In this document: positions 1 through 64,000 of the stretch, one piece after another | How the letters are laid out: every line of letters starts with the position of its first letter | Position numbering within the stretch: position 1 is the first letter of the stretch | Origin: Paracoccaceae bacterium | Lineage (GTDB): Bacteria; Pseudomonadota; Alphaproteobacteria; Rhodobacterales; Rhodobacteraceae | Direction of reading: 5' to 3' | NCBI GenBank assembly: GCA_019911965.1 | Contig: JAIOJF010000034.1 | Coordinates: forward strand, 1-64,000 | DNA: 64,000 nucleotides | Made by a program: the position numbers and the translations under genes | Notes under the pieces: generated by a model | The model's input: the letters and a program-made list of their open reading frames with translations, nothing else | Database searches by the model: none | What the model was told of the DNA's origin: nothing

Positions 1-1740
1 CAACTGGAACGTACGCTCGGCGGCGCGCAGATCGCCGCCTTGCAGGCCGAGATCGGCATCAATCACCCCGACCAACGTCAGCAGCGGGAAATTGTGGCCC
101 TTGGCAACGATCTGGGTGCCGATGATCAGGTCCGCCTTGCCCGAGGCGATGTCCTCGATCCGGGCCTTCATGGCGCGCGCCGTCGCCGCCAGATCGGATG
201 ACAGAATGGCGATCCTGGCCCCGGGAAAGACCTGTTCGGCCTCTTCCGCCAGACGCTCGACACCCGGGCCGACCGGGGCCAAAAGGCCCGCAACCCCGCA
301 GGAGGGGCAGGTATCCGGCATCGGCCGTGTCTCGCCACACTGATGGCACATCAGGCGGCCCTGAAAGCGGTGTTCGACCATCCGCGCGTCGCATTGCTCG
401 CAGCCGATCTGATGGCCGCAGCCCCGGCACACCGTCAGCGGCGCATAGCCGCGCCGGTTCAGGAACAACAGCGCCTGCTCGCCCAGTGCCAGCCGCGCCC
501 GCACCTCGACCGCCAGCGCCGGGGAAATCCAGTGGCCGCGTTCGGGCGGGTCGGCACGCAGGTCAATCACGCCGATATCGGGCATTTCCGCCACGCCGAA
601 CCGCTCGTCGAGGTCCAGCCGCGTATATTTCCCCGCCTGCGCGTTGACCCAGCTTTCCAGGCTGGGCGTAGCCGAGGCCAGCACCACCTGTGCGCCGGTG
701 ATCGAGGCGCGCAAGACCGCCATGTCTCGGGCATTGTAATGCACGCCGTCTTCCTGCTTGTAGGATTGGTCGTGTTCCTCATCCACCACGATCAGCCCGA
801 GATCGCGGAACGGCAGATACAGCGCCGAGCGCGCCCCCACCACCAGCCCGGCACCGCCTTCGGCCACCATCCGCCAGCAGCGCCGCCGCTCGGTCATGGT
901 AACGCCGGAATGCCATTCGGCGGGGCGCGCGCCAAAGCGTTCCTCGACCCGTTTGAGGAATTCCGAGGTCAGCGCGATTTCCGGCAACAACACCAGCGCC
1001 TGCCGCCCGGAGGCCAGACATTGCGCCACCGCTTCCAGATAGACTTCGGTCTTGCCCGAACCGGTGACGCCCTTCAACAGCCACGTGTGGTAGGCACCGG
1101 CGCTGAAGCCCTGGCGGATACGCGCCACCGCCTCGGCCTGATCGCCCGACAGGGGCTTGCCGGGCAGGGTCGGGTCGAGATGCGGATAGGGCAGATCGCG
1201 CGGCGTTTCCTCGGCCAACACCACGTTCTGCTTGACCAGCCCGTGCACGACCGATGTCGATACCCCGGCCATCTCGGCCAACTCACCCAGGGTGAATTTC
1301 AGATCGCCATATTCCTCCAGCACCGCGATCACCTTTTCACGCGCCGGGGTCAGGCGGTCCGGGCTGTCGCACCCCAGCGTATAGACCCGGCGCATGGAGG
1401 GCGGATCGCTCAGCCCCGGCGCGCGGGTGGCGAGCCTCAGCATCGCCGTCAGCGGCGTCAGCGTGTAATCCCCCACCCGGCGCAGGAAATCCTGCATCTC
1501 CGCCTGCATCGGCGCGATATCCAGCACCCGGATGACCGAGCGGATTTTCTTGGGATCAAACCCGCCCTGCCCTGCGGCCCAGACCACGCCCAGCACCCGG
1601 CGCGGCCCCAGCGGCACTTCGACGAAGGCACCCGGAAAACACCCCCCCGCCGGGGCCTTGTAATCCAGCAGCCGGTCCAGCGGTTGCGTCGTCAGCACCG
1701 CCACCAATGCGCCTTCGTCAAAGTGGGAAATCTCACACAT
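1..1740 (-). CDS. priA: Primosomal protein N' (replication restart helicase PriA), partial
   Basis: PriA is a DNA-dependent ATPase that reloads the replisome at abandoned forks. 580 codons are visible from the ATG at 1740; the C-terminal part, roughly 150 residues in usual homologues, lies beyond the left edge. Visible are the N-terminal DNA-binding region (about 1-190), Walker A GVTGSGKT (about 224-231), the DEEH box (320-323), a SATPS helicase motif (about 356-360) and eight zinc-binding cysteines as CRGC, CEQC, CHQC and CPSC pairs (438-481). It is divergent from the transaldolase gene with about 110 bp between. Family assignment is secure. Confidence 0.95.
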
Positions 1741-1850
1741 GCGTGCGGCAATTCGGAAAAACGTGTTCCCAGCGAATCACAGATGCTGTAGGATTCCGCG
1801 AAACACCGAAGGGCCGGGCCAACCGGACCCTCAGAATTGAAGGCAGAGAC

Positions 1851-2504
1851 ATGAAATTCTTCGCGGACACGGCGGAAATCGCCGATATTGCCGAACTGGC
1901 CGAATTGGGGCTGGTCGATGGCGTTACCACAAACCCCTCGCTGATCCTGAAATCCGGGCGCGACATTCTGGAGGTCACGCGCGAGATCTGCGCCATGATC
2001 GACGGGCCGGTCAGCGCCGAAGTGGTCTCGCTGAAGGCCGACGAGATGATCGCCGAAGGCCGCAAACTGGCCGATATCGCGGCCAATATCGCCGTCAAGG
2101 TGCCGCTGACCTGGGACGGGCTGAAGGCCTGCAAGGTGCTTAGCGGGGATGGCTTCATGGTCAACGTCACCTTGTGCTTTTCCGCCAACCAGGCGCTTTT
2201 GGCGGCCAAGGCCGGAGCCACCTTCATCTCGCCCTTCATCGGGCGGCTGGATGACATCAATCTGGATGGCATGGACCTGATCGCGGACATTCGCACAATC
2301 TATGACAATTACAGTTTCGAGACGCAGATTCTGGCTGCCTCGGCGCGCACGGTCAACCACATAACCCAATGCGCGCTGATCGGCGCGGATGTGGTGACGG
2401 CACCGCCTTCGGTGATGCGCAAGCTGGCGGATCATCCCCTGACGGCGAACGGGCTGGACGCCTTCATGAAAGACTGGGCGAAGACCGGGCAGAAGATACT
2501 GTGA
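1851..2504 (+). CDS. tal: Transaldolase, short TalC/FSA-type
   Basis: This 217-residue class I aldolase belongs to the short transaldolase / fructose-6-phosphate aldolase subfamily of the cytosolic pentose phosphate network. It opens with [10 protein letters not shown], has the VTTNPS substrate loop (25-30) and the Schiff-base lysine in AVKVPLT (K83). The length is typical of the single-domain subfamily. The start follows GGCAGAGAC, a weak ribosome site. Whether it acts as transaldolase or as F6P aldolase cannot be settled from sequence. It lies 41 bp upstream of the DUF484 gene and is probably co-transcribed. Confidence 0.9.
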
Positions 2505-2545
2505 CCGGACAACGACCCGGCACAAGGGCGGATGAGGGGGCAAAG

Positions 2546-3274
2546 ATGACCAAACTTGCGGAAAAACCGGCAAGTGCGCTGGACCGGCTGCGCGATCAGT
2601 TGCTGGCGGCACCGGAACTCATTCTTGACGATCCGGACCTGATGCGAGCCCTGGCCGGGGCCAGCGACCGGGCGTCGGGCGAAAACGTGATCGACATGCG
2701 CGGCGCGGCGATGGAGCGGCTGGAAGCGCGGTTCGAGCGGCTGGAGGACACGCATCACAACGTCATCGCGGCGGCCTACGAGAATCTGGCCGGTACGCAG
2801 CAGATTCACCGCGCCGTTCTGGCGCTGCTGGAGCCCTTGGATTTCACCGAGTTCCTGACCAGTCTCGGCGGCGAGGTGGCGGGCATCCTGAAGGTCGATA
2901 CGCTGAAGCTGTGCCTGGAATCGCCCGATTCGAACCGTCCTGAACAGCGCAACCTGGTGCGTGATCATGGCGATGTGATCGGCTTTTATGCGCCAGGTTC
3001 GATCGAAGAATACGTGACCGAGGGGCGCAATGTCGCGGGCCGAAGCGTGACCTTGCGCCAGGTCGGGCGGGCGTCGGAAACGCTCTATGGCGACAAGGCG
3101 GCGTGGATCCGCTCCGAGGCGCTGATGCGGCTGGACCTCGGGCGCGGCAACCTGCCGGGATTGCTGGTGCTGGGCTCGGAAGACCCGCATCAGTTTCACC
3201 CCACCAGCGGCACCGATCTTCTGACCTTTCTGAGCGGCGTGTTCGAGCGAGCCATGCGCCGCTGGCTGGAATGA
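2546..3274 (+). CDS. DUF484 family protein
   Basis: This 242-residue cytosolic protein matches the DUF484 family by its opening (a helical segment with the LLAAPELILDDPDLMRAL pattern, where homologues have FL..HP-F) followed by a GAF-like domain from about residue 80 to the end. Genes of this family commonly sit directly upstream of xerC, as here: its stop codon TGA shares bases with the xerC ATG (ATGA). Function is unknown; the GAF-like fold suggests ligand or redox sensing, which is inference. The upstream gene is the transaldolase. Confidence 0.85.
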   Translation: MTKLAEKPASALDRLRDQLLAAPELILDDPDLMRALAGASDRASGENVIDMRGAAMERLEARFERLEDTHHNVIAAAYENLAGTQQIHRAVLALLEPLDFTEFLTSLGGEVAGILKVDTLKLCLESPDSNRPEQRNLVRDHGDVIGFYAPGSIEEYVTEGRNVAGRSVTLRQVGRASETLYGDKAAWIRSEALMRLDLGRGNLPGLLVLGSEDPHQFHPTSGTDLLTFLSGVFERAMRRWLE

Positions 3275-4203
3275 CCCATCTTTCCCCCGGAGCCGCGGCG
3301 CTGGTTGGCGATTGGCTGGCCAGCCTGAAGGCGCTGGACGGACGGGCCGACAAGACGCTGGTGGCCTATCAGCGCGATGTTTCGGGGTTTATCGCCTTTC
3401 TCGGCCTCTATCGCGGCGGGGTCACGGCAGTGACCGCCTTGCAGGCTGTAACCTTGCAGGACATGCGCGCCTGGATGGCCGAGGAACGCCGCCGCGGTGT
3501 CTCGCCGCGCTCGCTGGCGCGGTCCTTGTCGGCGGTCAAGGTCTTCTACCGCTGGTTCGGTGAACGTGCCGGGTTCGAGCCGACCGCCATCCTGGCCACC
3601 CGCGCCCCGAGGTTCAGCGCCAAGCTGCCGCGCCCGGTGGATGCCGGGGCGGCGCGGGCGATGATCGAGACGGTTGACGCCCAGGCAACCGAAGCCTGGA
3701 TCGCCGCCCGCGATGCGGCAGTGGTGACGTTGCTTTATGGCTGCGGCTTGCGGATTTCCGAGGCATTGTCGCTGACCATCCGCGACACGCCCTTGCCCGC
3801 CAGCCTGCGCATTCGCGGCAAGGGCGGCAAGGAGCGGATGATCCCGGTGATTGCCCCCGCACAACGTAGCGTCGAGGCCTACCTGGCGCTCTGCCCGTTT
3901 CCCGCCACGCCGGAGCGCGCGCTGTTTTTGGGCGCGCGCGGCGGGCCGCTGGCGGCGCGGGCGATCCAAAAGGCGATGGAACTGGCGCGCGCGCAACTGG
4001 GCCTGCCGGCCACCACCACGCCACATGCCATGCGCCATTCCTTTGCCACGCATCTGCTGGAGGCCGGCGGCGACCTCAGGGCAATTCAGGAATTGCTGGG
4101 CCATGCCTCGCTGTCGACCACGCAGGCCTATACGGCGGTCGATCAGGCACGGCTTATGGAGGTTTACGACAGGGCGCATCCCAAGGCGCAGGAAGCGGTT
4201 TGA
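3271..4203 (+). CDS. xerC: Tyrosine recombinase XerC (dimer resolution)
   Basis: XerC works with XerD at dif sites to resolve chromosome dimers. The 310-residue protein has the N-terminal SAM-like core-binding domain (about 5-100) and the catalytic domain with all expected residues: R161 (GLRISE), a lysine in GKGGKER (about 184-188), H252 and R255 (PHAMRHSF), H278 (LGHASLSTTQ) and the nucleophile Y287 (AYTAVD). It starts inside the DUF484 stop codon, implying translational coupling. The DUF484 neighbour and full length argue for housekeeping XerC rather than an integrase; no integron or phage genes are nearby. Confidence 0.93.
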   Translation: MTHLSPGAAALVGDWLASLKALDGRADKTLVAYQRDVSGFIAFLGLYRGGVTAVTALQAVTLQDMRAWMAEERRRGVSPRSLARSLSAVKVFYRWFGERAGFEPTAILATRAPRFSAKLPRPVDAGAARAMIETVDAQATEAWIAARDAAVVTLLYGCGLRISEALSLTIRDTPLPASLRIRGKGGKERMIPVIAPAQRSVEAYLALCPFPATPERALFLGARGGPLAARAIQKAMELARAQLGLPATTTPHAMRHSFATHLLEAGGDLRAIQELLGHASLSTTQAYTAVDQARLMEVYDRAHPKAQEAV

Positions 4204-4278
4204 CAGGGTGTTTTCCGGGCCATTATCAGGCGCGTACATTTGCTGGGCATTCTCGCCTTTCTGGTCTATGAAACCGTT

Positions 4279-4974
4279 ATGACACCCGCCATGCGCGCCC
4301 TCGCCGTCCATCTGTTCACTGCCACCGGCGCGGTATTCGCGATGCTGGCCATGCTGGCGGCGGTCGATCACAAATGGAGCCTGATGTATCTCTGGCTGGT
4401 GGTCGCCTTCATCGTGGACGGCATCGACGGGCCACTGGCACGCAAGTATCAGGTCAAGACCCACGCGCCGCAATTCGATGGCGTGCTGCTGGATTTGATC
4501 ATTGACTACCTGACTTACGTGTTCATCCCAGCCTTCGCCCTGTTCAAGAGCGATCTTCTGCCTGGCTGGACCGGCTGGATCTGCATCATCGTCATCACGT
4601 TCGGTTCGGCGATGTATTTCGCCGACACCCGGATGAAGACCAAGAGCAATTCATTCGCCGGGTTTCCCGGCTGCTGGAACATGGTGGTGCTGGTCCTGTT
4701 CGTGACGGAACCGAATTTCTGGGCTATTCTGGGCATCGTGGTGGTGATCGCCGCGTCGATGTTCACCCGGCTGGAATTCGTGCATCCGGTCCGGACCGAA
4801 CGCTGGAAGGCCGTCACCCTGCCGGTGGCGCTTGCCTGGACCGCGCTGGCCGGAATTGCCGCCTGGCAGGATTTCGATCCCGGTCAACTGGTGATCACGC
4901 TGCTGACGCTGTGTTCCGCCTATCTGCTGTTTGCCGGGATTGCCATGCAGATCATCCCCGAACGCGCGCGCTGA
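4279..4974 (+). CDS. pcs: Phosphatidylcholine synthase (CDP-alcohol phosphatidyltransferase)
   Basis: Pcs condenses CDP-diacylglycerol with choline to form phosphatidylcholine in the inner membrane, a pathway found mainly in alpha- and some other proteobacteria. The CDP-alcohol phosphotransferase signature is present in the form VDGIDGPLAR then DGVLLDLIIDY (about 41-77), with several hydrophobic helices across the roughly 231 residues. The frame is open further upstream to a TTG at 4240; I prefer the ATG at 4279 because the family begins close to the VHLFTATGA segment, but the ribosome site is weak for both. It is convergent with the DUF6476-type gene. Confidence 0.85.
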   Translation: MTPAMRALAVHLFTATGAVFAMLAMLAAVDHKWSLMYLWLVVAFIVDGIDGPLARKYQVKTHAPQFDGVLLDLIIDYLTYVFIPAFALFKSDLLPGWTGWICIIVITFGSAMYFADTRMKTKSNSFAGFPGCWNMVVLVLFVTEPNFWAILGIVVVIAASMFTRLEFVHPVRTERWKAVTLPVALAWTALAGIAAWQDFDPGQLVITLLTLCSAYLLFAGIAMQIIPERAR

Positions 4975-5008
4975 AGGCCGGTGTGGGTTTCTGCCCCGAA
5001 TGCCGCGT

Positions 5009-5030
5009 GAGTATTTTTACCAAAAAGAAG
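5009..5030. terminator. A/T-rich palindrome between convergent genes (Rhodobacterales-type 3'-end motif)
   Basis: A 22-base element reads GAGTATTTTT, then ACC, then AAAAAGAAG, so the core TTTTT/AAAAA arms can pair across a three-base loop and give a U- or A-run on either strand. From memory, close variants of this 22-mer recur at gene 3' ends in Rhodobacterales. It sits 35 bp after pcs and 18 bp after the stop of the leftward gene, which fits a shared bidirectional terminator. Confidence 0.5.
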
Positions 5031-5047
5031 CCACAGGCGGTTTGCCT

Positions 5048-5368
5048 TCAGCGCGGCGCGATCCGGATTTTCTGGCGCAGGCTGCCATCGTCGCGGTTGA
5101 AGATCAGGATTTCGCCGCCCTTGGTAACCACGGCGTACCAGTCGCCGCCTTGGGTGAAGCTTTCCGCGACACTGCCATCGGGCAGCGTGATCGTGGCCGG
5201 TAGTGGCACCGGGTCCTCGATGGTCCGCACGACGTTCGGCACGCGGATGACAATCAGCACGATGATGGTTACAAGACCGCCAATCATCGAGGCTGTCAGG
5301 ATGGTGACGAGGATTCGCAGGAACCTCAGATTGGCGGGTTCGGGCGACTTATCGGGATCATAGGCCAT
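5048..5368 (-). CDS. Small single-pass membrane protein, DUF6476-like
   Basis: This 106-residue protein has a short charged N-terminus (MAYDPDKSPEPANLRFLR), one transmembrane helix (about 20-42) and a C-terminal soluble part with TLPDGSVAESFTQGGDWYAV and EILIFNRDDGSLRQ. That layout resembles small Rhodobacteraceae membrane proteins listed as DUF6476, often found next to rluD and rpoH; function is unknown. The chosen ATG shares the bases CATG with the divergent rluD start. An alternative in-frame ATG four codons upstream (5380) would lie inside rluD. Confidence 0.7.
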   Translation of the reverse strand: MAYDPDKSPEPANLRFLRILVTILTASMIGGLVTIIVLIVIRVPNVVRTIEDPVPLPATITLPDGSVAESFTQGGDWYAVVTKGGEILIFNRDDGSLRQKIRIAPR

Positions 5369-6401
5369 GTCGGACACCATATTCAGGATCGTGATCGGCG
5401 AGGACCCGCCGCCCCGGCTTGATAAGGCCTTGGCCGAGGCAGCGCCAGAGGGTGCGGGCCTGTCGCGCTCGCGCCTCGGCAAGCTGATCGAGGCGGGATC
5501 GGTGCGGCGCGAAGGATCAAAGGCGGCGGTAACCGCGCTGAAGACCCGCACCGAGGCGGGCGAGGTTTTCGTGATCGACCTGCCCGAGGCGGATGAAGTC
5601 GCTACAAGGCCCGAGGCGATCGCGCTGGATATCGTCTACGAGGACAGCGATCTGATCGTCATCAACAAGCCCGCCGGCATGGTGGTGCATCCCGCCCCCG
5701 GCAGCGGGTCGGGAACATTGGTGAACGCCCTGCTGGCGCATTGCGGCGACAGCCTGTCAGGCATCGGCGGCGAGAAACGCCCCGGCATCGTGCACCGGAT
5801 CGACAAGGACACGTCCGGCCTTCTGGTAGTGGCCAAGTCGGACCGCGCGCATCAGGGGCTGGCGGCGCAATTCGCCGATCACAGCGTGGCGCGGCACTAC
5901 CGGGCGATCTGCCACGGCGTGCCCAGCCGCGCCGATCCACGGCTGGCCGGGGTGCCGGGATTGGCCTTCGAGGATGGCGGCGTGATCCGCATTTCCGGCA
6001 ATATCGCCCGCCACAGGACCGACCGCAAGCGCCAGGCGGTGGTGGTGAATGCCGGCCGTCACGCGATCACCCGCTCCAAGGTGCTGGAGGCTTTCGCCAC
6101 CACGGCGGCCTTGCTGGATTGCTGGCTGGAGACCGGGCGCACGCATCAGATCAGGGTGCACCTGACCCATGCCGGCCATGCCCTGATCGGCGATCCGACC
6201 TATGGCGGACGCCGCCGCGCAGGCGCAAAGGGGGTGGGAGCCGGGGCCGCCGCCGCATTGGCCGCCTTTCCACGTCAGGCGCTGCATGCGGCAACGCTGG
6301 GCTTTGTTCATCCGGTCAGCGGCGAGGCGCTGGAATTCGAGGCCCCCCTGCCTGACGACATGGAGACCCTGCTGGCCGTCCTGCGCCAGAACCAAGCCTG
6401 A
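5367..6401 (+). CDS. rluD: 23S rRNA pseudouridine synthase, RluD/RluA family
   Basis: RluD-type enzymes convert uridines in helix 69 of 23S rRNA to pseudouridine. The 344-residue protein has an N-terminal S4-like RNA-binding segment (about 16-75: RLDKAL...SRSRLGKLIEAG) and the catalytic domain with HRIDKDTSGLL, where D146 is the nucleophile, plus the GRTHQIRVHL motif late in the protein. An Ala/Gly-rich insert follows GGRRRAGAKG. The RluA family has several members with different targets; RluD is favoured by the S4 domain and its place just upstream of rpoH. Confidence 0.9.
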   Translation: MSDTIFRIVIGEDPPPRLDKALAEAAPEGAGLSRSRLGKLIEAGSVRREGSKAAVTALKTRTEAGEVFVIDLPEADEVATRPEAIALDIVYEDSDLIVINKPAGMVVHPAPGSGSGTLVNALLAHCGDSLSGIGGEKRPGIVHRIDKDTSGLLVVAKSDRAHQGLAAQFADHSVARHYRAICHGVPSRADPRLAGVPGLAFEDGGVIRISGNIARHRTDRKRQAVVVNAGRHAITRSKVLEAFATTAALLDCWLETGRTHQIRVHLTHAGHALIGDPTYGGRRRAGAKGVGAGAAAALAAFPRQALHAATLGFVHPVSGEALEFEAPLPDDMETLLAVLRQNQA

Positions 6402-6465
6402 GCGAGCCCGTTGGCAGGCGCGTGAAACCGCTGTATCATCAGCAATGCACATATGGTCAGGACCA

Positions 6466-6493
6466 CTTGAAACCGGATCGGCCCGTGCCTATT
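6466..6493 (+). promoter_or_regulatory. Probable RpoH (sigma-32) promoter of rpoH
   Basis: A CTTGAA -35 box (6466-6471) is separated by 16 bases from CCTATT (6488-6493). This matches the alphaproteobacterial heat-shock promoter pattern, a conserved CTTGAA followed after about 16-18 bases by a C-rich -10. It lies 44-71 bases upstream of the rpoH start codon. Autoregulation of rpoH from such a promoter is known in other alphaproteobacteria. The same stretch also forms a perfect 7-bp inverted repeat, CTTGAAA (6466-6472) with TTTCAAG (6492-6498). Confidence 0.55.
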
Positions 6494-6536
6494 TCAAGTA
6501 ATGTAACGATCATTTACATGCTTCAAAGGATACCAG

Positions 6537-7430
6537 ATGAGCTATGTCAGCCTGCCGGCACCGTCACCTGAACAGGGGCTGAACCGGTACATGCAGGAAA
6601 TACGCAAGTTCCCGATGCTGGAGCCGGAAGAAGAATACATGCTGGCCAAACGCTGGGTCGATCACGAGGATTCCGGGGCAGCCCATAGGCTGGTCACCTC
6701 GCACCTGCGGCTGGCCGCGAAAATCGCAATGGGCTATCGCGGCTATGGCCTGCCCACCGCCGAGGTGGTGTCGGAGGCCAATGTCGGCCTGATGCAGGCA
6801 GTCAAGCGGTTTGATCCCGAAAAGGGCTTCCGCCTGTCGACCTATGCGATGTGGTGGATCCGCGCCTCGATCCAGGAATATATCCTGCGCTCGTGGAGCC
6901 TTGTGAAGATGGGCACGACCAGTGCGCAGAAGAAGCTGTTCTTCAACCTGCGCAAGGCCAAGAACCGCATCGGGGCGCTGGAAACCGGCGATCTCAGGCC
7001 GGAAAACGTGGCCCGCATCGCGCATGATCTGAACGTCACCGAGGACGAGGTGATCTCGATGAACCGGCGGATGTCGGGGGGGGATGCCTCGCTCAACGCG
7101 CAGATCAAGACCGATGGCGAGGGTGCCGCGGAATGGCAGGACTGGCTGGAAGACGAAGATGCCGATCAGGCCGCCGACTACGCCGAACGCCAGGAACTGG
7201 ACACCCGGCGCGACATGCTGGCCGAAGCGATGGACGACCTGAACGACCGCGAAAAGGACATCCTGATGAAGCGCAAGCTGCAGGATAACCCGGTGACGCT
7301 GGAGGATCTGTCGGGCGAATACAATGTCAGCCGCGAACGCATCCGCCAGATCGAGGTGCGGGCATTTGAAAAACTGCAGACGAAAATGCGCGAAATGGCG
7401 GCGGAACGCGGCATGATGGCCGCCAACTGA
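6537..7430 (+). CDS. rpoH: RNA polymerase sigma-32 factor RpoH
   Basis: RpoH directs RNA polymerase to heat-shock and related stress promoters. The 297-residue protein has the sigma-70 region 2 core (about 48-118, with STYAMWWIRASIQEY), the RpoH box QKKLFFNLR (131-139) that distinguishes sigma-32 from other sigma factors, and a region 4 helix-turn-helix at the end (VTLEDLSGEYNVSRERIRQIEVRA). AAAGGATACCAG before the ATG supplies the ribosome site. A probable sigma-32 promoter lies just upstream. Alphaproteobacteria often carry two RpoH paralogues; only one is in this window. Confidence 0.96.
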   Translation: MSYVSLPAPSPEQGLNRYMQEIRKFPMLEPEEEYMLAKRWVDHEDSGAAHRLVTSHLRLAAKIAMGYRGYGLPTAEVVSEANVGLMQAVKRFDPEKGFRLSTYAMWWIRASIQEYILRSWSLVKMGTTSAQKKLFFNLRKAKNRIGALETGDLRPENVARIAHDLNVTEDEVISMNRRMSGGDASLNAQIKTDGEGAAEWQDWLEDEDADQAADYAERQELDTRRDMLAEAMDDLNDREKDILMKRKLQDNPVTLEDLSGEYNVSRERIRQIEVRAFEKLQTKMREMAAERGMMAAN

Positions 7431-7467
7431 CCGGGTTTCGCAAGCCTGATAGCCAATGGAGGCGAAC

Positions 7468-7746
7468 ATGAGTGACGTTGAACAGGAACAGGAAACCTAT
7501 GGCAGCCAGGGCAGCATCTGGATGCGCGGCCTGTTCATGCTGATCTTTGCCGCCTTCTTCGCGCTGGCCGAAACGGTGCTGGCGGTGATGGCGGTGGTAC
7601 AGTTCTTCTGGATGCTGTTCGCCAAGGAAAAGAACCGCGCGCTGGCGGATTTCGGCACCAGCCTCGGGCGCTGGCTGGGCCGGGTGGCCGAATACCAGAC
7701 CGGCGCGACCGAGGACAAGCCCTTCCCCTGGGGCCGCTGGGAATAG
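7468..7746 (+). CDS. DUF4389 domain small membrane protein
   Basis: This 92-residue protein has an acidic/Gln-rich N-terminus (to about residue 17), a hydrophobic segment rich in Phe and Ala (about 18-52) likely to form one or two membrane helices, then the amphipathic stretch KEKNRALADFGTSLGRWLGRVAEYQTGATEDKPFPW characteristic of DUF4389. Function is not known. GGAGG (7459-7463) five bases before the ATG at 7468 decides the start over the in-frame ATG at 7456. It follows rpoH by 37 bp and may be co-transcribed. Confidence 0.8.
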   Translation: MSDVEQEQETYGSQGSIWMRGLFMLIFAAFFALAETVLAVMAVVQFFWMLFAKEKNRALADFGTSLGRWLGRVAEYQTGATEDKPFPWGRWE

Positions 7747-7817
7747 GACCGGGCAGGCAAGCCCCCTTGCACCGGGCTGCGATCCGATGAATGCTCTGCC
7801 TTCGGGGAGGGCGCGAT

Positions 7818-8249
7818 ATGGATTTTGACAACGTTGATGCCGCCGGGTTTGGCCGGTCGCTGACGGGCCTTGGCCTTAACCTGCTCGTGCGCGACGTGCC
7901 GCGCGAAGCCGCCTTTCTGGCTGCCGTCTTCGGGATGCGCGCCTTTCAGGTCAGCCGCGATTTCGCCATCATGCAATATGGCGGGCAGGTGTTTCAGTTG
8001 CACGCCGATGCCACCTATCATTCCAACGCCTATTTCGGCCTGTTGCCCGAGATCGGCGCAAGGGGGGCGGGTGCGGAAATCCGCCTTTACGACAGCGACC
8101 CCGATCAGGCGGTGGACCGCGCCGTGGCCTTTGGCCGGGACGTATCGGTGCTGGCCCACCCCGCCGACAAGCCGCATGGCCTGCGCGAGGCCTATATCCT
8201 GTGCGAGAACGGCTATGCCTGGGTGCCCAGCCGGGCGTTGCTGGGATAA
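7818..8249 (+). CDS. VOC (glyoxalase/bleomycin-resistance fold) family protein
   Basis: This 143-residue protein has the VOC beta-alpha-beta-beta-beta pattern: GLGLNLLVRDVPREAAFLAAVFGM (about 16-39) opens the first module and EIRLYDSDPDQAVDRAVAFG (about 84-103) the second, ending with a GYAWVPSRALL segment. Members bind a metal and act as dioxygenases, isomerases or resistance proteins; the substrate cannot be read from sequence. The start is set by the strong GGGGAGG at 7804-7810. It is convergent with the methyltransferase-like gene, with only six bases between. Confidence 0.75.
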   Translation: MDFDNVDAAGFGRSLTGLGLNLLVRDVPREAAFLAAVFGMRAFQVSRDFAIMQYGGQVFQLHADATYHSNAYFGLLPEIGARGAGAEIRLYDSDPDQAVDRAVAFGRDVSVLAHPADKPHGLREAYILCENGYAWVPSRALLG

Positions 8250-8255
8250 AGGCGT

Positions 8256-8861
8256 TCAGTAATTCCGGGCGATGAAGATGTCGTGCTCGATGGTCCAGAA
8301 AAACCCGTTGTCCCGCGCCCAGTCGACCAGGAAATCCAGCGGCGGATAGCCCTGATTCTCGGGCTGGCGGGAATAGAAGCTGCGCACATCATCAACCAGT
8401 ATCGACACCAGTGCGAAATTCTTCAGCGATTTGGTGATGGTTGCCAGCTCGTCGGCAATCGGCGTTTCCACCGCGCCCTGAAAGGTGGTTCCGGCGGAGT
8501 AATGACCATCCAGCCAGAAATTGATATCGCCGCTCAGTTTCGGCAGCAGGTCCGGCAGGATTTCCTCGCTGGTGCCCTTGATGATCTCGACATTCGGCGT
8601 GTTGGCAAATCGCCGGACGGCGTTTTCAACCAGCGTCGGCTCGGGCTCGATCGAATAGACTTTCTTGGAGAAACCCGACAGGAAGGCGGTTGTATCGCCC
8701 TTGAAGGTTCCGGTTTCCACCCAGGTGGCCCCTTGCGTGCTGTTGCGGGCAAGGCAGGCCTTGCGAACCGCCCTCGGGCTGGGCGCGTCATACTTTCTCT
8801 TTGTCCATTTGCGAAAGTCGTTCAGCGTCCTTAGACCTGCTGCAAACCCGTTTCCTGCCAT
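8256..8861 (-). CDS. Putative class I SAM-dependent methyltransferase
   Basis: The 201-residue protein has a glycine-rich motif I in the form WVETGTFKGDTTAFL (about 47-61), an acidic end of the second strand KVYSIEPEP (about 67-75), then NVEIIKGTSEEILPDL and FWLDGHYSAGTT, all typical of a SAM-binding Rossmann fold. Similar small proteins occur in polysaccharide or natural-product loci, but no such partner is here. Base composition sampled in two lines is about 52-58 percent GC, clearly lower than flanking genes, so recent acquisition is possible. Substrate unknown. Confidence 0.6.
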   Translation of the reverse strand: MAGNGFAAGLRTLNDFRKWTKRKYDAPSPRAVRKACLARNSTQGATWVETGTFKGDTTAFLSGFSKKVYSIEPEPTLVENAVRRFANTPNVEIIKGTSEEILPDLLPKLSGDINFWLDGHYSAGTTFQGAVETPIADELATITKSLKNFALVSILVDDVRSFYSRQPENQGYPPLDFLVDWARDNGFFWTIEHDIFIARNY

Positions 8862-9099
8862 GATTTTCTTTCCACGCCTGCCAATGATCAGGGCGGCAAG
8901 TTACCGGCATAGCGGCAATGGGGCAATCGCCTTTTCGGGCCGGGCCGGGATGGACGTTGGCCGGATGGTTTCAACGCCCGCAGCGCGAAAAGCGGTTTGC
9001 ACCCGCGCCCGTTCCGCGTCAGGTTCGGAACATGGGGGCGGCGCGGTGTCGTCGCCAGGAGATCGGTCCTTCAATTTCGCAACATGCGGGGCAGCGGCG

Positions 9100-9903
9100 A
9101 TGAGCATCCATGTAGAAACCGGCAACCGCATCACCACCGTCACCATCACCCGCCCTGAAGCCCGCAATGCCGTGGACCCGGCAACCGCAACCGCGCTCTA
9201 CCGGACATTTCTGGATTTCGAGGCGGACAAGGCCGCCGATGTCGCGATCCTGACCGGCGAAAGGGCCGCGTTCTGTGCCGGGTTCGATCTGAAGGCGGCT
9301 GCGGCGGGGGTGGATGCGGGCTGGCTGGAACGGCATGCTATTCCCGACGACTGGAACGATCCGGGCGCACACCCCCTGCCCTCGCCGATGGGTCCGGCGC
9401 GGCTGGCCCTGTCCAAGCCGGTGATTGCGGCCATCGAGGGGCCTGCCGTCGCCGGTGGCATGGAACTGGCGCTCTGGTGCGATATCAGGATCATCGGCGA
9501 GGGTGGCTATTTCGGCGTGTTCTGCCGCCGCTGGGGCGTGCCGCTGATCGACGGCGGCACGGTGCGGTTGCCGGGGATCGTCGGGGCCGGGCGGGCGGCG
9601 GACCTGATCCTGACGGGCCGTTCCGTTGCCGCGGATGAAGCCCTTGCCATCGGGTTGGCAAACCGGGTGGTGCCGAATGGCAGCGCGCTGGCGGCGGCGC
9701 GGGAATATGCGGCGGAACTGCTGAAATTTCCGCAAGCCTGCCTGCGGGCGGATCGCTCCTCGGCAGCGCTGTCAGGCGCGGCCCTTGCCACGGCACTGCG
9801 CCGCGAATGGCAATCCGCCCCGCTGATCCGCACCGAAGCCGCATCGGGCGCCGCCCGCTTCGCCGCCGGGCGTGGGCGCGGCGGCGATTTCGGCGATATC
9901 TGA
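9100..9903 (+). CDS. Crotonase / enoyl-CoA hydratase family protein with altered active site
   Basis: This 267-residue protein has the crotonase fold: ITRPEARNAVDPATATAL near the N-terminus, the oxyanion-hole loop AAFCAGFDLKA (about 63-73) and IEGPAVAGGMELALWCDIRI (about 112-131). The first catalytic glutamate position (GGMELA) is kept, but the second, usually PEI in the following loop, reads VFCRRWGVPLIDGG, so that glutamate is replaced by cysteine. A hydratase reaction is therefore doubtful; isomerase, hydrolase or another acyl-CoA reaction is possible. The ATG is chosen by homology at the N-terminus; the ribosome site is weak. Convergent with bdhA. Confidence 0.75.
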   Translation: MSIHVETGNRITTVTITRPEARNAVDPATATALYRTFLDFEADKAADVAILTGERAAFCAGFDLKAAAAGVDAGWLERHAIPDDWNDPGAHPLPSPMGPARLALSKPVIAAIEGPAVAGGMELALWCDIRIIGEGGYFGVFCRRWGVPLIDGGTVRLPGIVGAGRAADLILTGRSVAADEALAIGLANRVVPNGSALAAAREYAAELLKFPQACLRADRSSAALSGAALATALRREWQSAPLIRTEAASGAARFAAGRGRGGDFGDI

Positions 9904-9916
9904 GGCAGGCCTGCCG

Positions 9917-10699
9917 TTATTTCGCGGTCCAGCCGCCATCAATCGAGATATTCGCGCCGGTGATATTGGCGGCAGCATCCGAGCACAGGAACAGGGCGGT
10001 GCCGGCAACCTCGTCAATACCGACGAATGTCTTGGTCGGCTGCGCCGCCAGAAGCACGTCGCGCTTGACCTCGTCTTCGGTGATGCCGCGGGCGCGGGCG
10101 GTATCGGGGATCTGCGCCTGAACCAGCGGTGTCAGCACGTAGCCGGGCGAGATCGCGTTGACCGTGATACCGGCTTCGGCACATTCCAGCGCCACCGTCT
10201 TGGTCAGCCCGGCAATGCCGTGCTTGGCCGCGACATAGGCCGCCTTGAAGGGCGAGGCGACCAGCGAATGCGCCGAGGCAAGGTTGATGACCCGCCCCCA
10301 GCCGCGCGCCTTCATGCCCGGCACGGCGTGCTTGATCGTGTGGAAGGCGGATGTGAGGTTGATGGCGATGATCGCGTTCCATTTGTCATCGGGGAAATCC
10401 TCGATCGGCGAAACGAACTGGATACCGGCATTGTTGACCAGGATGTCGATGCCGCCGAACGCCGCCTCGGCGTCGCGGACCATATCGGCAATCTCGGCCG
10501 GTCTGGTCATGTCGGCGGCGGAATAGAGCGCCTTGCCGCCCGAACGCGCCTGCAGATCGGCGCGGAGGGACTCGATCTCGCCCGCATCGCCGAAACCGTT
10601 CAGCATGACGTTGACCCCCTGATCCGCCAGCGCCTCGGCGATGCCGCGTCCGATACCGCTGGTCGATCCGGTGACCAGAGCCGATTTGCCTTTGAGCAT
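9917..10699 (-). CDS. bdhA: 3-hydroxybutyrate dehydrogenase (SDR family)
   Basis: BdhA interconverts (R)-3-hydroxybutyrate and acetoacetate with NAD, linking polyhydroxybutyrate turnover to central metabolism. The 260-residue protein has the SDR cofactor motif TGSTSGIGRG (10-19), NNAGIQFVSPIEDFP (about 89-103) and the catalytic Ser-Tyr-Lys set in INLASAHSLVAS then AAYVAAKHG. The AGIQ and SAHSLVAS sequences are typical of 3-hydroxybutyrate dehydrogenases rather than generic SDRs. It lies 41 bp downstream of the PHP gene on the same strand and may share its transcript. Confidence 0.9.
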   Translation of the reverse strand: MLKGKSALVTGSTSGIGRGIAEALADQGVNVMLNGFGDAGEIESLRADLQARSGGKALYSAADMTRPAEIADMVRDAEAAFGGIDILVNNAGIQFVSPIEDFPDDKWNAIIAINLTSAFHTIKHAVPGMKARGWGRVINLASAHSLVASPFKAAYVAAKHGIAGLTKTVALECAEAGITVNAISPGYVLTPLVQAQIPDTARARGITEDEVKRDVLLAAQPTKTFVGIDEVAGTALFLCSDAAANITGANISIDGGWTAK

Positions 10700-10740
10700 G
10701 TCGTGTCCTTTTTGTGCAGGCGGCCAATAGCCGCCTTGAA

Positions 10741-11670
10741 TCAGTTGCGCCAGATCGGGTTGGACCAGGCCTTGCCGCCATTGGCGTCGATCAGGGTCAG
10801 CCGCAGCCAGGGGCTTTCGGCGAGCTTGCCGAACTCGATTTCGGCTTCGGTCAGGCCGTCGCCGAACGCGGCGCGGGTGGCATTGCCTTCGCCTTGCAGG
10901 ATGATTGCGCCTACCGCGCTGGTCTGCACCTTCACCCGGTCCTCCAGCAGCTCGATATCGCGGAAATCCGGCCCGGTCGAGGAATACATGTCACCCGCCT
11001 TCAGCGCCTCCAGCAGCGCCTCGGGGCTGTTTTCAGCCGCCTTGACCATCACCCAGCCGCCGAACGCATCGTTGTTGCCATGCGCGAAATGCGCGTCATC
11101 GGTGGCAATGAAGCTGACGCGGCGGCCTTCGCGGGCCAGCAGATCGGCGGCGTGCAGCCCGCTGGCGCGGTCGCATTCTACCTCGCAGCCGTGATTATAG
11201 ACCTCGACCGCATGGGCAGAAGTGATCGAGCGCATATCAGCCTCGGTCAGGCCGGACCATTCGGGATGCGCGATGGCAACGAAGGCTCCGGCGGCAACGG
11301 CGCGGGCGGCGATTTCCGGCCCGGTTTCCTGACCGTCGACCGGGAAAAACTCTGGCGTATGCGACGGCGCGAAATCGAACGGCAGACCGACCGCCAGGAT
11401 ATGCCACAACTCACCTGCATCGGTTGGCCCGGAATGCAGTTCCGCCCCGATCAGGGTGGTGAATCCGTCGCCGCGATGGGCGCGGGTATCGCTGATCGGA
11501 TAGTTGCAGGCGCCAACAAAATGGTCGGTCAGCGCCAGAAAATCGTAGCCGCGTTCGCGGTATCGCCGGCAAACCTCTGCCACGTCCAGCAAACCGTCGG
11601 AATTGGTTGAATGGGTGTGGATATTGCCCCGGTAAAACCGGCCAGGGCGGGAAAAAGCTGTCGGGCGCAT
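10741..11670 (-). CDS. PHP-domain metallohydrolase (CehA/McbA-like)
   Basis: The 309-residue protein has the PHP metal-binding motifs NIHTHSTNSDG (about 16-26), ALTDHF (about 45-50), IGAELHSG, AIAHPEW and FIATDDAHF. These arrange two or three metals for phosphoester or carboxylester hydrolysis. The layout resembles CehA/McbA-type esterases and trpH-like phosphoesterases, with an extra C-terminal beta domain of about 90 residues. Substrate is unknown. GGAGG six bases before the ATG decides the start. It is divergent from the Crp/Fnr gene and probably in an operon with bdhA. Confidence 0.78.
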   Translation of the reverse strand: MRPTAFSRPGRFYRGNIHTHSTNSDGLLDVAEVCRRYRERGYDFLALTDHFVGACNYPISDTRAHRGDGFTTLIGAELHSGPTDAGELWHILAVGLPFDFAPSHTPEFFPVDGQETGPEIAARAVAAGAFVAIAHPEWSGLTEADMRSITSAHAVEVYNHGCEVECDRASGLHAADLLAREGRRVSFIATDDAHFAHGNNDAFGGWVMVKAAENSPEALLEALKAGDMYSSTGPDFRDIELLEDRVKVQTSAVGAIILQGEGNATRAAFGDGLTEAEIEFGKLAESPWLRLTLIDANGGKAWSNPIWRN

Positions 11671-11788
11671 GTCGGACCTCCGGGATTGGCGGCGGCTATT
11701 GGATTCGTCGCGGGCCTTAAAGTCCAATTCCTCCGGGCCGAGTGCAAGCACAGATTTTCCCGACACATCAGCAATCCTGCATACACTC

Positions 11789-11818
11789 TTGCCGTTCCCC
11801 ATTGCGAACAGGTAATAT
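11789..11818 (+). promoter_or_regulatory. Candidate housekeeping promoter of the Crp/Fnr regulator gene
   Basis: TTGCCG (11789-11794) and TAATAT (11813-11818) are spaced by 18 bases and end 37 bases before the regulator ATG, a reasonable sigma-70-type promoter. I saw no TTGAT-N4-ATCAA palindrome in this intergenic region, so oxygen- or NO-dependent autoregulation is not evident. Confidence 0.45.
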
Positions 11819-11855
11819 GCGCTGGCCGAATGGAGTTGGCGAGCCGGAGAACTGC

Positions 11856-12563
11856 ATGAAATACGCAAAACAAACCGAGATCGCCCGCAAGTCGGTTCTG
11901 TTGTCCAGCCTGCCCGAAAACGTGGTCGAGGATTTGATCAAGGCGTCCAGTTTCCGCCATTTCAGCCGGGGTGAAACGGTGTTCTTGCAGGGCGATCCGG
12001 CATCGTCGATTCACATCATTACCGATGGCTGGGTCAAGCTGTTCCGCATTGCCCATAGCGGCGCGGAATCGGTGGTGCATGTCCTCACACGCGGCCATTC
12101 CTTCGGCGAGGCGGTGGCTTTTCGCCGCCGCGCCTATCCGGTTTCGGCCGAGGCCGTGACCGATTGCCTGCTGCTTGAAGTGCCCGCTTCGGCGCTTGTT
12201 TCATTCATGGAAACCCGTCCCGATATCTGCATTTCGCTGCTGGCCGCGACCTTCCAGCACCTGCACGAGCTGGTAACGCATGTCGAGCAACTGAAGGCGC
12301 ATACCGGGGCGCAAAGGGTGGCGGATTTCCTGTTGGATCTGGCCGAATGCGACGCCAATTCCTGCATCGTCACGCTGCCCTATGACAAGGTACTGATCGC
12401 CGGGCGGCTGGGAATGAAGCCGGAAAGCCTGTCGCGGGCATTCGGCAAGCTGAAGAAGGTCGGGGTGACGATCGAGCGCAATCACGCCGCCATCGGCAAC
12501 CTTCAGGCGTTGCGCGATTATGCCGAAGAAGACACCGCCGCGGCGTGGAGCAAGGCACATTGA
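11856..12563 (+). CDS. Crp/Fnr-family regulator, DNR/NNR-like
   Basis: This 235-residue protein has an N-terminal cyclic-nucleotide-binding-like sensor domain (about 10-125, with GETVFLQGDPASSIHIITDGWVK), a long dimer helix and a C-terminal winged helix with AGRLGMKPESLSRAFGKLKKVG. The recognition helix carries E..SR (ESLSR), the residues by which FNR and DNR read TTGAT-type half sites. It lacks the N-terminal four-cysteine iron-sulfur cluster of FNR, so it is closer to NO-responsive DNR/NNR/DnrD. It sits next to the nir cluster and is the obvious candidate to act at the nirI/nirS palindrome. The start at 11856 follows GCCGGAGAACTGC. Confidence 0.82.
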   Translation: MKYAKQTEIARKSVLLSSLPENVVEDLIKASSFRHFSRGETVFLQGDPASSIHIITDGWVKLFRIAHSGAESVVHVLTRGHSFGEAVAFRRRAYPVSAEAVTDCLLLEVPASALVSFMETRPDICISLLAATFQHLHELVTHVEQLKAHTGAQRVADFLLDLAECDANSCIVTLPYDKVLIAGRLGMKPESLSRAFGKLKKVGVTIERNHAAIGNLQALRDYAEEDTAAAWSKAH

Positions 12564-12568
12564 TTCGC

Positions 12569-12588
12569 TGATTCGCACCGTCGAATCA
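12569..12588. terminator. Inverted repeat between convergent regulator and nirX
   Basis: TGATTCG (12569-12575), a six-base loop CACCGT and CGAATCA (12582-12588) form a perfect 7-bp stem just after the regulator stop codon. Both flanking genes end toward it. There is no strong T-run, so termination efficiency is uncertain; a protein-binding role cannot be excluded. Confidence 0.35.
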
Positions 12589-12627
12589 CTTTGGATGCTT
12601 CGTTCGATGCGGCCCCGCCTGCCCGCT

Positions 12628-13554
12628 TCAGGCAATCGCTTCCAGGTTTGCCCCGGGAAACCGGGCCAGTGCCGCGTCGATTGCCGGGCGCGACATGCCG
12701 CAGAAAGCCGTGGACAATCCATCCGCGATCGCGGCGATTGGCGCTGAAACGGAAACAATCGACCAGCTATCGACCGACGCGCCCCGCTTCGGATCGAGGA
12801 TATGCCCGACCCTGCCCGCCGCATCGAACACCGTGCCGCGCGGGGCCGAGGTTGCCAGGCAGGTATTCCTGAGCGGCACCTCTGCCACGATATCTCTACC
12901 CGGCCCGGCAATCCCGGCGCTGAAGGGCGGCTGGCCCGGGTCTGGCCCGATGGTGGCAATCTCGCCCATGTCGATCAGCACTGAATCCGCCCCCGCCGCC
13001 CGCAACAAGGCGGCCACGCGATCCGCCGCATAGCCCTGCGCGATGCCGTTGAAGCTGAGCGCCATGCCCTTTTGCAGCCGGATACCGCCATCGCGCCGAT
13101 CCAGCCGGTGCCAGCCAGTTGCATCCAGCGCCGCCGCCAGACGCGCCGGATCGGGATTGCCGGCACTGGCGGCATAAAGGCTGAACAAGGGCTGGATGGT
13201 CGGATCGAACATGCCGTTGGTGGCGTCATGCACCTGATCGCTGAGGCCCATGATCGCCGTCATGTCACGCCCCGGACGGGCCAGTACGCCATCGCGGTTC
13301 AGCCGCGACAGCTCGGATCCTGCATCGTAGAGGCTGAGCGCGCGTTCGATCCGCGCCACCTCGCCCGTGATCCGTGCGAACAGGCGCCACGCATTTGCCT
13401 CCGGCATACCCAGCAGAACCACCCGCGCCTCGGCCCCCAGCGCACGGCCCCGCCATTCCCTGCGCAAAGGTGCCGCGCCAGCGTGAAGCGGCAGCGCCGT
13501 CGCGGCGGCTGTTATGATGAAGCGTCGTCGGGTCAGATTTGTCATGATCGTCAA
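12628..13554 (-). CDS. nirX: ApbE-family FMN transferase, NirX/NosX-like
   Basis: ApbE-type enzymes transfer FMN from FAD onto a Thr of a partner flavoprotein in the periplasm. The 308-residue protein begins with a twin-arginine signal (LTRRRFIITAAATALPLHAGAA), has EVARIERALSLYD then SELSRLNRDG, DQVHDATNGMFDPTIQPL, and the metal/FAD motif GRVGHILDPKRG (about 245-256), all ApbE hallmarks. It overlaps the nnrS stop by four bases (ATGA), so it is the last gene of nirI-nnrS-nirX. In Paracoccus a NosX homologue called NirX is encoded beside NirI; modification of the FMN-binding domain of NirI is the likely task. Confidence 0.83.
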   Translation of the reverse strand: MTIMTNLTRRRFIITAAATALPLHAGAAPLRREWRGRALGAEARVVLLGMPEANAWRLFARITGEVARIERALSLYDAGSELSRLNRDGVLARPGRDMTAIMGLSDQVHDATNGMFDPTIQPLFSLYAASAGNPDPARLAAALDATGWHRLDRRDGGIRLQKGMALSFNGIAQGYAADRVAALLRAAGADSVLIDMGEIATIGPDPGQPPFSAGIAGPGRDIVAEVPLRNTCLATSAPRGTVFDAAGRVGHILDPKRGASVDSWSIVSVSAPIAAIADGLSTAFCGMSRPAIDAALARFPGANLEAIA

Positions 13555-14735
13555 CTCGCTTCCCGCCCGGGGCGGGGTTGGGTCAGCGCCGGCCAGAGCG
13601 CGACAAGGAACAACAGGAAGGCCAGCAGCCAGAGGCCGCCGGAGATCAGCACCATTTCAGTCTCAAGTTTCGGCAGATAGGCCGCAAGCAAACGCAGAAA
13701 AGCAGCCAGCGGCACGATCGCATAGGTCACCACCAGCGGTGGCGAGGCGATCAGTGGTCGCCCGGAATGGCCAAGGATGGCACGGCTCATCACCGCGACG
13801 GTCATGCCGGTCACGCCGCCGATGGCCAGGAAATGGATCGCCGCCACCTCGCTTCCCAGCCCCAGCCAGGCCAGGCCCAGCAGGATCAGCCCAAAGGCCA
13901 GCAGCGCGAACGGCAGATGCAGCGCCCAGAGGATCGGCCTGGTGCGGGTCCACAGGCCGCGCCAGCCCGACATGCGGATCAGTTGCACGAGGCCAGCGAT
14001 GATCGCCGCGACACCGGCGACGCGAAGGTCGATCACCACCAGAAACGGCAGAGCGACCAGAATGACGATACCCGTGATCTCGGCCCAGCGGCGGCTGACC
14101 GGCGCACCGGCTTCGATTTCGCCGCGCTGCATGGCGTTGCGGGTGAATACCGGGATCACCCGCCCGCCGATCACCCCGATCATGATCGCCAGCGCCAGTA
14201 TGCCGATGCGGATGCCGGGATTGAACGAACCGCTTGTCCAGCCGGCCCATTGCAGATGGATCAGCAGATTGCCCGACCACAGGATCGCGAGGAACAACAG
14301 GAACACCACATTCTGCGGCTTAGGGCGTTTCAGAAGCTGGCTCAGGAGTTTGCCCATCAGGATCGGGATGAAGGCCAGATCGACCACCGCCAGCGCCTGC
14401 AAGGGCAGGCCCTGCGGCATCAGGAACATCAGCCGCGCCAGCAGCCAGACGCTGACGGCAAGCGTGATGAACGGGCGTTTCACCGGGCCGGAGCCGGTCC
14501 AGTTCGGCACCGCTGTCATCAGGAACCCGGCAATCGCCGCCGCAGCGTAGCCATAGATCATCTCGTGGGCATGCCACATCATGGCGGGCATGGCGAAGGG
14601 TTCAGGCGTACCGCCGCCGGCGCGCAGGATCAGGATACCCTCCCACACCGCCACGGCCAGCAATGCGAACGCAGCGGCACCGAGGAAGAAGGCGCGAAAC
14701 CCCTCGCCAAGTATGCGAAGCACGATCGCGATCAT
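13551..14735 (-). CDS. nnrS: NnrS family heme/copper membrane protein
   Basis: NnrS is a polytopic inner-membrane protein, reported to bind heme and copper and to protect cells from nitrosative stress during denitrification. The 394-residue sequence has about 12 hydrophobic segments and the family's histidine-bearing motifs MMWHAHEMIYGYAAAAIAGFLMTAVPNWTG (split here as MMWHAHEMIYGY, about 47-58, and AVPNWTG), GGRVIPVFTRNAM, and HFLAIGGVTGMTVAVMSR followed by GHSGRPL. It starts inside the nirI stop codon and ends inside the nirX start, giving a tightly coupled operon. Exact function is still debated. Confidence 0.88.
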   Translation of the reverse strand: MIAIVLRILGEGFRAFFLGAAAFALLAVAVWEGILILRAGGGTPEPFAMPAMMWHAHEMIYGYAAAAIAGFLMTAVPNWTGSGPVKRPFITLAVSVWLLARLMFLMPQGLPLQALAVVDLAFIPILMGKLLSQLLKRPKPQNVVFLLFLAILWSGNLLIHLQWAGWTSGSFNPGIRIGILALAIMIGVIGGRVIPVFTRNAMQRGEIEAGAPVSRRWAEITGIVILVALPFLVVIDLRVAGVAAIIAGLVQLIRMSGWRGLWTRTRPILWALHLPFALLAFGLILLGLAWLGLGSEVAAIHFLAIGGVTGMTVAVMSRAILGHSGRPLIASPPLVVTYAIVPLAAFLRLLAAYLPKLETEMVLISGGLWLLAFLLFLVALWPALTQPRPGREAS

Positions 14736-16771
14736 TGCGGTGCCCCGGCGCGCTGTCGGCGTTTCAGAACGATGCAGGTATTCGGATCGCTGTGGATCAC
14801 CTGACAGCGCAGGCACAGCACGCATTCGTTGGGATTGATCCGCCCCAGGGGATCAATCGCGCCGACGGTGCATTTCTGCTCGCACAAGCGGCATTCGCGG
14901 CCACATTGCGGGCGGCGGTTCAGCCAGTCGAATATCTTCAGCTTGGCCGGGATGGCAAGACCGGCCCCCAGCGCACAGAGATAGCGGCAATAGAACCGCT
15001 CGACGAACAGCCCGGCGATGATGATGACCACGACATAAAGCACGAACGGCCAGGCCCGCAACATGCGCATTGAAATCGCCGTCTTGAACGGTTCGACCTC
15101 GGCCAGTACCAGCGCCTCGTTCATCGAATAAAGCGACACCGCGATCAGCCCGACAAAGGCGGAATACTTGATCACCCACAGTCGTTCATGCACCGCGAAG
15201 GGGATTTTCAACTGCGGCACCCGCAGCTTCTGCGCGACCAGGTTGCTGAGTTCCTGCAACGCGCCGAACGGGCACAGCCAGCCGCAATAGACACCGCGCC
15301 CCCAGAACAGAAGGCCAAGGGCGACGAAGGACCAAAGGATGAAGATCACCGGCTCGATCAGGAAGGTTTCCCAGTGAAACCCGTTCAGCATCGAATGCAG
15401 GAAGGCCATCACCTGTACCACCGACAATTGCCCGTTCACCCCGAAGCCCAGCCAGACCAGCGTGAGCGTCAGAAACGCGGTCCGCCCCCAGCGCCACAGC
15501 CGCGGGCGGGTGACGAAGGCTTCCTGGAAGAACAGGATCAATGTCAGGAATCCCAGCATCGTCACGACGCCGATGATGGTCAGCTTGCGGCGTTCCCAGC
15601 TTTCCTCCCACAGGGGCACCGGCTTTGGCGGCGGGGCCAGCACGAGTGCCGACGGCAAGGTGTAATCCAGCGCCACGACCGTGTGCATTTCGCTGCCGTC
15701 CGCGGCGTCGCGGGTCACGCTCAGTTCCAGATAGAACGGCTCGGTCGGATCGAAATGATCGGTCGGCAGGCGAAACAGGCTCATCTCGCGCAAACCCGGT
15801 GCAGCGTCGATTGCCAGCTTGTCGACGCGGGTAAAGCTGTTCTCGCTGAATTGCAGCCTCTCGGTGCCCTGCACCAGCGTCAGGCGGTCGAACACGCCGG
15901 TCTTGCGCCAGTCGCTGCCGCGATGCGAATAAAGTCCGGTCGAGGCGACGAACAGCAGGATTTCGCCCGGAGCCTCGGTGGCGATTTCGCGGTTGAACGC
16001 GGCCATGCCCAGAAGGTTCTGCCCGATCATCGGCGCATCCGCGATACCGGCCCAGAACTCGATGAACGGCTTGTCGCCGGGGGGGATTTCGGGGTTCGCG
16101 CCGGGCAAAGCGGCGCGGGCATCATCCAGCGTGAAGCGCCGGTGCGCCAGTGCGCCGTCCGCCACAAGGCCGGGCCAGTCGCGGGGGCTGAAGGTGGTGC
16201 GGTCGATGCCGCCGCCATCGACCACGCCATAGCCAAGCGCAATCGTACGGGCGGTGCGCAAGATCGAATCCCGAATCACACCCGAGGTGACGGTAGCGCG
16301 CGAGATGATGTCCGGTCCGCTGGCATCGCTGCGGCGGTGCCCGGTCAGCAGGTCGTAGCCGACGAATCCACTGACAAAGGCCGCGATATCGTCATGCGAC
16401 AGGCCCAGTGTCAGAATCGGTTCGCTGTGGCGCATCAATTCCGCCCCCGCGATCCGCCCTTCGGTGTCGATGGCGACCAGCATGTCGATCGGATGGCCGG
16501 AATATCCCACCGACCGGCCGATTTCGTAAGTTGACCCGACGTAGCCGAGCAGGACCCCGCTCGCGGTCACCCGCCAGGCCGGAACCGGCGCTTCGATCCG
16601 TTGCAGGCGAACCGGCGCAGGCACGGAAAACAGTTGTGCTGCAAGGGGTTCGCTCAACCTGACAGGAGCAGCAGGTTCGCCGATCAGGCGTGCAGACGTG
16701 GCTGCCGGCACGACGAAAACGGCCAGAGCCGCGATCAGGATCGCAACTGCGCGGCAAAAGTGGTTTCGCAT
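14732..16771 (-). CDS. nirI: NirI, NosR-like membrane flavo-iron-sulfur protein
   Basis: NirI/NosR proteins are membrane proteins needed for nirS or nosZ expression or function, probably through electron supply. The 679-residue protein has a signal sequence, a periplasmic FMN-binding domain (about 70-190) with D154-I-I-S-R-A-T160 as the expected flavinylation site, then about five to six transmembrane helices from residue 405 on, YCGWLCPFGALQE and YCRYLCALGAG in cytoplasmic loops, and a C-terminal ferredoxin-like region with CGRECRLCEQKC and CVLCLRC. Two departures from the usual family pattern are visible: SRAT instead of SGAT, and CX3CA instead of a second CX3CP. It is divergent from nirS. 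Confidence 0.9.
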   Translation of the reverse strand: MRNHFCRAVAILIAALAVFVVPAATSARLIGEPAAPVRLSEPLAAQLFSVPAPVRLQRIEAPVPAWRVTASGVLLGYVGSTYEIGRSVGYSGHPIDMLVAIDTEGRIAGAELMRHSEPILTLGLSHDDIAAFVSGFVGYDLLTGHRRSDASGPDIISRATVTSGVIRDSILRTARTIALGYGVVDGGGIDRTTFSPRDWPGLVADGALAHRRFTLDDARAALPGANPEIPPGDKPFIEFWAGIADAPMIGQNLLGMAAFNREIATEAPGEILLFVASTGLYSHRGSDWRKTGVFDRLTLVQGTERLQFSENSFTRVDKLAIDAAPGLREMSLFRLPTDHFDPTEPFYLELSVTRDAADGSEMHTVVALDYTLPSALVLAPPPKPVPLWEESWERRKLTIIGVVTMLGFLTLILFFQEAFVTRPRLWRWGRTAFLTLTLVWLGFGVNGQLSVVQVMAFLHSMLNGFHWETFLIEPVIFILWSFVALGLLFWGRGVYCGWLCPFGALQELSNLVAQKLRVPQLKIPFAVHERLWVIKYSAFVGLIAVSLYSMNEALVLAEVEPFKTAISMRMLRAWPFVLYVVVIIIAGLFVERFYCRYLCALGAGLAIPAKLKIFDWLNRRPQCGRECRLCEQKCTVGAIDPLGRINPNECVLCLRCQVIHSDPNTCIVLKRRQRAGAPQ

Positions 16772-16824
16772 ATGCGCTCCGTTTGGTAAGTGCCCCTTTG
16801 TGGCGACGAGGAAACCTTTTTGCC

Positions 16825-16838
16825 TTAACGAAAGTCAA
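16825..16838. promoter_or_regulatory. FNR/NNR-type binding site between nirI and nirS
   Basis: TTAACGAAAGTCAA is a TTAAC-N4-GTCAA palindrome of the FNR/DNR/NNR class, and as I recall it is nearly the site between nirI and nirS in Paracoccus. Its centre (16831.5) lies 71 bp before the nirS ATG. A class II activator position (-41.5) would put the nirS transcript start near 16873, leaving about 30 bases of leader. It is also 60 bp from the nirI start and could serve both directions. Confidence 0.75.
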
Positions 16839-16863
16839 GGCACCGGTCAGGCCCAGCCATTAG

Positions 16864-18648
<1,785 letters not shown>

Positions 18649-18656
18649 CGCCTGAC

Positions 18657-18682
18657 GCGGGGGGCCACATCCGGCCCCCCGC
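18657..18682 (+). terminator. Strong stem-loop after nirS (partial terminator or mRNA stabiliser)
   Basis: A perfect 10-bp stem GCGGGGGGCC / GGCCCCCCGC with the six-base loop ACATCC starts eight bases after the nirS stop. No U-run follows. Such a GC-only hairpin between a structural gene and low-abundance biosynthesis genes commonly protects the upstream message from 3' decay and lowers read-through, which would keep NirS far above NirE-N. That role is inference. Confidence 0.6.
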
Positions 18683-18742
18683 ACCCTCCGCGGCCCCATG
18701 CGGCGGCGGACAAACACACTCCAACCGGATACTGGAAAGAAC

Positions 18743-19534
18743 ATGGAACGACGGGGACAGGTTTTTCTGATCGGCGCCGGGCCCGGCGATGTCGAATTGC
18801 TGACATTGAAGGCGGTGCGGATGCTGGCCGAGGCCGACGCCGTTGTCTACGATCGGCTGGTCAGTGCTGAAATCCTGGCCCTGGCACCCGCCGGTGCCCG
18901 CATGGTCGCGGTTGGCAAGGCACCGAAATGCCATACCGTACCGCAACACCGCATCAACGAAATTCTGGCCGAACTGGCCGACGAGGGCCTGACCGTGGCC
19001 CGCTTGAAGGGCGGCGATCCGCTGATCTTCGGGCGCGGCTCGGAAGAAGCGGCCTATCTGCGCACCCGCGGCATCGAGGTCAGCTATTGCCCCGGCATCA
19101 CCGCCGCACAGGGCGCGGCCTCGGTCAGTGGCGTGCCTCTGACGCATCGCGGGCTGGCGACATCGGTGCGCTATGTCACCGGCCACCGCCAGGCCGACCG
19201 CCCGCTTGATCTGGACTGGAAAAGCCTCGCCTCGGGCGATACCACGCTGGTGGTCTATATGGGGGCCGCCAATATCGGCGAGATCGCCATGCGGCTGATG
19301 ACCGAAGGTCTGGCCGGGTCCACGCCGGTGATGGCCATCGCGCATGCCACCAACGCCAACGAGCAGCGCCATTTCTCCACCCTCGATCATATCGGCCCGG
19401 AAATGAAGCGCGCACCGCTGCCTTCGCCCACCCTGTTCTTCATCGGCAAGGTGGTCAGCCTGGCTGCCGAATCCGGCTTTGAGGACGCGTTGCCTGATAT
19501 GGTCCAGAAAGCCGCCCTTGCCGCCAATGCGTAG
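18743..19534 (+). CDS. nirE: Uroporphyrinogen-III C-methyltransferase NirE
   Basis: NirE methylates uroporphyrinogen III at C-2 and C-7 with two SAM to give precorrin-2, the entry to heme d1. The 263-residue protein shows SUMT motifs: VFLIGAGPGDVELLTLKA (about 8-25), VVYDRLVS, VARLKGGDPLIFGRGSEE, PGITAAQGAAS (the signature region) and TLVVYMGAA. It lacks the CysG oxidase/chelatase part, as expected for a dedicated NirE. The ATG at 18743 follows GGAAAGAAC; the frame is open further upstream but without similarity. It overlaps nirC by eight bases. Confidence 0.93.
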   Translation: MERRGQVFLIGAGPGDVELLTLKAVRMLAEADAVVYDRLVSAEILALAPAGARMVAVGKAPKCHTVPQHRINEILAELADEGLTVARLKGGDPLIFGRGSEEAAYLRTRGIEVSYCPGITAAQGAASVSGVPLTHRGLATSVRYVTGHRQADRPLDLDWKSLASGDTTLVVYMGAANIGEIAMRLMTEGLAGSTPVMAIAHATNANEQRHFSTLDHIGPEMKRAPLPSPTLFFIGKVVSLAAESGFEDALPDMVQKAALAANA

Positions 19535-19829
19535 CCTGCTGATCTATCTGGCACTGGCAACCTTTGCCCAAGCCGATGACGCCGCCAGCTTCGACCCGGT
19601 CGCGCTGGAACGCATGGTCCGCCAGGATTGCGGAGCCTGCCACGGCCTGACGCTGAAAGGCGGCCTTGGCCCGGATATTCGCGCCGGTTCGCTGAAGGAC
19701 TGGACGGCGGAAGACCTGCAGGCCATTATCCTCGACGGTCGTCCCGGCACCCCGATGCCACCCTGGCGGCCCCTGATCTCCGAGGTCGAAGCGGCCTGGA
19801 TCGCACAATATCTGCTGGAGCATGAATGA
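19527..19829 (+). CDS. nirC: Small periplasmic c-type cytochrome NirC
   Basis: NirC is a monoheme cytochrome c encoded within nirS clusters; it can donate electrons to cd1 and has been implicated in heme d1 maturation. The 100-residue precursor has a short signal peptide (to about AQA16), the heme site C35-G-A-C38-H39, and a likely methionine ligand in GTPMPPW near residue 71. It starts within the last codons of nirE (ATGCGTAG) and its stop overlaps the nirF start, so translation is coupled. The size matches homologues. Confidence 0.9.
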   Translation: MRSLLIYLALATFAQADDAASFDPVALERMVRQDCGACHGLTLKGGLGPDIRAGSLKDWTAEDLQAIILDGRPGTPMPPWRPLISEVEAAWIAQYLLEHE

Positions 19830-20986
19830 TGCTGAAGCCCGCCATCCTTGCCGCCCTGATCGGGGTCGCTGCCTTGTCGTTTGCAAGCCCGCCCGCTTCG
19901 GCGCAGGCCACGGGCGATCTAGGCGTCGTGATCGAACGCGCCAGCGGATCGCTGCTGGTGATCGACCAGTCCGAACATGCCAGCCTTGGCCGGGTCGAGG
20001 GGCTGGGCGATCTGTCCCATGCCTCGGTCGTCTATTCACCGGATGAACGCTACGCCTACGTCTTCGGGCGCGATGGCGGGCTGAGCAAGGTCGATATCCT
20101 TGAGCGCCGGATCGCGGCCCGGATCATTCAGGGCGGCAATTCCATCGGCGGCGCGATTTCCGACGACGGCCGCCTTGTTGCCGTGTCGAATTATGAACCG
20201 GGTGGCGTGCGGGTTTTCGATGCCGACACGCTGGAGCTGGTGGCCGATATCCCGACTCAATCCAAGACGATCGGGCTGGTGGATATTCCCGGCCGGCGCT
20301 TCGTGTTCACCCTCTGGGATGAGGGCGAGACCTGGATCGCGGATTTCGGTGCCGAGGAGCCCAAAATCACCAAGATCACCGGCATCGGGGATTTTCCCTA
20401 TGATGCCCTGGTAACTGCCGACGGGCGGACCTATATCGCCGGGCTGTTCGGCGAGGATCACTTGACCGCGCTGGACCTCTGGGCCGATACGCCAATGCCG
20501 CGCAAGATACTTGACGGCTACGCCAAGGACCGCGAGGGCCTGCCGGTCTACAAGATGCCGCATCTGGAAGGCTGGGCGCTGGCGGGCGATAACTTCGTGC
20601 TGCCCGCCGTCGGCCAGCACGAGGTTCTCTGGGTCGACAGCCGCAGCCTGCTGGAAACCGGCCGCACCGCAACCCACGGCCAGCCGGTATTCGCGATGGC
20701 ACAGCCGGACGGACGCCGCGTCTGGGTCAATTTCGCGCATCCGCTGAACGACACGATCCAGGTGATCGACACGCTCAGCAAACAGGTGATCCACGAATTC
20801 AAGCCCGGCCCGTCTGTCTTGCACATGGAATTCACCGCCCGCGGCCACGAAATCTGGGTCTCGGTGCGCGATGCCGGGCTGGTCAAGATCTACGACACAC
20901 GTAGCTTCAGGCAGATCGGCGAATTTGCCGCCGACAGCCCCTCGGGCATCTTCTTCACCGCGCGTGCCCATCGCGGAGGGCTGTAA
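19826..20986 (+). CDS. nirF: Heme d1 biosynthesis protein NirF
   Basis: NirF is a periplasmic beta-propeller protein that binds heme d1 or its precursor dihydro-heme d1 and is required before the last steps of d1 synthesis. The 386-residue sequence has a Sec signal peptide ending near ASAQA, no lipobox cysteine (so a soluble form, unlike some pseudomonad lipoproteins), and repeated propeller strands such as ASVVYSPDERYAYVFGRDGG and PVFAMAQPDGRRVWVNFAHP. It resembles the d1 domain of NirS without the cytochrome c part. ATG at 19826 overlaps the nirC stop; a second ATG follows directly. Confidence 0.93.
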   Translation: MMLKPAILAALIGVAALSFASPPASAQATGDLGVVIERASGSLLVIDQSEHASLGRVEGLGDLSHASVVYSPDERYAYVFGRDGGLSKVDILERRIAARIIQGGNSIGGAISDDGRLVAVSNYEPGGVRVFDADTLELVADIPTQSKTIGLVDIPGRRFVFTLWDEGETWIADFGAEEPKITKITGIGDFPYDALVTADGRTYIAGLFGEDHLTALDLWADTPMPRKILDGYAKDREGLPVYKMPHLEGWALAGDNFVLPAVGQHEVLWVDSRSLLETGRTATHGQPVFAMAQPDGRRVWVNFAHPLNDTIQVIDTLSKQVIHEFKPGPSVLHMEFTARGHEIWVSVRDAGLVKIYDTRSFRQIGEFAADSPSGIFFTARAHRGGL

Positions 20987-20989
20987 GCA

Positions 20990-21982
20990 ATGGACCGCCC
21001 GACCGACGATCTGGATCGCCGCATCCTGGACGAATGGCAACGCGATTTCCCGACCGCACCACGCCCGTTCGCGGTGATGGCCGAAGCGCTTGGCATCATC
21101 GAATCCGAAGTGCTGCGCCGCCTGCACCGCCTGCATCAGACCGGCACGATCACCCGGGTCGGTGCAACCTGTGCGCCAAACACGGTATCGGCCTCGACTC
21201 TGGCCGCCATCGCAGTCCCTGACTGGCGTATCGAAGAGGTGGCGCGCATCGTCAACGCCGCCCCCGGCGTCAACCATTCCTATCTGCGCGAACATCAATG
21301 GAATCTCTGGTTCGTCGCCACCGGCCCGGACCGTGCGCATGTCGATGCGGCACTGGCCGGGATCGAAGCGACTTCTGGATTGCGCGTGCTGGATCTGCGG
21401 CTGGAACGCGCCTTCAATATCGACCTTGGCTTCAGCCTGGACGGATCGCGCAAGGCGCTGCCGCCGCCGCGCCCGGTGCGCGCCGATGCCCTGCGCAAGG
21501 GGGATCGTGACATCCTCCAGATCCTGACCAGCGGGCTGCCGCTGGTTGCCGAACCCTATGCCCAGATCGCCAACCGCCTGGGCCGCAGCGAGGATGATAT
21601 CATCACCCGCATCGCCGCCCTGCAGGAGGCCGGCATCATCGCCCGTTTCGGCGTCATCGTGCGCCACCGCGCGCTTGGCTGGCGCTCCAACGCGATGGTG
21701 GTCTGGGATTTGCCAAGTGAGGCGATCGATACTGCCGGCCCGGTGCTGGCGGCGCATCCCGGCGTTACCCTGTGCTATGAACGCCGCCCGGTTGGCGATA
21801 TCTGGCCCTACCGGCTGTATTCGATGATCCACGCCCGCAGCCGCAGCGAAGCGCTGGAAGTCCTTGACGCCGCCAGTGAACTGCCGGTACTTGCCGGGGT
21901 GCCGCACCGCGCGTTGTTCTCGACCCGGTGCTTTCGTCAGCAAGGTGCGCTGATCAAGGAAAGCGGGAGTATCACCGCATGA
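20990..21982 (+). CDS. nirDL: Fused siroheme decarboxylase subunits NirD-NirL
   Basis: The NirDLGH complex removes acetate carboxyls from siroheme at C-12 and C-18 to give 12,18-didecarboxysiroheme. This 330-residue protein contains two Lrp/AsnC-like units: NirD-like about 1-155 (DDLDRRILDEWQRDFP...HQWNLWFVATG) and NirL-like about 165-330 (GDRDILQILTSGLPLVAEPY...DIWPYRLYSMIHA), each a winged helix followed by an alpha-beta sandwich. The fusion is also found in other denitrifiers. Despite the DNA-binding-like fold these are enzymes. Its stop overlaps the nirG start (ATGA). Confidence 0.92.
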   Translation: MDRPTDDLDRRILDEWQRDFPTAPRPFAVMAEALGIIESEVLRRLHRLHQTGTITRVGATCAPNTVSASTLAAIAVPDWRIEEVARIVNAAPGVNHSYLREHQWNLWFVATGPDRAHVDAALAGIEATSGLRVLDLRLERAFNIDLGFSLDGSRKALPPPRPVRADALRKGDRDILQILTSGLPLVAEPYAQIANRLGRSEDDIITRIAALQEAGIIARFGVIVRHRALGWRSNAMVVWDLPSEAIDTAGPVLAAHPGVTLCYERRPVGDIWPYRLYSMIHARSRSEALEVLDAASELPVLAGVPHRALFSTRCFRQQGALIKESGSITA

Positions 21983-22434
21983 CACATATCCCCGACGCCA
22001 CTGACCGGGCCATCCTGAACGCGCTTCAGGAAGGGTTCCCCCTGTCGCCCCGTCCCTTTGCCGAGGCAGCAGCAGGTCTGGGCCTGACCGAAGACGTGCT
22101 GATTTCCCGGCTGGACGCGATGCAGGACGCCGGGCTGATCACCCGCTTCGGCCCGTTCTATGACGCCGAGGCGATGGGCGGCGCGTTCTGCCTCTGTGCA
22201 ATGGCGGTTCCGGCGGATCGCTTCGATGCCGTGGTGGAGCAGGTCAACGCACATGACGAGGTGGCGCATAATTACGAACGCGATCACAAGCTGAACATGT
22301 GGTTCGTGCTGGCCACCGAAAGCAAGGCCGAGATCGACATCGTGGCCGACCGGATCGAGGCCGAAACCGGGCTGGCGGTGCTGCGCTTCCCCAAAGAGGT
22401 GGAGTTCTTCATCGGCTTCAGGGTGGCGGCATGA
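21979..22434 (+). CDS. nirG: Siroheme decarboxylase subunit NirG
   Basis: This 151-residue Lrp/AsnC-like subunit has the winged-helix start TDRAILNALQEGFPLSPRPF and the sandwich domain with AHNYERDHKLNMWFVLATE, which groups it with the NirD/NirG side of the complex (a YxRxxxxNxWF-type motif). It acts with NirDL and NirH in decarboxylating siroheme. Start and stop both overlap neighbours by four bases, so the whole nirDL-G-H run is translationally coupled. Confidence 0.9.
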   Translation: MTHIPDATDRAILNALQEGFPLSPRPFAEAAAGLGLTEDVLISRLDAMQDAGLITRFGPFYDAEAMGGAFCLCAMAVPADRFDAVVEQVNAHDEVAHNYERDHKLNMWFVLATESKAEIDIVADRIEAETGLAVLRFPKEVEFFIGFRVAA

Positions 22435-22919
22435 GGATCGACGCCACCGACCGCACCCTGATCGCCGCCACGCAGGGCGGGCTGCCGCTGGTGGCCGCGC
22501 CCTACGCCGCGCTTGGCACGGTAACCGGCCTGCCCGAGGCCGAGGTGATCGCGCGGCTGTCCGCAATGCAGGAGGCCGGCATCATCCGCCGCATTGCCGT
22601 GGCCCCGAACCATTACCGCCTGGGCATGGTGGCCAACGGCATGTCGGTCTGGGACGTGGCCGATGATCTGGCCGAGGGCCTTGGTGCCAGGGTCGGGGCC
22701 CTGCCCTTCGTCAGTCATTGCTATTTGCGCCCGCGCGCGCGCCCCGACTGGCCCTATAACCTGTTCGCCATGATTCACGGGGCCGATCGCGCCGAGGTCG
22801 AACTGAAACGAACCGAGATCGCCGCCCTTCTGGGCAAGGCCTGCGCGGCAGGCGACATCCTCTATTCCACCCGCATCCTGAAGAAGACCGGGTTGCGGCT
22901 GAAGAAGAAAGCAGGCTGA
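22431..22919 (+). CDS. nirH: Siroheme decarboxylase subunit NirH
   Basis: This 162-residue Lrp/AsnC-like protein resembles the NirL half of NirDL: TDRTLIAATQGGLPLVAAPY at the start, AMQEAGIIRRIAVAPNH in the wing, and VSHCYLRPRARPDWPYNLFAMIHG in the sandwich domain, the CYxRxxxxxWPYNLFxMIH pattern of NirL/NirH. It completes the NirDLGH set. The ATG overlaps the nirG stop. Three bases separate it from nirJ. Confidence 0.9.
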   Translation: MRIDATDRTLIAATQGGLPLVAAPYAALGTVTGLPEAEVIARLSAMQEAGIIRRIAVAPNHYRLGMVANGMSVWDVADDLAEGLGARVGALPFVSHCYLRPRARPDWPYNLFAMIHGADRAEVELKRTEIAALLGKACAAGDILYSTRILKKTGLRLKKKAG

Positions 22920-22922
22920 CCG

Positions 22923-24146
22923 ATGTTCCGATTGTCCCAATACATGCAGCAGCTTGTCACCCCGACGCCGGTTCCGGCACGGCGCGGCAAGGGTCCGGTG
23001 CGCCCGGTGATCATCTGGAACATGACCCGGACCTGCAACCTGAAATGCCGGCATTGCTATACCGTCTCCGCCGACAAGCCGTTTCCCGGCGAGTTGAGTC
23101 ACGAACAGGCGATGGCAACGCTGGCCGATATCGGCACGATGGGTGTTCCCGCCCTTATCCTGTCGGGCGGCGAGCCGCTGGAACGCTTCGATTTCTTCCA
23201 GATCGCCGAGGCAGCGCGCCCGCTGGTGCGCTATCTGGCATTGTCGACCAACGGCACCAAGATCACCGGCGAAACCACCGACCGGATCGCCGATATCGGG
23301 TTTGACTATGTCGGCATCTCGATTGACGGTATCGGCAAGACCAATGACTGGTTCCGTGGTGTTGATGGCGCGTTCGACACCGCCGTGCGCGGCGTGCGCG
23401 AATGCAAATCACGCGGCATCAAGGTGGGCCTGCGCTTCACCATCACCGAGGACAACGGCCACCAACTACCCGACCTGTTGCAGCTTTGCGCCGATGAAGG
23501 CGTGGACAAGTTCTACCTGTCGCATCTGGTCTATGCCGGGCGCGGCGACAAGAACCGTGGCTCGGACGCCGATCATTCCCGCACCCGCGCCGCGCTTGAT
23601 CTGCTGATCGACCGTGCCTGGGCCAGTGCCAATGGCGAGGGGCCGGAAATTGACATCGTCACCGGCAACAACGACGCCGACGCCGTCTATTTCCTGCGAT
23701 GGGCCGAAGATCGGTTCGACGCCGACAAGGTGGCGAACCTGCGCGATCATCTGGTCGCCTGGGGTGGTAACTCGTCCGGGCTGGGGGTCGCCAATATCGA
23801 CACGCAAGGCAAGGTGCATCCCGATACCTACTGGTCCGATTACACCATCGGCTCGGTCAAGGACACGAAGTTCAGCACGCTCTGGACCGGGGACGATCCG
23901 ATGCTGGCGCAACTGCGCCGCCGCCCGCGCCCGCTGAAAGGGCGCTGCGGGGCCTGCACCTACAAGGATGTCTGCGGCGGCAATACCCGCATCCGCGCTT
24001 TGCAACTGACCGGCGATCCCTGGGCCGAAGACCCGGCCTGCTATCTGGACGGTGCCGAAATCGGCGTCGCCGACGCCGATCTTGATCGTCTGACTGTTAC
24101 GCCTTTCCGGGGAAAAAGCCATGATCCGGCACATCGCTTCCTTTAG
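22923..24146 (+). CDS. nirJ: Radical SAM heme d1 biosynthesis protein NirJ
   Basis: NirJ is a radical SAM enzyme that replaces two propionates of didecarboxysiroheme, leading to the keto groups of heme d1. The 407-residue protein has C38-N-L-K-C42-R-H-C45 binding the SAM 4Fe-4S cluster, the SGGEPL glycine motif, and a C-terminal SPASM-like cluster region with [19 protein letters not shown] and a later cysteine in EDPACY. It is cytoplasmic. The last 26 bases overlap nirN in another frame, the largest overlap in this operon. Confidence 0.94.
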
Positions 24147-25671
24147 CCTGTCCCTGACGCTGCTGGCCGGTGCCGCACTGGCCGACGCCACAGCCGATTA
24201 TGCCGAACATTGCGCCGATTGCCACGGACCGGCACGCCTCGGTGCAATCGGTCCGGCGCTGATCCCGCAGACGCTGGGGCGGATGCGGGGGCCGAATCTC
24301 GACAAGGTGATCGCGGACGGACGCCCGGCCACGCAGATGCCGGCCTTCGCCGATATCCTGTCGCCCGAACAGATCGCCGCCCTTGGCGAATACCTGCAGA
24401 CGCCGCTCGCCGAAGACCCGACCTGGGACATTACCGATATCGACGCCAGCCGCGACATGGTGGCCGATTACCAGCCTGCCGACGCGCCGGTCTTCAGCGG
24501 CGATCCGATGAACATCACGCTGGTGGTGGAAACCGGCGATCACCATGTCAGCGTGCTGGACGGCGACACGTTCGAGGTGCTGGACCGCTTCGCCACGCCG
24601 TTTGCGGTGCATGGCGGGCCGAAATTCTCGCCCGACGGGCGCTTCGTCTTCATCATGTCGCGCGATGGCTGGGTCGAGAAATACGACATCTGGTCCCTGC
24701 AGGAGGTCGGCCGCGTCCGCGCCGGCGTGAACAGCCGCAACATCGCCATGAGCCATGACGGCAAATGGCTGGCGGTGGCCAATTACCTGCCGCGCAGCCT
24801 GACCATCCTGTCCACCGAGGATTTGTCGGTCGCACGCGTGATGCCGGTCGTCGCCAAGGACGGCACCAAATCGCGGGTATCCGCCGTCTATCAGGCACCG
24901 GAGCGCAAATCCTTCATCCTGGCCCTGAAAGACGCGCCGGAAATCTGGGAAGTCGCCACCGACCCGAATGCCGAGCCGGTCTACGAAGGCTTCATCCACA
25001 GCAACGAGAAAGGCATGGTGGAGGCGCTGGCCTCGTCCGAGGGCCTGTTCGCGCGTAAACGGATCGAAATCGCCGGCCCGCTGGACGATTTCTTCTTCAC
25101 GCCCGATTACCGCTTCCTGATCGGGGCGGATCGCGCGGGCGAAAAGGCGGTTGTGGTCAACCTGACGGTCGGGCGCGAGATTGCCGAATTGCCGCTGCCC
25201 GGCATGCCGCATCTCGGCTCCGGCATCTCGTGGATGCGCGGCGGCCACCGGGTGATGGCGACACCGCACCTGAAAGAGGGCAAGCTGTCGATCATCGACA
25301 CCGACACCTGGACGGTGACCGACACGATCACCACCGACGGCCCCGGCTTCTTCCTGCGCAGCCATGAAAACACGCCCTATTTCTGGGCCGACGTGTTCTT
25401 CGGGCCGAACAAGGACGTGATGCATGTGATCGACAAGGCGACACTTCAGATCGTGCGCACCATGCGGCCGGTGCCCGGTGCCACGGTGGCGCATGTGGAG
25501 TTCACCCGCGACGGATCAAAGGCGCTGGTTTCGGTATGGGAGGATGACGGCGCGGTGATCGTCTATGACGCCGTGACGCTGGAGGAAATCACCCGCCTGC
25601 CGATGAAGAAGCCGTCGGGCAAGTACAATGTCTGGAACAAGATCACCTTTTCCGAGGGCACCAGCCACTGA
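24121..25671 (+). CDS. nirN: Dihydro-heme d1 dehydrogenase NirN
   Basis: NirN is a periplasmic NirS paralogue that forms the acrylate double bond of heme d1 as the final step. The 516-residue precursor has a Sec signal (to about ALA21), a cytochrome c domain with C31-A-D-C34-H35, and a d1-type propeller with [21 protein letters not shown] and [23 protein letters not shown]. It closes the operon. Its stop is 21 bp from the convergent tamB stop, with no clear terminator in between. Confidence 0.93.
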
Positions 25672-25692
25672 GCCTGCCGGGCATTGATGCCG

Positions 25693-28600
25693 TCAGTAGT
25701 CACGCTCGAAAAACACCCCGATGCCGCCGGAATTCTCGGTATCGACGGAGCCGCGCACGGTCACTTCCGGTCCAAGATCGAGGTTGATGCTGACCTTGGC
25801 CTTGCCGCCGGTATCGACCTCGACTTCGGAATAGATGTTCTCCTGCAGATATTTGCCCAGCACGCCCGAAGTGGTGCCGTCATCGCCAGTTTTCAGGTCC
25901 AGATTGTCCACCCCGGCGGCCCGGCGCAGGCGTTCGACGATACCGGCATCGCTGCGCCCGGCCAGTTCCGCCATCGCGCTGGCCAACCGGGTGATCTGCA
26001 ATACCGACAGATTGGCGATATCGCGGCTGAAGATCAGGCGGGCGAGGATTTCATCCTCGGGCAGATCGGGGGTTGAGGACAGCGTGATTTCCGGCGCATC
26101 CGCCGATCCGCTGAGACGCACCCGCGCCTCCAACCCATCGGATTGCGCCTGGGCCGCAAAATCAATTCGCGGGTCCAGCGAGCCGGCGAAGGTCAGCGTG
26201 CCTTCGGTAAGGTTCAACCGCTTGCCAAGAAAATCGAGCCGCCCGCGGATCAGCCGGAAACCGCCGGAGGCAACCACATCGCTGGTGCTGCCGGTCAACA
26301 ACAGATCGCCGCCAAGTTCGGCATCCAGCCCGCGCCCCCGCACGAAAATCCGCCGCGGTGCGCTCAGTTGCAAATTCAGCCCAATCTCGCCGGTGGCCCC
26401 GCCGCTTTGCAGCAATCCCGCCTTTGCCAGCGTGGCGGTCACCGCCGCTGGCGCGTTGCGGTGGCTGATATCGGCCAGCCCGGTCGCCTCGGCCACAACA
26501 GGATTAAGCGTGATGTCAACGCTTCTGGGGGACAGGACGCCACTCAGAACCGCGCCGGTGGCCAGGGTGCCGCCAAGGCTCAGATTGCCGTCCAGTTCTG
26601 TGGAGATCAGCGCGTTATCGCTGTAGCGAAAACCGGACATTTCGATTGCCATGTCCAGCGGCAGATCAGGGGTCAGGCCGACCGAGCCGGATGCCCGAAT
26701 ACTGCCGCCAGCCCGCGCCTGCGCACTTACCGTTACCACCCGGACCGAGCGGCCCTGAAACTCCAATACCGCCGTCACGTCGCCAAGCGACGTGTTCCAT
26801 GTGGACAGGCCAAGCGTCGCATCGCTGACCGTCGCGGTACCATCGAGGATCGGCAAGTCCAAGGGCCCGAGGATGGCCAGATCGAACCGCGCCACGCCAC
26901 CGGCCAGAATATCCGTCTGCCCCAATGCACGCGGCACCAGCGACAAGGGCAATTGCCCGGCAGCGGCCAGTCCCATCTGTTGCGAACCGGGATCAACCCA
27001 GCCCTTGCCCGAGGCGCTGAGGCCGGAACTGTCGGTGATCGCGTAACGCTCGAACGTCACGCGCCCGCCCTGCCAGCCCCCCTTGGCGGAGATATCGGAC
27101 GTGCCCAGCCCGTAGCCCTCCAGCAGAGCCATACCGAAGCCCTTGATATCGGCATCAAACCCGATTGCAGGCTGGCCCAGATCGCCCGTCACGGTGAACG
27201 CACCGTCCAACCGGCCCCTGAGCGCGGTATCCGGCAGAACTTCATTCACCAGTGCCAGCGGCAGGGCAATGGCGGTGCCCGCAAGGTTGTTGGCCTCGCC
27301 CAGCATACCTGCCAGCGTCACCCCCGGCCCGGCATCGCTTTGAAATGCCAGATCAAGGCTTGTCGCCTCCGGGCTGCCCGACAGGCTGGCAGTCAGGCCG
27401 CCCGCACCGCTGAGGGCCGGGGTCAGTTGCGCAAGGTCCGGGAATGCCAGGTCAAGCTGTGCCTCACGGCGATCCGTCGCCAGCCTGCCACTGGCTGTGC
27501 CGGAGATGTGCGGCGTGTTCAGGCCCAGCTTGCGCAGCGTGATGCCGGCCTCGTTGCGCCGCGCTTCGGCGCTGAGGGTCGCCGCCCCGCGCAACAGGCC
27601 GTCAATCCGGTCCTGACCGATTGCCAGGTCCTGCCCTTGCAGGGTGATCAGCCCGTCGAATTGCCCGCTCCACAAATCGGCCCAGCCGTCAAACTGCCCT
27701 TCCGCCGCGCCTGCGGGCGATGCGGAGGCAAAGAAGGCATCGAGCCATCGCAGATCGTCGCTCCGCAACGAGACATTGCCAGTGAACACCGGCCCGCCGA
27801 TCCCGCCACCGGCAACAAGGTTTAGCCGGTCCGAGCTTAACCGCAGATTGTCCAGCACCAATGGCGCGCCAGCGGTCCAGTGCCAGGCCAGATGCCCGGT
27901 GGCCTGAGGTGCCAGGGCGGCCAATACGTGATCGGACGGCGCGCTCACGCCATCAATCTTCAGCGCGGTATCACCGGTAAATATCGCGGCCAGACCAGCG
28001 GTGTCGTCAAACACGCCGCCTCCGGTGATATCCAGCCGCGCCACCCGGGCATCATCCAGCCGGACCTGCCGCGCGGCGATGCTGGCGGTCCAGGTATTGT
28101 CGGCGTTCCGGTCGTAATCCAGATCGAGCGAGGCCAGCGAGAGTGCGAACCGCCCGCCACCGAACGGCAGCACCAGTTCCTCGGCCACCGGCCGACCCAG
28201 CCGTCCGGTCAGGCCTAGGGTTTCCGGATAACCGTTGGCAGCGGTCGTCAGGTGGCCCCGCAGCATCGCGCCGCCGGTTTCCAGCCGGAATTCCGGCACC
28301 GAGATCCCGCCGTCTGTTCGCCGCAGAACCTGCGCCTGAAGCTGGCTGTCTCCGGCAAAGAAGGGCTGCGCATAGTCCGGCAGAAGTGCGGCGATGGCCC
28401 CGCCCAGGGTCAGGTCGGCGCTGTAGCCGTCAGGCCCGCGAAACAGCCGGACATCGCCCGCAACAACCTCGGCCTGATCGGCACTCAGCGACAGGGCAAC
28501 ATTCATGTCATCCAGCGGCCCGGCCCCGGCGATTTTCAATGCCAGCGGCGGCGTGCCGGGCAGGCCAAGCGCGCGCGCCAGCAAGCCGCCCGCCGGTTCG

Positions 28601-29217
28601 TTATAATCAACATCCAGATCAAGCGTGCCCGCGCCGCGTGTCAGATCGGCCCGCACGCGCAACGCGCCGCCTTCGCCGCCGGTACGCGTGGCGATCAGCC
28701 GTGCGAACAGCCCGCTTTCGTCAAGGCGGAAACTGGCCTCGCCGGACAATTCCGCCGCCACCCCCAGCACCGGCGCGCCCAGCGACAGCCGCGACACCCG
28801 CACTTGCCGCAGATCGACCGAGACCGGCAGCTCCGGCAATGCCAGCGGTGTGGCCTCGGGGCTGATCGTGCTGCCGCTTGCCACCGGCGGGCGGATGATT
28901 TCGATACTGGCCGCGCTTAGCGCGTTGACGGTGACGATCCCGGACAGCAGATCGCGGCGGGTCCAGTCGATGCGGGCATCGCTGATCCGCAGCCAGATGC
29001 CATCGGTATCGGCAATGGTGATCGCCCCGATCGTGGCCTGCGAGGATAACAGGCCGGTGATGCCCGAAAACTGCACCACGCGGCCTTCGGAGGACAGAAG
29101 GTCCTCAAGATAGCCGACGATCATGCCGTTATCCTGGGTCTGGGCGCGCGGCGCACCCGGCCCCAGCAGCACCAGCACCGCCAGGATCAGCCCCAGACAT
29201 GTCCGCAGCCGGGCCAT
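25693..29217 (-). CDS. tamB: Translocation and assembly module protein TamB
   Basis: TamB is a long inner-membrane-anchored periplasmic protein with a beta-taco groove that works with TamA in outer-membrane homeostasis, moving beta-barrel proteins and probably phospholipids. The 1174-residue sequence starts with a signal anchor (MARLRTCLGLILAVLVLLGPGAPRA in outline, about 1-25), continues as degenerate beta repeats, and ends in the conserved DUF490 domain (about 820-1174) with LSSTPDLPEDEILARLIFSRD and the C-terminus GIGVFFERDY. Its ATG overlaps the tamA stop. The size is shorter than the E. coli protein but usual for this order. Confidence 0.93.
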   Translation of the reverse strand: MARLRTCLGLILAVLVLLGPGAPRAQTQDNGMIVGYLEDLLSSEGRVVQFSGITGLLSSQATIGAITIADTDGIWLRISDARIDWTRRDLLSGIVTVNALSAASIEIIRPPVASGSTISPEATPLALPELPVSVDLRQVRVSRLSLGAPVLGVAAELSGEASFRLDESGLFARLIATRTGGEGGALRVRADLTRGAGTLDLDVDYNEPAGGLLARALGLPGTPPLALKIAGAGPLDDMNVALSLSADQAEVVAGDVRLFRGPDGYSADLTLGGAIAALLPDYAQPFFAGDSQLQAQVLRRTDGGISVPEFRLETGGAMLRGHLTTAANGYPETLGLTGRLGRPVAEELVLPFGGGRFALSLASLDLDYDRNADNTWTASIAARQVRLDDARVARLDITGGGVFDDTAGLAAIFTGDTALKIDGVSAPSDHVLAALAPQATGHLAWHWTAGAPLVLDNLRLSSDRLNLVAGGGIGGPVFTGNVSLRSDDLRWLDAFFASASPAGAAEGQFDGWADLWSGQFDGLITLQGQDLAIGQDRIDGLLRGAATLSAEARRNEAGITLRKLGLNTPHISGTASGRLATDRREAQLDLAFPDLAQLTPALSGAGGLTASLSGSPEATSLDLAFQSDAGPGVTLAGMLGEANNLAGTAIALPLALVNEVLPDTALRGRLDGAFTVTGDLGQPAIGFDADIKGFGMALLEGYGLGTSDISAKGGWQGGRVTFERYAITDSSGLSASGKGWVDPGSQQMGLAAAGQLPLSLVPRALGQTDILAGGVARFDLAILGPLDLPILDGTATVSDATLGLSTWNTSLGDVTAVLEFQGRSVRVVTVSAQARAGGSIRASGSVGLTPDLPLDMAIEMSGFRYSDNALISTELDGNLSLGGTLATGAVLSGVLSPRSVDITLNPVVAEATGLADISHRNAPAAVTATLAKAGLLQSGGATGEIGLNLQLSAPRRIFVRGRGLDAELGGDLLLTGSTSDVVASGGFRLIRGRLDFLGKRLNLTEGTLTFAGSLDPRIDFAAQAQSDGLEARVRLSGSADAPEITLSSTPDLPEDEILARLIFSRDIANLSVLQITRLASAMAELAGRSDAGIVERLRRAAGVDNLDLKTGDDGTTSGVLGKYLQENIYSEVEVDTGGKAKVSINLDLGPEVTVRGSVDTENSGGIGVFFERDY

Positions 29218-31100
29218 CAGAACGACTGCCCCAGACCGATGTAAAGCGCGAAATCAGGATCGCCCGCCACCCGGTTCAGCCCGCGTGCCAGGTCAACCCG
29301 GATCGGCCCAAGGGCCGTGGCATAGCGCAGCCCGATGCCCGCGCCGGTATGCATGGATGCGCCAAGATCCGGCAAGGGCCCGGTATTGACCGACCCGGCA
29401 TCGACAAAGCCGACCAGCCCGAAGCGTTCGTTCAGCCGGACCCTCGCTTCCGCCGACAGGTTCAGCACCGATCTCCCGCCGGAAAACACGCCGCCAACAG
29501 TGACGCCGCGCGAATTGTAGCCGTAGCCGCGCACCGATCCGCCACCGCCGGAAAAGAACAGGTAATCGCCCGGGCTTTCCGCCAGCGGCACCCCGGCAAG
29601 GCTGCCGAACCTGGCGCGTGCCGCCAGTGTCAGGCGCTCGCCCGGCAGGTTCGGGGTCCAGTAGCCGCGCGCCTCGATACCGCTGCGAAACCCGGTATTG
29701 CCGAAGGAGAATTCGCGGAACGGCTCCAGCGACAGGTCCAGATACCAGCCGCGCCGCGCATCCTGGGCATTGTCGCGCCGGTCATAGGTGGATTGCAGCG
29801 ACAGCCCGGCCAGCCGGTGGCTGCGGGTTCCGGCGGTATCCGTGGTGGTGCTGCCACTGACGAAGGCGGTCAGACGGGCGGCGCGGATCTGGTCAACCAG
29901 CGTCAGGCCGGCCTCGATCCCGAAGCTGCGGGTGTCAATGGTGGACACTACCGTCCGCGTCGCGCCTGCTTCCGCGATGAAGCCGATCGAGGGGTTGATC
30001 ACGCCGGGCTTCACGAATTCGACCCCCAGATCGTAATCGAGCGCCCCTGCCCCCGCCGCGCGCCCGATGCCGCTGATCGCGGCGGACAGGGTCAGGCGCT
30101 CGGCGCGTCCGGAAAGATTTCGGTGAATCCATGCCCCTTCAAGCGCGATTCCGTCGCTCGATGACAGGCTGACGCCACCGGTTATCCGGCGGGGCGGCAG
30201 TTCCTCGACCTCGATCAGGGTGCCAAGGGTTCCGTCCAGCCCCGCCGCATCCGCCTTGACCGCACGCACCGAGCGGAACACCCCCAGACGGCGCAGGCGG
30301 CGGATGGATTCGTCCACCGTGACCGGCAGATAGGCGGCACCGGGCCTCAGATTGGCGATTTCGGCGATGAAACCGGCATCGACCCGTTCCGCGCCGCTGA
30401 CCTCGACCGCGCCAAAGGTCAGCGCCGGGCCGGGGGCAATGGCGATATCGACATCCAGCCGCCCGGTGGCATGGTCGGCCACGATGTCCTGCCGGCCGAT
30501 CCCGGCAAGGGCATAGCCCTGTTCCTGCCACCCCGCAACCGCCTCGCGCGCGGCGCTGCGTACGCTGTCTGTACCGGCGGTTGCACCCGGGCGCGGCAGG
30601 TCGATTGTGCCCTTGCCGCCCGCCGGTGGCAGCGGCGCGATGGCGACCGTGCCGAAGGTGAATTGCCGGCCCGGCTGCACAACCACCGAAACTGCAACCG
30701 GCGATACCAGTTCCGCCGTCAAAGGCACCGACGCCGCCTCGGTGCCGTTCAGGCGGATCGAGATTTCAGCCCCGTAATAGCCTTGCGCATAAAGTGCCGA
30801 CAGGATGCGGCGGTAATCGCCCCGCGCCAGTTCCAGAAGCTCCGTGCCCGAACCCGCCCCCGCCGCCGCCTGAACCGAAAGCTGCGAGGCGGCGCGCACC
30901 GCATCACCCGAAGTGCCCGCCAGATCGCCGGTGGTCATGGTGAAACGATAGGGAAAGGCCGCCGCTGCTTGCCGCTTGCCGAATACAGGCCAGGGCAGGC
31001 TGCTGGAGGATTGTGCGAATGCCGAAGGTCCGGCCACAAAAGATGCGGCCAGAACCGCCAATGCCGCGATCCTGCCGATAACGGGCCCTGCCCGGCTCAT
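29217..31100 (-). CDS. tamA: Outer-membrane assembly protein TamA (Omp85/BamA family)
   Basis: This 627-residue precursor has a signal peptide ending near AFAQ, POTRA domains (about 100-270), and a 16-strand barrel from about 290 to a terminal phenylalanine (YIGLGQSF), the usual outer-membrane insertion signal. RYATALGPIRVDLARGLNR near the end and RRGWYLDLSLEP-type strands mark the Omp85 family. The gene directly precedes tamB with overlapping stop and start, which defines it as TamA rather than BamA. Confidence 0.92.
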   Translation of the reverse strand: MSRAGPVIGRIAALAVLAASFVAGPSAFAQSSSSLPWPVFGKRQAAAAFPYRFTMTTGDLAGTSGDAVRAASQLSVQAAAGAGSGTELLELARGDYRRILSALYAQGYYGAEISIRLNGTEAASVPLTAELVSPVAVSVVVQPGRQFTFGTVAIAPLPPAGGKGTIDLPRPGATAGTDSVRSAAREAVAGWQEQGYALAGIGRQDIVADHATGRLDVDIAIAPGPALTFGAVEVSGAERVDAGFIAEIANLRPGAAYLPVTVDESIRRLRRLGVFRSVRAVKADAAGLDGTLGTLIEVEELPPRRITGGVSLSSSDGIALEGAWIHRNLSGRAERLTLSAAISGIGRAAGAGALDYDLGVEFVKPGVINPSIGFIAEAGATRTVVSTIDTRSFGIEAGLTLVDQIRAARLTAFVSGSTTTDTAGTRSHRLAGLSLQSTYDRRDNAQDARRGWYLDLSLEPFREFSFGNTGFRSGIEARGYWTPNLPGERLTLAARARFGSLAGVPLAESPGDYLFFSGGGGSVRGYGYNSRGVTVGGVFSGGRSVLNLSAEARVRLNERFGLVGFVDAGSVNTGPLPDLGASMHTGAGIGLRYATALGPIRVDLARGLNRVAGDPDFALYIGLGQSF

Positions 31101-31171
31101 GATTGTGCCTGGCCGGATTGCCGACCGGTCCTGTCTGCCCGCTCCACCATTTCGGTGTCACCCATTTTCGC

Positions 31172-31189
31172 CCGCCGTCGAACCGGCGG
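31172..31189. terminator. Short GC hairpin between quinone oxidoreductase and tamA genes
   Basis: CCGCCG / CGGCGG arms (31172-31177 and 31184-31189) pair perfectly across a six-base loop. It lies within the 183-bp gap after the oxidoreductase gene and before tamA, on the leftward strand, and may weakly end the upstream transcript. No U-run follows. Confidence 0.3.
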
Positions 31190-31283
31190 TGCTTGTTGCG
31201 CCGATCATAGCGGAGCGTGGCTATGGTGGAAATGGCCTATTGGAACAGGCACGCGAACCGGCGAAGTGCCGCCGGTGCCCGGA

Positions 31284-32270
31284 TCAGGGTTCCAGAATGG
31301 TGGCCCCGGTGGTCTGGCGGGCCTCAAGCGCGCGATGCGCCTCGGCCACCTTGAACAGCGGGAAGCGCTGGTCGATGCGGATCGTGATATCGCCCGCAAC
31401 CACCTTGGCGAATAACTCTGCCGCCATCTGCTGGCAGGTCGCGTGATCGGCGATATGGGTGAACAGCGACGGGCGGGTCAGTTTCAAAGACCCCTTGGCC
31501 GCCAGCACCCCGAGATTGACCGGCGCAACCGGCCCCGAGGCATTGCCGAAGCTGATCATCATGCCAAGCGGCTTCAGGCAATCGAGCGAGCCTTCAAACG
31601 TGTCCTTGCCGATGGAATCCATCACCACGTCGACCCCCTTGCCATCGGTCAATTCGCGCACGCGGGCAGTGAAATCCTCGGTGCGGTAGTTGATCGCGTG
31701 CCTCGCGCCATGTTCCAGCGCCAATGCGCATTTGGCGTCCGACCCGGCGGTGCCGATCAGCGTGATGCCTTCGGAACGCGCCCATTGGCAGGCGATCAGC
31801 CCGACCCCGCCGGCGGCAGCGTGGAACAGCACGGTGTCGCCGCGCTGCAGGGGCGTGGTGCGGCGGAACAGGTAGTTCACCGTCAGGCCCTTCAGCATCA
31901 TCGCAGCACCGTCCTCGAAGCTGATCGCGTCCGGCAAGGGGCAGACCTGCGCCGCCGGCATCACCCTTGCATCGCAACAAGCCCCCGGCGGCTGCGCGGC
32001 ATAGGCGGCCCGGTCGCCCGGTTTCAGGTGGCTGACATTCGCACCGACCGCCTCGATTATCCCGGCTCCTTCCATGCCGAGCCGCGCCGGCAGTTTCATC
32101 GGGTAAAGGCCCGAGCGCTGGTAGACATCAATGAAATTCAGCCCCACCGCCTCGTGGCGGATGCGGATTTCGCCGGGTCCGGGATCTCCAACCTCGGCGG
32201 TGATCAGGTGCAATTCCTCAGGTCCGCCATGTTCGTTGATGATGACGGCGCGTGTCAGTGGTCCGATCAT
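31284..32270 (-). CDS. qor: NADPH:quinone oxidoreductase, zinc-free MDR family
   Basis: This 328-residue cytosolic enzyme belongs to the zinc-independent quinone oxidoreductase branch of the medium-chain dehydrogenases. Visible are the GroES-like N-terminal domain with HEAVGLNFIDVYQRSGLYP (about 40-58), GMEGAGIIEAVG, and the NADPH-binding GGVGLIACQWARSEG (about 152-166). The NFIDVYQRSGLY sequence is typical of Qor. AGGGA about six bases before the ATG supports the start; the frame is open 21 codons further. Physiological quinone unknown. Confidence 0.88.
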   Translation of the reverse strand: MIGPLTRAVIINEHGGPEELHLITAEVGDPGPGEIRIRHEAVGLNFIDVYQRSGLYPMKLPARLGMEGAGIIEAVGANVSHLKPGDRAAYAAQPPGACCDARVMPAAQVCPLPDAISFEDGAAMMLKGLTVNYLFRRTTPLQRGDTVLFHAAAGGVGLIACQWARSEGITLIGTAGSDAKCALALEHGARHAINYRTEDFTARVRELTDGKGVDVVMDSIGKDTFEGSLDCLKPLGMMISFGNASGPVAPVNLGVLAAKGSLKLTRPSLFTHIADHATCQQMAAELFAKVVAGDITIRIDQRFPLFKVAEAHRALEARQTTGATILEP

Positions 32271-32356
32271 GATTGTCCCTTTCGCGGCGATGATTGCTGC
32301 CGGTCTCACACCAAGACTACAGCCAGCCCGCACCGGCCCGCCATCACAAAATGCGC

Positions 32357-32860
32357 TCAGGCTGCGCCGGGCGTGAATTTACGCACCATGCCCGAGACCC
32401 CTTGCAGGCCGCCCTCCACCAGTTCCAGCGCCAGCACACGGTCCGGATTGGTCGGCGGCGGAAATTGCAGCGCGGCGGCGCGGGTAAATCCGAAGCGGCG
32501 ATAATAGGGCTCGTCGCCGACCAGAACCACCCTTTGCCAGCCGGCCTGCCGGGCACGCTCCAGCGAATCCCAGATCAGCGACGCGCCCAGCCCTTCGCCC
32601 TGATGCGTCGGATGCACCGCCACCGGGCCGAGCAGCAGCGCCTTGTGACCCTCCGCGCCGATCAGCACCGGCCAGTAGCGGATCGCACCGGCAATCCCGT
32701 CGGTGGCATCGCGCGCCACAAGCGACAGATCGCCAACCCTCGCTACGCCATCGCGCAGGCGGTAGGACGACAGGGCGGACCGCCCCGGCGCAAAGGCAAG
32801 GTCGAACAGGTATTCGACCTCGGACTCATCGCCGGGCGCTTCCGGCATCAGGCGAAACAT
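32357..32860 (-). CDS. GNAT family N-acetyltransferase (YhbS-like)
   Basis: The 167-residue protein has the GNAT acetyl-CoA loop in LLLGPVAVHPTHQGEGLGASLIWDSLERARQAG (key residues Q-G-x-G-x-G/A at about 86-92) and VVLVGDEPYYRRFGF, the YY.RFGF pattern of the YhbS-type subgroup. Acceptor substrate unknown. It is the downstream of two divergent genes separated by 118 bp from the flavin-reductase-like gene, and precedes qor on the same strand by 86 bp. Confidence 0.8.
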   Translation of the reverse strand: MFRLMPEAPGDESEVEYLFDLAFAPGRSALSSYRLRDGVARVGDLSLVARDATDGIAGAIRYWPVLIGAEGHKALLLGPVAVHPTHQGEGLGASLIWDSLERARQAGWQRVVLVGDEPYYRRFGFTRAAALQFPPPTNPDRVLALELVEGGLQGVSGMVRKFTPGAA

Positions 32861-32978
32861 CTACCGCGACATAGAGGTGATACGGCCTCCAACCCTGCGA
32901 AATAATTGACTGCTCTGGCATTTTTCCTAACACGCAGGTAGGCAGGGGGCAAACAGCCATTCTGTGGAATCCACACTC

Positions 32979-33563
32979 ATGTTCTACCGCCCCGAAGATG
33001 GCCACGGCCTGCCGCACTCGCCCTTCAACGCCATCGTGACGCCGCGTCCGATCGGCTGGATATCCACGCGCGGAAGCGACGGATCGGACAACCTGGCCCC
33101 ATATTCCTTCTTCAACGGCGTTGCCTATGTGCCGCCGCAGGTGATGTTCGCCACCGTCGCCTTCAAGGATTCGATCCGCAAGGTGCAGGAATCCGGCGTG
33201 TTCTGCGTCAATATCGTGTCCGAGGCGCTGACCGCGCAGATGAACATCACGGCCGAGAATTTCCCCGCATCGGTGGATGAATTTGTCAAGGCGGGCCTCG
33301 AAAAAGCCGAATGCACCACCATCGACTGCGCCCGTGTTGCCGCCGCACCGGCCTCGCTGGAATGCCGGATGACGGCGATCCACCGGCTGGAGGGCGCGGA
33401 TAACCACATCATCGTAGGCACCGTCACCGGCGTGCATATCCGCGACGACTGCCTTGTGAACGGGCGGTTCGACGTGACCACCTTCAACCCGCTGGCGCGC
33501 CTTGGCTACCGCGATTACACGGTGGTGCGCGAGGTATTTGAACTGGCACGGCCAGACGATTGA
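32979..33563 (+). CDS. Flavin reductase-like / FMN-binding split-barrel protein
   Basis: The 194-residue protein matches the flavin-reductase-like domain with PFNAIVTPRPIGWISTRG (about 13-30), NLAPYSFFNGVAYVPPQVMFA, and GVFCVNIVSEALTAQMN. Members bind FMN and either supply reduced flavin or act on their own substrates. No monooxygenase partner is adjacent. Start choice: ATG at 32979 gives MFYRPEDGHG, which is how homologues begin; an in-frame GTG lies at 32964. Expressed alone, divergent to the GNAT gene. Confidence 0.8.
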   Translation: MFYRPEDGHGLPHSPFNAIVTPRPIGWISTRGSDGSDNLAPYSFFNGVAYVPPQVMFATVAFKDSIRKVQESGVFCVNIVSEALTAQMNITAENFPASVDEFVKAGLEKAECTTIDCARVAAAPASLECRMTAIHRLEGADNHIIVGTVTGVHIRDDCLVNGRFDVTTFNPLARLGYRDYTVVREVFELARPDD

Positions 33564-33671
33564 ACGGCTCGCGCCTATCGGTTGGGAAACGTCAACGGGT
33601 GACAAGGGACTTCAGTATTCCCGTGCACTATAGGCCGTTGGTTTCGGGCCCATGCATTACGAAGTGTTCAG

Positions 33672-33725
33672 ATCGGTCCCGGCTGGACAGGTTCCCCCGC
33701 TGCCACTAGACCGATGTGCAGGCGA
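33672..33725 (+). promoter_or_regulatory. Possible structured 5' leader of mtnP
   Basis: ATCGGTC (33672-33678) and GACCGAT (33719-33725) form a perfect 7-bp closing stem around 40 bases that include further G/C-rich pairing options. The right arm ends six bases before GGAGG (33732-33736), the mtnP ribosome site, so folding could affect translation. It does not match SAM-II or the SAM/SAH riboswitch as I remember them. The evidence is only the long-range pairing. Confidence 0.3.
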
Positions 33726-33743
33726 ATGAACGGAGGCAGGTTC

Positions 33744-34613
33744 ATGGACACGATGATCGGCGTGATCGGCGGTAGCGGCGTTTACGATATCGAAGGGCTG
33801 GACGCGCCGGAATGGCGGCAGGTGGAAACCCCCTGGGGCGAGCCCTCGGACGCCATCCTGTTCGGCCGGCTGAACGGCGTGAAGATGGCCTTTCTGCCCC
33901 GCCACGGGCGCGGCCATGTGCATTCGCCCTCGTCGATCAACTATCGCGCCAATATCGACGCGCTGAAACGATCCGGCGTCACCGATGTGATTTCGGTCTC
34001 GGCAAGCGGGTCGTTCCGCGAGGACATGGCCCCCGGCGATTTCGTGATCGTCGATCAGTTCATCGACCGCACCACCGCCCGCGAGAAATCCTTTTTCGGC
34101 ACAGGTTTCGTGGCGCATGTCTCGGTCGCGCATCCGACCTGTTCGCGCCTTGGCGAGGCCTGCCACAGGGCGGCAACCGAACAGGGCGTCACCGTTCACA
34201 AGGGCGGCACCTATCTGGCGATGGAGGGGCCGCAGTTTTCATCGCTGGCGGAATCCCGGATGTACCGCGAGGTGTGGCGCGCCGATGTGATCGGCATGAC
34301 CAACATGCCCGAGGCCAAACTCGCCCGCGAGGCCGAGATGTGCTATGCCTCCGTCGCCATGATCACCGATTACGACAGCTGGCATCCCGACCACGGCGAG
34401 GTTGATGTGTCCGACATCATCGCCACCCTGACCGGCAATGCCGACAACGCACGCGGCCTGGTGAAACGCCTGCCCGGCCTGCTGGGTGCAGACAGGCATG
34501 TCTGCGATCAGGGCTGTGACCGGGCGCTGGAATTCGCGGTTCTGACCGCACCTGACAAGCGCAGCCCGGCGATGCTTGGCATGCTCGACGCGGTGGCGGG
34601 CCGTATCCTCTGA
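33744..34613 (+). CDS. mtnP: S-methyl-5'-thioadenosine phosphorylase
   Basis: MtnP cleaves methylthioadenosine, a by-product of polyamine and related synthesis, to adenine and methylthioribose-1-phosphate. The 289-residue protein has IGVIGGSGVYDIEGL (about 4-18), the phosphate-binding RHGRGH (about 54-59), YRANIDALK, and the purine-phosphorylase signature region TYLAMEGPQFSSLAESRMYR then VIGMTNMPEAKLARE. MTNMPEA favours MTAP over inosine phosphorylase. GGAGG seven bases ahead fixes the ATG. The released adenine could be salvaged by Apt, encoded nearby on the other strand. Confidence 0.93.
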   Translation: MDTMIGVIGGSGVYDIEGLDAPEWRQVETPWGEPSDAILFGRLNGVKMAFLPRHGRGHVHSPSSINYRANIDALKRSGVTDVISVSASGSFREDMAPGDFVIVDQFIDRTTAREKSFFGTGFVAHVSVAHPTCSRLGEACHRAATEQGVTVHKGGTYLAMEGPQFSSLAESRMYREVWRADVIGMTNMPEAKLAREAEMCYASVAMITDYDSWHPDHGEVDVSDIIATLTGNADNARGLVKRLPGLLGADRHVCDQGCDRALEFAVLTAPDKRSPAMLGMLDAVAGRIL

Positions 34614-34657
34614 CAGGTTGATTTGACAATCCTCGCGCATGTCGAGATGATCCCGTC

Positions 34658-35047
34658 ATGCGAGATGCGATCCTGGAACATGCCAACATCACGGTCAGCG
34701 ACATCGAACGCACCGCCACCATGCTGTGCGCCGTGTTCGGCTGGCGCGTCCGCTGGGCCAGTGAACCGGGTGCCGCACTGGGTGGCGGCACGTCCTGGCA
34801 TGTCGGGGGCGATCATTCCTATATCGCGCTCTACAGCCGTGGCGGGCGCATCGGCGGCGTTGACACCTACACGACAATCGGCGGCATGAACCATCTTGGC
34901 GTCGTGGTCAGTGATCTCGATGCCACCGAGGAAAGGGTGAAGGCGCTGGGGCTGGAAACCCATTCCCATGCCGATTACGAGCCCGGGCGCAGGTTCTATT
35001 TCAACGATCATGACGGTATCGAATACGAGGTTGTCGCCTACCCCTGA
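34658..35047 (+). CDS. VOC family protein (glyoxalase-like)
   Basis: The 129-residue single-domain VOC protein starts ILEHANITVSDIERTATMLCAVFGWRVRW and has GGMNHLGVVVSDLDATEERVKALG (about 75-98) followed by YFNDHDGIEYEVVAYP at the end. Metal-ligand candidates are H8, H79 and the terminal-strand E125. Its role is unknown. It follows mtnP by 44 bp and is probably co-transcribed; it is convergent with the DUF3237 gene. Confidence 0.75.
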   Translation: MRDAILEHANITVSDIERTATMLCAVFGWRVRWASEPGAALGGGTSWHVGGDHSYIALYSRGGRIGGVDTYTTIGGMNHLGVVVSDLDATEERVKALGLETHSHADYEPGRRFYFNDHDGIEYEVVAYP

Positions 35048-35079
35048 CCAGCGGCTTTCCGGTCGGTAAAGGGGCAGTA

Positions 35080-35538
35080 CTACCGCACAGCGTATAGCGC
35101 GATATTGACGGCATTTCTCTGCCGCCCGCCGGTGCCGACAAACAAAGTGCGGTTCACCCAAGCGTAGCGCGGATCGCCGGTTTCCAGCCTGGCATGGGTG
35201 CGCATGTAATACTGCGCAGGGTCCACATCCTCGCCCGCCGCAACCCGCGCCATCACCTCGGGCGGGCCATGCCGCAGGCCATAATTGATGATCTCGATCA
35301 CCGCGCCATCGTCGGTTTCCATCGCATAGCGGGTATCGAGTTCCGCCAGACCGCCATCAAACAGCGTCTGCCAATCGGCCCCGACGGACAATATCCGCCC
35401 CGAAATCGCCTTGCCCGATACCGTACCGCCGATGATCGGGATGATCCGGCGCTGCCCGGCCCGCCCTCGTCCCATCTCGCGGATATCGGCAAGTTCGACA
35501 TGCAGATCGCAGACATGTTCGAGTTGCGGTGCGTGCAT
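35080..35538 (-). CDS. DUF3237 family protein
   Basis: The 152-residue protein fits DUF3237, small beta-barrel proteins of unknown function: PQLEHVCDLHVELADIREMG at the start, PIIGGTVSGKAISGRILSVGADWQ (about 34-57), DTRYAMETDDGAVIEIINYG, and WVNRTLFVGTGGRQRNAV near the end. No catalytic residues are established for the family as far as I know. It lies 207 bp downstream of apt on the same strand, with a large hairpin between them. Confidence 0.8.
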   Translation of the reverse strand: MHAPQLEHVCDLHVELADIREMGRGRAGQRRIIPIIGGTVSGKAISGRILSVGADWQTLFDGGLAELDTRYAMETDDGAVIEIINYGLRHGPPEVMARVAAGEDVDPAQYYMRTHARLETGDPRYAWVNRTLFVGTGGRQRNAVNIALYAVR

Positions 35539-35601
35539 CGCTGCCCCCGGTTTCGCCTAAGATATCGGCAGGGTGGCGGAATTCGTGGCGATTGCAAGCC
35601 T

Positions 35602-35644
35602 GACGCTGCCCCGCCCGGCGTGGAATGACCGGTCGGGGCAGGTC
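35602..35644 (-). terminator. Large hairpin between apt and the DUF3237 gene
   Basis: CTGCCCCG (35606-35613) pairs perfectly with CGGGGCAG (35634-35641). The stem extends outward as GAC/GTC after a one-base bulge, and CCGG/CCGG can pair inside the loop. It lies about 100 bp after the apt stop on the leftward strand. It may terminate or attenuate the apt transcript, or shape the DUF3237 leader; no U-run is visible. Confidence 0.4.
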
Positions 35645-35745
35645 CGGGATACTGCCTCAATACTCGTTATCGTGCGAGAATCGCCCCGCATGCGTTAAGG
35701 GCCGGTTAATTTCCGGTAAACGTGCAAAAGTGCCCGCAGATTTGT

Positions 35746-36285
35746 TCAGTCGCCGTCGAACTCGCACAGGACATGGACGTTCATGCCCATGTCGTCCAGC
35801 ACCTTGCGCCCGCCGAGATCGGGCAGATCAATGATGAAGGCGCAGCCGATCACCTCGCCGCCGAGCCGCTCGATAAGCCTGATCCCGGCGGCCGCCGTGC
35901 CGCCGGTGGCCAGCAGATCATCGACCACCAGGATTTTCTCGCCAGCCTCGATGACATCGTCGTGCATTTCCATCACGGCCTGGCCATATTCCAGCGTATA
36001 GGCCTCTTCGATGGTACGCCCGGGCAGCTTGCCTTTCTTGCGGATCGGCACGAAACCCACCGATAGCTGATGCGCGATGGCACCGCCGATGATGAAGCCA
36101 CGCGCTTCCAGCCCGACCACCTTGTCGATCTCCTCGCCGGCATAGGGATGCAGCAACTGATCAATCGCCATGCGAAACCCGCGTGCATCGGCAAACAGCG
36201 TGGTGACATCCCGGAACTGGATGCCGGGGGCGGGGAAATCGGGAATGGTGCGGATGTAATCCTTGACGGTCTTCGCTTTGGCCAT
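35746..36285 (-). CDS. apt: Adenine phosphoribosyltransferase
   Basis: Apt converts adenine and PRPP to AMP for purine salvage. The 179-residue protein starts [27 protein letters not shown], has [15 protein letters not shown] (about 60-74), and the PRPP-binding loop [18 protein letters not shown] (about 118-135). The length is standard. It is divergent from the DUF1989 gene, 141 bp apart. Together with mtnP it would recycle adenine from methylthioadenosine. Confidence 0.95.
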
Positions 36286-36426
36286 GTGTGTCGTCGTCCC
36301 TCTCCGGCTGGTTGCAGGTTGTTAGCGCGGTTCGTGGGCCCGAACAAGCGCCGACGGGAGGGCAGATTGTCCTTGCCTTTGCTACCGCGGCCAGCCTCAA
36401 TTGTCGCAAACGCCAAGGGGACGCCC

Positions 36427-37287
36427 ATGAAACCGCCGCCCGAAACCGATCCCCCCGCCGATGCCGAGGCCCGCAAGGCGGTGCGCCCGGTGATCTGCTA
36501 CCCGGTTGACACCCTGCCACCGCCGCCGATGGCGCGGTATCGCGCCGCCCGCCAGGACATGGAAAAGATCGCCGAGGTGATCGCCCCGCCTCGCGACGCG
36601 GCGTGTTTTCGCGTGCCCGCCGGGCATTTCTTCCGCATCTCAAGCGTTGACGGCAGCCAGGTCGGCGATCTGAACCTCTGGCATGAGCATGATCTGTCCG
36701 AGCGTTTCTATTCCGGCAAGACCCGCGCGCTGCATGGCACGCATCTGTCAACCGGCGATCGGATGTGGTCGTCGTTTCCGCATCTGCGCGCGATGACGAC
36801 GATCACCCATGATACGCTGGACTGGTATGGCTGGGACGCGTTCGGAGGGTCGGTGCATGACGTGATCGGCACGCGCTGCGATCCCTACACCAATCGGCTG
36901 CTGAGTGGCGGCGACTACCACCATTGCTGCCATTCCAACCTGACACGCGCACTGGCCGATGAAACCGGCCTGCCGCTGGCAGAGGCCGAGGCGCATGTGC
37001 ATGACGTGCTGAACGTCTTCATGTGTACCGGGTTTAGCGCCGACACGCATCAGTATTTCATGAAGGCGAGCCCGGTGCGCCCCGGCGATTTCATCGAGTT
37101 CTTCGCCGAGATCGATCTTCTGGGTGCCCTGTCGGCCTGCCCCGGCGGGGATTGTTCGGCGGAACATTCCAGCGATGCAACCCCCTGTTACCCGCTTTTG
37201 ATCGAGATATTCCGCCCGCGGACAGGCGCGCTGCATGACTGGGTGCCGCCGGACGCAAACCGCTATGACCGCTCGCACGGGCGGTAA
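36427..37287 (+). CDS. DUF1989 / urea carboxylase-associated family protein
   Basis: The 286-residue protein matches DUF1989: VPAGHFFRISSVDGSQVGDLNLW (about 61-83), THLSTGDRMWSSFPHLRAMTTIT, and GTRCDPYTNRLLSGGDYHHCCHSNLTRAL with a cluster of His and Cys likely to bind metal. Relatives sit beside urea carboxylase genes or act in amino-acid or urea-related metabolism, but no such partner is here. The frame is open upstream across the apt promoter; the ATG at 36427 is the first with similarity. It ends 58 bp from the convergent nadE. Confidence 0.78.
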   Translation: MKPPPETDPPADAEARKAVRPVICYPVDTLPPPPMARYRAARQDMEKIAEVIAPPRDAACFRVPAGHFFRISSVDGSQVGDLNLWHEHDLSERFYSGKTRALHGTHLSTGDRMWSSFPHLRAMTTITHDTLDWYGWDAFGGSVHDVIGTRCDPYTNRLLSGGDYHHCCHSNLTRALADETGLPLAEAEAHVHDVLNVFMCTGFSADTHQYFMKASPVRPGDFIEFFAEIDLLGALSACPGGDCSAEHSSDATPCYPLLIEIFRPRTGALHDWVPPDANRYDRSHGR

Positions 37288-37345
37288 GGCCGCTGGCCTC
37301 CGACGGGCGTATTTTCAGGCCAAAGTTGGCGCGTAGCGAAGGCGA

Positions 37346-39004
37346 TCAGCTTTGATCGCGCCAGCGGTTGACGATGGGGTAACGGCGATCCAGCCAGAAC
37401 GCCTTGCCTGAGGTGCGTGGCCCCGGTGCCGACTGGAAGCGCTTGTATTCCGAGATATAGATCAGGTGTTCGACCCGCTTGACGATGGCGCGCTCGAAAC
37501 CTGCCGCCACCACCTCGGCCACCGATTGATCCTGGTCGATCAGCCGTTCCAGGATTGCATCCAGCACCTCGTAGGGCGGCAGCGAATCCTCGTCCTTCTG
37601 GTCGGCGCGCAATTCGGCCGAGGGGGGTTTGTCGATCACGCGGGGCGGGATCACCTCGCCTTTCGGGCCAAGCATCCAAGGGCGGTGATTGGCATTGCGC
37701 CAGCGGGCGGTCTCGAACACCCGCATCTTGTAAAGGTCCTTGATCGGGTTGTAGCCGCCAGCCATGTCGCCATAGATCGTGGCATAGCCGACCGCGACCT
37801 CGGATTTGTTTCCGGTGGTCAGCAACATGCCGCCGAACTTGTTGGACAGCGCCATCAGCAACAGGCCGCGCAGGCGTGACTGGATGTTTTCCTCGGTCAG
37901 GTCGGGGGGCAGATCCCCGAACAGGGGGGCCAGCGTTTCGGTGACCGCCGCGCGGGCCGCGCCGATCGGCAGATTGTCCAGCCGGCAGCCAAGCAGCGAT
38001 GCCACCGCGTTCGCGTCATCCAGCGAGGATTGGGCGGTAAATTCCGACGGCATCATCACGCAATGGACATTGTCCGCGCCCAGCGCATCGCAGGCAATCG
38101 CCGCCACGATGGCGGAATCAATGCCGCCCGACAGGCCCAGCAGTACCTTGGCAAAGCCGGTCTTGCGCATGTAATCGCGCAAGGCTTCGACCATGACGCG
38201 GTAATCCTGTTCCCATTCATCGGGAAAGGATTTCAGCGCGCCCTTTTGCGCCTGCCAGCCGGTGGCGCTGCGCAGGAAATCGACATGCTGGATATCCTCG
38301 TCGAAAATCTGCATCTGCAGCGCCAGATGGCCGCCGGGATTGAGCACGAAGGAACCGCCATCGAACACCTGATCGTCCTGCCCGCCAACCATGTTCAGAT
38401 AGACCAGCGGCAAGCCGGTCTCGACCACGCGCGACACCATCGCGTTCATGCGGCGTTCGTATTTGCGCCGGTAATAGGGCGAGCCGTTCGGCACGATCAG
38501 GATTTCGGCCCCGGTTTCGGCCAGCGTTTCGCAGACATCCTCGTGCCAGGCATCCTCGCAGATCGGGGTGCCGATGCGCAAACCTTTGATGGTGTAGGGT
38601 CCGGCGACCGGGCCGGGATCGAACAGGCGCCGTTCATCGAAGACATGGGTGTTGGGCAGGTGGTGCTTGCGCACGACGGCGGAAATCTCGCCGTCCTTCA
38701 GCACGAAATAGGCGTTGAACAGGCCGTTCACCTCGGCCAGCGGGCCGCCGATGCCGATCGCCGGACCATCGGCACAATCGCGGGCCAGTTGCACCACATG
38801 CGCCATTGCATCCTTGGTAAAGGCGGGTTTCAGCACCAGGTCCTGCACCTGATAGCCGGTGATGAACATTTCCGGCAGCACCACCATATCGGCATCCGCC
38901 GCTTTCGCCGCCTCCCAGGCGGCGCGGGCCTTGGCGGCATTGCCGGCAAGATCACCGACGGTCGGGTTCAACTGGGCCAGCGTCAGGCGAAAGCGATCCG
39001 GCAT
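37346..39004 (-). CDS. nadE: Glutamine-dependent NAD+ synthetase
   Basis: NadE amidates nicotinic acid adenine dinucleotide to NAD using ammonia from glutamine. The 552-residue two-domain form has an N-terminal nitrilase-type glutaminase (about 1-265) with VVLPEMFITGY (E near 46), the lysine in VRKHHLPN and the nucleophile cysteine in IGTPICEDAWHED, then the synthetase domain with the P-loop LLGLSGGIDSAIVAA (about 292-306) and TTGNKSEVAVGY. The ATG at 39004 follows GGAGAACGGCC; the open frame extends 27 codons further. Divergent from the MORN gene. Confidence 0.95.
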   Translation of the reverse strand: MPDRFRLTLAQLNPTVGDLAGNAAKARAAWEAAKAADADMVVLPEMFITGYQVQDLVLKPAFTKDAMAHVVQLARDCADGPAIGIGGPLAEVNGLFNAYFVLKDGEISAVVRKHHLPNTHVFDERRLFDPGPVAGPYTIKGLRIGTPICEDAWHEDVCETLAETGAEILIVPNGSPYYRRKYERRMNAMVSRVVETGLPLVYLNMVGGQDDQVFDGGSFVLNPGGHLALQMQIFDEDIQHVDFLRSATGWQAQKGALKSFPDEWEQDYRVMVEALRDYMRKTGFAKVLLGLSGGIDSAIVAAIACDALGADNVHCVMMPSEFTAQSSLDDANAVASLLGCRLDNLPIGAARAAVTETLAPLFGDLPPDLTEENIQSRLRGLLLMALSNKFGGMLLTTGNKSEVAVGYATIYGDMAGGYNPIKDLYKMRVFETARWRNANHRPWMLGPKGEVIPPRVIDKPPSAELRADQKDEDSLPPYEVLDAILERLIDQDQSVAEVVAAGFERAIVKRVEHLIYISEYKRFQSAPGPRTSGKAFWLDRRYPIVNRWRDQS

Positions 39005-39202
39005 GGCCGTTCTCCGATCTCGGGTCATCTCGGCCCGTTTTAGCAGAAGTGCGACGAAGGGAAAGGCGGCAGCGGGGAAAAACAATTGTCAGGCAAATAC
39101 CCAGCGCATAGACTTGGCGGCGGGGGAAACATCGCCACCCGGAACAGCGAAGGCGGAGGCCGGGGCCATATGCGCCCCGGAAAGCAGGATTTGACAAAAC
39201 CC

Positions 39203-40609
39203 ATGACACAAATGCGCACCCTGACCCTGATCGCGGCCGTGGCGATGGCCTTGTCCGGCGGGGCGGCTATTGGCCAGAACGCCGGCGATGTCGTCACCAA
39301 GGAATACGCGGAAACCGGCGGCGTCTATGAAGGCACCTTCAAGGACGGCAAGCAGCACGGGCGCGGCACATATCGTCTGCCAAGCGGCTATGAATATACC
39401 GGCGAGTGGTTCGAGGGCGAGATCCGCGGCGAGGGCGTGGCGCAGTTTCCCAACGGATCAATCTATGAAGGCAGCTTCGTCGCGGGCAAGCCGGAAGGCC
39501 AGGGCAAGATCACCTTCGCCGATGGCGGCACCTATGAGGGCAGTTGGGTCGATGGCAAGATTTCCGGCAAGGGCGTGGCGCGATACGCCAACGGCGTGAA
39601 ATACGAAGGCGAGTTCGAGAATGCCCTGCATCACGGCAAGGGCGTGATGATCAGCCCCAACGGCTATCGTTATGACGGCACCTGGAATAACGGCATCAAG
39701 GATGGCGAGGGCACCATCACCTATCCCGACGGCGCGATCTATGCCGGGGCGATCGTCAATGGCGTGCGTGAGGGCCAGGGCGAACTGAAGATGCCGGACG
39801 GGCTGGCCTATAAAGGCGCCTGGAAGAACGGCCAGATCAACGGCCTCGGGGTGCTGACGCAGGCCAATGGCGATGTCTATCAGGGCCTTCTGGTCAACGG
39901 CCAGCGCCACGGCACCGGCATTGTCACCTATGCCAATGGCGACACCTATGAAGGCGGTTTCGTCAACGACAAGCGGCATGGCAAGGGGCTGTTCACCGGC
40001 ACGGATGGCTATATCTACGATGGCGAATGGGTCGAAGGGCGGATCGAGGGCGTGGGCAAGGTGACCTATCCCGACGGCTCGGTCTACGAGGGGACGTTCA
40101 AGAACGACCTGGCCGATGGTGAGGGCAAGATCACCTATTCCGATGGCTCGACCTATGAAGGCGGCTGGGAAAAGGGCGTGATCGAGGGCGCAGGCACGGC
40201 GCGTTACGCCAATGGTCTGGTCTATACCGGCGAATTCCACAACGCCAAGAATCATGGCCTCGGCACCATGACATTCGGCGACGGTTACAAATATGTCGGC
40301 GAATGGAAGGACGGCCTGCGCGATGGCGAGGGCGAGGCGACCTATGACGACGGCACCGTCTATACCGGCCAGTTCGTCGCCGGGCAGCGCGAGGGCAAGG
40401 GCGTGATCGTGGTGCCGGACGGTTTCCGCTATGAAGGAAGCTGGAAGAACGGCGAGATCGACGGCGAAGGCGTAGCCACCTATGCCAATGGCGATGTCTA
40501 TACCGGGTTTTTCGAGGCCGGTCGTCGGCAGGGCGAGGGCAAGATGGTGTATTCCAGCGGCGAAATCCGCGCCGGGAAATGGCAGGACGGCGTGTTTGTC
40601 GAGGATTGA
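39203..40609 (+). CDS. Exported MORN-repeat protein (18 full repeats)
   Basis: The 468-residue protein has an N-terminal signal peptide (MTQMRTLTLIAAVAMALSGG in outline, about 1-25) and then almost only MORN repeats of about 23 residues, such as VYEGTFKDGKQHGRGTYRLP. I count 18 full copies and a degenerate 19th ending KWQDGVFVED. MORN arrays form long flat beta sheets that bind partners or lipids. The signal peptide implies periplasmic or surface location. ATG at 39203 is preferred over upstream in-frame starts because it begins directly at the signal sequence. Function unknown; no neighbouring partner is obvious. Convergent with the TetR gene. Confidence 0.85.
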   Translation: MTQMRTLTLIAAVAMALSGGAAIGQNAGDVVTKEYAETGGVYEGTFKDGKQHGRGTYRLPSGYEYTGEWFEGEIRGEGVAQFPNGSIYEGSFVAGKPEGQGKITFADGGTYEGSWVDGKISGKGVARYANGVKYEGEFENALHHGKGVMISPNGYRYDGTWNNGIKDGEGTITYPDGAIYAGAIVNGVREGQGELKMPDGLAYKGAWKNGQINGLGVLTQANGDVYQGLLVNGQRHGTGIVTYANGDTYEGGFVNDKRHGKGLFTGTDGYIYDGEWVEGRIEGVGKVTYPDGSVYEGTFKNDLADGEGKITYSDGSTYEGGWEKGVIEGAGTARYANGLVYTGEFHNAKNHGLGTMTFGDGYKYVGEWKDGLRDGEGEATYDDGTVYTGQFVAGQREGKGVIVVPDGFRYEGSWKNGEIDGEGVATYANGDVYTGFFEAGRRQGEGKMVYSSGEIRAGKWQDGVFVED

Positions 40610-40625
40610 GCCCGCCCGGGCGCGT

Positions 40626-41261
40626 TCAGCCTTTCGGCGCGTAGAAACCGGCCAGCAGCAATTGAGCCATCGCGCCGCCCTCGGCCACCAGATCGAAGCT
40701 GCGGGCGGATAGCGACCAGCGCATCGCCTGGCCCTGGACCAACGCCACACACAGCCCGGCGGCAACATCGGCGTCCAGATCGGCGCGGAACCGCCCCGAG
40801 GCGATGCCCTGTTCGATTACCGCGCGAAACACCTGCTGGCGGTTCTGCATCAGGCGCTCGAACAATCGCCGCAGCTTGTCGTTTTCGGCGTGCAACTCGC
40901 GCGAGAACAGGATCGCCGGGATTGCCGGGTTGGAACGGATGAAGGTCAGGTGCCGACGCACCAGATTGACCAGCCGCACCTCGGGCGGGTCGGGAAGGTC
41001 GGGCGCGGTTTCGGCCCCGGCGCTCAGAAAGGTCGAAATCCGTTCACCCACCGCCTGCCAGATCTCGGCCTTGGTCGGGAAATGCTTGAAAATCGCCGGT
41101 TGGGTGATGCCGATCTCGCGCGCCAGTTGCTGGGTAGTCAGCCGGTCAGGCCCGACCTCGGCAGCCAGCCGGATCGCGGTTTCGACGATCTCGGCCTTGC
41201 GGGCCTCGGCCGTCTTGCGTTGACGTCGGCCGGGGCTTTGGTCGGGATCGTCGGTGGTCAC
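40626..41261 (-). CDS. TetR/AcrR family transcriptional regulator
   Basis: The 211-residue protein has a basic N-terminal tail, the TetR helix-turn-helix in RLAAEVGPDRLTTQQLAREIGITQPAIFKHFPTKAEIW (about 31-68), and an all-helical ligand domain. GTG at 41261 is chosen because AAGGA lies about seven bases upstream; no ATG occurs in a better position. It follows the cytochrome c'-like gene by 10 bp, so both share a transcript, and a palindrome upstream of that gene could be its operator. Ligand unknown. Confidence 0.85.
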   Translation of the reverse strand: MTTDDPDQSPGRRQRKTAEARKAEIVETAIRLAAEVGPDRLTTQQLAREIGITQPAIFKHFPTKAEIWQAVGERISTFLSAGAETAPDLPDPPEVRLVNLVRRHLTFIRSNPAIPAILFSRELHAENDKLRRLFERLMQNRQQVFRAVIEQGIASGRFRADLDADVAAGLCVALVQGQAMRWSLSARSFDLVAEGGAMAQLLLAGFYAPKG

Positions 41262-41271
41262 ATGTCCATCC

Positions 41272-41751
41272 TTATTGCGTGCTGTCTTCAACCGCCAGCC
41301 GGTAACCGGCATGGCAGGCTGTGCAGTTCAACATGGTCTGGCTCATCGTGGCAAGCACCTCCAGCGGTTCGGGGTCCGTTGCCGCCATGTCGGCCAGATC
41401 GTCAAACGCCTGATGCGTGCCAAGGCCGAGGGTTTTGAACTCAAGCGGCAGCTTGGCCATCATTGCCGGCGATTCACCTGCCGCCGCTGCCATGCCGGCA
41501 GCCCGCGCCAGCGCCGGCACCGCCTCGACATTACCGGCGGCGAGGTTTTCGCTGATCGCCTGCACGGTTTCCAGCAGGAAGCGCATTTCGCCCAGCACCT
41601 TGTCGCGCTCGCCCTCAGCCAGAAGCACCGCCGTGCGCCCGTCGGACGAGGGTGCGGTGTGGCCCGGCACCATCACGACATAGGCACCATAGGCGATAAC
41701 GCCCGCCAGGATCAGGCTGACGAGCCAGCCGAGTTTGCACAGGATTTTCAT
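41272..41751 (-). CDS. Membrane-anchored cytochrome c'/c556-like protein
   Basis: The 159-residue protein has an uncleaved-looking N-terminal helix (KLGWLVSLILAGVIAYGAYVVMV, split here; about 5-27) and a four-helix cytochrome c' type domain: LPLEFKTLGLGTHQAFDDLA then, at the C-terminus, the heme site NCTACHAGYR (C near 144, 147 and H148). In this family heme attaches near the C-terminus and may bind NO or CO. GGAG seven bases upstream supports the ATG. It is first in a two-gene operon with a TetR regulator. A role in gas binding or electron transfer is inference. Confidence 0.8.
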   Translation of the reverse strand: MKILCKLGWLVSLILAGVIAYGAYVVMVPGHTAPSSDGRTAVLLAEGERDKVLGEMRFLLETVQAISENLAAGNVEAVPALARAAGMAAAAGESPAMMAKLPLEFKTLGLGTHQAFDDLADMAATDPEPLEVLATMSQTMLNCTACHAGYRLAVEDSTQ

Positions 41752-41793
41752 GAGGGTTCTCCGGGTTGGCCAGATTGAAGGGGCAGGCTGATT

Positions 41794-41811
41794 AGTTATC
41801 AGTTGATTACT
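41794..41811. promoter_or_regulatory. Imperfect palindrome, candidate TetR operator
   Basis: AGTTATCA-GT-TGATTACT has arms matching at seven of eight positions. It lies 43 bp upstream of the cytochrome c'-like start, in the only promoter region of the cytochrome-tetR operon. The same bases can be read as two near-identical direct repeats GATTA(G/C)TTATC at 41790-41800 and 41805-41815. It is the most A/T-rich stretch nearby, as expected for a promoter with an operator. Confidence 0.45.
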
Positions 41812-41820
41812 TATCGCAGG

Positions 41821-41836
41821 TTGGCACATCTGCCAA
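41821..41836. terminator. TTGGCA-N4-TGCCAA inverted repeat after the reductase gene
   Basis: A perfect 6-bp inverted repeat TTGGCA (41821-41826) / TGCCAA (41831-41836) with a four-base loop lies 24 bp after the GhrA-type gene stop. It may end that transcript, or be a second protein-binding site in the cytochrome-tetR promoter region. No U-run is present. Confidence 0.3.
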
Positions 41837-41859
41837 GCCACTTTCCGCGCCACCCCCGC

Positions 41860-42801
41860 CTAATAGCCCGCCTTGCGGTCCACCAGATAGAGGAACGGCT
41901 CCCCTGCCTCGCCGCGCCGGACATTCTCGGCAATCGTGTCGGACGCCGATTCAGCCCGGGTTTCCGAGGCGATATGCGGCGTGACGGTAACATTCGGATG
42001 CGCCCAGAAGGGATGCGCGGGGGGCAAGGGTTCCACCCGAAAGACATCCAGCGTGGCATGCGCCACCTGCCCGGTATCTAGCGCGGCCAGCAATGCCGCA
42101 TCGTCGATCAGCGGGCCACGACCGGGATTGATCAGATAAGCCCCGCGCGGCAGCATGGCCAGCCGGGCGGCATCCAGCAGGTGTTCCGTCGCCGCCGTCA
42201 GCGGCAGCAGCAGCACCAGAATTTCCGATTTCGCCAGCACCTCGCGCAGCCCGTCCATGCCGGAATGGCAGGTGATGCCGGGTTCGGATTTGGCGCTCCG
42301 GCTCCAGCCGTGGACGCTGAAGCCGACGCCTTTCAGCATCCGCGCGGCGGCAAGGCCAAGCTCGCCCAGCCCCAGAATGCCGACATTGCGATGCCGCGCC
42401 AGCGGCGGCACGAAATCGCCATTGCGCCAGATGCCATCCTGGTTCAGCACATAGAGATCGTTGCCCAGATGATAGCGCATCACCTGTCCCAGCACCCATT
42501 CCGCCATGCCCTCGGTCAGGCCGAAATCCACCATCCGCGCCAGCGGTACGGTCAGCGTCGCGTTGTCCTGGAATGTCTCCACCCCGGCCCAGAGGCTCAG
42601 CACCGCTTTCAGCCCGGTGAACGGCGTGAAATCTGACAGGCCGCCATTCGGGGCATAGACGATATAGTCGACTGCGCCGGGATCGTCCGCACGCTCCAGC
42701 AGATTGGCGGCAACGCCCTTGCGGCGGAACGCGGCCGGCAAGGCCTCGCGGTAATCAGGCCATGTTTTCGGGTTGCCGGCGAACAGGACATTGACAGGCA
42801 T
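41860..42801 (-). CDS. ghrA: Glyoxylate/hydroxypyruvate reductase A-type 2-hydroxyacid dehydrogenase
   Basis: The 313-residue NAD(P)H-dependent D-2-hydroxyacid dehydrogenase has the Rossmann motif VGILGLGELGLAAARML (about 140-156), the INPGRGPLIDDAALLAALDTGQVAHATLDVF segment with catalytic Arg and a downstream Glu, and the TPHIASET histidine (about 281). The LSLWAGVETF and LARMVDFGLTEGMAEWVL sequences match GhrA, which reduces glyoxylate and hydroxypyruvate. It follows rodA by nine bases on the same strand and may be read through from the mre operon. Confidence 0.85.
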   Translation of the reverse strand: MPVNVLFAGNPKTWPDYREALPAAFRRKGVAANLLERADDPGAVDYIVYAPNGGLSDFTPFTGLKAVLSLWAGVETFQDNATLTVPLARMVDFGLTEGMAEWVLGQVMRYHLGNDLYVLNQDGIWRNGDFVPPLARHRNVGILGLGELGLAAARMLKGVGFSVHGWSRSAKSEPGITCHSGMDGLREVLAKSEILVLLLPLTAATEHLLDAARLAMLPRGAYLINPGRGPLIDDAALLAALDTGQVAHATLDVFRVEPLPPAHPFWAHPNVTVTPHIASETRAESASDTIAENVRRGEAGEPFLYLVDRKAGY

Positions 42802-42810
42802 TTCGGGTTC

Positions 42811-43950
42811 CTAACGCGGTCGGTGGATATGGGCGGACTGGATCAGCCCGAACGCCATCAACAGCACCAGCATCGCGGTACCGCCATACGACACCAGCGG
42901 CAGCGGCACCCCGACCACCGGGGCAAGCCCCATGACCATCGACATGTTGACCGCGAAGAACAGAAAGAACGTGGTGGCTAGCCCGAAGGTCAGCAGGCTG
43001 CCGAACCGGTCCTTGTTGGCGATGGCCGAGGCGAAACAGAACAGGATGATCAACCCGTAAAGGCTCAGAAGCGAGATGCCGCCGATGAAGCCCATCTCCT
43101 CGGCCAGGGTGGTGAAGATGAAATCGGTCTGCTTTTCGGGCAGGAAATTCAGCCGGCTCTGCGTGCCCTGCATGAAGCCGCGCCCGCCCCAGCCGCCCGA
43201 GCCAAGCGCGATTTTTGACTGCGTGATGTGATAGCCAGCGCCCAGGGGATCGGAGGACGGATCAAGGAAGGTGTCGATCCGCCGGTACTGGTAATCCTTC
43301 AGCAATTGCCAGCCCGTGCCGCGCGACAGGAACACCGCCGTCACCAGCCCGCCGCCCGACACGATCGCCACCGCGAAATAGATCCAGCTTACACCGGCCA
43401 GAAACATCACCGCCGTGCCACCGAGGCCCAGCAACAGCGCGGTGCCGAGATCGGGCTGTTTCAGCACCAGCGCCATCGGCACCGCGATCAGCAACAATGG
43501 CACCGCCACCCAGGCCGGGCGCGACAGGCGGCCTGTATCCAGCCAGTCGTAATAGGCCGCCAGTGCCATCACCAGCGTCACCTTCATCAGCTCCGACGGC
43601 TGCAACTGGATGAAGCCGAGATTGATCCAGCGCTGCGCCCCCATATTGACGGAACCGACCAGTTCCACCGCCACCAGCAGCAGCAGCGACACCACATAGG
43701 CCAGCCCGGCGATGTTGCGCCAGAAATAGATCGGCACGAAGGCAACACCCAGCATCACCACGAAGCCAACCGCGAACCGCTTGGCCTGCGCCGAGGCCCA
43801 GGGGTCGAAATGCCCGCCGGCCACCGAATAGAGCATCATCAGCCCGATCCCGACCACCGCGAGGATCAACAGGATCAGCGCCCAGTTCAGGTACAGAACC
43901 TTGCGAAATCCGGTCGGTACCGTTTTCAGATTATGGACCAGATAGCTCAT
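42811..43950 (-). CDS. rodA: Rod-shape SEDS glycosyltransferase RodA
   Basis: RodA polymerises glycan strands of peptidoglycan during cell elongation, paired with PBP2. The 379-residue polytopic protein has about ten membrane helices and the SEDS motifs LGFIQLQPSELMKVTLVMALA, LLLGLGGTAVMFLAG, and PLVSYGGTAMLVLLMAFGLIQS at the end. Its ATG overlaps the mrdA stop by four bases. Gene order mreB-mreC-mreD-mrdA-rodA is the classical elongasome operon. Confidence 0.95.
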   Translation of the reverse strand: MSYLVHNLKTVPTGFRKVLYLNWALILLILAVVGIGLMMLYSVAGGHFDPWASAQAKRFAVGFVVMLGVAFVPIYFWRNIAGLAYVVSLLLLVAVELVGSVNMGAQRWINLGFIQLQPSELMKVTLVMALAAYYDWLDTGRLSRPAWVAVPLLLIAVPMALVLKQPDLGTALLLGLGGTAVMFLAGVSWIYFAVAIVSGGGLVTAVFLSRGTGWQLLKDYQYRRIDTFLDPSSDPLGAGYHITQSKIALGSGGWGGRGFMQGTQSRLNFLPEKQTDFIFTTLAEEMGFIGGISLLSLYGLIILFCFASAIANKDRFGSLLTFGLATTFFLFFAVNMSMVMGLAPVVGVPLPLVSYGGTAMLVLLMAFGLIQSAHIHRPR

Positions 43951-45869
43951 GCGCCCTCGGACCTCAGGTTGAGTTTCTTGCGCTCGTTGCTGATCCTTGT
44001 GCGCTGGCTGGCGGGATAGGCCTCGGGCGGGGGCGGCCCGGCATAGAGTGCTTCCAGCATGATATCGCGCGCCACCGGCGCGGCAAAGGCCGAGCCGCCG
44101 CCGCCATGTTCGATCACCACCGATACCGCGTAGCGCGGGTTGTCGACAGGTGCGTAACAGACGAACAGCGCATGGTCGCGGCGTTCCCAGGGCAGGTCCT
44201 CGTTGCGCACGATGCCCTGGCGGCGCTCGCTTTCGGTGATACGGCGGACCTGGCTGGTGCCGGTCTTGCCGGCAAGGCGCATGGATTTCTCGGCGATGCG
44301 GGTGGAATAGGCGGTGCCGCCGGTCTCGTTCGATACCGCGAACATGCCCTCGCGCACCGCTGCCAGCGAACTTGACGCAATCCCCAGCGGTGCCGCTTCC
44401 GCCACAATGGTCTGCACCCCGTCGACCGCGCGCAACAGTTTCGGCACCACCGCCCGGCCCGAGGCGATCCGCGCCGCCATTGTCGCCAGTTGCAGGGGCG
44501 AGGCCAGCACGAAGCCCTGGCCGATACCGGCATTCAGGCTGTCACCGATGCGCCACGGCTCGCCGATCACCCGTTCCTTCCACTCCTTGGTCGGCAGCAG
44601 GCCCGAGGCGATGCCGTTCAGCGGCAGGTCATGCCGCTCGCCCAGTCCGAATCTGGCCGCCATAGCGGAAATCTTTTCGATGCCCACACGCTGCGCGACC
44701 TCGTAATAATAGACATCGCAGGATTGCTTCAGACTGTCCTTCAGGTTCACCCGGCCGTGGCCGCCGCGTTTCCAGCAGTGGAACCGCTGGTTGCCAAGCT
44801 CATGATAGCCCCGGCAGGTAACGGTTTCGTCAGGCGCAATCACGCCGTCTTCCAGCGCCGCCAGCGCCACCATCATCTTGAAGGTCGAACCCGGCGGATA
44901 GGTGCCCAGTACCGATTTGCTGGACAAAGGAATGAACGGATCGTCGTTCAGCGCCTTGTAATCGGCCACCGAAATGCCGGTGACGAACTTGTTGGGATCG
45001 AAACTCGGGGTCGAGCCGATGGCCAGCAGATCGCCCTCCTTAACGTCCATCACCACGGCAGACGCGCTTTGCCCGTCCATCCGCGCCATCAGGTAATTCT
45101 GCAAGGCGCTGTCCACCGTCAGATGCAGATCGGTGCCCGATTTGCCTTCCTTGCGGTCGATTTCGCGCATGACCCGGCCAAGGGCGTTCACCTCGATCCT
45201 GCGGGTGCCGGCAAAGCCGCGCAGCAGGCGCTCGGCCTTCAACTCCACCCCGGTCTTGCCGATCTGGAATTTCGGGATTTGCAGCAGGGGGTCCTGATCG
45301 TCCTCGCGGTTCAGGTCGTTTTCCGTGACCCGGCCGACATAGCCAACGATATGCGCGAAATCGCGGTCCCGCGGATAATGGCGCGACAGGCCGACCTCGG
45401 CCGAGACACCAGGCAAGGCCGGTGCATTGGCGGAAACCGAGGCAACCTGTTCCCAGGTCAGATGTTCGGCCACCGTGACCGGCACAAAGGCCGAGCGGCG
45501 TTTCAGTTCCTTCAGCGCGGCAGCATGGTCTTCCGGGCCGAGCGGGATCAGGCGGCTCAAGCGGTCCAGGATGGCGGCCACGTCGCCGGCATTTTCACGC
45601 ACCACGACGATGCGGTAATTCTGCTGGTTCTCGGCAATCGGGCGACCATCGCGATCAAAGATCAACCCGCGTGCCGGGGGCAACAGGCGGATATTGATGC
45701 GGTTTTCTTCCGCCAGCAGGCGAAATTCTTCGGCCTCGGTGACCTGCAGATACCGCAGGCGCGCCGCCAGCAGGCCCATGAAGCCAAGTTGTGCAGCCGT
45801 CAGGATAAGCCCCCGCCGGGTGATCTTGCCCGCTCCGCCTTCGCCGCCGTCACGGTTGCGCAGGCTCAT
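43947..45869 (-). CDS. mrdA: Penicillin-binding protein 2 (elongation transpeptidase)
   Basis: MrdA is the class B transpeptidase that cross-links side-wall peptidoglycan. The 640-residue protein has one membrane anchor (about 18-40), a pedestal domain (about 55-230) and the transpeptidase domain with the three active-site motifs: STFK (in PPGSTFKMMVAL, nucleophile Ser), SCD (in KQSCDVYYYEVA) and KTG (in AGKTGTSQVR). The length is typical of PBP2. It overlaps both mreD and rodA by four bases. Confidence 0.95.
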   Translation of the reverse strand: MSLRNRDGGEGGAGKITRRGLILTAAQLGFMGLLAARLRYLQVTEAEEFRLLAEENRINIRLLPPARGLIFDRDGRPIAENQQNYRIVVVRENAGDVAAILDRLSRLIPLGPEDHAAALKELKRRSAFVPVTVAEHLTWEQVASVSANAPALPGVSAEVGLSRHYPRDRDFAHIVGYVGRVTENDLNREDDQDPLLQIPKFQIGKTGVELKAERLLRGFAGTRRIEVNALGRVMREIDRKEGKSGTDLHLTVDSALQNYLMARMDGQSASAVVMDVKEGDLLAIGSTPSFDPNKFVTGISVADYKALNDDPFIPLSSKSVLGTYPPGSTFKMMVALAALEDGVIAPDETVTCRGYHELGNQRFHCWKRGGHGRVNLKDSLKQSCDVYYYEVAQRVGIEKISAMAARFGLGERHDLPLNGIASGLLPTKEWKERVIGEPWRIGDSLNAGIGQGFVLASPLQLATMAARIASGRAVVPKLLRAVDGVQTIVAEAAPLGIASSSLAAVREGMFAVSNETGGTAYSTRIAEKSMRLAGKTGTSQVRRITESERRQGIVRNEDLPWERRDHALFVCYAPVDNPRYAVSVVIEHGGGGSAFAAPVARDIMLEALYAGPPPPEAYPASQRTRISNERKKLNLRSEGA

Positions 45870-46408
45870 AGCCGATGCCCCAGCAGAACGGCCTCATCCG
45901 GGGAAATCTTGCGGATGCGGAGCACTACCGATCCAAACGCCACCACCAGGGGATAGACCAGTGCCGTCACCACGAAATACAGCATTTCCGAGCCAAATCC
46001 CGGCACCGGCAGGAATACCATCGTCAGCACCAGCCGGTTTGCCAGCATGGCCAGAAACATGATGCCCGCGACGAACAGCCACTCAAACGGAAACACCGCT
46101 TCGCGGAAGCGGTATTCCTGGTTGCGGGCGAATTCGATGGCCAGGATGACAATCGCGGTCCACAGGCCCGGCGGGCGCTGCAGCAGGATGTCGGTCAGAA
46201 GAAATATCACCGCCAGCAGCCAGACCGGCAGGAATTCCGGGCGGCGCAAGGCCACAGCGAAGCTGAGGCATAACAGCAGATCGGGCCTTGGCGTGAATCG
46301 CGGCGTGAAGCCCAACGGCACCAGCGCGGCGAACAGGATCGCCACCGCCACGCCCAGCACGCTGAGACGTCCCAGCCAGAGCCGGGCAACCAGTGCATCA
46401 CCGACCAT
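45866..46408 (-). CDS. mreD: Rod-shape-determining membrane protein MreD
   Basis: MreD is a small integral membrane protein that links MreC and the PBP2-RodA complex. The 180-residue sequence has about five to six hydrophobic helices (for example VAVAILFAALVPLGF, WLLAVIFLLTDILL and GIMFLAMLANRLVLTMVFL) and the usual PDLLLCLSFAVALRRPEFLPVW segment. ATG at 46408 overlaps the end of mreC by 11 bases; upstream ATGs in frame lie deeper in mreC and are less likely. Identity rests strongly on gene order. Confidence 0.85.
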   Translation of the reverse strand: MVGDALVARLWLGRLSVLGVAVAILFAALVPLGFTPRFTPRPDLLLCLSFAVALRRPEFLPVWLLAVIFLLTDILLQRPPGLWTAIVILAIEFARNQEYRFREAVFPFEWLFVAGIMFLAMLANRLVLTMVFLPVPGFGSEMLYFVVTALVYPLVVAFGSVVLRIRKISPDEAVLLGHRL

Positions 46409-47297
46409 TGCCGGCCTCGTCGCTTGCCACATCGCCAACGTCGGCTCCGACCAGTTCGTCGGACACCCCGATCCGCTCGGTTGCAGCTGCGCGCAGAACG
46501 CGCAGGAATTCCAGCCGCTGGAAATCCGCAGAAGGCTGCACCAGCAACCGCCCGTTGCGTCCCAGCACCACCTGCCCGGCCAGCAATCCCGGCGGAAATA
46601 CCTTGCCGTCGCCAGACGAAACCACCCGGTCGCCCGGATGCACGATTTCCGGCGATTCCAGGAACTCGATCACCGGATAGGGCGTGTTGTTGCCGGCCAG
46701 GATCGCCTTTTGTCCCGACGGCTGGATCACCACCGGAATGCGGCTGTTGGAATCGGTCAGCAGCACCACCCGGCTGGTGGTATCGCCCACCCCGGATATT
46801 CGCCCGACCAGCCCCAGCCCGTCCATCGTGGCCCAGCCATCCATCACCCCATCGTTGCGACCGACATTGATCAACGCAGATTGCCGGAACGGCGAGCCGG
46901 AATCCGTCAGCACCACGCCGGTGATGAAGGTCAGCTTGGCGTCGATGCGCACATGGTTCAGATCGAGCAGCTTGGCGTTCTTCTGTTCCAGTTGCAAAGC
47001 CGCCTCGCGCCAGCCCTTCAGCCGCTGCAATTCGCGGCGAAGCTCCTGATTTTGCTCATAGATATTCGCGTAGGATTGGAAATCGGCAACCATCCGGGTG
47101 AACTTTGCCGCAGGCACAAGCGCCCATTGGAAATTCGGCACGATCCGGTCCACCAATGCGGCGCGGAATTGTTCGACCCTTGGATTGTCGATCCGCCACA
47201 GCACGAACACCGCCAGCAGGACGAATACCAGAACGCCGATCAGAACCCGACGGATCGACCGACCATATTCCTGATCTGTCTGCCTGTCCCGCGCCAT
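46398..47297 (-). CDS. mreC: Rod-shape-determining protein MreC
   Basis: MreC is a single-pass periplasmic scaffold that organises the elongation complex. The 299-residue protein has a membrane helix (about 19-38), a coiled coil (about 70-105: NIYEQNQELRRELQRLKGWREAALQLEQKNAKLL in outline) and a beta-domain with ALINVGRNDGVMDGWATMDGLGLVGRISGVG, the characteristic MreC core. It lies between mreB and mreD, 31 bp after mreB. Confidence 0.93.
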   Translation of the reverse strand: MARDRQTDQEYGRSIRRVLIGVLVFVLLAVFVLWRIDNPRVEQFRAALVDRIVPNFQWALVPAAKFTRMVADFQSYANIYEQNQELRRELQRLKGWREAALQLEQKNAKLLDLNHVRIDAKLTFITGVVLTDSGSPFRQSALINVGRNDGVMDGWATMDGLGLVGRISGVGDTTSRVVLLTDSNSRIPVVIQPSGQKAILAGNNTPYPVIEFLESPEIVHPGDRVVSSGDGKVFPPGLLAGQVVLGRNGRLLVQPSADFQRLEFLRVLRAAATERIGVSDELVGADVGDVASDEAGNGR

Positions 47298-47328
47298 CCG
47301 GACTCCTTTTGCGCCACCGATCCGGTGG

Positions 47329-49615
<2,287 letters not shown>

Positions 49616-49626
49616 GAATCCTGAAA

Positions 49627-49663
49627 CGGTTGGCCCGGAGCACCGGCGCCCCGGGCCAGACCG
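49627..49663. terminator. Bidirectional hairpin between acyltransferase gene and leuA
   Basis: TGGCCCGG (49631-49638) and CCGGGCCA (49651-49658) form an 8-bp stem, extended by CGGT (49627-49630) with ACCG (49660-49663) after a one-base bulge. It begins 12 bases after the acyltransferase stop and abuts the leuA stop codon. No long U-run is present on either side. Confidence 0.5.
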
Positions 49664-51217
49664 CTATACAGCTGCCGGCTTGGTCTTTTCGCGCCGCACC
49701 AGCAACTTGTTCAGCGCATTGACATAGGCCTTGGCCGACGCGACCACCGTATCGGTATCGCTGGACTGGCCGGTGACGATCTTGCCGCCTTCTTCCATCC
49801 GCACACTGACCGTTGCTTGCGCGTCGGTGCCCTCGGTCACGGCATGGACCTGATAGAGGACCAGCTTGGTATCATGCGGAAACAATCCCTTGACCGCGTT
49901 GAACGTGGCATCGACCGGTCCGTCGCCCTTGGCGGTGATCTGGTGATCCTTGCCGTCGATGGTCAGCGTCAGGTCGGCCGATTGCGGGGCTTCGGTGCCG
50001 CAGATCACCCGCAGGAATTTCACCTGCAGGCGGTCATTGGCGGCGTTGGTGCTGGTGTCGGTCATCAACGCGATCAGGTCGTCGTCGTAGATTTCCTTCT
50101 TGCGATCCGCCAGTGCCTTGAAGCGCACGAACACGTCCTTCAACTGGTTGTCGCCCAGCTCATAGCCCAGATCGTTCAGCTTGGAGCGCAGCGCCGCGCG
50201 GCCCGAATGCTTGCCCATCACCAGATTGGTTTCGCTGAGGCCGATATCGGTCGGGCGCATGATCTCGAACGTCTCGGCGTTTTTCAGCATGCCGTCCTGA
50301 TGGATGCCGCTTTCATGGGCGAAGGCGTTCTTGCCGACGATGGCCTTGTTGAACTGTACCGGGAAACCCGAAACGGTCGAGACGACGCGGCTGATCTGCA
50401 TGATCTTGGTAGCATCCACGCCGGTGCGATACGGCATGATGTCATTCCTGACCTTCATCGCCATCACCACTTCTTCCAGCGCGGTATTGCCGGCGCGTTC
50501 GCCCAGCCCGTTGATGGTGCATTCGATCTGGCGTGCCCCGGCCTCGACCGCCGCCAGCGCATTCGCCGTCGCCATGCCGAGGTCGTTATGACAATGGGTG
50601 GAGAAAATCACCTTGTCCGCCCCCGGCACGCGGGACAGCAGCATGGATATCAGATCGGCACTTTCACGCGGCGCGGTATAGCCGACGGTATCGGGGATAT
50701 TTATCGTCGTGGCCCCGGCCTTGATCGCAATCTCGACCACCCGGCAGAGATAATCGTGCTCGGTGCGGGTTGCATCCATCGGCGACCATTGCACGTTGTC
50801 GCACAGGTTGCGGGCATGGCTGACGGTTTCATGGATGAGATCGGCCATCTGGTCCATGTCCAGATTCGGGATCGCGCGATGCAGGGGCGAGGTGCCGATG
50901 AAGGTGTGGATACGCGGCTGCGCGGCGTGTTTCACCGCCTCCCAGCAGCGATCAATATCAGGGAACTGCGCCCGCGACAGACCGCAGATCACCGCATCCT
51001 TGGAGCGTTTGGCGATCTCGGCCACCGCCTCGAAATCGCCGTCCGAGGCGATCGGAAACCCGGCTTCGATGATGTCGACGCCCATGTCGTCCAGCAGTTC
51101 GGCGATCTCCAGTTTCTCGTTATGCGACATGGTCGCACCCGGCGATTGCTCGCCGTCGCGCAAGGTGGTGTCGAATATCAATACCCGATCCTGGGCGGAT
51201 TTATCATTGTTTGTCAT
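49664..51217 (-). CDS. leuA: 2-isopropylmalate synthase
   Basis: LeuA condenses acetyl-CoA and 2-oxoisovalerate in the first committed step of leucine synthesis. The 517-residue protein has the DRE-TIM motif FDTTLRDGEQSPGATM (about 15-30), the metal-binding H-x-H in IFSTHCHNDLGMATANAL (about 208-225), GLGERAGNTALEEV, and a C-terminal leucine-binding regulatory domain (about 400-510). It is preceded by a leucine-rich leader peptide and hairpin, suggesting attenuation on top of feedback inhibition. Confidence 0.96.
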   Translation of the reverse strand: MTNNDKSAQDRVLIFDTTLRDGEQSPGATMSHNEKLEIAELLDDMGVDIIEAGFPIASDGDFEAVAEIAKRSKDAVICGLSRAQFPDIDRCWEAVKHAAQPRIHTFIGTSPLHRAIPNLDMDQMADLIHETVSHARNLCDNVQWSPMDATRTEHDYLCRVVEIAIKAGATTINIPDTVGYTAPRESADLISMLLSRVPGADKVIFSTHCHNDLGMATANALAAVEAGARQIECTINGLGERAGNTALEEVVMAMKVRNDIMPYRTGVDATKIMQISRVVSTVSGFPVQFNKAIVGKNAFAHESGIHQDGMLKNAETFEIMRPTDIGLSETNLVMGKHSGRAALRSKLNDLGYELGDNQLKDVFVRFKALADRKKEIYDDDLIALMTDTSTNAANDRLQVKFLRVICGTEAPQSADLTLTIDGKDHQITAKGDGPVDATFNAVKGLFPHDTKLVLYQVHAVTEGTDAQATVSVRMEEGGKIVTGQSSDTDTVVASAKAYVNALNKLLVRREKTKPAAV

Positions 51218-51255
51218 GGTGTTGTCTCGTCTGTTCTTAGCGTTGTGTCTGTCTG

Positions 51256-51297
51256 GTCAGGCGCGTTTGAATACCCTCCGAGCGGACGCGCCCTGAC
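51256..51297 (-). promoter_or_regulatory. Hairpin between leucine leader peptide and leuA
   Basis: On the leftward strand GTCAGGGCGCGT (51297-51286) pairs with ACGCGCCTGAC (51266-51256), an 11-bp stem with one bulged G and a 19-base loop. It lies nine bases after the leader stop and 38 bases before the leuA ATG. No U-run follows, so it may not be a simple intrinsic terminator. Confidence 0.5.
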
Positions 51298-51305
51298 AGG
51301 CACGC

Positions 51306-51392
51306 TCAGAGGCGGCTAAGAAGCAGCAGCGCAGCCAGCGACCGCGGCAAGGGAGCCGGGATCATCGGGGCGATATGTGCGCTTGTCGTCAT
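51306..51392 (-). CDS. leuL: Leucine-rich leader peptide of leuA (putative attenuator)
   Basis: A 28-codon reading frame begins MTTSAHIAPM and ends AALLLLSRL. Codons 22-25 are four consecutive leucines (CTG CTG CTT CTT) and seven of 28 codons are leucine. It stops at TGA nine bases before a stable hairpin, and leuA follows. This is the arrangement of leader peptides that sense charged tRNA-Leu by ribosome stalling. No Shine-Dalgarno is visible, and a TATAGT box ends seven bases before the ATG, so the message may be leaderless. Confidence 0.7.
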   Translation of the reverse strand: MTTSAHIAPMIPAPLPRSLAALLLLSRL

Positions 51393-51399
51393 GGGACGG

Positions 51400-51427
51400 A
51401 CTATAGCCGGATTTCGGGCGATGAAAA
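51400..51427 (-). promoter_or_regulatory. Candidate promoter of the leuA leader
   Basis: On the leftward strand TATAGT (51405-51400) is preceded after 16 bases by TTTTCA (51427-51422), a four-of-six match to TTGACA. The predicted transcript start is at or within a base or two of the leader ATG at 51392. Confidence 0.4.
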
Positions 51428-51446
51428 GGGGGAATTGCAGTACGCC

Positions 51447-52223
51447 CTAACGCAGGCGGGGCGGCTTGGCCGGGTCCATGCCGGGGGCGGTTGCCACCGC
51501 TTCGCGGCTGGCCGGTTCGGGGATGGTGAAGGCGCGGCCAACCGCCAGAATGTCTGCCAGGGCGCGGTCGCCGGGGGCAAAGAAACCGATATCCAGTGTC
51601 GCACCGGAGGCGGTGAAGCCGACCGCCTCGGCAATCGCCTGCCTGAGCGCGGCCGCGACACCCGGCGCGGCCCCGATAATGGCCAGGAGCAGGGTTTGTG
51701 CCCCGTCGTGATGGCGCGCCGTGACCAGCACCGCCTGCTCTGCCAGCCCCGCCGCGCCGTGCAGTTTCGCCGCCAATGCCGCTTCCAGATCGGGATCGAG
51801 CGCATCAGGTGACGCAACCCCCGCCAGTCCGACCATCTGTTCCGCGCCCTGACCGCCCAGCATTTCGCCCAGCCAGACCATCGCTTCGGGCGGCAACAGG
51901 GTTTCGGACGCAGCCACGCCGATATTCAGGCCCAGCGCCAGGTTTGAACCCGCCAGCATCTCGGCCAGCTTGCGGCCCGGCATTTCGGCAAAAGGGGCCG
52001 GTTCGCCGGTGAATTCGGCCAGGCGTTCCTCGTGATCGAAGGCCAGAACGGTTTCGATACCATCGGCGGTCACGGTTTTCGGGCGGATGCGGTCGCCTTC
52101 GGGATCGGTGTCCAGCAGCAGGTAGAGCGTGGTATCGGCCAGGGTTTCAAAATACCTGAGGCGCGCCGCGTCGTCATCGGGGGCCGCGATCATGCGGGCA
52201 TGGGCCTGATCAAGTCTGCTCAT
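51447..52223 (-). CDS. SseB N-terminal domain protein
   Basis: The 258-residue cytosolic protein resembles SseB-type proteins: LYLLLDTDPEGDRIRPKTVTADGIETVLAFDHEERLAEF (outline, about 32-71) matches the SseB N-terminal domain with the x-L-A-F-S/D pattern, followed by ALGLNIGVAASETLLPPEAMVWL. The C-terminal half resembles the SseB C-terminal region. Function in this group is unknown. Its start overlaps the end of the glycosylase gene by 14 bases, so the two are co-transcribed. Confidence 0.75.
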   Translation of the reverse strand: MSRLDQAHARMIAAPDDDAARLRYFETLADTTLYLLLDTDPEGDRIRPKTVTADGIETVLAFDHEERLAEFTGEPAPFAEMPGRKLAEMLAGSNLALGLNIGVAASETLLPPEAMVWLGEMLGGQGAEQMVGLAGVASPDALDPDLEAALAAKLHGAAGLAEQAVLVTARHHDGAQTLLLAIIGAAPGVAAALRQAIAEAVGFTASGATLDIGFFAPGDRALADILAVGRAFTIPEPASREAVATAPGMDPAKPPRLR

Positions 52224-52839
52224 CTGTCCTTGCCTGTCCCTGTGCCAGCGCCTCTGCCACCCGAGCCTTCAGTGCCGGTAACAGCTCGGCCTCGAACCAC
52301 GGGTTTTTCTTCAGCCAACCCGTATTGCGCCAGGAGGGATGCGGCAACGGGAAAATGCCGGGCGCATGGTCGCGCCAATTGGCCACATTCCCTGTCAGGC
52401 TGCCAGCAGCCTTGCCCAGATGCCATTTCTGGGCGTGCAGCCCGACCAGCAGCAGCAATACCGGCTCGTCTAGCGCCTGCAACACGCGCGCACGCCAGGT
52501 TGCGGCGCAGATCGGCGGCGGCGGCAGGTCCGCGCCGGATGCATTGTAGCCGGGAAAGCAGAAGGCCATCGGCAGCACCCCGATCCGCGCCCTATCATAG
52601 AATGTCGCCCGGTCGATCCCCATCCAGTCGCGCAGGCGATCGCCTGAGCGGTCATCGAACGGCACGCCGCTTTCATGCACCCTGAGCCCCGGTGCCTGCC
52701 CCGCGATCAGGATCGGCGCATCGCCGTGCAGCCAGAACACCGGACGCGGCGCATGGCCGGTAGCGGTGGCGGCAAAACGGTCGGCGCAGAGGCGGCAGGC
52801 GGTGATTTCGCGTTCAAGGGATTCGAGGTTGTCGGTCAT
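52210..52839 (-). CDS. Uracil-DNA glycosylase family protein
   Basis: The 209-residue protein belongs to the UDG superfamily, near the group annotated as uracil-DNA glycosylase-like without full activity. It begins [18 protein letters not shown] with cysteines (C15, C18), has [32 protein letters not shown] (outline, about 45-76; motif A GQAPG) and the motif B-like PLPHPSWRN (about 168-176). [19 protein letters not shown] is typical of this subgroup. Substrate range cannot be stated. It overlaps the SseB-domain gene. Confidence 0.8.
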
Positions 52840-52928
52840 GGCGGGTAATACCCTGGCTGGCTGTTGGTCCAAACCGAGAATCCGGGTTTGTTCTCGGCGG
52901 TTTTGGCGACACGCTGCCGGGCAGGCGA

Positions 52929-53606
52929 TCAGCGCCAGTCGATCACCTGATCCGGGCTGGCGCGGCTGGTGCGGAACTGATTGACCGGATGCGCCTTGTC
53001 TTCATAGCCGAACGAGATGGCGCAGACGATCACGCGGTCCTCGGGGATCTGGAAATAATCGCGCACCGCCGCGCTCAGGCCCGCGATGGCGGCCTGCGGG
53101 ATGGATCCGACACCGGAAGCCTCGGCGGCCAGCGTGAAGCCGGTGACAAACGCGCCGCAATCAATCGCGCCGTAAGTGCCCAATGCGCGGTCCGAGGTGA
53201 CGATGGCGGTATGGGGTGCCCCGAACAGGCGGAAATTCTCGAACATCTGCCGAGCCGATCCGGCCCGGTCACCCTTTTCCACGCCGACCGCATCGTAAAG
53301 CTGCCAGCCGCAATCGCTGCGCCGTTCGCGGTAGATACCGTCATAGGATTTCGGCGCGTCAAGCTCGTGTCCCCACAGGCCCGATTCCGCCGCCTCGACC
53401 ATGCGCCGGCGAAACGCCTCGGTGCCCTCGCCCCGTGTCACGATCAGTTGCCAGGGCTGGGCATTGCACCAGGACGGCACGCGCTGCGCCACCTCGACGA
53501 TCCGGGCAATCACCGCATCCGGCACCTGATCGGGCAGGAAGGCACGGCTGGAATGCCGTGCTCGCATCAATGCATCCAACGCATCCAGTGCCTGTTCATC
53601 CGCCAT
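52929..53606 (-). CDS. Nitroreductase family protein
   Basis: The 225-residue FMN-dependent oxidoreductase has [43 protein letters not shown] in outline (about 14-56; RxSxRxF and PSWCNxQPW bind FMN) and [12 protein letters not shown] near residue 165, where homologues have G.GT.P. Such enzymes reduce nitroaromatics, quinones or enones. Substrate unknown. It is divergent from uvrB with 126 bp between, and lies 89 bp before the glycosylase gene on the same strand. Confidence 0.88.
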
Positions 53607-53732
53607 GACAGCCCCCTGTTCGATCCGTCAGACAAACTGCACCGCCACCTGCCGGATGACAAGTGGCGACCCGGCCCTTGCACTGGAACAAAAAGGGGTC
53701 ATCTTGAGGGCAAGCCAAGGGGAATCACATCA

Positions 53733-55913
53733 ATGACCGATACCGCCACCGCGACCGCCAGACCCGGCCCGCCGGACAAGCCCGAAGGTGGCCGCCGCCT
53801 TGTCCTGCATGCCGGGTTCGAGCCCGCCGGCGATCAGCCGACCGCCATTGCCGAACTGGTCGAAGGGATTGTCGGCGGTGAACAGAACCAGGTGCTGTTG
53901 GGCGCAACCGGCACGGGCAAGACCTTCACGATGGCCAAGGTGATCGAGGCCACCCAGCGCCCCGCGATCATCCTTGCCCCCAACAAGACCCTCGCCGCCC
54001 AGCTATACGGTGAGTTCAAGTCGTTCTTTCCCGAAAACGCCGTCGAATATTTCGTGTCGTTTTACGATTACTACCAGCCCGAAGCCTATGTCGCGCGTTC
54101 GGACACCTATATCGAGAAGGAAAGCCAGATCAACGACCAGATCGACCGGATGCGCCACGCCGCCACAAGGGCGCTGCTGGAACGCGATGACGTGATCATC
54201 GTCGCCTCGGTCAGTTGCATCTACGGTATCGGCTCGGTCGAGACCTATGGCGCGATGACGCTGAACCTGGAAACCGGGCAATCCTACGATCAGCGCGGCG
54301 TCATGCAGGACCTTGTGGCGCAGCAATACAAGCGCAACGACAACGCCTTCGGGCGTGGCACCTTCCGGGTGCGCGGCGACAGTCTGGAAATCTGGCCCGC
54401 CCACCTAGAAGATCGCGGCTGGCGCTTGTCGTTCTTCGGCGAGGAGCTTGAGGCGATCACCGAGTTTGACACCCTGACAGGTGCGAAAACCGGCGATCTG
54501 GACAAGGTGCGCATCTATGCAAATTCACATTACGTGACACCGAAACCGACCCTCAATCAGGCGATCAAGGAGATCAGGAAAGAGCTTGAGCTACGCCTGA
54601 AACAGCTTGAGGGCGACGGCAAATTGCTGGAAGCCCAGCGGTTGGAACAGCGCACCAAGTTCGATCTGGAAATGCTGGAAGCGACCGGCCATTGCAACGG
54701 TATCGAGAATTACTCGCGCTATCTGACCGGGCGCGCGCCGGGTGAACCGCCCCCCACCCTGTTTGAATACATCCCTGACAACGCCATCGTGTTTGCCGAT
54801 GAAAGCCATGTTTCGGTGCCGCAGATCGGCGGCATGTACAAAGGCGACTTCCGGCGGAAATTCACGCTGGCCGAACACGGCTTCCGCCTGCCATCCTGCA
54901 TGGATAACCGCCCGTTGAAATTCGAGGAATGGGACTCCATGCGCCCGCAATCGGTGTTCGTCTCCGCCACGCCGCAGAACTGGGAACTGGAGCAATCCGG
55001 TGGCGTTTTCGCCGAACAGGTGATCCGCCCGACCGGCCTGCTGGACCCGCCGGTGGAAATCCGCCCGGTGGAGATGCAGGTGGACGATCTGCTGGACGAG
55101 GTCAGGAAAGTCGCCGCCGCCGGTTACCGAACGCTGGTTACCACGCTGACCAAGCGGATGGCCGAGGACCTGACCGAATACATGCACGAACAGGGCATCC
55201 GTGTGCGGTACATGCATTCCGATATCGACACGCTGGAGAGGATCGAAATCCTGCGCGACCTGCGCCTTGGGGCATTCGACGTGCTGATCGGCATCAACCT
55301 GTTGCGCGAGGGCCTGGATATCCCGGAATGCGGGCTGGTGGCCATTCTGGATGCCGACAAGGAAGGCTTCCTGCGCTCGGAAACCTCGTTGATCCAGACC
55401 ATCGGGCGGGCGGCGCGGAATTCCGATGGGCGGGTGATCATGTATGCCGACCGGATCACCGGCTCGATGGAGCGCGCCCTTGGCGAAACCAACCGGCGCC
55501 GGGAAAAGCAGATCGCCTATAACGAATTGCACAGCATCACCCCGGCGACGATCCGCAAGAACGTCGATGACGTGCTGTCGGGGCTTTATGCCGGCGATAC
55601 CGATCAGGCGCGGGTGACGGCAAAGATCAGCAAACCGCTGGTCGGGGCTAATCTGCGTGCCCATCTGGACGCCCTGCGCGCCGACATGCTGAAGGCAGCC
55701 GAGAACCTGGAATTCGAGGAAGCAGCAAGGCTGCGCGACGAGGTGAAGCGGCTGGAAGCGGTGGAACTGGCGGTGGCGGACGACCCGCTGGCGCGGCAAT
55801 CGGCGGTCGAGGCGGCCTCGGAGGAGGCGGTGGCACGCAAGGGGAGGTCAACGGCGGGCAAGGCGGGAAGCGTGGTGGTGCGTGGGAAAAGCCAGCGGAA
55901 GGGGCGGTTTTGA
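53733..55913 (+). CDS. uvrB: Excinuclease ABC subunit B
   Basis: UvrB is the damage-verifying helicase-like subunit of nucleotide excision repair. The 726-residue protein has Walker [10 protein letters not shown] (about 56-64), the beta-hairpin region with [10 protein letters not shown] (about 109-118), DESHVSVPQ (about 353-361), helicase motif [17 protein letters not shown] (motif VI), and the C-terminal UVR domain (about 643-678). A basic tail of about 40 residues follows. ATG at 53733 follows AAGGGGA; the frame stays open far upstream without similarity. I found no complete alphaproteobacterial LexA box upstream. Confidence 0.96.
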
Positions 55914-56069
55914 TCCTTTTAGATTGAGGGCGCTGGGGAGCCGTCCGATCATCCACGAATGATCGCGCATACTGGTACGTGCCGGACCAATCGACCAATC
56001 GTTTCACCGGATGGTAACCGAATCAAGCCAATACCATCCCTGTACAGCGAAATAATCACGGAATTTCAG

Positions 56070-56348
56070 ATGCCTGACCTTCAGTCAAACCATCTCGCGC
56101 GGATCGCCTTCGCGCTTGGCCATCCGCGCCGGGTAGCGCTGTTCACGCTCCTGCAGAAAAAGCCGCTGGCCGGTCACTCGCTGGCGCGACTGGAGCTTCA
56201 GTCCGGCCTCTCGCAGGGTACCCTGGTCCATCATCTTCGCAAGATGGAGGAGGCCAGCCTGATCCGCCGCCAGCAGAAGGCCGCGCGAACCGAGTACCGG
56301 CTGGATGGATCAGCGCTGGCACCGCTCTATGCGATGATCGGGGCCTGA
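56070..56348 (+). CDS. Small ArsR-type winged-helix regulator
   Basis: The 92-residue protein is essentially one winged helix: RIAFALGHPRRVALFTLLQKKPLAGHSLARLELQSGLSQGTLVHHLRKMEEASLIRRQQ in outline (about 10-68). LGHPRRVALFTLL matches ArsR/HTH-20 N-termini and SQGTLVHHLRKMEEA the recognition helix. No metal-binding cysteines are present, so the signal is unknown. GGAA about seven bases upstream supports the ATG. It lies alone between uvrB and the convergent RNase G-like gene. Confidence 0.75.
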   Translation: MPDLQSNHLARIAFALGHPRRVALFTLLQKKPLAGHSLARLELQSGLSQGTLVHHLRKMEEASLIRRQQKAARTEYRLDGSALAPLYAMIGA

Positions 56349-56420
56349 GGCTTGCAGCGGAGGCTTGAACACCCTGCGCGGTCTACCCGATGTCCGGGAC
56401 CACTCCCCAGCCAAACCGCC

Positions 56421-57467
56421 TCACGCCAACGCCACCGCCAGCGACAGGCGTTCGCGCTTGCGCTGCAATTCCAGATGCCCGAGCGGTGTCCAGCCAACGA
56501 TATTTGTGTCAATCGCATCCGACCGCAACGCCCGCGTCAACGCCTGTTCGATGCTAAGGCGATCCTTCTTGCCGACCGGCGCGAAATCAATCACCACCTG
56601 CCCGCCCAGCCCTCGCAACCGCAATTGTCTCGGCAGGTCGCGGGCAGCGGCAAGGTTCGCCTTCAGCCCCGCCGCAAAGGAAAAATCGCCGCCGGTATTC
56701 ACGTCCACCGCCACCAGCGCGCGGGTCGTCTCGATGAACATCGACGCCTCGCCCGTCAGCGGCACGAACGGCGTTTGCAGCGCGTCGATCATCTCCAGCA
56801 CGCCATGCTCGGAAAAGCTGCCGTCACAATCAAACACCTGATCGGGCACGGGATCGGTCCAGTCGCGCCATGCAAGATGATGGGCGTCGGGGCCATCGAC
56901 CAGCAGTTCCGCTTCACCCGCCGCATCCGCGAGAACCTGCTCGGCCAATTGCCTGAGGTCGTGCAGTTCGGCGGCAATCAACCCGTCGTCAACATCCATC
57001 GCGGCGGAGCGGATGATTGCGCCAAAGTCCTCGGGCGCGTCCAGCAACGCCTCATGCGCCAGTTCCGCCAGCCGGTCGCGCGTCGCCTCGTCCCTGATCG
57101 AACGCGCGATGTTGCGACCCTTCGCGCCGGGGGTGATGATGGCAAAGCGGCCCTTGAACAACAGCCTGGTGGTGACCGGCGCGGCCTTGCCGGCCTCGGC
57201 CCAGGTGGCAACCTGCACCAGCAACCGATCCCCGGGCGCGATGCCGCGGCCCTGCCGCAGGAACCCGGTCTGGCCATTCCCGAGTTTCAGGATGAAGCCG
57301 TTCTGCCCCTTCACCGGTCGATCCGCAATCGCGCGGTGGATGGCGCCCGGCCCGGTTCCGGCATCCGAAGGTGGGTCGACCAAAAGGTCCAGCAGCCGCC
57401 CGTCCGCCACCAAAGCCGCCGCCGGACGCCCGTTCCAGCGATCCAGAACCACGATCCGCCCCTTCAC
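56421..57467 (-). CDS. rng: Ribonuclease E/G family protein
   Basis: The 348-residue protein is a short RNase G-like member: an S1-like N-terminal part with [20 protein letters not shown] (about 64-83), [26 protein letters not shown], the catalytic acidic motif [14 protein letters not shown] (about 246-259) and [20 protein letters not shown] with the second Asp. It lacks the zinc-link CPxCxG and the long degradosome tail. GTG at 57467 overlaps the maf stop (GTGA), giving the order infA-maf-rng usual in this order. Probable role in rRNA and mRNA processing. Confidence 0.87.
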
Positions 57468-58042
57468 GGCGCACCCTCCGGCAGGATATATCCGGCACCC
57501 TGCAGCAGGTTGACGGTTTCCGCCAGCGGCAGGCCGACCACGCCGGTGAACGAACCGTTGATGCGCGGAATGAACGCCCCCGCCGCGCCCTGGATGCCGT
57601 AAGCCCCGGCCTTGCCCTGCCATTCGCCCGAGCGGATATAGGCCGACACATCGGCGTCGGACAAACGCTTCATCTCGACCGATGTCACCACCTCTCGGTG
57701 CCAGTGCCGCAACCCGTGCCGCAGCGCAACCGCCGTGATCACCTTGTGGCGGCGGCCCGACAGAAGATGCAGCATCTCGACCGCTTCACCGGCATTGGCA
57801 GGCTTGCCAAGGATGCGCCGCCCGACTGCAACCGTTGTATCGGCACACAGGATCAGCTCGTCCGGGCCCGCCGGTACCGCCAGCGCCTTTTCGCGTGCCA
57901 TTCGGGCACAATAAGGGCGCGGCAATTCGGTTTTCTGCGGGGTTTCGTCGATATCGGGGGCGCGGATGTCGTCCGGCACCACGCCGATCTGCGCCAGCAA
58001 TTCCAGCCTGCGCGGCGAGCCGGAGCCGAGGATCAGGCGCAT
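57464..58042 (-). CDS. maf: Maf family nucleoside triphosphate pyrophosphatase
   Basis: Maf proteins hydrolyse non-canonical or excess nucleoside triphosphates and influence septum formation. The 192-residue protein has [18 protein letters not shown] (about 3-20), the [15 protein letters not shown] motif (about 67-81) and the late [16 protein letters not shown] with [11 protein letters not shown], all signature Maf segments. The SxxS/R loop and the D/E pair are intact. It starts nine bases after infA and overlaps the RNase gene. Confidence 0.92.
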
Positions 58043-58051
58043 GTGCGGCGC

Positions 58052-58270
58052 TTACTTGTAGCGATAGTTGATCCGCCCCTTGGTCAGATCATAGGGCGTC
58101 ATTTCGACCTGCACCTTGTCGCCGGCCAGCACGCGGATGCGGTTCTTGCGCATCTTGCCGGCGGTGTGGGCGATGATCTCGTGGCCATTTTCAAGCTCCA
58201 CCCGAAATGTCGCATTCGGCAGAAGCTCAACCACGACACCTGGGAATTCGAGAAGCTCTTCCTTGGCCAT
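58052..58270 (-). CDS. infA: Translation initiation factor IF-1
   Basis: IF-1 occupies the ribosomal A site region during initiation. The 72-residue protein is nearly the whole consensus OB fold: [67 protein letters not shown] in outline. The length is exactly standard. It is the first gene of infA-maf-rng. Upstream, 148 bp separate it from the phosphatase gene on the same strand. Confidence 0.97.
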
Positions 58271-58418
58271 GTTTTCTCCGGGTTTGGTTGGCAAATGCAC
58301 GGGCTATCGCCGTGCGCGGTCTAAATGGCGCTGTTTTCAGCAAATTTCAAGGCGAATCGCATATGGGCGGTCGATGCGTCGCGGGCGTGGTGATTGTGTT
58401 GCGCCTGGCGTGGCGGGA

Positions 58419-58874
58419 TCACTCGACCGGCGGGCCGAAATGTTCGATCAGTTTTGCAACGATCTGATCGCGGGTCTGGCGATAGGCATCCAGCTTGGCC
58501 GCGCGGCTTTCGCCAAGACCCGTCGGGTCCATGATCGGCCAGTAATCGACATCCAGATGAAAGAACCGCGTCAGCTCCAAAGCCCGGCGCTGGCTGGCCG
58601 GTGACAGCGCCACCACCAGATCATAGGCCGACAGATCGTCGCCCCAGGCCTCCATCTCGTCGAAGGATTTCGCCTTGTGGGTCTCGATCTCCACCCCGAT
58701 CTCGCGGCAGACAGCAACGCAAAAGCCGTCCACCTCCAGATCGTTCTTCACCCCGACCGATTGCACATAAGCGCCGGTGCCATAGAATTTCTTCATGATC
58801 CCCTCGGCCATCGGCGAGCGGACCGCGTTGTGATCGCAGCAGAACAGGATGGATTGAGGCAAAGCTCGGCGCAC
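58419..58874 (-). CDS. Low-molecular-weight protein-tyrosine-phosphatase-like protein
   Basis: The 151-residue protein has the LMW-PTP / arsenate-reductase P-loop SILFCCDHNAVRSPMAEG (about 8-25) with the CX5R(S) signature, and a DPT aspartate-containing loop near the end (WPIMDPTGLG). Homologues are annotated as arsenate reductase or low-molecular-weight phosphatase; the absence of ars genes nearby makes arsenate resistance unsupported. It follows the UPF0262 gene by three bases, forming hisD-UPF0262-phosphatase. Confidence 0.8.
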   Translation of the reverse strand: MRRALPQSILFCCDHNAVRSPMAEGIMKKFYGTGAYVQSVGVKNDLEVDGFCVAVCREIGVEIETHKAKSFDEMEAWGDDLSAYDLVVALSPASQRRALELTRFFHLDVDYWPIMDPTGLGESRAAKLDAYRQTRDQIVAKLIEHFGPPVE

Positions 58875-58877
58875 CCG

Positions 58878-59366
58878 TCAGCCCTTGAAATGCAGAACGC
58901 AGATCAGGGTGAACAGTCGGCGCGCCGTCGCGGTATCGACCTCCACCTTGCCCTCCAGCCGTTCCTGCAACACCCGCGAGCCTTCATCGTGGATACCGCG
59001 ACGGCCCATGTCGATCGCCTCGATCTGGCTGGGCGGCAGGCGTTTCACCGCGTCGAAATAGGCGGCACAGATCTGGAAATAATCCTTCACCACCTGGCGG
59101 AACGGCGACAGCGACAGATGGAACTCAGCCGCCTTTTCATGCGCTTCGGTCTGGATATCGAAGACAAGCCTGCCATCGCGGATCGACAGGAACAAATGAT
59201 AGGGGCCATCGGGAATGTCCTTGCCCTCGACCTTCGGCAGGCCGAAAACATTGGCTTCCAGCAGATCATAGACCGCGACCTTGCGTTCCTGATCAATCTC
59301 GGGCGTCGGGGCCGGCAGGCCGGTATCGTCGATCTCGATATGGCTGAGGCGGTTGGTATCGCTCAT
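58878..59366 (-). CDS. UPF0262 family protein
   Basis: The 162-residue protein matches UPF0262, an alphaproteobacterial family of unknown function: ERKVAVYDLLEANVFGLPK (about 27-45), GPYHLFLSIRDGRLVFDIQTE, LSLSPFRQVVKDYFQICAAYFDAVKRLPPSQIEAIDMGRRGIHDEG in outline. ATGATG at 59369-59364 overlaps the hisD stop; the second ATG has better spacing from the run of six G. It lies between hisD and the phosphatase gene, as commonly seen in this order. Confidence 0.88.
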   Translation of the reverse strand: MSDTNRLSHIEIDDTGLPAPTPEIDQERKVAVYDLLEANVFGLPKVEGKDIPDGPYHLFLSIRDGRLVFDIQTEAHEKAAEFHLSLSPFRQVVKDYFQICAAYFDAVKRLPPSQIEAIDMGRRGIHDEGSRVLQERLEGKVEVDTATARRLFTLICVLHFKG

Positions 59367-60673
59367 CATTCCCCCCTGTTCAACTGATCCAGCCGGGCGC
59401 GGACCGACAGGCCATGCGCTTCCAGCCCTTCGGAACGTGCCAGCACCTCTGCCGCCGGGCCGATCGCGGCCAGTGCGCCGGGCGTCATGCGGGCCAGCGT
59501 GGTGCGTTTCATGAAATCGAGCACCGACAGCCCGGACGAGAATCGGGCCGACCGCGCCGTCGGCAAAACATGGTTCGGGCCGCCGACGTAATCGCCGATC
59601 GCTTCGGGCGTGAAGGCCCCGAGGAAGATCGCCCCGGCATGGCGGATGTTTGCCGCCAGCGCATCCGGCTCGGCCACGCATAGTTCCAGGTGTTCCGGCG
59701 CAACCCGATCCGAGATTGCCGCCGCCTCGTCAAGATTGCGCACATGGATCACAGCGCCGTAATCGCGCCAGCTTCTGGCGGCAATCGCGCCCCGCGCAAG
59801 TGTAAGTAGCCGCGCCTCGACGGCCGCCACCACGGCAGCGGCAAAGCCCGCATCGTCGCTCACAAGGATCGACTGGGCGTTTTCGTCATGCTCGGCCTGG
59901 CTCAGGAGATCCACCGCGATCCAGTCGGGATCGTTGTCCCTGTCGGCGATCACCAGGATTTCCGACGGCCCGGCAATCATGTCGATGCCGACCTTGCCGA
60001 ACACCCGCCGCTTGGCCGCGGCGACATAGGCGTTGCCGGGGCCGGTGATCTTGTCGACCGGCGCAATCGTTTCCGTACCAAAGGCCATCGCCGCAATCGC
60101 CTGCGCGCCGCCAATGCGATAGATCGTGTCCACCCCCGCCAGCCGCGCCGCCAGCAGCACCGCCGGATTGGCCTTGCCACCGGGCGTGGGCGCACAGATC
60201 ACCAGCCGCTCGACCCCCGCCACCGCTGCCGGGATGGCGTTCATCAAGACCGACGACGGATACGAGGCCAGCCCCCCCGGCACATACAATCCCGCCGCCT
60301 CGACCGCCGACCAGCGCCAGCCAAGATCGGCACCGATATCGTCGCGCCACATCGCATCTTCGGGGCGCTGACGTTCGTGATAGGCGCGGATGCGCCTGGC
60401 CGCCAGTTCCAGTGCCGCCGCTTCGTCCGCCGGGACGGTGGCAATGGCTGCGTCGATCTCGGCCTTGCTGAAGGCCAGATTTTGCGGCTCAAGGTCGAAC
60501 CGGTCGAACTTCCGCGTCAGATCAATCAGCGCGGCATCGCCACGGGTGCGGACATCCCGGATGATCGCGGCAACGGCGGTATCGACATCGGGCGCATCCT
60601 CGCGCTTGGTTCCCAGGAACGCGGTGAAGCGGGTCTCGAAATCGGCATCCGAAGTGTTCAGAAATACGGGCAT
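59366..60673 (-). CDS. hisD: Histidinol dehydrogenase
   Basis: HisD carries out the last two oxidations of histidine synthesis, histidinol to histidine. The 435-residue protein has ADRDNDPDWIAVDLLSQAEHDENAQSIL in outline (about 245-272; catalytic Glu/His zone), GPGNAYVAAAKRRVFGKVGIDMIAGPSEILVIADRD (signature, split) and FLGAFTPEAIGDYVGGPNHVLPT near 350-372. The length is standard. It is the first of a three-gene set with UPF0262 and the phosphatase; no other his genes are in the window. Confidence 0.96.
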   Translation of the reverse strand: MPVFLNTSDADFETRFTAFLGTKREDAPDVDTAVAAIIRDVRTRGDAALIDLTRKFDRFDLEPQNLAFSKAEIDAAIATVPADEAAALELAARRIRAYHERQRPEDAMWRDDIGADLGWRWSAVEAAGLYVPGGLASYPSSVLMNAIPAAVAGVERLVICAPTPGGKANPAVLLAARLAGVDTIYRIGGAQAIAAMAFGTETIAPVDKITGPGNAYVAAAKRRVFGKVGIDMIAGPSEILVIADRDNDPDWIAVDLLSQAEHDENAQSILVSDDAGFAAAVVAAVEARLLTLARGAIAARSWRDYGAVIHVRNLDEAAAISDRVAPEHLELCVAEPDALAANIRHAGAIFLGAFTPEAIGDYVGGPNHVLPTARSARFSSGLSVLDFMKRTTLARMTPGALAAIGPAAEVLARSEGLEAHGLSVRARLDQLNRGE

Positions 60674-60758
60674 GGCAACTCCTGTCCCGGCATCACATAG
60701 CGGCTGGCTTGGCTGCCCTCAAGCGCAGGCATTGCCACGGGCGGCGAAAGCTTGGGAA

Positions 60759-61970
60759 TCAGAGGCGGACCGGCAACCTGTTGTAGCCCCGGAACCGCGC
60801 CAGCCCCATGATTTCGGGATCTCCCCCGGGGCGCAATTTCGGGAATCGGCTGACAAGGCGGCCAACAGCCAGGCGCCCCTCGATCCGCGCCAGGGCTGCG
60901 CCAAGGCAGACATGGATGCCGGTGGCGAAGGCCAGATGCTGTTTTGCATTGGCGCGCCCTATATCCAGGCGTTCGGGGTCGTCGAACAGGGCCGGATCGC
61001 GGTTGGCCCCGGCGATAGAGGTGTGGATGTAGGTGCCGGCGGGCAGCGTGCAATCCAGCAGTTCGATATCCTCGCCGGCCAGCCGGTTGCCGATCTGAAG
61101 CGGGCTTTCAAAGCGCAGGAATTCCTCGACCGCGGTTTCGATCAAATCGGGGCTTTCGATCAGGCGGCGATGCTGGTCGGGATGCGCCAGCAATGCGCCG
61201 ACGGAATTGCCGACAAGGCTGGTGGTGGTTTCATGCCCGGCATTCAGCAGGAATATGCAGTTCTGGATCAGCTCTTCTTCGGTCAGTGACCGGCCATCGA
61301 CCTCGCCGAAGATCAGCGCATCCAGCACCTCGCCCTGCCCGGCCCCTTCGGGATTGGCGCGCCGATGCGCGATCAGATCTGCCAGCATCGCCTCGAACTC
61401 GGTCACGGCGGCGTTGCCCCTCGCCATCCGCTCGTCCGACACCACGGGATCGAGCGCGCCAAGGATCGCCAGCGAAAAGCCGCGCAGCTTGTGGCGATGT
61501 TCCGGCGGAATGCCGAGCATGAAGGATATGATCTCGGTTGGCAGTTCCATTGCATATTCGGCGATGAAATCGAACTCGGTCTTGTCCTCCAGCCGGTCCA
61601 GCAGGCGATCGACGATGGCTTCGATCAGCGGCTCCATCTCGGCCAGCTTGCGCGGCGTGAAGGCCGAAGCCAGCAATTTTCGCACAACCGTGTGATAGGG
61701 CGGATCGTTGAAGATCAGGCTGGTCGTGTGGTGAACGAACAACGGGCACTGGCCGAACTTCTTGCCGAACGCCTCTTTCTTGTCGGACAGCATGGTGCGG
61801 GTCTGGTAGGTTTTCAGCACATCGGCATGGCGCGTCAGATAGACCGAGCCATCGGGATTGCGATGCACCGGATCATGTTCGCGCAGCGCCTTCAGGGTGG
61901 GGAACGGGTTTTCTATGAACGCCCGGTCAATGGCGTTCAGATCGAAACCGGCGACGGTGCTTGCATCCAT
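60759..61970 (-). CDS. Cytochrome P450
   Basis: The 403-residue soluble bacterial P450 has the I-helix motif NAGHETTTSLVGN (about 240-252), the K-helix ExxR in EEFLRFESP (E and R in the EFLR region), and the heme-binding loop LAFATGIHVCLGAALARIEG (Cys near 350). Substrate and family cannot be given. No ferredoxin or reductase gene is adjacent, so redox partners must be encoded elsewhere. It is 85 bp upstream-to-downstream of hisD on the same strand, not obviously the same operon. Confidence 0.92.
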   Translation of the reverse strand: MDASTVAGFDLNAIDRAFIENPFPTLKALREHDPVHRNPDGSVYLTRHADVLKTYQTRTMLSDKKEAFGKKFGQCPLFVHHTTSLIFNDPPYHTVVRKLLASAFTPRKLAEMEPLIEAIVDRLLDRLEDKTEFDFIAEYAMELPTEIISFMLGIPPEHRHKLRGFSLAILGALDPVVSDERMARGNAAVTEFEAMLADLIAHRRANPEGAGQGEVLDALIFGEVDGRSLTEEELIQNCIFLLNAGHETTTSLVGNSVGALLAHPDQHRRLIESPDLIETAVEEFLRFESPLQIGNRLAGEDIELLDCTLPAGTYIHTSIAGANRDPALFDDPERLDIGRANAKQHLAFATGIHVCLGAALARIEGRLAVGRLVSRFPKLRPGGDPEIMGLARFRGYNRLPVRL

Positions 61971-62097
61971 GCTCTGGCCCTTCCTGCATCTCTGCCCCTG
62001 ACCCTAGGTGAGTCGAGGGGGCGCATCAACTGCACTTGCCGATGCTGGGGCCATGTTGCATCCTTCAGCAACCATTGCTCATACCACCGGAGGCCCG

Positions 62098-62265
62098 ATG
62101 CCCTGCCCGATCTGCGACAAGGACAGCCATGCGGATTATAGCCCGTTCTGCTCGCGCCGCTGCGCCGATGTCGATCTTGGCAAATGGCTGACCGGCTCGT
62201 ACCGCGTGCCGACGGACGAACCGGCGGAACCCGAACCGGACGAAACTACCCTGCCGATCAACTGA
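62098..62265 (+). CDS. yacG: DNA gyrase inhibitor-like zinc protein YacG
   Basis: YacG is a small zinc-finger protein that binds GyrB and inhibits gyrase in E. coli. The 55-residue protein has the four cysteines as CPICDK (C3, C6) and FCSRRCADVDLGKWLTGSYRVP (C18, C22), the exact family pattern, and an acidic tail. GGAGG five bases before the ATG sets the start. In many relatives yacG follows the RNase G gene; here it stands alone beyond hisD and the P450 gene. Confidence 0.92.
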   Translation: MPCPICDKDSHADYSPFCSRRCADVDLGKWLTGSYRVPTDEPAEPEPDETTLPIN

Positions 62266-62312
62266 TCCGGGCTGCTCCGGCGGTGAGCGGGCGGCGTATC
62301 TGGTGCTTTCAA

Positions 62313-62342
62313 TTGCGATAAAAGTATTGTAGTACGAATATA
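62313..62342 (+). promoter_or_regulatory. Candidate promoter of the Rid family gene
   Basis: TTGCGA (62313-62318) and AATATA (62337-62342) are spaced by 18 bases in the most A/T-rich part of the 111-bp gap before the Rid gene. The surrounding TATTGTAGTACGAATA stretch might also bind a regulator, but the palindrome is too weak to claim. Confidence 0.35.
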
Positions 62343-62376
62343 CCTTTTAGCGGCATCACGGCAAACGGAGATTGCG

Positions 62377-62778
62377 ATGGAAATCCTGCACCCGGACGAC
62401 TGGAAAGCACCGATCGGCTACGCGAACGGCATCAAGGTGCCGGCGAACGGGCATCTTCTTTATATCGCCGGGCAGGTCGGCTGGTCCGCACAGCAGGAAT
62501 TTGAAAGCGAAGACCTGGTGCCGCAATTCGAGCAAGCGCTGAAGAACGTGCTGGCGGTGGTCGCCGCCGGTGGCGGCAAGCCCGAGCATATCGTGCGGAT
62601 GACCGCCTTTTGCTGCGACAAGCCGCAATACCTGTCGGTCCGGCGCGAATTGGGGCCGATCTGGCACCGGCTGATGGGCAAGCATTACCCGGCGATGAGC
62701 ATGATTTTCGTGTCCGACCTGCTGGACCATCCCGGCCTGATCGAACTGGAAGCCACCGCGATGGTGCCGGCCGCCTGA
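62377..62778 (+). CDS. Rid (YjgF/YER057c/UK114) family protein
   Basis: The 133-residue protein has the Rid fold: NGIKVPANGHLLYIAGQVGWSA (about 17-38), LVPQFEQALKNVLAVVAAGGGKPEHIVRMTAF (about 47-78) and YPAMSMIFVSDLLDHPGLIELEATAMVP at the end. The arginine that anchors the imine carboxylate in RidA proper is not at its usual late position (S-x-x-x-x-x-x-L-x-x instead of a conserved R near 105), so it belongs to another Rid subgroup; deamination of reactive enamines is uncertain. It is convergent with the Rrf2 gene. Confidence 0.82.
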   Translation: MEILHPDDWKAPIGYANGIKVPANGHLLYIAGQVGWSAQQEFESEDLVPQFEQALKNVLAVVAAGGGKPEHIVRMTAFCCDKPQYLSVRRELGPIWHRLMGKHYPAMSMIFVSDLLDHPGLIELEATAMVPAA

Positions 62779-62800
62779 GGCCGGTTACATCGCATCGAAT

Positions 62801-63241
62801 TCAGGCCATTTCCGATTCGCTCGTGCGTGCCATTGCCGATTTCTTGTGGCGCTCGATCTGTTTCAGCATGGTCGACAGGGTGATTGATCCCAGCGTGGCG
62901 CGGGCGATATCGTTGATCTCGCAGGACACATCGAACAAGGCCCATTCCGCCGCGGTGGCGGCATCCCGGTCGGTCAGCTTGCAATCGGACGACATGTCCT
63001 CGAACAGGTTGATCACGTCCAGCAACGTGGTGCGCCTGGCATTGCCGCTGAACGAATAGCCGCCCCCGACACCACGGATCGAGCGTACCAGCCCGGCGCG
63101 GCCCAGCGTATGCATCACCTTGGCCAGATGATGCGCCGATACACGGTATTTCTCGCCGATTTCCGACACCGAAACCTGACGTTCGGGATCGGCGGCCAGT
63201 TCGATCAGGGCGTAGATTGCCAGCCTGCTGGATTTCTGCAC
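62801..63241 (-). CDS. Rrf2 family transcriptional regulator with two cysteines
   Basis: The 146-residue protein is an Rrf2 winged-helix regulator: SSRLAIYALIELAADPERQVSVSEIGEKYRVSAHHLAKVMHTLGRAGLVRSIRGVGGGYSF in outline (about 4-63) matches IscR/NsrR/RirA. In place of the usual three clustered cysteines it has only C87 and C107. This spacing of 20 recalls RsrR of Streptomyces, which holds a 2Fe-2S cluster with C90 and C110 plus carboxylates. A redox- or NO-sensing cluster is plausible but unproven. It follows the GNAT gene by 45 bp. Confidence 0.82.
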   Translation of the reverse strand: MQKSSRLAIYALIELAADPERQVSVSEIGEKYRVSAHHLAKVMHTLGRAGLVRSIRGVGGGYSFSGNARRTTLLDVINLFEDMSSDCKLTDRDAATAAEWALFDVSCEINDIARATLGSITLSTMLKQIERHKKSAMARTSESEMA

Positions 63242-63286
63242 TTTGCTGTCGCCTTTCTGCCAGGGACGAATGCGGCATTGCGCGCG

Positions 63287-63784
63287 CTAATCGTCCAGTT
63301 CTTTTTCAAGTTGTAGATAGGGGCCGGCCATCATGCCCTCGCTGCGGAAGAACGCCATGTGCAACTGATTCTGACGCGCCACCATCGTGCGCATGGTGGA
63401 AATGCCGGCGGCGCGGAAGCGTTCCGAAATCGCCTGGAACAGCGTCTCGCCGATCCCCTGTTCGCGGGTGCCGGGTTCAACCGAGAACGCGAAAATCCAG
63501 CCGCAAGGCTCCGAGCCGAATTCCCAGCCGCGCACCTCGCCAACGATAAATCCCAGAATCGGCCCCTTCGATTTGGCAGCCGGAGCCTCGGCGACCAGAA
63601 AGAAACGCTCGTCCAGCCGCCTTGTGGCGTAGCGTTCAAAAATATCCTGCCAATATCCCGGTTTGGCGGCACCGGTTACGCGCTCATCCAGCGCCGCGAC
63701 GGCCTCAAGATCTGCCGCTTCGGCCCGCCGAGTGATGGCCTTTCTGGCTGGTGTTCCACCGGACCCGCTTTGCTTTTCGCTCAT
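63287..63784 (-). CDS. GNAT family N-acetyltransferase
   Basis: The 165-residue protein has a GNAT domain (about 17-160) with AVAALDERVTG, FIVGEVRGWEFGSEPCGWIFAFSVEPGTREQGIGETLFQAISERFRAAG in outline; the acetyl-CoA loop is R/Q-x-x-G-I-G around EQGIGETL. MVARQNQLHMAFFRSEGM completes the fold. Acceptor unknown. The ATG at 63784 begins MSEKQSGSGG, before which no similarity is seen. It heads a two-gene set with the Rrf2 regulator. Confidence 0.8.
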   Translation of the reverse strand: MSEKQSGSGGTPARKAITRRAEAADLEAVAALDERVTGAAKPGYWQDIFERYATRRLDERFFLVAEAPAAKSKGPILGFIVGEVRGWEFGSEPCGWIFAFSVEPGTREQGIGETLFQAISERFRAAGISTMRTMVARQNQLHMAFFRSEGMMAGPYLQLEKELDD

Positions 63785-63876
63785 TTTCAACCCGTCCCTG
63801 CCGTTTCCGACCGTCAAACAGCGCCATTTTTCCCCGTTTGCGGGGGTGCCAAATTGACCCGGTAAGCACATTGTAC

Positions 63877-63905
63877 TTGAAAATCCGGTAAAATGGTACT
63901 GTATT
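63877..63905 (+). promoter_or_regulatory. Candidate promoter of the right-edge gene
   Basis: TTGAAA (63877-63882) and TGTATT (63900-63905) with a 17-base spacer form a sigma-70-type promoter about 38 bases before the ATG at 63943. Two direct copies of CCGGTAA (63859-63865 and 63885-63891) flank or overlap the -35 box and might be an operator. Confidence 0.45.
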
Positions 63906-63942
63906 ATTGCTTTATCTGCCGAACCCTGTTGAAAGGCCCGCC

Positions 63943-64000
63943 ATGAAACGGATCATAAGTCTTACCATCAATGGCAGGAAGGCCGAAGATGCGATCAGCG
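63943..64000 (+). CDS. Probable 2Fe-2S subunit of a molybdenum hydroxylase, partial
   Basis: Only 19 codons are inside the window: MKRIISLTINGRKAEDAIS. The pattern (basic residues, then I-S-L-T-I-N-G-R) is how the small ferredoxin-like subunits of the xanthine dehydrogenase / CO dehydrogenase / 4-hydroxybenzoyl-CoA reductase family begin. The cluster cysteines would lie beyond the right edge, so the call rests on the start alone. AAAGG lies about eight bases before the ATG. Confidence 0.45.
   Translation, partial: MKRIISLTINGRKAEDAIS

Follow-up and report, generated by a model that had tools for sequence, protein, structure and literature searches.

A leucine-codon leader upstream of leuA in Alphaproteobacteria and its likeness to the actinobacterial LEU element

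In the leuL leader of E. coli (Leu_leader), Leu codons sense charged tRNA-Leu, and an intrinsic terminator is present. In translational attenuation of the erm-like kind, stalling on a leader exposes a masked ribosome site.

A leader of another description is the LEU element of actinobacterial leuA (Seliverstov et al., 2005; PMC1262725), reported to combine a leader with a Leu run, a pseudoknot, an alternative hairpin, and a base stem formed between the Leu codons and the leuA Shine-Dalgarno sequence. In that report the mechanism was left open: attenuation was doubted because of mutational data, and a protein partner was proposed, the candidate being ML1624, reported there as absent outside Actinobacteria. 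For Streptomyces lividans, the leuA leader LeuL1 (MRFGLLLLSCRGEGL) has been reported as leaderless and as having no typical Rho-independent terminator (PMC8079986). Short frames with four consecutive Leu codons in Corynebacterium glutamicum and three in Mycobacterium tuberculosis have been described ahead of leuA (PMC4046766, PMC3526491), and RNAs of 85, 65 and 45 nt from the M. tuberculosis leader, seen on Northern blots, were taken as the sign of an attenuator (PMC3526491). No later resolution of the LEU mechanism was found in the literature searched; the Alphaproteobacteria, in which we describe a similar layout here, would be a genetically tractable test bed for it.

Leader frame and putative promoter

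The window is the whole stretch of DNA analyzed, 64,000 nucleotides of contig JAIOJF010000034.1 from a Paracoccaceae bacterium (assembly GCA_019911965.1). Its span 51218-51446 reads on the minus strand, with the promoter at the high end and leuA from 51217. The controlled gene, leuA (49664..51217, minus strand, start at 51217), codes for a 2-isopropylmalate synthase of 517 aa, which scores above cut-off against both NF002087 (854.5 bits) and TIGR00973 (668.1 bits). A preliminary description had placed a 28-codon frame ending AALLLLSRL-stop upstream of leuA, and this was found at 51392-51306 (minus strand): the leader peptide frame MTTSAHIAPMIPAPLPRSLAALLLLSRL plus stop, 28 codons at 51306..51392, without Shine-Dalgarno sequence and kept in relatives. 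It ends CTG CTG CTT CTT AGC CGC CTC TGA, followed by the RNA element and then by leuA; the conserved run CTG CTG CTT CTT (51318..51329, minus strand) comprises the putative regulatory Leu codons. The next gene upstream of the leader (window 51447-52223, minus strand) encodes 258 aa with an SseB N-terminal domain (PF07179, above cut-off) and has no NCBIfam family match.

Relatives were gathered by a LeuA query against GTDB genomes, the best 80 loci of a longer list being taken; by title, these are mostly Rhodobacteraceae or their genera, with a few given only as alphaproteobacterium. Loci from 9 of the 10 genomes in the genus of the window, among them the genome that holds it, were added, and L011, whose record starts within leuA, was excluded, giving 88 loci: the window and 87 relatives. 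A leader tail with the RNA element is seen at the window and the 87 related leuA loci, weakly at L076, and a Leu-rich tail was detected by frame in 84 of the 88. Two covariance models were used, R1, built from alignment A2 alone (65 loci), and R2, on the same basis with seven distant loci and L012 added. R2, itself partly built from such loci, was run over 81 of them (the 80 and L010) and matches 80 at E up to 2.1e-5 and the last, L076, at 0.054.

For the Leu run, three near copies and four cupin loci (see below) were removed from the 88, leaving 81. At least four Leu among the last eight codons are present in 78/81 loci versus 21/1000 Markov-shuffled 200-nt upstream regions from 40 loci, in which any frame was permitted; conservation of the run in relatives, suggested earlier as a check, is thus borne out. 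In 80 of the 81 the run closes with CTT or CTA, although these two make up 9% of the Leu codons in the same leuA genes, a bias for which pairing in helix C (see below) may account. In L010, L014, L048 and L077, 139-229 nt separate the leader stop from leuA, whereas nearly all other loci have 69-123 nt there.

Elsewhere the leader is variable: its length ranges from 13 to 33 residues across relatives and its middle is not conserved, both of which argue against a peptide that works in trans after its synthesis, as reported for Sinorhizobium peTrpL. A role of this kind, which we consider very improbable, would gain from a His that is conserved near the N terminus, at codon 6, and is mostly encoded by CAT. 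This His (window 51375-51377) is found in 44 leaders, often with Ile after it, and early His codons are CAT in 49/59 cases, versus 547/1231 in leuA. It is perhaps a start-proximal signal of a leaderless mRNA.

The -10-like TATAGT lies at 51400..51405 (minus strand) and ends, as had been noted, seven bases before the leader ATG; the -35-like element CTTTTCAT is at 51421..51428 (minus strand), its TTTTCA 16 nt from the -10 box. A box of the form TAT[AC]NN stands 6-8 nt before an in-frame ATG in 60/81 loci, compared with 117/7025 control ATGs in the same loci, and within these 60 clear-box loci the distance is 7 nt in 43, 8 in 13 and 6 in 4. The remaining 21 have no box under this pattern, several having TATGAT, GCATAGT or similar and some no clear promoter, while in L064 the contig starts within the leader; this group was not counted as support. 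Where frame was not required beforehand, 66 of the 67 ATGs sitting 4-9 nt behind a TAT-like box, counted upstream of the leader stop only, begin an uninterrupted frame that contains the Leu run. In a positional profile the strongest upstream signal is T at -35 and -34 from the ATG (56/60 and 54/60). In these leaders the -35 region resembles CTTTTCAT rather than TTGACA, and its distance to the ATG is fixed.

The lack of a visible Shine-Dalgarno sequence at the leader ATG, also pointed out in the preliminary description, extends from the window to the other clear-box leaders: AGGA, GGAG or GAGG occurs between -16 and -5 in 0/60 of them, window included. At the leuA starts of the same 60 loci one of these motifs is present in 18, and a looser purine test is positive in 50. 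The constant distance from -10 box to ATG fits a transcription start at the AUG, suggesting that the RNA starts at or near the leader AUG and that the leader is leaderless.

Three helices and a putative translational switch

Three pairings can be drawn between the leader and leuA (all on the minus strand). Helix A joins CCTCTGAGCG (51303..51312), which includes the leader stop TGA, to CGCTCGGAGG (51275..51284); this is the hairpin previously claimed between leader and leuA, present as 10 bp around the leader stop codon. Helix B has its 5' strand, GGGCGCGT (51286..51293), within the loop of A and its 3' strand, ACGCGCCT, at 51259..51266, so that A and B would either combine in an H-type pseudoknot or be alternatives to each other. 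Helix C joins TTCTTAGC (51315..51322), at the end of the Leu run, to GCTAAGAA (51234..51241), which is 16 nt from the leuA ATG. Helices B and C, like the spread over Alphaproteobacteria and the resemblance to the LEU element, go beyond the preliminary description.

Because a thermodynamic fold of the leader alone is weak evidence (z -1.54, with 15/200 shuffles equally good), covariation was relied on. When each 5' strand in the window's group (n=75) was paired with its own or with swapped partners, z was 9.2 for A, 7.5 for B and 11.5 for C, and 0/2000 permutations scored as high; the stems that had been singled out for comparison in relatives do covary. With one locus per distinct 5' strand, by which relatedness is lessened and not removed, z was 4.3 for A (n=11), 5.9 for B (n=32) and 8.2 for C (n=34), with 0/5000 permutations as high in each. 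Compensating variants of helix C include CTTAGC/GCTAAG, CTAAGC/GCTTAG, CTTACG/CGTAAG and CCTAA/TTAGG. In A2, 97.1% of the cells of A and four pairs of B are standard pairs, and 20 cells are changed on both sides versus 2.9 in shuffles. Helix A taken singly is paired in 97.7% of cells in A2, with two-sided changes in 3 of its 10 pairs; in alignment A3 (29 loci) these are seen in 6 of 10. Between A and B, 72/75 loci have a linker of 5-11 nt (the exceptions are L005, L075 and L076), lengths at which an H-type pseudoknot or mutual exclusion of A and B is possible.

The sequence of helix A is nearly fixed, as might be expected if a regulatory protein or other trans factor bound the fold and the leader frame were secondary, as Seliverstov et al. 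proposed for the LEU element (PMC1262725), where Streptomyces leader mutations are reported not to fit classical attenuation. This seems to us improbable: helix A is partly fixed by the coding of R-L-stop, all but one of the 67 box-spaced ATGs share the reading frame of the Leu run, and ML1624 is reported only in Actinobacteria (PMC1262725), while the element is also in Alphaproteobacteria.

The preliminary description had noted that no U-run follows the hairpin, and none does in the window; TTTT occurs between element and leuA in 7/81 loci. An intrinsic terminator was rejected on these grounds. A classical attenuator with an intrinsic terminator, as in E. coli leuL, would be suited by a Leu-rich leader ahead of a leucine gene and by interlocking helices. 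It is nonetheless a very poor candidate here: there is no U-run behind the hairpins, and no Rfam match, Leu_leader included.

The reading we favor, which we think probable by a modest measure, is a leucine-sensing translational attenuator of the LEU-element kind that controls the downstream gene. Transcription would start at or beside the leader AUG, and ribosomes would load there without a Shine-Dalgarno sequence. The C/U-rich Leu codons would serve at the same time as a strand able to mask a ribosome site: when free of ribosomes they would pair, as helix C, just upstream of leuA (the pairing itself being shown by covariation), closing a compact fold on helix A and, in the window's group, helix B. 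With leucine plentiful, the leader would be read through, the ribosome would depart, the fold would close and leuA translation would fall. With charged tRNA-Leu scarce, a ribosome would stall on CTG CTG CTT CTT, helix C would not form and leuA would be translated. No intrinsic terminator would be involved; Rho polarity on the untranslated leuA might conceivably add to the effect. In such an amino-acid sensing mode, the sensing codons and the masking strand would be the same bases.

These states were modeled by folding with the leader ribosome as a mask, a model in which the pseudoknot cannot be included. With the Leu codons masked, the mean unpaired probability of the 3' strand of C rises from 0.16 to 0.56-0.59 (75 loci), a gain that is in part built in because the strand was chosen as the best complement. 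In the leuA start region the rise is small, from a mean of 0.54 to 0.60-0.61, and is seen in 52 to 57 of the 75 loci; in the window itself it is from 0.60 to 0.74-0.81. In this model helix C opens also when the ribosome is at the stop codon, so that the off state requires the ribosome to depart. In the window's group, 14-26 nt separate helix C from the leuA ATG in 55/75 loci, and with the window's gap of 16 nt the 3' strand of C does not cover a standard Shine-Dalgarno position.

Another possibility is transcriptional attenuation without a U-run, in which the leader ribosome selects A or B and, with leucine plentiful, Rho or some other route ends transcription before leuA. The geometry would permit it: with A and B interlocked, a ribosome positioned at the leader stop would keep A from forming while both strands of B stayed free. 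The scarcity of TTTT (lacking in all but 7 of 81 loci) agrees with an attenuator of this form, the sequence just ahead of leuA in the window is rich in A and C, and the short leuA-leader RNAs on M. tuberculosis Northern blots (PMC3526491) speak for an effect on transcription there, by which the odds are shifted slightly. We nevertheless regard it as unlikely, although it ranks second among the readings, in view of how helices B and C behave in more distant loci and ahead of other genes.

Distant families and cupin-first loci

Within the class, R1 matches 12/385 genomes (the window's own included), and all 12 loci have LeuA. R2 matches 74/385 alphaproteobacterial genomes at E up to 0.01, of which about 4 would be expected by chance, taking the rough E-values at face value. 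In the phylum-wide search it matches 39/299, all in the same class or nearer, the non-class share of the 299 being uncounted. The window's own genome has a single element match even at E 5. In Rfam (15), nothing reaches the gathering score in the window or six relatives, and three matches lie far below it (E 3-9). The element would be an RNA family without an Rfam 15 match, and one whose presence points to leuA across many families of a single class.

The class and phylum searches gave 88 R2 matches outside the window's family; 85 were retrieved, including seven that had gone into R2. Each of the 85 has a same-strand LeuA match, which in 84 cases lies downstream of the element; the match at L191 is only 27% identical, and the geometry of L124 is unreadable. 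Leader tails are like LLLxxP-stop (44) or LRLxxP-stop (36) in 80 of the 85. The Leu run is broken by Arg (L-R-L, often CTTCGACTT) in 37/85, for example in L121, L125, L150 and L164, and in L-R-L leaders the resulting CCTTCG pairs with a CGAAGG that lies at the ribosome site of leuA.

Pooled over 80 of these other-family loci, helix A has z 10.2, and helix C, scored against positions -30..-1 of leuA, has z 7.3; the partner of C ends 5-12 nt before the leuA ATG in 38 of the 80. Helix B gives z 0.4 in the same pooled alphaproteobacterial loci, with 658/2000 permutations as high. The lack of support for B in these other families, where C is kept, weighs against transcriptional attenuation by a choice between A and B; it is also a point against the favored reading.

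A second line of evidence comes from six loci (L023, L045, L071, L089, L096 and L099) in which a cupin-like gene, not leuA, is first after the element. In L023, L045, L071 and L089 the frame reading missed the leader, and R2 located the element farther upstream, ahead of the cupin gene. The gene of L023, L045 and L089 codes for 118 aa with Pfam Cupin_2 above cut-off; the assignment in L071 (where the gene was read by eye), L096 and L099 is by likeness. In 6/6 loci the Leu run is a better match to the sequence preceding the cupin start than to that preceding leuA. Four of the six have a compensating partner of their own that ends 6-8 nt ahead of the cupin ATG (GGCTAAGGA, GCTTAGGA, GCTAAGGA, GATTAGGA), and in L045 the partner of C ends 14 nt ahead of that ATG. 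In L071 the comparison is less clean, the automatic start being too far downstream; read by eye, a GTG lies a few bases behind GCTAAGGAG. Helix C thus falls on the cupin ribosome site in four or five of the six, and it appears to track the start of the first gene; in these operons control may begin with the cupin gene.

This tracking of the cupin start in 6/6 loci also weighs against transcriptional attenuation. The preliminary description had left Rho and leuA translation side by side as alternatives to an intrinsic terminator; of these, translation is the better supported, through helix C, because the Leu codons pair upstream of whichever gene comes first.

Relation to the LEU element and other leaders

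A literature search gave no account of this element in Alphaproteobacteria within its scope, outside which lay supplements and subscription papers, so that an earlier mention is possible; leuA is absent from the main texts of PMC8632094, PMC1273637, PMC13236596, PMC2965389 and PMC3766115, and Vitreschak et al. (2004, FEMS) is cited for an alphaproteobacterial ilvB leader. Direct comparison with actinobacterial and Sinorhizobium leuA loci was made on records from a plasmid collection. Loci of Nonomuraea, Nocardia, Microbacterium and Tsukamurella have a Leu-run leader, a long helix A, a B pairing and a candidate C; the leuA of Sinorhizobium meliloti pSymB (L212) has a leader, A, a B-like pairing and a candidate C. 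Helix C is clear in Microbacterium (GCTTCTTCTT with GAGAAGAAGC). The pairing at the ribosome site is 6 bp in Nonomuraea and Sinorhizobium, where it is not top-scoring, 5-6 bp in Nocardia and weak in Tsukamurella. The Sinorhizobium leader reads MTQADAH...ASLLLLGLIRGCRVR, with TATAGG six nt ahead of its ATG and LEU-like helices, and its LeuA matches the TIGR00970-like query. Three LeuA-like genes of Streptomyces plasmids (L205, L206 and L211) have no such element near their starts.

When R2, which holds Alphaproteobacteria only, was run over eight loci, ranks 1-4 were taken by L209 (E 0.0015), L207 (0.0036), L212 (Sinorhizobium, 0.032) and L208 (0.076), with L210 fifth at 0.41; the similarity to the actinobacterial loci is weak and comes partly from the Leu run, that of Nonomuraea mainly so. 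The likeness may reflect common descent or convergence, since CU-rich Leu codons resemble an anti-Shine-Dalgarno sequence by nature. A broader proposal, which we put forward tentatively and would rate at somewhat under even chances, is that of a switch class, common to Actinobacteria and Alphaproteobacteria and to two LeuA subfamilies, in which Leu codons mask a ribosome site. It would be either ancient or moved between phyla, its target would be the first gene, and the sensor of the LEU element would be the leader ribosome, not an actinobacterial protein; the presence of the same architecture in Alphaproteobacteria argues against a partner protein confined to Actinobacteria.

Other leaders share single features with this one. 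Leu-codon sensing would be as in E. coli leuL, although the Leu_leader model of Rfam finds no match here. The uORFC-8-2 motif of cysS (PMC8632094) is likewise found in Rhodobacterales, with an upstream frame of cognate codons and a proposal of ribosome-mediated attenuation, but it concerns cysteine and cysS and is described as permitting transcriptional read-through. The trpL of S. meliloti (PMC10117765) is also described as an alphaproteobacterial leaderless leader frame before a biosynthetic gene, but as a tryptophan attenuator that yields an sRNA. The leaders of C. glutamicum and M. tuberculosis (PMC4046766, PMC3526491) were read as transcription attenuators, unlike the reading favored here. 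The leader LeuL1 of S. lividans, MRFGLLLLSCRGEGL (PMC8079986), resembles the ...GLLLLSCL of L043 and L059; the phyla differ, and the start site was reported as measured in S. lividans, whereas here it is inferred.

The closest likeness is to the LEU element as described (PMC1262725). Common to both are the position upstream of leuA and a Leu-run leader, with no terminator named in that description. Its base stem formed by Leu codons may correspond to helix C, and its pseudoknot may have a counterpart in A and B, which covary in the window's group with linkers that would permit one. There are also differences. The leader stop of the alphaproteobacterial form lies within the 5' arm of helix A, whereas in the four actinobacterial loci it is behind that arm. 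The LEU base stem is reported to cover the leuA ribosome site, whereas in most of the window's group (55/75) C is 14-26 nt upstream of the ATG. The window's LeuA is of TIGR00973 type; the four actinobacterial LeuA were found via a TIGR00970-like query. Judged from sequence, the architecture is best read as a variant of the LEU element, for which an earlier description was found only for Actinobacteria and which would now extend to many Alphaproteobacteria.
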